A DNA stretch of 22,536 bases from an uncultured Verrucomicrobiota bacterium (GTDB lineage: Bacteria; Verrucomicrobiota; Kiritimatiellia; RFP12; UBA1067), in assembly GCA_946615275.1 (NCBI GenBank), contig CAMOHV010000002.1, positions 1 to 22,536 of the forward strand, written 5' to 3'. The notes beneath the pieces are model-generated. The model ran no database searches, was not told the DNA's origin, and was given only the letters and a program-made list of their open reading frames with translations. Below are positions 1 to 22,536 of this stretch, in pieces (the stretch's first letter is position 1; each line of letters starts with the position of its first letter). A program made the position numbers and the translations under genes.

Positions 1-22
1 AGATGAAGGAGATTTTCGGATA

Positions 23-1498
23 ATGCCGCTCATCGCCTATCTGCTCGCATTCCAGAAGAAGCTCGCCGCCTCGGCGGCGCGCTTCCTGATCGCGCTATGG
101 TCGCGGCAGACCGGCAAGGGTTTTACGACGTCCTTCATCGCCTCGCGCGGCGCGATGACTGAGCCACGGTCGAAGTGGCTCATCGTCGCGCCCACCGAGC
201 GCCAGAGCCTCGAGACGCTCGACAAGTGCAAGGACTGGATCAAGGCCGCCAACCTCTCCGCCGCCGAGAGCGAGGAGGAGTTCGACGCCCTGGAGAAAGG
301 CGCGAAGGTCAAGGCGAAGATAATAGAGCTGCCGAACGGGTCGAAGATATATGCGCTCCCGGGCAAGCCCGCCTCGCTGCGCGGCTTCACCGGCTACCTC
401 ATCCTCGACGAGTTCGCGTTCTTCGAGGACGAAGACGCAGTCTGGAGGGCCGTCTTCGCCGTCATCACAAACCCGATGGCGTCCATCAAGCGCATCATCA
501 TCACATCGACGCCGAACGGTCAAGGCGACAGGTTTCACAAGCTTGTCGAGGAAAACTTTCTTGCGCCCAACCCCAGGCGCCGCGTGAAGTGGGAGGTGCA
601 GAAGACGACGATCCACGAGGCGGCGAAGGAGTGGGAGGCGGCCGGCAAGCTCGGCACTGTCGTCGACGAGACGACGGGCGAGGAGCGCCCGAAGACCGCC
701 GAGGAGTACGTCGAGGAAATCCGCGAGGCGTTCGACTGCCCCGAGGCGTGGCCCCAGGAGTACGAGTGCGAATTCCTGGACGCGAGCGCGAACCTGCTCA
801 GCTTCGACATGATAACCGCCGCCGAGAGCGTGGAGGCGACGGAGCACGGCTTCGACCCCGACGAGCCGGGCGAGTTCTACGGCGGCTTCGACTTCGGCGG
901 CATCTCCGATCCGTCCATCTTCTGGCTCGCCAAGAAGGTCGTCGAACGCGGCGCGGACGGCAAGCCGGTCGAGAAGCTCGTCACGCGCGACGTGATGCAC
1001 ATCAAGGGGCTCGACACCGGCGAGCAGCTTGACGCGGTGCGCACCCGCATCGACAAGTGCGTGCGCGTGTGCGTGGACTACACCGGCCCCGGACGCGGCT
1101 TCGGCGACGTCGCCGCGAACGGCATCCCCGGCACGGACTTCGGCGGCTGGGGCGAGTACGACGCCGACCCCAAGAAGTTCCTCAGCGGCAAGATCGAGAA
1201 GGTGACGTTCTCGGAGCAGTCGAAGCGCGAGCTGTTCACGCCGTTCCGGCTCTGCTTCGGGAAGGTCTGCACGTTCATCATCCCGCACGTCGACTGGATC
1301 CGCCAGGACTTCCACTCGATGCAGATGCTGCAGAGCGGCAACGAGTTCAAGTTCTGGGCGCCTCGCATGTCGAACGGCCACTCCGACGGCTGCTGCGCCG
1401 CCGCGCTCTGCCGCCGCGCGGCGTCGTTCGGCGGCGCACCGTCCCTGCCGCCATACGCCGGCGAGGCGCGGACGGACTACGACGAAAGGACGCTGTGA
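23..1498 (+). CDS. terL: Terminase large subunit, Mu gp28-like
   Basis: This is the ATP-driven DNA-packaging motor and headful nuclease, 491 aa. The ATPase half shows a Q-motif-like Gln11, a Walker A variant SRQTGKGF (residues 27-34), Walker B LILDE (126-130) and the coupling motif TSTPNG (161-166). The C-terminal RNase H-like nuclease half has its acidic residues at D290 (GGFDFGGISDPS), D352 (VDYTGPGRG) and D455 (GHSDG). Order and spacing match phage TerL proteins of the Mu gp28/Terminase_6 type. Mu gp28 itself is somewhat longer, so the N-terminus is compact, but the start at 23 is backed by a GAAGGAGA ribosome-binding site at 5-12. The stop overlaps the portal start (TGATG at 1496-1500), implying coupled translation. 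Functional call is firm; exact family membership is from motif recognition only. Confidence 0.93.
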   Translation: MPLIAYLLAFQKKLAASAARFLIALWSRQTGKGFTTSFIASRGAMTEPRSKWLIVAPTERQSLETLDKCKDWIKAANLSAAESEEEFDALEKGAKVKAKIIELPNGSKIYALPGKPASLRGFTGYLILDEFAFFEDEDAVWRAVFAVITNPMASIKRIIITSTPNGQGDRFHKLVEENFLAPNPRRRVKWEVQKTTIHEAAKEWEAAGKLGTVVDETTGEERPKTAEEYVEEIREAFDCPEAWPQEYECEFLDASANLLSFDMITAAESVEATEHGFDPDEPGEFYGGFDFGGISDPSIFWLAKKVVERGADGKPVEKLVTRDVMHIKGLDTGEQLDAVRTRIDKCVRVCVDYTGPGRGFGDVAANGIPGTDFGGWGEYDADPKKFLSGKIEKVTFSEQSKRELFTPFRLCFGKVCTFIIPHVDWIRQDFHSMQMLQSGNEFKFWAPRMSNGHSDGCCAAALCRRAASFGGAPSLPPYAGEARTDYDERTL

Positions 1499-3783
1499 TG
1501 GACAGACTACGCGCAGCATACAACGCATGGCTGGAGCGCACCAACCCGCTCGCGGGGCTCTCCGTGAGCCGCGCCCGGAGCCTCTACGACGCCGCCCGCG
1601 CCTACGGCTCGCCGCGCCTCCAGTACACCTACGACGAGATCGAGCTCACCGACCCCGTGCTGCTCACCTGCACCGAGCGCCGCGCCTCCGCCATCGCCGG
1701 CATGGGCTGGAAGTTCCGCGCCCGCGCGGCGGCGGACGCCACGCTCGCCCAGGAGCAGCGCGACGCGCTCCAGATATTCGCGAACGACATCGAGAACCTC
1801 ACCGAGGCACTCGAGCACCTCGACCTCGCGTTCTTCCGGGGCTTCGCCCACGTCCAGCCCATCTGGGACGGGGAGAGGGTGCGGCACGTGACCCTGCTCA
1901 AGAGCTGGAACTTCCTGCGCGACCCGGACGGCACCTGGTACTGGAACCCGGAATGCCGCGAGACGCCGTTCGGCCTGGAGCCGATCGGCCCGGACGCCCG
2001 CCTCGTGACGGTGACGCGCCGGCGCGCCATCGACTACCCCGCGCTCTCGATCCACATCCGCCACGCCCTCGGCGAGCGCGACTGGGGACGCTTCGTCGAG
2101 CGCTACGGCATCCCGCCCGCCGACATCACCATGGCCCCCAGCGCCACGGAGGCCGACCGCCTGAAGTACGAGAACACCGCAGACGCCGCGAAGGACGGGC
2201 GGAACATCGTGCTGCCAAACGGCGCGTCCGTCACGCGCGCCGGCGACACGCGCGGCGTGAACCCGTTCCTCGACTTCTGCGAGTACCAGGCCAAGCAGAT
2301 CCTCATTCTCGCCACCGGCGGCACGCTCGCCACGCTCGCCGAGGGCGACACCGGCACGCTCGCCGGGAACGCACAGGAGAACGTGTGGAGGCAGATCGTC
2401 GCCCGCGACGGCGGCGTGATATCCGACGCGCTCAACCGCTCGCTGTTCCGTCCGTTCCTCGCCATGAAGTTCCCGAACCGTCCGACGTGCGTGGACTTCG
2501 AGCTGGGCGCGGACAAGACGCCGACCGCCGAGGAGGCGTTCGAGCACGGCGCAAAGGCCAAGAGCGCGGGCTACATCATCGCCCAGAAGGAACTGGAGGA
2601 GGCTACCGGCTACACCCTCGAGAAGGACGCCCAGCCGCCCCAATCCGGCCTCATTCCCGGCCTCGCCCGTGACGCGACGCCCGCCCCTTCTTTGCAAACC
2701 GCCCCAGAATCGTTTAAAACGGGCCGCAGCGAACCGGACGGGCAAGGAGAGGTGGAAACCGTCCCCGCGCTCCTAGGGCCGTTTTTGCGCGCCCTGAAGG
2801 ATGACTGCAAACCGCTTGCAGACGCAATTGAGAAACTCATCGCGGACGGAATCACCTCGGAGAAGGCGAAGGAGCTGCTGGCGCACATCGGCGACTATCT
2901 GCCGGCAGACCCCGCGGCGGCGGCGGTGCTCGCCGAAGACACGGCCCGGCACTTCGCGACCGTCTTCGAGGCGCAGAAGAAGTTTCACGCGGAGGCGCGG
3001 AGAGGCGGAGAGGCCGAGGCCGCCGTCCCCGGTGAGCCGCTTGCGAACGCGATCTACAACCCGTGCCCAAGGTGCCACCGGCAGATGCCGGAAGATGATG
3101 TATGCCGCTTCTGCGAGGCAGAGGCACGTGCGAAAAAGGCGCAGAAGAAGTCTCACGCAGAGACCGCAGCAGCCAAGACCGTCGTTGCGGCGGCGGAAGA
3201 CCGCGAGGCCAACGGAGAGTTCGCCCCCAAAGGCACAGGCGACAAGACCGGCGGGAAGAAAGACGCTGACAAGAAGGACGGCGAAGATGGGAACGAGGGA
3301 TCTTCCGGCACCTACACCGCAGAGCACCGCGCGAAGATCGGGCAAGACGGCGACTATAAGTCGCTGGGGCTACCGTCGCTCCGCGACATCACGCCCGATG
3401 AACCGCGAGGGGAAGGCAAGACCAAGATTCCAGATGCCAGGAAGCGCATCGCCGCCGGCGAGACGGTGAAGAGTCCACTGGGAGACGAACTGACGATCGA
3501 CAAACGGACGACAGACCACTGGAAACGCACGAAGAAGACCGCTGCCGAAATCAAGGAGCGGTTGCAACACCTTGACGAGGCCGAGGCCACAATCACCAAG
3601 CCGCACGAAATATGGCAGGGCGGCGGCAAGCACAAGGGCACGTCTTACATCCGCGTGGTCAAGTCACCGTCTGGCCGCTATGTCATCAATGTCGCCGAAA
3701 TGAGAGACGGCGTTGTCAGCTGGCACATGAATGAAACGCATTACGATTTCTGGCGGAAAGGGAAGCTGCTCTATGTGCGCTGA
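1498..3783 (+). CDS. DUF935 (Mu gp29-like) portal fused to zinc-ribbon-like and PBECR-type nuclease-like C-terminal region
   Basis: 761 aa. Residues about 20-400 form a DUF935-type portal, the dodecameric ring through which DNA enters the head; a recognisable piece is the segment ILATGGTLATLAEGDTG (about 268-286) followed by the usual run into NRSLFRPF. Portals of this family usually end near 400-500 aa. Here a further ~330 residues follow: a low-complexity linker, CPRC-x9-CRFC (residues 523-539, a zinc-ribbon-like knuckle), a Lys/Asp-rich linker containing GEFAPKGTG, and a terminal domain (about 605-761) with the pattern H..A.ATI.KPHEIW...YIRVV...YVINVAE...H...DFWRKGKLLY. That pattern resembles the Phage-Barnase-EndoU-ColicinE5/D-RelE (PBECR) nuclease-like domains known at the C-termini of MuF and portal proteins. 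Codon choice is less GC-biased from about 2690 on, suggesting the tail of the gene was acquired. Start chosen at the TGATG overlap with terL. Portal assignment is strong; the nuclease is inferred. Confidence 0.88.
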   Translation: MDRLRAAYNAWLERTNPLAGLSVSRARSLYDAARAYGSPRLQYTYDEIELTDPVLLTCTERRASAIAGMGWKFRARAAADATLAQEQRDALQIFANDIENLTEALEHLDLAFFRGFAHVQPIWDGERVRHVTLLKSWNFLRDPDGTWYWNPECRETPFGLEPIGPDARLVTVTRRRAIDYPALSIHIRHALGERDWGRFVERYGIPPADITMAPSATEADRLKYENTADAAKDGRNIVLPNGASVTRAGDTRGVNPFLDFCEYQAKQILILATGGTLATLAEGDTGTLAGNAQENVWRQIVARDGGVISDALNRSLFRPFLAMKFPNRPTCVDFELGADKTPTAEEAFEHGAKAKSAGYIIAQKELEEATGYTLEKDAQPPQSGLIPGLARDATPAPSLQTAPESFKTGRSEPDGQGEVETVPALLGPFLRALKDDCKPLADAIEKLIADGITSEKAKELLAHIGDYLPADPAAAAVLAEDTARHFATVFEAQKKFHAEARRGGEAEAAVPGEPLANAIYNPCPRCHRQMPEDDVCRFCEAEARAKKAQKKSHAETAAAKTVVAAAEDREANGEFAPKGTGDKTGGKKDADKKDGEDGNEGSSGTYTAEHRAKIGQDGDYKSLGLPSLRDITPDEPRGEGKTKIPDARKRIAAGETVKSPLGDELTIDKRTTDHWKRTKKTAAEIKERLQHLDEAEATITKPHEIWQGGGKHKGTSYIRVVKSPSGRYVINVAEMRDGVVSWHMNETHYDFWRKGKLLYVR
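2971..3158 (+). repeat. Pair of 20-nt direct repeats inside the portal linker
   Basis: Copies at 2971-2990 and 3139-3158 differ at one base (pattern GCGCAGAAGAAGTYTCACGC) and are 168 nt apart, so both encode AQKK(F/S)HAE in the same frame. The first copy runs on into a GCGGAGNN-type octamer series (to about 3013). The CACGCGGAGNCGCGGAG pattern resembles dispersed intergenic repeats I recall from several high-GC environmental genomes; that link is from memory and unverified. Confidence 0.75.
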
Positions 3784-3939
3784 AAAAAGAAAATGCGCAG
3801 TTAGGATCGCTCCCCTGCGCCGAGGACCTGCTTTCGCAGACCCGTGTCAAGGCGGCGGAACCGCCCGCACTAGGACCGATGGCTGCTGGAGTCACCGGAA
3901 CGCTGCACATTTTACCACACCCGCGGAGGGAACGCAAGC
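3784..3939 (+). other. Gene-free gap with three consecutive predicted hairpins
   Basis: No convincing ORF lies between the portal stop and the protease start. Three inverted repeats follow one another: GCGCAG 3795-3800 with CTGCGC 3815-3820 (14-nt loop); CTGC 3828-3831 with GCAG 3836-3839 (TTTC loop); and GTG 3844-3846 plus GGCGG 3851-3855 with CCGCC 3861-3865 plus CAC 3868-3870. None is followed by a T-run, so a simple Rho-independent terminator is unlikely. A GGAGGGAACGC stretch just before 3940 supplies the protease ribosome-binding site. It may be a structured leader, an RNA processing site or a small RNA; no known family is recognised. Confidence 0.45.
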
Positions 3940-4974
3940 ATGAAACATAAGATTTGCAACACGGTTGCAGGGACGCTCCCGGCGGCCTGCACCGCGCACG
4001 AGGACGGCGGCGCCGGCGCGGCGCGCTGGTTCCAGACGTTCCCGCCATACGGTCGCTATCCCGTGGGCGGCACCATCAAGGGCGCGCGAGAGGACGCCGT
4101 TTTCGTGTTCGACGAGGCGGCGGCGAAGGCAATCATCGAGGACTTCCGCGCAAAGGCGAAGCGTGCGGACTGGCCGGGCGTGCTGGTGGACCGCGAGCAC
4201 TTCAGCAACGACCCCGAGAAGACGTCCGACGCCATGGCGTGGGCGCGCGAGATCCGCCAGGGCGCGGACGGCTCCATCTGGACGCGCTGGGAGTTCACTC
4301 CGGAGGGCGAGAGGCTGTGGACGGGCAAGGTGCTCGTCTCGCGCTCGCCGCTGTTCCTCAGCGTCCCGGCGAAGGGAGGGCGCGAATACCGCCCAGTCGC
4401 CCTGGAATCGATCGGCATGACGAACACGCCGCACTTCCGCGATCTTTCAACGCTTGCCGCCGCCAGGGAGGCGGCGGAGGTAACAACACACGAAGGAGAA
4501 ATCCAAATGGAAGAAATACTGAAGGCGCTCGGCCTCGCCGAAGACGCGTCCCCGGCGGACGCTGTCGCGGCGATCGAGGCGCTCAAGCAGAAAGCCTCCG
4601 CCGCGGAGTCCGCCGCAGCCGAGGCCGAGAAGAAGCGCGACGAGGCAGTGACCGAGTGCCGCAAGGTGCAGGCCGACGCGTTCATCGCCGCCAACCGCGA
4701 CCGCATCGCCGACGAGGCGAAGTGCCGCGAGATCTACGTCAAGGACCCCGAGCTCGCCACGGCGATGCTCGCCGCGTGCAGGGCGCCCGCCGCCCAGCCC
4801 GCGCAGACGGTCCTCGCGGCCGCGCGCGCCAGGACGCCCGGACGCGGCGACGCGGACGGCACCACGGCCAGGCGCGACGCCGCCGTGCTCGACTACCGCA
4901 ACACGCACAAGTGCAGCCATGCCGACGCATGGGCCGCCTGCCGTGCCGCGCACCCCGAACTGTTCGAAGACTGA
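3940..4974 (+). CDS. Mu gpI-like prohead protease with C-terminal scaffold domain
   Basis: 344 aa capsid maturation protease-scaffold. The N-terminal ~180 residues follow the Mu-like I protein pattern: VDREH (83-87, candidate catalytic His87), AMAWAREI (99-106), G.IWTRWEFTPEGE (111-124), a Ser-containing strand VSRSPLFLSV (133-142) and SIGMTNTPHF (157-166). These match the Mu family's D.EH, A.GWI, EYRYLSP and LTN.P landmarks. From about residue 190 the protein becomes an Ala/Glu/Lys-rich helical scaffold with a coiled-coil look (200-235). In Mu, gene I carries the scaffold Z as an in-frame internal start; the same arrangement is visible here. The protease would degrade the scaffold, and itself, once the shell has formed. 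The start at 3940 follows GGAGGGAACGC. An alternative, much later start would lose the protease landmarks. Confidence 0.88.
   Translation: MKHKICNTVAGTLPAACTAHEDGGAGAARWFQTFPPYGRYPVGGTIKGAREDAVFVFDEAAAKAIIEDFRAKAKRADWPGVLVDREHFSNDPEKTSDAMAWAREIRQGADGSIWTRWEFTPEGERLWTGKVLVSRSPLFLSVPAKGGREYRPVALESIGMTNTPHFRDLSTLAAAREAAEVTTHEGEIQMEEILKALGLAEDASPADAVAAIEALKQKASAAESAAAEAEKKRDEAVTECRKVQADAFIAANRDRIADEAKCREIYVKDPELATAMLAACRAPAAQPAQTVLAAARARTPGRGDADGTTARRDAAVLDYRNTHKCSHADAWAACRAAHPELFED
4493..4498 (+). promoter_or_regulatory. Internal ribosome-binding site for nested scaffold gene
   Basis: AAGGAG sits inside the protease coding region, eight bases before an in-frame ATG at 4507. Such a strong Shine-Dalgarno match is rare within these GC-rich genes and decides the nested start. 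Confidence 0.8.
4507..4974 (+). CDS. Nested scaffold protein (Mu gpZ-like), in frame within the protease gene
   Basis: 155 aa, identical to the protease C-terminus from Met190. It begins MEEILKALGLAED, then forms a long Ala/Glu/Lys-rich helix (roughly residues 10-55) and ends with a basic linker and a compact helical tail (DYRNTHKCSHADAWAACRAAHPELFED, as two short helices). Scaffolds of this type line the inside of the growing shell and are made in excess over the fused protease, which is why the Mu I/Z arrangement uses a second, stronger start. Evidence for independent translation is the AAGGAG at 4493-4498 and its good spacing; evidence for function is the position between protease and capsid genes and the helical composition. 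The independent product has not been shown, only inferred. Confidence 0.75.
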   Translation: MEEILKALGLAEDASPADAVAAIEALKQKASAAESAAAEAEKKRDEAVTECRKVQADAFIAANRDRIADEAKCREIYVKDPELATAMLAACRAPAAQPAQTVLAAARARTPGRGDADGTTARRDAAVLDYRNTHKCSHADAWAACRAAHPELFED

Positions 4975-4989
4975 GAAAGGAAAAACGAA

Positions 4990-5373
4990 ATGAACATCGT
5001 AAAGGAAACAGCCCTCGTCCATCTGGCCAACAAGGCCTCGACGGACCTCACCGGCAAGGAGGGATACGTCGCCGTGTACGACGGCGGCGTCGCGCTCGCG
5101 GCGACCGCGAACCTCGCGGGCGCGCTCGGCGTGATCGTCGAGGGCGGCGAGACGGAGTCCGACGTGGCCATCGCCGGCGCGTTCGGCGGCACCGTGCTCT
5201 GCAAGGCCGGCGGCGCCATCGCCGCAGGCGCGAAGATCAAGGCCGACAACGGCGGCACCGTCACGGCCTACACCTCCGGCGCGGGCACCGTGATCGGCGT
5301 CGCGCTCGAAGGCGCGGCGAGCGGCGAGCTGTTCGAAGTCGCGCTCCGCACGCCCGTCACGTTCGCAAGCTAA
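4990..5373 (+). CDS. Head decoration/capsid cement-like protein (DUF2190-like)
   Basis: 127 aa, small, beta-rich and Gly/Ala-rich. The sequence alternates short strands and Gly turns (GYVAVYDGGVALAATANLAG; GVIVEGGETE; GTVLCKAGGAIAAGAKI; GTVIGVALEGAASGELFEVAL), the pattern of capsid-stabilising decoration proteins of the DUF2190 or lambda gpD-like group, which sit on the outside of HK97-fold shells. Its place between the scaffold and the major capsid gene is the usual one. A GAAAGGAAAAACGAA stretch before the ATG gives a good ribosome-binding site. No catalytic residues are expected. The exact family is inferred from composition, length and position. Confidence 0.72.
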   Translation: MNIVKETALVHLANKASTDLTGKEGYVAVYDGGVALAATANLAGALGVIVEGGETESDVAIAGAFGGTVLCKAGGAIAAGAKIKADNGGTVTAYTSGAGTVIGVALEGAASGELFEVALRTPVTFAS

Positions 5374-5383
5374 TACAACCAGG

Positions 5384-5420
5384 AAAGGTTGAAAAGTTGA
5401 AAAGTTGAAAGGTTGAAAGG
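5384..5420 (+). repeat. Tandem octanucleotide repeat before the major capsid gene
   Basis: Four and a half units of AAAGGTTG/AAAAGTTG (5384-5391, 5392-5399, 5400-5407, 5408-5415, then AAAGG 5416-5420). It stands out sharply from the GC-rich surroundings and lies in the only longer spacer of the capsid region. The final AAAGG, nine bases before the ATG at 5430, doubles as the ribosome-binding site of the capsid gene; upstream units offer further SD-like AAAGG copies. Confidence 0.9.
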
Positions 5421-5429
5421 AAAAAAGCA

Positions 5430-6350
5430 ATGTCCAGAAAAGGAACCTACCAGCACCGCGCCACGCTCAAGAGCTACGCCTTCGGCATCGCGCAGGACCT
5501 CGCCGGCAGCATCGCCGACTTCATCGCGCCCCGCGTGAGCGTGGGCATCGCCTCGGGCTTCTACAAGAAGTTCGGCGACAAGAACGCGTTCCAGGTCTAC
5601 CAGACCGCGCGCGCGCTCGGCGGCCCAGCCACGCGCATGCAGTTCGAGGCCGACGACGCCCAGTTCAACTGTCGCCCGAACGCGCTCGAGGCGCCGATCG
5701 ACGACCACGACCGCGAACAGGCGGGCGACTCCGCGTCCGCCATGGAGGAGGCGCTCACGCGCGACCTCGTGACCAACGCCACCCTCGCACGCGAGGCCAA
5801 GGTGATGGGGCTCATCAAGAGCGCGGTCTCGGCGGAGGCCGGCAAGGGCGCGTGGTCCAGCGCGTCCGCCGACCCGATCGCGGAGATCGACGAGGTCATC
5901 CACGACATCGCCGTCGCCACGGGCATGATGCCGAACCGCATGGTGCTCGGCCTCGGCGCGTGGAAGGTGCTCAAGAACCACCCGGGGGTACTCGCGCGCC
6001 GTCCCGGCGCGGAGAAGGCCACCATCGACCTCGGCTTCTTCTCTTCCCAGCTGCTCAACCCGCAGATGGAGATCAGGGTCGGCCTGCTCTCGATGGACCA
6101 GGCGAAGCTCGGCAAGGCTAAGAGCGCCGTCAACGTGGTCGGCGCCGAGGTGTTCGTGTTCGTCGGCTCGGCGAACCCCACGCGCTACGACCCGTCCTTC
6201 GCGAAGACCTTCTCGATCGGCGGGAACTCGGTCGAGGACGTCTACACCTACCGCGACGACAAGTGCCGCTCGGACATCCTCGCCGTCGACTGGTCGGAGG
6301 ACGTCCAGGTGGTGTCCAACCTCTGCGCGAAGCGCATCACGCTCTCGTAA
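5430..6350 (+). CDS. Major capsid protein (HK97 fold, Mu-like)
   Basis: 306 aa. Length, position after protease/scaffold and decoration genes, and the overall pattern fit an HK97-fold shell protein. The N-terminal helix region (TLKSYAFGIAQDLAGSIADFIAPRV) is followed by an extended-loop stretch (FGDKNAFQVYQTARALGGPATRM, about 49-71). A helical spine follows (AMEEALTRDLVTNATLAREAKVMGLIKSAV, about 104-133). The A-domain segment PIAEIDEVIHDIAVATGMMPNRMVLGLGAWKVLKNHPGV (about 149-187) carries the PN.MVLG..AW..L..HP signature common to capsid proteins of this kind. The C-terminus ends in strands around SDILAVDWSEDVQVVSNLCAKRI. Its start follows the octamer repeat, whose last unit supplies the SD. 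No large mature N-terminal delta domain is obvious, consistent with a separate scaffold. Confidence 0.87.
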   Translation: MSRKGTYQHRATLKSYAFGIAQDLAGSIADFIAPRVSVGIASGFYKKFGDKNAFQVYQTARALGGPATRMQFEADDAQFNCRPNALEAPIDDHDREQAGDSASAMEEALTRDLVTNATLAREAKVMGLIKSAVSAEAGKGAWSSASADPIAEIDEVIHDIAVATGMMPNRMVLGLGAWKVLKNHPGVLARRPGAEKATIDLGFFSSQLLNPQMEIRVGLLSMDQAKLGKAKSAVNVVGAEVFVFVGSANPTRYDPSFAKTFSIGGNSVEDVYTYRDDKCRSDILAVDWSEDVQVVSNLCAKRITLS

Positions 6351-6362
6351 GGAGGAACGGGG

Positions 6363-6791
6363 ATGGCCTGGATCACGCCCAAGGAAGACGACCTCGTCAC
6401 GTCCCTCTCGCAGCGGGAGATAGATTCCCGCCGCGCCAGCGGCGGATTCGCCGGCGACGTCGTCGAAGCCGCCATCCGCCGCACCGTGCGGATGGTGCGC
6501 GGGAAGTGCGCCGCCAATCCCCGCTGCCGTCTCTCGCCCGGAGAGGGCGAGATCCCGGGATCGCTCCTGGCCGCGGCGATGGACTTCTGCGCATACGACC
6601 TGCTCACGCGCTTCTCGGTCCCGGTTTCCGAGGACCGGCGCCGCAAGCGGGAGTACGCGCAGAAGACCTTCGACGCCGTGGCCAGGGGCGAGCTCAACGT
6701 CGAGGCATGGGACTCCGGAGTCGGCGAGGCGGAGAACGCCCCCGCCGCCCCGTCGTACACGGCGCCCGCGCCGGAAAGGATGCTCGACTGA
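6363..6791 (+). CDS. DUF1320 / Mu gp36-like head-tail connector protein
   Basis: 142 aa. The N-terminal stretch ITPKEDDLVTSLSQREIDSRR and the central helix pair with LLAAAMDFCAYDLLTRF...VSEDRRRKREYAQKTFDAVARGELNVE match the DUF1320 pattern (a polar N-terminal segment, then a helix with Y.L then R..Y..A...L..VA.G...), known from Mu gp36 and related neck or adaptor proteins. The protein probably docks below the portal. It follows the capsid gene by 12 bases with a GGAGG ribosome-binding site at 6351-6355 and ends in a TGATG overlap with the next gene. The C-terminal ~25 residues are Pro/Ala-rich and likely disordered. Confidence 0.78.
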   Translation: MAWITPKEDDLVTSLSQREIDSRRASGGFAGDVVEAAIRRTVRMVRGKCAANPRCRLSPGEGEIPGSLLAAAMDFCAYDLLTRFSVPVSEDRRRKREYAQKTFDAVARGELNVEAWDSGVGEAENAPAAPSYTAPAPERMLD

Positions 6792-7252
6792 TGGACCTCG
6801 TGGACATCCAGCGTTTCGCCGTCGAACGCATCAACGCCGACCCCGTCCTCTCCGCCGCCGGCTGCAGGGCCGTGGTCGAGGACAAGGGGGACGCCTTCGC
6901 GGAGGTCAACGCCGCCGTCGAAGGCGGCCTTTGCGCGATCGTGCTGCTCCCCAGGTGGAGCCCGCAGTCCAGCGCCGCCAAGAACGCCGTCGGTAACGCC
7001 GACCTCGTCGTGAACCTCACCGAGATCCCCGACCTCAACCGCGAGTGCCATCCGAACGCCATGCACGGCCTCACCGCCGCGCAGCGCATCGCCTGGCTGC
7101 TCAACCTGGAGAGGGTGGCGGGCGACGCCTGCAGCGTGCTCGCGCTCTCCCCCCAGGGAATCCAGCCCGCCGTCCAGGAGGACGGCCGCGGCGTGGTCTA
7201 TTCGATTTCCTTCGTGCAGCAGTACCAGCTCACGGACGCAACCAAGGAGTAA
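6791..7252 (+). CDS. Putative tail terminator / gp37-like neck protein
   Basis: 153 aa. The start at 6791 is set by the TGATG overlap with the preceding connector gene; the open frame extends farther upstream but would overlap that gene throughout. The fold pattern (an N-terminal helix in DLVDIQRFAVERINADPVL, strands in LCAIVLLPRW and ADLVVNLTEIP, a central helix in GLTAAQRIAWLLNLE and a final strand VVYSISFVQQYQL) resembles small alpha/beta tail-terminator or tail-completion proteins, which cap the tail tube and join it to the head. Position between the connector and the tail tube gene supports this. No diagnostic motif was seen, so the role rests on size, pattern and synteny. Confidence 0.58.
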   Translation: MDLVDIQRFAVERINADPVLSAAGCRAVVEDKGDAFAEVNAAVEGGLCAIVLLPRWSPQSSAAKNAVGNADLVVNLTEIPDLNRECHPNAMHGLTAAQRIAWLLNLERVAGDACSVLALSPQGIQPAVQEDGRGVVYSISFVQQYQLTDATKE

Positions 7253-7255
7253 TAA

Positions 7256-8185
7256 ATGCCCATCAACAGAACTACGATCCTGCGCGGCCCCGGCACCGTG
7301 ATCTACGGCACGGGCAACGGAGCGCAGACCATCTACGACGCGACCGGCATCACCGCCGAGGTGGAGACCTCCACCGGCGACGTGCCCTCCAGCGTGAGCG
7401 GCACGCTCGACCAGTTCAAGACCGACCAGACGGGGACCATCCGGTTCACGCCCTGCGGCCAGCTCTCGCCGCAGCTGCTCCGGCTGCTCTACCCGTTCGG
7501 CACGCCGACCATCGGCGCGCGCGTGTTCGGCGACGCCGACGTGCCGCTCGCGATCCACTCCGTGGCCGGCACGAAGGTGACGTTCGTCAACGCCGCGCTC
7601 ACCACCATGCCGCCGCTCCGGCTCTCGCCGGTGCAGACGGCGTTCGGCGAGGCCGCGTTCACGGCCCTGCTGGGCCTCGGCAAGGCGCCGTCGGACGAGG
7701 GCGCGTTCTTCACGGCGGCGGCGGCGGCCTACACGGCCGGCGGCCCCGACCCCGCCGGGATCGTCGGCGTGCAGTACGCCGCCACCTACGGCGACCTCAG
7801 CATCCTCGACACGACCGAGGGCTGGACGGTGACGCCCGAGGTGCAGCTCGAGCCCGTCACGACCGACCTGCTCGGCACGGTTGACTACACGGTGGCGGGC
7901 GTCTCGTGCACGGCCACGTGCACGCCGCTCGGCCTCCCCGAGGCGCAGATCCTCGCGGCCCTGCCGCTCGCGAAGGCGCGCGGCGCGTCCCTCGCCGGCG
8001 CAAGCGACCTCGTGATCGCGGGCGCTGGCGGCCTCGCCGTCACGCTCAAGAACGCGACGATGCTGCGCGGCCCGCTCCAGTGGGGCAACACCACGCTCCG
8101 CGCGGGCGAAGTGGCGTTCACCGCCTACCGTTCGTTCAGCGGCGGCGCGCCCGGCCCGGTGTTCTCCGTCGAAATGGCCGCATAG
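7256..8185 (+). CDS. Putative major tail (tube) protein
   Basis: 309 aa, Thr/Gly/Ala/Pro-rich and almost wholly beta-strand in appearance, with very few charged helices. It begins MPINRTTILRGPGTVIYG and closes with TTLRAGEVAFTAYRSFSGGAPGPVFSVEMA, an N-terminal rim and C-terminal strand layout seen in tail-tube proteins that stack as hexameric rings. It follows the tail-terminator candidate by three bases (AAGGAG before TAATAAATG) and precedes the tape-measure region, as tube genes do. Most tube proteins are 150-250 aa, so an added immunoglobulin-like domain is possible (middle region about 95-170, Ala-rich). It contains no sheath-like signature. Function is inferred from position and composition. 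Confidence 0.62.
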   Translation: MPINRTTILRGPGTVIYGTGNGAQTIYDATGITAEVETSTGDVPSSVSGTLDQFKTDQTGTIRFTPCGQLSPQLLRLLYPFGTPTIGARVFGDADVPLAIHSVAGTKVTFVNAALTTMPPLRLSPVQTAFGEAAFTALLGLGKAPSDEGAFFTAAAAAYTAGGPDPAGIVGVQYAATYGDLSILDTTEGWTVTPEVQLEPVTTDLLGTVDYTVAGVSCTATCTPLGLPEAQILAALPLAKARGASLAGASDLVIAGAGGLAVTLKNATMLRGPLQWGNTTLRAGEVAFTAYRSFSGGAPGPVFSVEMAA

Positions 8186-8193
8186 GAGAGACG

Positions 8194-8970
8194 ATGGACC
8201 CGGCGGAGATAATACGGATCAAGGAGCTGCTGCCCACGGACCTCGGAAGCGACGAGGTCAAGGAGCAGGTCGCCGCCGACATTCTCCGCCGGTCCATCTT
8301 CTCCGCCCGCATGGAGGACCTGCGCCACCTCGCCGCGATCCGCGACGTGTGCGCGGACGTGGTGGCGGGCGCGATCAACCAGGCGACCGCCCGCGAAAGG
8401 CTGCTCGCCAGCCTGGCGCGCATGGGGCACTCTCCGCTGGACGGCGGCGGCATCGCGAACCCGGCGAGCATCCGCCGCCTCGATCTCATCATCGACACGC
8501 AGCGGCAGATGGCGGCGAGCGTCGCCAACATGGCTGCGGAGACGCCGGCCACGCTCGAGGAGTGGCCCGCCCATGAGCTTGTCAGGTTCGTGGGCCGATC
8601 GATGCCGCGCGCCGACTGGCCGCAGCGGTGGCAGTCCGCCGCCGAGGCCGTGGGCTACGAGGGCGTCGCGCGGCACACGGCGCGCATGGTCGCGCTCAAG
8701 TCCTCTCCGATATGGAAGGCCCTGGGCGACGGCGCGGGCGGATTTCGCGACACCCTTGGCAATCCGTATCCGCCCTTCGCGTACAACAGCGGCCTTTCCT
8801 GGGCGGACGTCTCGCGCGACGAGGCGATCGAGCTGGGGCTCGTCGATCCTGGGGAGGGCCGCGCCCCGTCGCGGTCGGAAGTCCCCGCCCTCTCCCCGTC
8901 CGAATCCGACATTGCCGACGCCGTCTCGCGCCTTGGATTCGACGACGACATATTCAGCGACCTTGCATAG
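8194..8970 (+). CDS. MuF-like minor virion (head morphogenesis) protein, candidate
   Basis: 258 aa. The N-terminal half is helical with a RIS-like opening (ADILRRSIFSARMEDL) and a region NQATARERLLASLARMGHSP. The middle segment RRLDLIIDTQRQMAASVANM leads into PAHELVRFVGRSMPRADWPQRW, and the C-terminal part holds RMVALKSSPIWKALGDG followed by NPYPPFAYNSGLSWADVSRDEA. This series (L.LI.DTQ.Q, .ELVR....PR.DWP.RW, ALK..P.W, PPFA.NSG..W..V) is what I associate with MuF/SPP1 gp7-related minor head proteins of Mu-like phages. Such proteins sit beside the portal and are ejected with DNA. The start at 8194 follows TAGGAGAG. Its position after the tail tube gene rather than after the portal is unusual. 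Residues beyond about 215 are acidic and probably flexible. Confidence 0.55.
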   Translation: MDPAEIIRIKELLPTDLGSDEVKEQVAADILRRSIFSARMEDLRHLAAIRDVCADVVAGAINQATARERLLASLARMGHSPLDGGGIANPASIRRLDLIIDTQRQMAASVANMAAETPATLEEWPAHELVRFVGRSMPRADWPQRWQSAAEAVGYEGVARHTARMVALKSSPIWKALGDGAGGFRDTLGNPYPPFAYNSGLSWADVSRDEAIELGLVDPGEGRAPSRSEVPALSPSESDIADAVSRLGFDDDIFSDLA

Positions 8971-8978
8971 GTGTTGCA

Positions 8979-9587
8979 ATGCGCATTAGTGTGACTTTCC
9001 AGAGCAACTACGTGGTGGACGCCGTGATGGGCGCCCTCCGCCCGGAATCGCGCGCGGAGCTGTATTCCGTGGCGGGGCGCGCCGTGATGAACCATGTCCA
9101 GCGCCACATCCGCTCGTACATGCGCTCGAAGCACCACACGGCCAACAGTCTGGGCGCGCGCCCCACCGGCCACTACCAAAAGGGCGCGGCGGCGATCACC
9201 ATGTCGGCGGACTCATCCGGCGCGGAGGTGCGCATCCCGATCCCCGGCATCTCGCGGGCGTACGGCGACGTCGAGATCCGGCCCGGCCCCGGCAAGCGCG
9301 CGCTCACGCTGCCCATGGCGGCCGTCGCGTATGGAAAGACCGTGGCCAAGGTGCGGGAGCTCGGCTGGAGGGTGTTCCGCCCGAAGGGCTCGAACTGGCT
9401 CATGGGCACGAAGGGCGACGACAAGGCGACGCTCACGCTCCTCTACACGCTCGTGGGCGGCGTGGTGCAGCGGCGCGACCCGTCGCTGTTGCCGTCGCAG
9501 GGCGAGATCGCCGCCACGGGGGCGGACGCCGTCCTGAAGCAGGTGCGGAAGGCCGTCGCAAAGGCGCGGCGGGGAGGCTTGAAATGA
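8979..9587 (+). CDS. Mu gpG-like virion morphogenesis / tail completion protein, candidate
   Basis: 202 aa. The N-terminal helices (VVDAVMGALRPESRAELYSVAGRAVMNHVQRHIRSYM) followed by a short loop with PTGHYQKGA, then beta strands ending in a predicted helix (AVLKQVRKAVAKARRG), fit the phage virion morphogenesis (gpG/gpS) group, small basic proteins needed to join head and tail. The MuF-like gene just before it supports this, since F and G are neighbours in Mu. An ATG at 8979 is chosen; it lies nine bases after the previous stop with no strong SD (only GGTGTTG), so a weak or coupled start is likely. The stop overlaps the next start (ATGA, 9584-9587). Confidence 0.5.
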   Translation: MRISVTFQSNYVVDAVMGALRPESRAELYSVAGRAVMNHVQRHIRSYMRSKHHTANSLGARPTGHYQKGAAAITMSADSSGAEVRIPIPGISRAYGDVEIRPGPGKRALTLPMAAVAYGKTVAKVRELGWRVFRPKGSNWLMGTKGDDKATLTLLYTLVGGVVQRRDPSLLPSQGEIAATGADAVLKQVRKAVAKARRGGLK

Positions 9588-9973
9588 CGATCACGCTCGG
9601 CAGCACCTACCTCGTCGAGGGACAGACGCGCAACTCCACCGGCTCGCCGGTGGGGCCCGCCGACCTGCGCATCGCCGAATCGCCGGGCGCCGCCGTCAGG
9701 GAGTTCGTCGGCGCGGACAGAGTGCAGCCCGAGCACATACGCTGCGACTCCGGCGTCGTATCGTTCGGCGTCACCCGCACCTTCGGGAGCGTTGCGGACG
9801 CGCTCGCGTACATCCGCACGCGGCTCGTCGGCGGGCAGCTGACCTCGGAGCCGAGCGAGGGACAGCTCAAGTTCGACAGCACCAACGTGTTCGGCCCGAA
9901 GAGCGTCGTGACGCAGCGCGTGGCAGCGCTCGTCGGCCGCACCGTGCATGTGGACTACACCATACAGGGATAG
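9584..9973 (+). CDS. Small phage protein of unknown function (tail region)
   Basis: 129 aa, not recognised. It is beta-rich, with strands near SGVVSFGVTRTF (about 56-67), a helix VADALAYIRTRL and a C-terminal strand pair ending VGRTVHVDYTIQG. Its start overlaps the previous stop by ATGA, indicating tight coupling. Size and position directly before the tape-measure candidate would suit a tail assembly chaperone or a small tail tube-associated protein, but no slippery sequence or frameshift extension was found. The small beta/alpha protein could equally be a distal-tail (Dit-like) component. I leave the role open. Confidence 0.75.
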   Translation: MTITLGSTYLVEGQTRNSTGSPVGPADLRIAESPGAAVREFVGADRVQPEHIRCDSGVVSFGVTRTFGSVADALAYIRTRLVGGQLTSEPSEGQLKFDSTNVFGPKSVVTQRVAALVGRTVHVDYTIQG

Positions 9974-9977
9974 GGCT

Positions 9978-11489
9978 ATGGCACGCGACTACGACACCAG
10001 GATCACAGTGGGGCTTGATGCAGACCTCTCCGGCGGCGTCCAGACGGAGAGGGAGCTGGATGCCGTGCGGAAAAAGGCCAAGCAGCTCGAAAAGGAGGCC
10101 GAGAAGTCCGCCGGCGGCATCAAGGCCGCAATAGGGGGCGTAAACAAGGCGGTCGGGCTCCTGCGGACCGTGCTGACAGGGTTTGGCGCAGTCGGGCTGT
10201 TCACGGGCCTCATCGGGGCGCTCGGGCGGCTGAAGGACTCCTTCGGCGGCGCCAAAAAGGAGGCGGAGGCTCTGGCGGCCGCGCAGAGCAGGGCCGCCCA
10301 CAAGGAGGCAGTCGACGCTCTCGCGGAGAGCTACAAGGCGCTGGAGGAGGCGACCAAGCGCGCGGCGGAGGCGGCCCAGCACTCCAACGAGATGCTGGAC
10401 ATCTCCATGAAGAACGCGCGCGACCTCGAGGACGCGCAGCTCGACCTGGCAGAGCAGAGGGAGCTGGACGCGGTGGACGGCAACGACCCGGTCGCCCAGC
10501 AGCGGCGCGCCGAGATCTCCGCCCGCTACTCGCAGCGCCGTGGCGCCCTCGCCGCGTCGCGCGGCAGGGAGAACGTGGTCTACGAAAGGCGGCGTCTGCA
10601 GGGCGACGCGGACGCCAAGCGCAAGGCTGCGGACGACATCGTGCAGAGTCTAGCCGATGATGACCGCGTCATCGCGGAGGCGAAGCGCCGCAGATCGGAC
10701 GCCATCTTCCGCAGCGACGCGGAGAACGACGAGGACGCGACAGGCTTCTGGGCCGGATTCGGGAAGAACCTGCAGAACATCATCTCGCTCGACTGGGGCA
10801 GCGTGGGCGACGCAAGGACCGGGGCAGGAGACGCGAAGCGCGCCGAGGCCAAGGCCGAAGCCGAAGAATTGGAGGCCGAGATAAAGCAGCTTGAGGAGCG
10901 GAAGGACGCCAAGCTCAAAGAGGCGGAGCGCCTGCGCCAGGAAGCGGCACGCGCCGAGGAGAAGAAAGATGCGCTGGGCGGGCAGATCGAGGTCTCCGAC
11001 GTGAAGCGCGCCGCCGCAGACATCGCCGGCAGGCGCGGATCCGAAAGCGCCACGCTCGCCCGCGAGAAGAAGGAGGCCGAGGTCAGGCGGAAGGAGGAGC
11101 AGCGCGCAGCTGACGCCCTCGCCATCAGCAGGGGCAAGACGAGTATCGGCCGGCTCGAGAAGTCAAAATCCTCGGAGGAGGCGCGCGCCCAGGCCGCGGC
11201 CGACTCGTTCGCGCGCGAGAACGAGGACGTGTTCCGCGCCCGCAACGCATACGACATGGCCGTCGCGAACCGCGGCGGCGGATCCCGCGAGGCCAAAACC
11301 GCCCTCGCCGCGCTCCAGAAAGAAGAGGCCGAGGCGCGCGAGGCCAAGGCGGAGATGGAGCGCGTCGCGGCGCGCGTCGCCTCCACCATCGCCGGCATCA
11401 ATGAGCAGATAAGGGCCCTTGCAAAGGCCGTGCAGGGCGCGGAAAACAGGCAGAAGAACTACCAGGCGGAGGCCGCCCCGGCGGATTGA
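9978..11489 (+). CDS. Short tape-measure-like protein (coiled coil with one hydrophobic segment)
   Basis: 503 aa. A short polar N-terminus is followed by a helical start (TERELDAVRKKAKQLEKEAEK), one strongly hydrophobic stretch at about 58-83 (AVGLLRTVLTGFGAVGLFTG and beyond) and then about 400 residues of nearly uninterrupted charged helix rich in Ala, Glu, Lys and Arg, i.e. a long coiled coil. That architecture, and the place between tail tube and hub genes, identify a tape measure that sets tail length and helps DNA cross the membrane. At the usual ratio of about 0.15 nm per residue the tail would be roughly 75 nm, short for a siphophage; typical tape measures exceed 600 aa. The start at 9978, five bases after the previous stop, follows AGGGATAGGG. 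A structural coiled-coil protein with another role cannot be excluded. Confidence 0.62.
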   Translation: MARDYDTRITVGLDADLSGGVQTERELDAVRKKAKQLEKEAEKSAGGIKAAIGGVNKAVGLLRTVLTGFGAVGLFTGLIGALGRLKDSFGGAKKEAEALAAAQSRAAHKEAVDALAESYKALEEATKRAAEAAQHSNEMLDISMKNARDLEDAQLDLAEQRELDAVDGNDPVAQQRRAEISARYSQRRGALAASRGRENVVYERRRLQGDADAKRKAADDIVQSLADDDRVIAEAKRRRSDAIFRSDAENDEDATGFWAGFGKNLQNIISLDWGSVGDARTGAGDAKRAEAKAEAEELEAEIKQLEERKDAKLKEAERLRQEAARAEEKKDALGGQIEVSDVKRAAADIAGRRGSESATLAREKKEAEVRRKEEQRAADALAISRGKTSIGRLEKSKSSEEARAQAAADSFARENEDVFRARNAYDMAVANRGGGSREAKTALAALQKEEAEAREAKAEMERVAARVASTIAGINEQIRALAKAVQGAENRQKNYQAEAAPAD

Positions 11490-11494
11490 CACGG

Positions 11495-13435
11495 ATGACG
11501 CCCGCGCAGAACACAGCCATCGCCGCCCGCCCTGGACGCGCCTTCCGGTTCCTGAAGAACGGTTCCCAGGAGTTCTTCCCGGGTGCCGGCACCCGCCTCC
11601 GCTTCGCATCCAAGTCCGCCGACGAGCTGGAGCTGGTGGACATCCCCGCCGGCCTGCTCTCTCCCGCCGACTCCGTCACCGTCGCGTACGGCAACGACAC
11701 CGTCTTCGTCGGGGCCGTCGAGAGGATCGTCGACTCGCTCTCGCGCGGCGACGACCGCGCGCAGAACGTCACGTGCCTCGGCCCTTGGGCGCGCCTCGCC
11801 CGGCTCGTGTTCCAGCAGCAGTGGGGCGTGGCCAACGCCCACGCCTCGGTGAAGTTCTCGTCGCCGCGCGTGGTCCTCAACCAGTCGCCGCTCGGAGCCG
11901 CCGTCAACATGGCGGACACACTGCGCGAGATATGCGAGTTCGCCGCGCAGAAGTGCGGCTTCTCGTATTCGTCCGGAAACGTCGCCGCCGAGCCGATCTG
12001 TCTCCCGTTCGACGAGACGCGCGACATCACCTGCGCCGACGCCATCCGGCGCGAGCTGCGGTTCTTCCCCCGCAAGATCGTGCGCTTCGACTATTCCTCC
12101 GGGACGCCGGCGATACACATCGACGAGCCTGGCACGGCCTCCGACGCATCCTATGTGGCGGCCGTCCCCAAGTCGTCCCGCCGCTACGACTACAACGCCC
12201 ACCCCGTCACATGCGTGGACGTCTACACGTCGGACGTCGACATCGAGTACGACGACGAGACGGGCGAGGCGTCCAGCGCGCTGCAGCACCGCCAGTTCTA
12301 CCCCGAGGATCCCTCGCTCCTCTCCGGCCTCGACTGCCTTCATTGCTACATTCCGCTCGCGCCCGGCACTTCCTCCACATCCTTCGAGAAGCTGGAAGTC
12401 GAGACCGAGGAGATCGGCGTCGTGAACGGCGTCGCCAACGAAAAGGAGTGGTGGCGCACCAAGCACCCGCGCCTCCACGACGTCGCCAACTCGCAGCTCA
12501 CTATCACAGACTTCGGATACTCTCCGCCGAACTTCTCCCCGCGCCGCATCACCAACTGCACCGTCGGCGCGCTTCGGAAGTTCGGCCTCCAGGCCGAGCT
12601 CGTGCGTTTCCACTGCAAAGCAAAGATCGAGACAGCCGACGATGTGGAGGACGAAATATACCTCACCATGGACTTCGTGGTGACGAACGCCTCCACGAAG
12701 ACCTACACGCAGCAGGCGGGATCGTCGTCCTCGGCGTCGGAGGGACTGCCGGAGGGCCTCGCGCAGGCCCTCTACGAGCAGCGCGCCGGAGCCCTCGTCA
12801 ACGAATGGATGGACATCCGCCTCGGCGACGAACTTCCCGCCCTGGGCGACGCCTGCGACGGCCTCGTGCTCCAGGAGATCGACGTCGACTGCGCCGACGT
12901 CACGGCGCGCCTCCACTTCGGGCAGCCCGAGCACGTCTCGCCCGAGGATATGCGCTCGCTCCTCAACGGCTTCAGGCAGCGCGGCTTCGCCTCCAACGCC
13001 CCGCAGCGCACCGGCGAACCGGACGAGGACGACGCCGCGCTCGACAACGGCATCCAGCCCGTCTCGTCCACCGAGTTCTGCCCGGGCGTGAAGTCAAAGA
13101 CCACCATCAAGGGATCTGCGGGCAGGCCCATCGAGCTGGACTCCGCCAAGGTGTCGGACGGCACCATGCAGGTGCGCACGCTCACAATCAGGGACGAGAG
13201 CGGCGGCACTAGCACCGTGCAGTACCTGGCCACATCCGACGCCACCGTCGACGGCGAAAAAGACGAAAGCGAAGACAAACCGCCATCCTCGGATCCCGAC
13301 AACTGCGACGATTCCCATCCAGGCGGCGGCGACTACGTCCCGGGCGCCGGCGGCCCCCCACCACCAATCGGCGATCCGTCCGTAGTGGTTCCTTCCGATG
13401 AGACAGGCGAATCCGTCACCTGCTCCACCTGTTAA
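11495..13435 (+). CDS. Tail hub / baseplate hub-like protein (gp27-type)
   Basis: 646 aa. The N-terminal region contains strands around VTVAYGNDTVFVGAVERIVDSLS and a segment NVTCLGPWARLARLVFQQQW, matching the V.F.G.V..I....... V.C.GPW.LL.R.VFQ pattern of tail-hub domains (Tal/gp27/gpD-like). A second part (about 120-330) has strands and helices including ADTLREICEFAAQKCGFSYS, also typical of hub modules. Near residues 480-500 the motif HFGQPEHVSPEDMRSLLNGFRQR resembles the end of the hub core. The last ~60 residues are acidic, Pro/Gly-rich and end CSTC, probably a flexible tail. It lies just after the tape measure, as hub proteins do. No peptidoglycan hydrolase motif was seen. The start at 11495 has only a weak SD, close to the upstream stop. 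Confidence 0.66.
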   Translation: MTPAQNTAIAARPGRAFRFLKNGSQEFFPGAGTRLRFASKSADELELVDIPAGLLSPADSVTVAYGNDTVFVGAVERIVDSLSRGDDRAQNVTCLGPWARLARLVFQQQWGVANAHASVKFSSPRVVLNQSPLGAAVNMADTLREICEFAAQKCGFSYSSGNVAAEPICLPFDETRDITCADAIRRELRFFPRKIVRFDYSSGTPAIHIDEPGTASDASYVAAVPKSSRRYDYNAHPVTCVDVYTSDVDIEYDDETGEASSALQHRQFYPEDPSLLSGLDCLHCYIPLAPGTSSTSFEKLEVETEEIGVVNGVANEKEWWRTKHPRLHDVANSQLTITDFGYSPPNFSPRRITNCTVGALRKFGLQAELVRFHCKAKIETADDVEDEIYLTMDFVVTNASTKTYTQQAGSSSSASEGLPEGLAQALYEQRAGALVNEWMDIRLGDELPALGDACDGLVLQEIDVDCADVTARLHFGQPEHVSPEDMRSLLNGFRQRGFASNAPQRTGEPDEDDAALDNGIQPVSSTEFCPGVKSKTTIKGSAGRPIELDSAKVSDGTMQVRTLTIRDESGGTSTVQYLATSDATVDGEKDESEDKPPSSDPDNCDDSHPGGGDYVPGAGGPPPPIGDPSVVVPSDETGESVTCSTC

Positions 13436-13456
13436 CCCCTAACATCCAACCTCGAC

Positions 13457-15952
13457 ATGGCAACATACAAAATCAAAGGCAAGCGCCATCTGCGCAAGTA
13501 CACCGCTCCAGCCCTCACGCCTGTCTACGGCGTCAGCGGCGCCGTGGCCACCATGGCCGCGAATCTCTGCGACTGCCCGTGGGAGCCGGTCGAGCCGCTT
13601 GACGCCTGCTTCCCCTCGCACGCCGAAGCATCGCTTGACGGCAACGTGGCCGCACGCGACTTCTTCGACGCCGCGGCGTTCTGTGCCGGACACGCCGACG
13701 GGCTCCACCGCGTGTATGGACAGGCCGCGTGCTACGTCTTCACGCTCCCCGACGAGGCTGTGGGCGCGAGCCTCACGTCGCTCTCCGTCCCGGTCTACTC
13801 CGACCCCTACAACGCCGGCGGCATCCGTCTCGCCGTCCACACGGCGTCCACGCTTGAAATCCCGACGGACTGCGCGACCGCCCGCACAGGTCTCGCCCAT
13901 GTCGATGGCGTCGCCCCGCGCACTTCCTCCACGTCGGAGAGCGGCGCGCAGACGTGGACCGGCGCGCACGCCACGGTCACGATCTCCCCCGCGTCCGCCA
14001 TCACGCTCCAGAAGTATCTCATGGTGGTGGTGGCCCTCGAGTCGTTCGTGGGCCGCGCGGGCTACGCCGAGGGCGCGGCATACGCGATGAACGCGTTTTC
14101 GATAACCACCTCCGCCGCGATCTCCGCCGATGGCTGGACGGACGGCAACACCACACCCATCGACTGCACGGCGGACACCCCGCAGTCCGCGCAGCCGATC
14201 GAGCTCCTTGCCGGCGGCGACTCCCCGACGTGGATCCAGCCCCTCCCAACGCGCAACGCCGGCGATGCAATCCCCGACGCCACAGGCGCGGCGGCCTCCG
14301 AGGACGTCTTCACGTCGATGAGAGGGGGCGGCATGGAGAATTCGAGGAACCAGATAATCCTTGCAATCCCGACTTCCGAGGCGCAGGAAAGCGCAGGGGC
14401 GGCAGGCTACAAGGGCAGGTTCCGCGTGACAATATCCGGCACCGCCATACAGAAGGTGCAGTTCCTTGCGGACATCTCCCTCTATCCCGACAACTGGATA
14501 GATTTGTCGCAGACAGGCAGCAGGAGCGGCGGCTACGCAGTATACCAGTGGAGCGTGAGCCAATCCGACGGCAGCGGGAGCCAGGCGACTTTGATCTGCA
14601 AGGTCGCAGCCGTGCAAGGCGCCACGGACGGCGCTCGCTACTCGTTGATGATCGACACCTACAACACCACGCTATATGGCAACAGAGCTCCGTCCGGGGG
14701 GGCGCTCCCCTATGTATTCTCCACCACCTCCTATGCCGTGGAGGGATCAGCGGAATTCACGGCGTTCACCAACGTGCCGGACTACTGCCTTTGGCTGCGC
14801 TTCAGCAACGACGCGCCCATGGCGGCTGACAGATGCTCATCCCCCGACGTTGCCGCGCGACAGAACGCCGCCGTGGCCATAGAGGAGACGGAGACGGGCG
14901 CGGCATGGACGGTCACCATCGCGAGCATCCCCTATTCCGTGACTAAATCCGGCACGAGCGTGACGATGAAATCCGCCGACGGCACCGAGACGCTGGGACG
15001 ATGGACGCTCGGCGCCACGGGGTTTTTCGACGTATCCGTGGAGCTTTGGATGAACAACGAATCGCTCCGCGTCTACGGAGCCGCCGCAACTCTCGGAGAC
15101 TTCTCGCACGCGGTTGCGGCGTTCGAGGGTGGCACGCAGCCCAGCCAGGCGGAAGTGCTTGGAAGGCTCGTCCGCAATTCGCGGCGAAGCGTCGGCGAAA
15201 TGATGTATCTCCATCCTGTCACCGCCGCGCTCGCCGACGAGCTGGACGTTCTCCGCCCCGTGCCGAGATTCTACCGCGAGAGCTCCGCGCCATCGCAGAC
15301 CACGTGCCAGCCCGGTCTGTCCGTGTGGTACAAGCGCCCGTCGTTAGGTTCGGGCTACGATCGCAAATTCGCCTATAAAAGCGGCATAGTGACCGTGACC
15401 TCCGTCGTCCGCCCCGTGTTCCTGCAATACACGCTTCTCGCCGTCCGCGCCCCGGCGGTGGGCGAGGGCATGAGCCTTGTCCTGACGAACGTCGGCCCGG
15501 GGGATGTCGTAAACGGCTTTGACCTCCGCTTCGCCGTGTGGAGGTCCCCCGCCGAAGAGTGGGACGGCTCCAACAACGTCGCGCTCTCCGCCATCGTGGC
15601 CGCGCCATGCCTCTACCGCGCAGACGGCGCGGACGACGTGTCGTGGTCGGTGGACTGCGGCGGCGCGGCGTTCCCGTTCGGCACCCGCACCGTCCACGCG
15701 CACCGCCTCGGCGTCTCGCCCGTGGTCTCCGGCGCAATCGCCGCCAATCAGGAGATTGCGGTTCCGCTTTCCGGCGCGCTGGAAGAGGGCGACGTGCTTA
15801 TCATCGCCCCGGTCGTCCTGGGCTTTGCGGATGGAGTCGGCGCCGGGTCGGTATATTTCGGCCGCCAGAGCGACCCTGCTTCCGCCACCACCGGCTGGGC
15901 GCGCTATGCCACGGACCTCGGCTGGTTCCCGAAGATCACCCTCGAACCATAA
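13457..15952 (+). CDS. Large distal tail protein, receptor-binding or fibre-like candidate
   Basis: 831 aa, not assigned to a family. The protein is Ala/Ser/Thr/Gly-rich and dominated by beta strands. The N-terminal ~260 residues read like lectin-like or beta-sandwich modules (e.g. YVFTLPDEAVGASLTSLSVP; IRLAVHTASTL). The C-terminal ~230 residues contain further such modules (VSVELWMNNESLRVYGAAAT, FLQYTLLAVRAPAVGEGMSL). No coiled coil, collagen repeat or catalytic motif is clear. No signal peptide is present. Codon use shifts in about 14320-14760, where ATA, TTG, AGG, GTA and CTA appear although neighbouring DNA uses almost only C/G-ending codons; this suggests a swapped domain. There is no evident SD before 13457; the gene starts 21 bases after the hub stop. 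A host-binding role is inferred from size, composition and position between hub and BppU-like gene. Confidence 0.68.
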   Translation: MATYKIKGKRHLRKYTAPALTPVYGVSGAVATMAANLCDCPWEPVEPLDACFPSHAEASLDGNVAARDFFDAAAFCAGHADGLHRVYGQAACYVFTLPDEAVGASLTSLSVPVYSDPYNAGGIRLAVHTASTLEIPTDCATARTGLAHVDGVAPRTSSTSESGAQTWTGAHATVTISPASAITLQKYLMVVVALESFVGRAGYAEGAAYAMNAFSITTSAAISADGWTDGNTTPIDCTADTPQSAQPIELLAGGDSPTWIQPLPTRNAGDAIPDATGAAASEDVFTSMRGGGMENSRNQIILAIPTSEAQESAGAAGYKGRFRVTISGTAIQKVQFLADISLYPDNWIDLSQTGSRSGGYAVYQWSVSQSDGSGSQATLICKVAAVQGATDGARYSLMIDTYNTTLYGNRAPSGGALPYVFSTTSYAVEGSAEFTAFTNVPDYCLWLRFSNDAPMAADRCSSPDVAARQNAAVAIEETETGAAWTVTIASIPYSVTKSGTSVTMKSADGTETLGRWTLGATGFFDVSVELWMNNESLRVYGAAATLGDFSHAVAAFEGGTQPSQAEVLGRLVRNSRRSVGEMMYLHPVTAALADELDVLRPVPRFYRESSAPSQTTCQPGLSVWYKRPSLGSGYDRKFAYKSGIVTVTSVVRPVFLQYTLLAVRAPAVGEGMSLVLTNVGPGDVVNGFDLRFAVWRSPAEEWDGSNNVALSAIVAAPCLYRADGADDVSWSVDCGGAAFPFGTRTVHAHRLGVSPVVSGAIAANQEIAVPLSGALEEGDVLIIAPVVLGFADGVGAGSVYFGRQSDPASATTGWARYATDLGWFPKITLEP

Positions 15953-15966
15953 GGAGCGCAACCATC

Positions 15967-18117
15967 ATGAAACACCCGTTAAAATTCCTTGCAATCGCCC
16001 TTGCAATTCTCAATTCTCAATTCTCCATTCTCAATTCCTCCGCCGCCGTCCCCCTCGAATGGACCGCGCGCCCCGGCGAGATCGCGCCCGCGCAGTTCAC
16101 ACGCCACCACGGCGAGACGCTGGAGCTCCGCTGCCGCTTCGCCGGATTCGGCGAGCGGCCGTTCTCCCAGGGCGCGGACATCCGCCTCTGGTACCAGACG
16201 AACGGAATGCCGGCCTCCGCCTGGTGGAGCGTCCCCGCCCAGGCGTCGTCGAACACGCTCTCCGCCGTCTTCGCGCCGGAGTGCGATCCCGGGGCCGACC
16301 AGGTCAAGCTCTTCTTCGGCGCGCCCTCCAACGTCTACGCCTCCGCCGTCCTGCGGCTGCGGCCGTCCCCCGGCGCCGCGCCCAACGTGCTGCCGCCCCC
16401 GGAGGGGTTCGCCGAGGCCGACCCCGTCTTCGCCGCTTGGCTCGCGACAGACCCATTCTCCGGCCTCTTGGATGCTGCCACCGTTGCCGGCATGGGGTAT
16501 GTCAAGACGAACGAGCAGGCCGTGCTGGGGCCAGTGCGCAGGATTCCGATCTCAAGCCATCAGATGGACGAGCCCGAGAACTGGCTGGAGGCGTGGAACC
16601 TCGACTGGGTGAGGCTGGTGACGGGGTGGACGGATGAGTTCTGGTTCCGCAGCAGATGGGGAGGGGCTTTGGATAGCCTTGAATACAACGACGTGGTGCG
16701 CTGGGGTGAGGTGACGAGCCATGTCGGCAGCGTGACCGGCGATCTCGCGCCGCGCTCTTACGTGGACAGCAAGCAGTATCGGTTCCTCCAGTACTTCGTG
16801 GTGACGAACGTGCTGCTTGCGCCGATAGACACCATAGAGGACAGCGACGAGCAGTCCTTCGGCGGCATGGCGTTCGGCTACTACATGAGCAATTCAGTTT
16901 ACTTCGTGGACGGCGAGGTGCCGACGTTGAAGTTCTTCCCGCCCACGAGGCGGTCCGCCTACTGGGGGAACAATGTCACCGCCGTGGAGATCGGCGATCC
17001 GCTCCAGGTGCTGCGCACCTACAACTTCCAGGCCGACGGCACGCTCGCCGTGCGCAACCCGTCCTGCATACGGTTCATGGACACGCTGGAGCCAGACAGC
17101 GGCTACGACACTGGGCGCTCGTTTTCGCTCCAGGACTACATCGACATGTTCAACCCGTCGTTTGTTGGCGGCATCCTCCGCCAGTACCAGACCAACCACG
17201 CCGACTATGTTGTGGGTTCGATTTCCGCTGATTTCGTCAATGTCGGCGCGGTGTTTTCCGCCACCCCCTCCGGCGTCGCCGCATCGCAGCTGAACGTTTC
17301 CGGCGGCATGAACGTCTCCGGCGGCATGAACGTCTCCGGCGGCGTCTCGGTGCCGTCGTTCGACGACATAAAGGCCAATGGCTCTGGGCTCATGCAGACG
17401 GTCGGCGTCCTTTGCCAGCAGACGATCGCGCCGGCGCTCGTCCTCTCCAACGTGGTGGTGCGCGGCCGCGCCACGTTCGACATGTCGGAGCTCCCGCCGC
17501 GGAAGATAGACATCCACGTGGACGACCAGCAGATGAGGTCATTCAAGGTGGCGTTGGAGAACCGCTGTGGATATCTGTGGGACGCCGCCAAGATGGACGC
17601 CACTTCGTTCAGCCGGTCCTCGCAGACATGGACTGGCGTGAAGACGAACCTCGTCGTCGATCTGCCACTCCCAGGCGGGCACAGGTACGAGGAGGGCGGC
17701 GTCACCAACACTGTCCTGGAATACCTCGACACCACGCTGACCTTCTACCTCACCACCGTGGCGCACGACGTCCGCCTCGACATAGGCTCGCTCAACTTCA
17801 CCAATATAGGCGACGGGGACGGCGTGTGGGAGACGGTGTATTCCGACGTAGAGCCGGACGTGCGCGTGGTGCCGGTGTACCGCGAGACCACCACCACCAC
17901 GTACAACTACGTCTACGACGAGGACGCCGCCCAGTGGGTGTACGACTACGACAACCCCGTGACGACCACGACGGGCTGGTACGATGAGTACAGCATGGAC
18001 ATGGCGTGGATGATCTCCGCCGGGACGTGCAAGGAGTTCGTTTTCCGCCAGGTGGGCGCGAAGTCCATGCAGGTGTACGTGCGAACGGTCTACAAGACAT
18101 CACCGGCTTCAGAATGA
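15967..18117 (+). CDS. BppU-like tail-associated protein with a Sec signal peptide
   Basis: 716 aa. The start MKHPLKFLAIALAILNSQFS continues to SSAAV (residues 24-28), a typical positively charged, hydrophobic signal peptide with predicted cleavage after the Ala at 26 or 27. The next ~100 residues (ETLELRCRFAGFGERPF, ADIRLWYQTNGM, AWWSVPAQASSN, DPGADQVKLFFGAPSN) match an N-terminal domain I recall from baseplate upper protein (BppU)-like proteins. After that come a possible shaft and beta-rich modules, three hexapeptide repeats NVSGG(M/V) at about 443-460, and a Thr/Tyr-rich region near the C-terminus (YRETTTTTYNYVYDEDAAQW). The hydrophobic core of the signal peptide is encoded by a heptanucleotide repeat. 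A good SD, AAGGAGCG, overlaps the preceding stop. A tail protein would not normally need export, which is the anomaly here. Confidence 0.72.
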   Translation: MKHPLKFLAIALAILNSQFSILNSSAAVPLEWTARPGEIAPAQFTRHHGETLELRCRFAGFGERPFSQGADIRLWYQTNGMPASAWWSVPAQASSNTLSAVFAPECDPGADQVKLFFGAPSNVYASAVLRLRPSPGAAPNVLPPPEGFAEADPVFAAWLATDPFSGLLDAATVAGMGYVKTNEQAVLGPVRRIPISSHQMDEPENWLEAWNLDWVRLVTGWTDEFWFRSRWGGALDSLEYNDVVRWGEVTSHVGSVTGDLAPRSYVDSKQYRFLQYFVVTNVLLAPIDTIEDSDEQSFGGMAFGYYMSNSVYFVDGEVPTLKFFPPTRRSAYWGNNVTAVEIGDPLQVLRTYNFQADGTLAVRNPSCIRFMDTLEPDSGYDTGRSFSLQDYIDMFNPSFVGGILRQYQTNHADYVVGSISADFVNVGAVFSATPSGVAASQLNVSGGMNVSGGMNVSGGVSVPSFDDIKANGSGLMQTVGVLCQQTIAPALVLSNVVVRGRATFDMSELPPRKIDIHVDDQQMRSFKVALENRCGYLWDAAKMDATSFSRSSQTWTGVKTNLVVDLPLPGGHRYEEGGVTNTVLEYLDTTLTFYLTTVAHDVRLDIGSLNFTNIGDGDGVWETVYSDVEPDVRVVPVYRETTTTTYNYVYDEDAAQWVYDYDNPVTTTTGWYDEYSMDMAWMISAGTCKEFVFRQVGAKSMQVYVRTVYKTSPASE
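16004..16038 (+). repeat. Tandem heptanucleotide repeat encoding the signal-peptide core
   Basis: CAATTCT occurs three times in a row (16004-16010, 16011-16017, 16018-16024), then CCATTCT (16025-16031) and CAATTCC (16032-16038). Being 7 nt long, each unit shifts frame, so three units encode seven residues (ILNSQFS). Gain or loss of one unit would frameshift the gene very near its start, the hallmark of a phase-variable contingency locus, though the tract is short and only partly perfect. Confidence 0.88.
17293..17346 (+). repeat. Three tandem 18-nt units coding NVSGG(M/V)
   Basis: Units at 17293-17310, 17311-17328 and 17329-17346 differ only in a few bases and encode NVSGGM, NVSGGM, NVSGGV. 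The repeat lies mid-protein between a variable region and a conserved-looking C-terminal half, as expected for a spacer in a trimeric or beta-roll tail protein. Confidence 0.9.
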
Positions 18118-18128
18118 AAGGAATACAA

Positions 18129-19145
18129 ATGAAAAACATCATCGTCATATCGTTTCTGGCCGCAAGCATGGGCGCCTTCGGGTGGTCCCACAGGGTGCCG
18201 GGCCTGACGCCCCAGGACGAGGCCGTGGCCGGCGCCCTTGACGCCGGGCTTTCGCAGTCCGCCTATCTCCAGATGGGGTATGGTGGAAACGCCGCCGACA
18301 TGCTCGACGCCGCCTTCGAGGCGCGCGCGGAGTGCTGGCACGAATCGGCCGCCGTGATCCGGTCCGTCTCAAAGGGCGACATCCGCAATGTGCCGTGCGT
18401 CGACCCCGACGGAGGTGACACCAACTCCTCATACGTCGTGTTCGCCCTGCGGCACAAGGTGGCGATGTTCTCGCCGGACGACACCATCCCTCACTACGGG
18501 AGCATGTTCCTCGCATCCAACGCCTTTGAACGGTTGGTGGAGTCGTGCGAGAACCGATCCCGCAGGCAGATACGCTTCATCGGCGCGACGAACAACCTTG
18601 CGTTCTACCACGCCTTCGACGATTCCGGCGTGTCCTACAGCTTCTGGCCTCTCGGTGTGGCCGTCCACGAGCCGGACGGCTACGCCGAGGAGGTGGCGCA
18701 CTTTGTGAACTTCCAGCCGCCGCGCGCCCCCGTACCGAGCTACGTGGGGTCGTGGTCGGAGCCGGACTACGCTCGGGTCACGATGTGGCACGAGTTCCTG
18801 GCCGCCCTGCGCGGCGTGAAGGTCCACGCTTTCTCCCTCGGCATCAACTTGAACGAGCCGGATTCGTTCACCAACTACTACAACACCGTCTCCGCCGATC
18901 TCGATGGATGGAGCGCCGTGACTACCAACACGACCGTGTACACGACCTTCGACGAAAACGACGTGGAGATATACGTCACCAACACGACGTATTCCGCCGC
19001 AAGCCCCGTTTCCCTCAACTCCTACATCCTCCTGAAGGCGTACCGCGAAGCCGTCGGCAAGGAGGACACGCCGGCGGACGACGCGGCGTACGACAGGTTC
19101 CGCAGGATGTGCCGGAATCCGAAGATCGCGAGGATGGTGCTATGA
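18129..19145 (+). CDS. Exported protein of unknown function in the tail operon
   Basis: 338 aa, not recognised. It starts MKNIIVISFLAASMGAFGWS, a clear Sec signal peptide with likely cleavage near the AFG/W position. The mature part is mixed alpha/beta with hydrophobic aromatic segments (SYVVFALRHKVAMFSP, SYSFWPLGVAVHEPDGYAEE, YVGSWSEPDYARVTMWHEFL) and Thr/Asn-rich stretches (VTTNTTVYTTF, IYVTNTTYSAA). No catalytic signature is evident. The SD AAAGGA sits in the four-base overlap area after the upstream stop; an alternative ATG at 18114 (MKGIQ) in the same frame overlaps that stop and would only lengthen the N-terminus. The stop overlaps the next start (ATGA). A periplasmic or surface-exposed role in lysogeny, or association with the BppU-like neighbour, is possible but unproven. 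Confidence 0.78.
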   Translation: MKNIIVISFLAASMGAFGWSHRVPGLTPQDEAVAGALDAGLSQSAYLQMGYGGNAADMLDAAFEARAECWHESAAVIRSVSKGDIRNVPCVDPDGGDTNSSYVVFALRHKVAMFSPDDTIPHYGSMFLASNAFERLVESCENRSRRQIRFIGATNNLAFYHAFDDSGVSYSFWPLGVAVHEPDGYAEEVAHFVNFQPPRAPVPSYVGSWSEPDYARVTMWHEFLAALRGVKVHAFSLGINLNEPDSFTNYYNTVSADLDGWSAVTTNTTVYTTFDENDVEIYVTNTTYSAASPVSLNSYILLKAYREAVGKEDTPADDAAYDRFRRMCRNPKIARMVL

Positions 19146-19498
19146 CGAAGCCGAAGGACGCAGGACCGAACTTCGGGGACGCTCTTGCGGCGGCCATTGC
19201 GGCGGCCGGCGCGTCCAGCAAGTCGGAGGTCTCGGCGGGCAGGAATATCTGCGAGACCGATCGGCTGGTGGCCGGACGCGCCGAATTCCCGGTCGTTCCA
19301 CCGGACGTGGTGGACGAATTCAACCGCCGGACGATGGAACTGCCGCCTGTCGTCCAGAGTCGAGCCCGCTATGAATTATTGGCGGCGTTCTGGCATCTTG
19401 GAGAGTTCAAGCGCCGCCTGGAGAAGGCGATCGCCAGATTCCGAAGGCTTGGTTGTATGGCAAAGAAAGACAAGGGGTGCTGGAATGCCTGCTCGTGA
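19142..19498 (+). CDS. Small phage protein of unknown function
   Basis: 118 aa, unrecognised. It starts at an ATGA overlap with the preceding gene. The N-terminal ~50 residues are Ala/Ser-rich (FGDALAAAIAAAGASS); a central helix-rich part (PPDVVDEFNRRTMELPPVVQSRARYELLAAFWHLGEFKRRLEKAIARFRR) is amphipathic and strongly basic toward its end; the final residues are Lys/Cys-rich (MAKKDKGCWNACS). The arrangement could suit a nucleic-acid-binding or adaptor role, and a partner for the very basic protein overlapping it by 14 bases, but no family was identified. Confidence 0.7.
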   Translation: MTKPKDAGPNFGDALAAAIAAAGASSKSEVSAGRNICETDRLVAGRAEFPVVPPDVVDEFNRRTMELPPVVQSRARYELLAAFWHLGEFKRRLEKAIARFRRLGCMAKKDKGCWNACS

Positions 19499-20261
19499 CC
19501 CGGAAAAACGTCGCGCCACGGCGCGTAAGTGGCGCGCATCGAACCCCGACAAGATACGCGCCGCCCATCGTCGCGCCTACGAACGGCAGAAGGCGCGGAT
19601 GGCGGTTGACCCCGAATACCGCGCGAAGATCATGGAGCAGCGCCGCCGCGCCGCCGATAGACGCAACGCGAAGCTGAGGGCGTCGGCGCGGAACTATGAC
19701 GAGGCCCACCGTAAGCTCCTCGCCCGTAAAAAGAAGTGGCGCGACGGGAACCGCGCCAGGATGCACGAGTACGAAGCCCGCGCAAGGAGTAAGGTCAAGG
19801 TGCGGATGGCGATCGATCCTGAATACCGTGCGAAGATCATGGAGCAGCGCCGCGCCCAGTCAAGGAGGGCGAAAGTCGCGATCAAGGCCGACCCCGAAAG
19901 GTGCAGCGTCTACCTCGCTCGCGACAACGCCCGGCACAAGGCCCGCCGGGCCGCCGATTCCAATGTCCGGGCGAAAGAGGCGGCGGCGGCGCGGCGGAAG
20001 CATGCCAAGTATATAACCAGGATGATGGTGGACGCGGGGTTTTACGCCGCATTCCGCGCCGCCGCCCGCAAGCGCTACGCCAAAAGGACAGTGCTGGCCG
20101 GCAAGGCCTACTGGCCGCACTTCGGCCTCCGCAGGCCTGATTGGTCCGTTCTAGGGCAGGCAGTCGTGGATACGCGGTCGCCGTTTTTGATCGACAACAT
20201 GACCGTCGCGCAGAGGGCCTGGCTTCAGGACATCCGCCGGGAGATGAGGGGGGGGGCGTGA
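19485..20261 (+). CDS. Very basic Arg/Lys/Ala-rich protein with internal duplication, possible DNA-binding protein
   Basis: 258 aa. Residues 1 to about 215 are extremely rich in Arg, Lys and Ala, with modules such as PEKRRATARKWRASNPDKIRA and two near-identical 17-residue blocks RMA(V/I)DPEYRAKIMEQRR (38-54 and 107-123), 69 residues apart. Such charge and repeat structure suits nucleic-acid binding, and resembles the basic N-terminal repeat regions found ahead of HNH domains in some phage endonucleases. No HNH or other nuclease motif is present in the C-terminus (YWPHFGLRRPDWSVLGQAVVDTRSPFLIDNMTVAQRAWLQDIRREMRGG), which instead looks like a compact helical domain. The gene overlaps its upstream neighbour by 14 bases and begins at 19485 after CAAGGGG. 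It ends in a G9 tract, followed by the gene-free boundary. Function is inferred. Confidence 0.75.
   Translation: MPARDPEKRRATARKWRASNPDKIRAAHRRAYERQKARMAVDPEYRAKIMEQRRRAADRRNAKLRASARNYDEAHRKLLARKKKWRDGNRARMHEYEARARSKVKVRMAIDPEYRAKIMEQRRAQSRRAKVAIKADPERCSVYLARDNARHKARRAADSNVRAKEAAAARRKHAKYITRMMVDAGFYAAFRAAARKRYAKRTVLAGKAYWPHFGLRRPDWSVLGQAVVDTRSPFLIDNMTVAQRAWLQDIRREMRGGA
19596..19853 (+). repeat. Internal duplication in the basic protein gene (51-nt blocks 207 nt apart)
   Basis: The 51-nt block at 19596-19646 recurs at 19803-19853 with 5 differences, mostly third-position changes (both encode RMA(V/I)DPEYRAKIMEQRR). It is a divergent tandem duplication with a period of 69 codons, kept in frame. 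Preservation of protein sequence with silent changes suggests selection on the repeated module. Confidence 0.85.
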
Positions 20262-20278
20262 AATAGAGGCGATTTCAT

Positions 20279-20302
20279 ACCACGGCCCGCTTGCCGTGTG
20301 GT
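20279..20302 (+). terminator. Hairpin after the phage operon (no T-run)
   Basis: ACCACGGC (20279-20286) can pair with GCCGT (20293-20297) and GGT (20300-20302), leaving a six-base loop and a two-base bulge. It lies 18 bases after the last phage stop codon. A T-run is missing, so it is at best a Rho-type or processing structure. Confidence 0.3.
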
Positions 20303-20418
20303 TAGGCCTGGTCAAATGCACAAACAAACAATCAGTCCACACTCGTCTGGTCGTCTTGTGGCCGTTCCCGCATTTGAGATTCAAAGAGCATTCCCTGGCT
20401 TGGAGAGAGTTAGGCCGA

Positions 20419-20435
20419 AACAGGGTACACCTGTT
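20419..20435 (+). other. Short inverted repeat (6-bp stem)
   Basis: AACAGG (20419-20424) pairs with CCTGTT (20430-20435) over a five-base loop. It stands just before the possible terminator and may form part of the same structured end. Confidence 0.4.
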
Positions 20436-20445
20436 CCCGAGGCGG

Positions 20446-20465
20446 ACCGCCTGCGGAGGTTTTTT
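20446..20465 (+). terminator. Possible intrinsic terminator of the phage late operon
   Basis: ACCGCC (20446-20451) pairs with GGAGGT (20455-20460) around a three-base loop, with one G/A mismatch, and is followed by a T-run at 20460-20465. Its + orientation fits the phage operon. The stem is short, and part of the T-run is used in pairing, so the call is tentative. Confidence 0.38.
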
Positions 20466-20606
20466 CCCAACTTGACTAGAATCGCGATCTTGGGCGGCTG
20501 GATTTTCCCACCTTTCAACCGCTCTCAAACCGTCCTCAAAATCCGTTCAAAGTCCTTGCAAATCCAGCCTCCGTCCCGACTATTCCCGCCTCATTCCCAT
20601 TTCCCA

Positions 20607-20631
20607 AACTAGGCGCGGAATTCCACTAGTT
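20607..20631 (-). terminator. Inverted repeat just downstream of the minus-strand gene
   Basis: AACTAG (20607-20612) pairs with CTAGTT (20626-20631) around a 13-base loop, ending three bases beyond the stop of the minus-strand gene. No clear T-run follows on that strand, so a terminator role is weakly supported. Confidence 0.25.
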
Positions 20632-20634
20632 CCG

Positions 20635-22410
20635 TCAACGATCCACCTGATGCCTCGAGGCCCCCATGCGCTCCTTCGCCTCATGCAAGAAAGAATAGAG
20701 TCTTCGACGGTCGTCTTTGGAGCGAAGGATTCGTACATGGTGTGGTTGACGCGAATCCGAGAAAATAGAATCTCGGCTGTGGTTTCCAAGATCGAATCCC
20801 AGGGCCTCTTTCGTCGCATCGTCCGTCAGTATGCCCAACGACATTATGTTATAGTATATTGTCCAATAAGGATCGCCATTTTGGAGGAACCACTCGCAAC
20901 ATACGAAATCCATACGCTCCACGTCGCACCGTTCCATCATGCCGTTCAGCATCTTAACTTGTTCCTCATCAAGAACGATTCTGTTCCTGACGGTTCGTTC
21001 ATCACCCCATACGGACTTATCGCACATAAGCAGAGTGACCTTCTCGTTCAATATCGGAATCAACTTGGGGTTGAACCAATCTCCGCGATTATAGTCATAC
21101 ACGGCATCAAACGCCTGCTCCAATTCGGAGACCACCGCGCGAAGCGTCTTGCCTGTAAAAGAGAACGAACGTCTCACATCGCCTTTGACTGAATGGTCAA
21201 TATGTAGATTTCCACCTGTATTGCTATTCCGCACCTGTATCTTGTATAAAGCTTTCATCGCATCATGCGCCGTGACATCCTTCAGCTCCATCTCCGGGCA
21301 GACACTCGAAAATACACTCGTGCCCCAGTCCACATAGTGTGAATCTCCTGGCAGGAAATATGTCATCCACCAAAAGTCATCCCCCCTTCTCACCCTTACC
21401 GAGACATCTGGCAATCTCCCGACACTCTTCCACATGTCCAGTAAGGATCCAGCGGGAAGCACGATGTTGTATTTACACGTCCACTTGGCATCGTCAGGGA
21501 CATTGCCGAAGAATCTCACTTCAGGTTTGCAGGCGAAGCTAACGCCATTTGAGATCGCGCATTGCTCGATGCCAGACAGAATTTCATACAGCGTCTTGTC
21601 GCGGAATGCCAATGTCGGCAATTTACAGGCCGCCATTGCCCGGACGTTCTCATTCCACCATAGACGGTCTGGCTCAACGCGGTTTGTCACGGCACCGCCA
21701 TGCGACACCAGCCAATCGCGCCGTTTTCCCACGCGCTCGACCGTGTCGGGGATTCTGTTCGTCAATCGTTCATGAAGCTCGCGAATCCGGTTCTCCAGTT
21801 CCGAACTGCGATACAATGACTTACGCTTTTCCTTTCCCTTGAGTCGTTCTGGCTTTGGCAGCATGGCCAATTCATCTTGAAGCTTCCGTATCTGGCACGG
21901 AATGTCCCGGCGCTCAGCAGCAAGTTCATGCAACACACCGTCCGTCTCGTTGGTACTGCAGTAGAGTCGCTCACCGACAACGCGGTTCATGGTGATCGGC
22001 CCGCCCGGCTGTCCGAGCTCAAACGCGACTTCCGTGACATTGGCAATTGTGTTCAGACTGTCGAACCTATAGTGGCGCCCGATTTTAATATCCTGCACTG
22101 AGTCGTATGTCCGGCACATGCGACATTGGCAACCACTGTTGAGCAGAAAATACTTTCCACGCAATGAATCCGGGCTAAGGATGCAGAACAGAACTGCACG
22201 GCATTTGGCATCCTCTTCAGGCGACAGCCGATCTGGATACATGCGGACGGTCTCGCCTGTGTCAAGCGTCACGCGCTTTTCATATCCCACCGGCGTGGCG
22301 ACCACGGAATTTGTCGGGCCACCGTAGTCGTCAAGCGGCATGTCATCCGCGAGTAGATGCGACTCGCTGATGGCAATGAAAATTGCAAACGGAATCAACC
22401 AGAGTTTCAT
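20635..22410 (-). CDS. Exported host-type protein with two STN-like stretches
   Basis: 591 aa on the minus strand. It begins MKLWLIPFAIFIAISESHLL with cleavage likely before ADD, so the product is exported. A Cys cluster (C94, C96, C99) follows, then a charged helical segment (about 160-220, coiled-coil-like). Two related modules appear: TLAFRDKTLYEILSGIEQCA (266-285 on) and the pair MELKDVTAHDAMKALYKI (374-391) with FSFTGKTLRAVVSELEQAFD (416-435). The pattern beta-strand, D/K-.TL, helix recalls STN or secretin N-type modules, but a real match is not shown. The last ~140 residues are unrecognised. GC content and codon use are clearly lower than in the phage genes. Start at 22410 is fixed by GGAGG at 22416-22420 on the minus strand; a second ATG there is out of frame. 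Likely a chromosomal gene, or at most phage-linked cargo. Confidence 0.78.
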   Translation of the reverse strand: MKLWLIPFAIFIAISESHLLADDMPLDDYGGPTNSVVATPVGYEKRVTLDTGETVRMYPDRLSPEEDAKCRAVLFCILSPDSLRGKYFLLNSGCQCRMCRTYDSVQDIKIGRHYRFDSLNTIANVTEVAFELGQPGGPITMNRVVGERLYCSTNETDGVLHELAAERRDIPCQIRKLQDELAMLPKPERLKGKEKRKSLYRSSELENRIRELHERLTNRIPDTVERVGKRRDWLVSHGGAVTNRVEPDRLWWNENVRAMAACKLPTLAFRDKTLYEILSGIEQCAISNGVSFACKPEVRFFGNVPDDAKWTCKYNIVLPAGSLLDMWKSVGRLPDVSVRVRRGDDFWWMTYFLPGDSHYVDWGTSVFSSVCPEMELKDVTAHDAMKALYKIQVRNSNTGGNLHIDHSVKGDVRRSFSFTGKTLRAVVSELEQAFDAVYDYNRGDWFNPKLIPILNEKVTLLMCDKSVWGDERTVRNRIVLDEEQVKMLNGMMERCDVERMDFVCCEWFLQNGDPYWTIYYNIMSLGILTDDATKEALGFDLGNHSRDSIFSDSRQPHHVRILRSKDDRRRLYSFLHEAKERMGASRHQVDR

Positions 22411-22536
22411 TCATCCCTCCTTTTTGTGTTCACTCTACTCTTCCGTCCCATTACTCAGTTATCCAGCTCACATCGTTCAACCTTACGTTTTTCATTTGCT
22501 TCTCCGACACTCTTCTGCGATACACTCACGAATCAT
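22411..22536 (-). other. Leader of the exported-protein gene; two tiny frames and an upstream gene end
   Basis: Reading the minus strand inward from 22536, an open frame reaches the window edge and stops at 22492 (ending CRRSK), possibly the C-terminus of an upstream gene. A 14-codon frame (22495-22451, MKNVRLNDVSWITE) overlaps it by ATGA. Neither can be confirmed from so little sequence. The exported-protein gene's GGAGG lies at 22416-22420. No promoter hexamers are convincing, so this gene may be the second member of an operon starting beyond the window. Confidence 0.35.

Follow-up and report, generated by a model that had tools for sequence, protein, structure and literature searches.

Why should the portal gene of a Mu-like phage run on, past its portal domain, into a segment that resembles a nuclease, and what would the phage gain from it? 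The question is raised by the 22,536-nucleotide stretch of DNA analysed here (the window). Its portal belongs to the Mu type both by profile score (Portal_Mu, PF06074, 124.6 bits against a Pfam cut-off of 23.9) and by its place between terminase and head protease genes, and the portal of Mu itself (PDB 9khx) was the top sequence match among solved structures (E 2.4e-8). Because the same portal-PBECR2 fusion recurs in other contigs (P0002-P0004, with domains 98-100% identical), a sequencing or assembly accident is excluded. The features referred to below are as follows.

2-1498: terminase, upstream of the portal, from a Pfam search of the window's open reading frames (ORFs)
1498-3783, + strand: portal-effector fusion gene, 761 aa in a single ORF; the same fusions are present in other contigs
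1627-2610, + strand: Portal_Mu core, residues 44-371 (PF06074, E 7.2e-36)
2755-2982, + strand: helical post-core region, residues 420-495, common to effector-bearing and effector-less portals
3064-3114, + strand: zinc-knuckle-like motif CPRC-x9-CRFC, residues 523-539, by sequence match
3211-3225, + strand: hinge motif NGEFA, residues 572-576, then PKGTG, by sequence match
3313-3780, + strand: effector module, residues 606-761, a conserved IGQ-GD-KSLGLP lead plus the PBECR2 domain
3457-3774, + strand: PBECR2 Pfam match (PF18810), residues 654-759
3517-3519, + strand: codon of His674, predicted active-site residue, the same in all 30 aligned rows; within helix 68-76 when modelled
3718-3720, + strand: codon of Ser741, predicted alcoholic active-site residue in strand 4, at least 90% conserved; strand 139-144 of the model
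3889-3941, + strand: conserved and non-coding 3′ motif, TACCACA ... GAACGCAAGC; its end is at the start codon of the protease
3940-4974, + strand: Mu-like head maturation protease (PF10123, 57.3 bits; phrog_328, 77.7 bits)
8194-8970, + strand: minor-head-like gene without an effector; homologues elsewhere carry effector cassettes

A preliminary description of this DNA had portrayed the protein as a portal of normal length with an acquired extension of about 330 residues, less GC-biased than the core. The compositional shift is real: GC3 is 0.94 in residues 1-397 against 0.75 in residues 398-761, with the drop near residues 361-420. The addition is indeed C-terminal, but not all of the 330 residues are foreign, as the Mu portal is itself 512 aa long and residues about 420-495 are present in nearly all 39 relatives, with or without an effector. 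The variable portion is about residues 496-761, of which about 606-761 form the effector module proper. Codon use and, in relatives, the replacement of cassettes between nearly identical flanks both speak for acquisition. The zinc-ribbon-like knuckle lies within this portion as described, and the pattern KPHEIW, YIRVV, YVINV and HYDFWRKGKLLY was located at residues about 701-759. Inside the coding sequence, at about 2983-3030, there is also a HAEARRGGEAEA string that resembles a dispersed repeat and recurs in the linkers of many relatives (P0015-P0018, P0026 and P0036, for example). Elsewhere in the window, a minus-strand ORF of 591 aa (20635-22410) has an overall GC content of 0.52, below that of the phage genes, and no Pfam match.

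The cassette carried by this portal encodes a domain of the PBECR2 family (phage-Barnase-EndoU-ColicinE5/D-RelE-like nuclease 2) with a predicted His-Ser active site, which bears out the earlier assignment to PBECR-type domains. PBECR2 (PF18810) scores 30.2 bits in the whole protein, against a curated cut-off of 27.1, and 33.9 bits with residues 602-761 alone; the Pfam cut-off is exceeded in P0001, P0013 and P0041. The AlphaFold (AF2) model of the domain is confident (mean pLDDT 94.2, pTM 0.89, five models spanning 93.3-94.2) and replaces a first one with a mean pLDDT of 82.5 and four poor companions (61 to 47). It consists of a helix followed by strands; His674 sits in the former and Ser741 in the fourth of the latter, which is the layout described for PBECR active sites, where His lies in the N-terminal helix and Ser or Thr in strand 4 (PMC5512222, section 19). 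Alignment and model agree in placing both residues in the window domain, and His674 is invariant across 30 aligned rows, Ser741 being conserved in at least 90%. Six short relatives of 157-161 aa start just ahead of portal residue 606. We considered whether the extension might be a disordered tail; the AF2 model and the alignment rule this out. Fold searches of solved structures with the domain model gave no significant match, and their low-Z rows were set aside as evidence; a viral structure library, searched with the first model (pLDDT 82.5), returned a large polyvalent-protein domain as its top row (E 0.016). A PDB sequence search with the domain gave two matches, at E 0.19 and 0.36, and NCBIfam and PHROGs yielded nothing convincing for the portal extension. 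The domain is predicted to be an RNase. Among the natural variants is P0013, which is without the stretch holding the predicted catalytic His; its near relative P0043 has the stretch.

The 17 loci found in genome collections come from Kiritimatiellae, Verrucomicrobia or unclassified metagenome assemblies, many of them from rumen or gut by title, and from these relatives we infer a Mu-like phage and a Kiritimatiellae-type host for the window. Virus contigs gave nothing in a first scan and three further loci in a second, while phage records gave one match, to the portal of an Akkermansia phage (27% over half of the protein). Of the class genomes searched, 108 of 345 have Portal_Mu and 6 of 288 have PBECR2, in four of them above cut-off.

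Comparison of these relatives indicates that the domain is one of several interchangeable effectors, a point on which the analysis goes beyond the preliminary description. Portal cores 88-97% identical to that of the window end in a PBECR2 domain of the same type (P0002-P0004), in PBECR2 of two more divergent kinds (identities of 38% and 45-46%), in PBECR1 scoring above cut-off (P0033), in an unclassified terminal domain (P0024, P0025) or in no effector at all (P0016-P0018). The reverse is seen in P0013, where an 82% identical PBECR2 follows a Portal_Mu core without any blastp match to that of the window, and PBECR3 (cut-off 30) is found on the more distant portals L011 (43.9 bits) and L070 (40.6 bits). 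Seventy-five portals, including two duplicate records (L067 = L019; L024 within L077), fell into 16 clusters when their cores were grouped at 60% identity; tails of different classes were present together in 8 of the 11 clusters with several members, or in 7 of 9 once the duplicate pair and contig-end records were removed. PBECR2 is spread over four core clusters; a PBECR1-like cluster of 30 merges several subtypes, since tails were clustered by single linkage. The best-resolved case is a pair of portals from different genomes, L073 and L074, whose upstream DNA is 95.4% identical over 1.7 kb, to 6 nt past the hinge GRFGKGNGG, followed by 596 bases in L073 and 484 in L074 that do not match, and then by 1.8 kb of 98.4% identity starting at the TATACC motif, TATTATACCA. 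Both limits of the replaced segment are sharp, one lying at the hinge and the other at the 3′ motif. We read the C-terminal end of the window's Mu-like portal gene as an exchangeable effector cassette. The arrangement typical of MuF proteins and polymorphic toxins, in which the N-terminal part is conserved and the C-terminal domain varies, is found here as well.

The domain might instead be an inactive or accessory part of head assembly, structural or RNA-binding, as has been suggested for the PBECR-like domain of the Mu MuF protein. The carrier is essential and structural, Mu's own domain is considered inactive (PMC5512222, section 19), and P0013 is without the His stretch. We nevertheless regard such a role as quite unlikely, given the invariant His674 and conserved Ser741 and the distribution of the domains. 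Of 73 distinct portals, 54 have effector-type ends, two are truncated or out of frame (L059, P0015), and up to 17 are effector-less, although among these L012, L061 and L062 run into the end of their contig, P0039 seems to be cut and P0026 terminates in an out-of-frame remnant; an assembly part that is absent from up to 17 of 73 portals (at least three of them cut by contig ends) and dissimilar in the rest would be odd.

Two kinds of linker precede the effector modules, an NGxF-type hinge and a zinc-knuckle-like motif, both searched for with patterns composed after the sequences had been seen. Among 55 effector portals (one duplicate included) the hinge occurs in 33, the knuckle in 18 and either of them in 50; they occur together only in the window protein. 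Eighteen effector-less portals (one duplicate) have no knuckle, and four have a hinge-like string. The hinge is the start point of exchange in L073/L074. In a segment comparison of relatives the window knuckle matches only P0019, P0020, P0022 and P0023, which have PBECR1-type ends, and similar knuckles are present in L014 and L093, in the latter ahead of a PBECR3-like domain. The window knuckle may be a remnant of an earlier cassette.

Downstream of the effector lies a 156-nt gap (3784-3939), previously described as a structured RNA. Stability was not above that of shuffled sequence (z -0.22) and no Rfam family matched the window gap or those of six relatives at gathering scores, so that a stable RNA fold is rejected. 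Single-sequence folds and plain alignment gave no common structure for the gap, although a covarying hairpin in the 5′ half looked possible by eye. What did emerge is that the 3′ third of the gap is a conserved motif, with a consensus of about CGCCGCACAGTATACCACAACCC-N-GGAAAG-CAA. An nhmmer model built from 19 gaps and searched against 531.7 kb of loci gave 24 matches at E <0.03, each directly 3′ of an effector-type coding sequence; 18 of the 24 are training sites, which match by construction, and L067 duplicates one. Besides the window, sites include L010, L011, L063, L069, L070, L073, L074, L076, L078, L104 and others. Some effector loci score weakly (L001, E 1.7; L060, E 1.3; L013, E 20) and one, L071, has no motif nearby. 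As for effector-less portals, L003 has a weak motif match at 550 nt (E 0.088), and none lies beside L002, L006, L008 or L009 among the 61 matches listed. In L024/L077 an effector-less portal is followed by a separate effector-like frame (L077:3421-3990) that begins at the portal stop codon, scores 28.4 bits for PBECR2, contains one in-frame stop and is followed by the 3′ motif; portal and effector are split here rather than fused.

Across the class, the motif was found in 50 of 332 genomes (70 matches listed, with E-values that are per genome and rough), and 30 loci were fetched. Effector-like sequence ends within about 200 nt upstream of the motif in 22 of the 30, twelve of which had been used in model building and ten had not; effector-like genes thus occur at 10 of 18 motif loci outside model training. 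Six of these ten match portal-borne domains (L088, L092, L093, L100, L104 and L113, L092 being nearly the same as L017), L087 and L103 match the unclassified end of L001, and L091 and L112 match each other and L009, with weak PBECR3 similarity (E 5e-4 for L091). The eight fetched loci without an upstream effector are L095, L098, L102, L106, L107, L108, L109 and L111. The 3′ part of the gap is a conserved element that tends to accompany effectors. Since the motif ends in what resembles a ribosome-binding region for the gene behind it, it may represent a leader retained by recombination rather than an active site.

Effector modules are also carried by other proteins that look like head proteins. 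Effector-type ends, PBECR1-like or of unclassified types, are found on homologues of window gene 8194-8970 (32-51% identical) in L009, L091, L103, L104 and L112; L104, whose end is PBECR1-like, shares 51% identity in its N-terminal part with the window gene. The window gene itself has no PHROG match, and L009:12099-13304 scores 28 bits to PHROG 220, a minor head protein (the motif site of L009 was found by pattern search, the nhmmer model scoring E 3.1 there). A PBECR2 module of the window's type also occurs on Phage_min_cap2, the MuF2 of Jamet et al. 2017 (PMC5576092), in L022:361-1839 from the same bacterial class, with both domains above cut-off, and in L023:123-1223 (minus strand), where PBECR2 is just below it. 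The carrier in the window is Portal_Mu rather than a MuF protein: Pfam detected no MuF in 12 window ORFs (8194-8970 was compared with PHROGs alone), and a search of 16 records with the MuF profile PF04233 found it in two, on contigs other than those of the portals. We tentatively propose that Kiritimatiellae phages share a pool of cassettes, each a coding part starting with a hinge or knuckle plus the 3′ motif, that may be recombined at their ends, both from phage to phage and from one head gene to another (portal and minor-head-like); the motif or its RNA might restrain the effector in place of an immunity gene, or be the site of exchange.

These features also fit a polymorphic toxin proper, which, as has been proposed for MuF toxins, would kill or arrest competing bacteria or non-lysogens; the phage would deliver it, and lysogens would be protected by an immunity factor. 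Cassette exchange, hinge and knuckle linkers, free-standing homologues and a same-type module on a MuF-type carrier all speak for it. Yet the loci leave little room for an immunity gene, because a protease gene follows the effector at 54-220 nt in 12 of the 18 effector loci that have more than 1 kb downstream (L067 dropped as a duplicate; of the six proteases used to seed the protease profile, four belong to counted effector loci, namely the window, L001, L005 and L011). In those 12 gaps the only ORFs of at least 32 aa encode 41 aa (L013) and 32 aa (L073). The window agrees with the preliminary description on this point, its 156-nt gap holding no ORF of at least 32 aa on either strand; RNA-based or distant immunity would be compatible with this. 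By comparison, a small ORF follows 89.4% of 191 MuF toxin genes (Jamet et al., PMC5576092). A weakly matching protease-like gene lies downstream in L016 and L082, and no head protease was found downstream in L063, L064, L066 and L071. The latter four share one core cluster, and small ORFs downstream of them could hide a partner. Taken together, we consider a dedicated toxin-immunity system unlikely.

Instead, we suspect that the neighbouring protease has a part in releasing the effector. The last 124 residues of the Mu portal, gp29, are absent from its virion structure, which the authors of that structure connect with cleavage by protease I (PMC11915804). Aligned to Mu and extrapolated, this point falls near residue 360 of the window portal, where codon use shifts. 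The C-terminal side of a portal faces the capsid interior. Twelve portal copies would enter the prohead with their tails inside, where the head maturation protease encoded by the adjacent gene (3940-4974) could clip them, as suggested for Mu; the freed domain would remain in the head, enter the next cell with the DNA and there cut an RNA, either one of the host's own or one belonging to a defence system (host mRNA, tRNA or CRISPR RNA, none of which is favoured). It is the tail loss of Mu, together with the protease gene adjoining the effectors, that suggests that the effector is freed within the head and leaves it along with the DNA. The producing cell would need no immunity protein under this proposal, as the enzyme would be confined in the capsid or the cell about to lyse. 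The preliminary description had envisaged a nuclease toxin delivered inside the head, or one directed at competing phages; what changes here is that the portal may be a precursor, the effector being cut from it by the head protease. Alternatively, the fusion or a clipped domain could act late in the producing cell, cutting host or early phage transcripts without being injected, much as the BECR enzyme RegB cleaves mRNA (PMC5512222, section 19). Encoding amid late structural genes would suit such a role, whereas fusion to a head protein and the presence of a second head-like carrier point to packaging, and we judge it very unlikely. On balance, we favour an exchangeable effector cassette on the portal, which is probably clipped off inside the prohead and leaves the head together with the DNA to act as an RNase.

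Fusion of PBECR domains to portals is not new as such. Iyer et al. 2017 (PMC5512222) reported PBECR fused to MuF and portal domains, and 2H and InPase fused to portals, and predicted RNase activity, packaging and injection for the PBECR fusions, as proposed here; their text names the architecture, and cassette exchange, hinge and knuckle junctions, the 3′ motif and the second carrier are absent from its available portion. The polyvalent proteins of that study unite at least two domains in a single chain that is packaged in the virion and injected; the window protein joins one effector domain to a structural domain and a knuckle, and its packaging is predicted. Mu gp29 is of the same portal family and differs in being without an effector domain, a PBECR-like domain being borne instead by gp30, the MuF protein (PMC5512222). 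MuF polymorphic toxins (PMC5576092; Bxa, PMC11699363) likewise occur in phages of gut bacteria and have C-terminal toxin domains that vary behind a carrier associated with the head; here, however, the carrier is the portal, the domains are PBECR-type, most of the loci tested have no immunity ORF, and the hosts are of Kiritimatiellae type rather than Firmicutes or Bacteroidales. The BECR tRNase CdiA-CT Kp342 (PDB 6cp9; PMC9086364), to which the match was not significant, differs in its contact-dependent delivery and immunity protein. Nudix and ART domains fused to head or portal proteins have also been described (PMC9503650). Our literature search, thin on subscription journals, found neither cassette exchange of portal effectors nor the 3′ motif and, among the papers listed, no dedicated study of phages of this gut bacterial class.

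In conclusion, the swapping of cassettes suggests that these phages are equipped with a range of weapons or counter-defences for dispatch into the infected cell. The short 3′ motif provides a predictive handle, having led to effector-like genes at loci outside model building. If the proposed route is correct, an essential head protein would double as the precursor of injected enzymes, and the loss of the portal tail in Mu would become a possible release step. These findings bear on how effectors might be delivered by phages that have no immunity genes for them, and on counter-defence in phages of a gut bacterial class.
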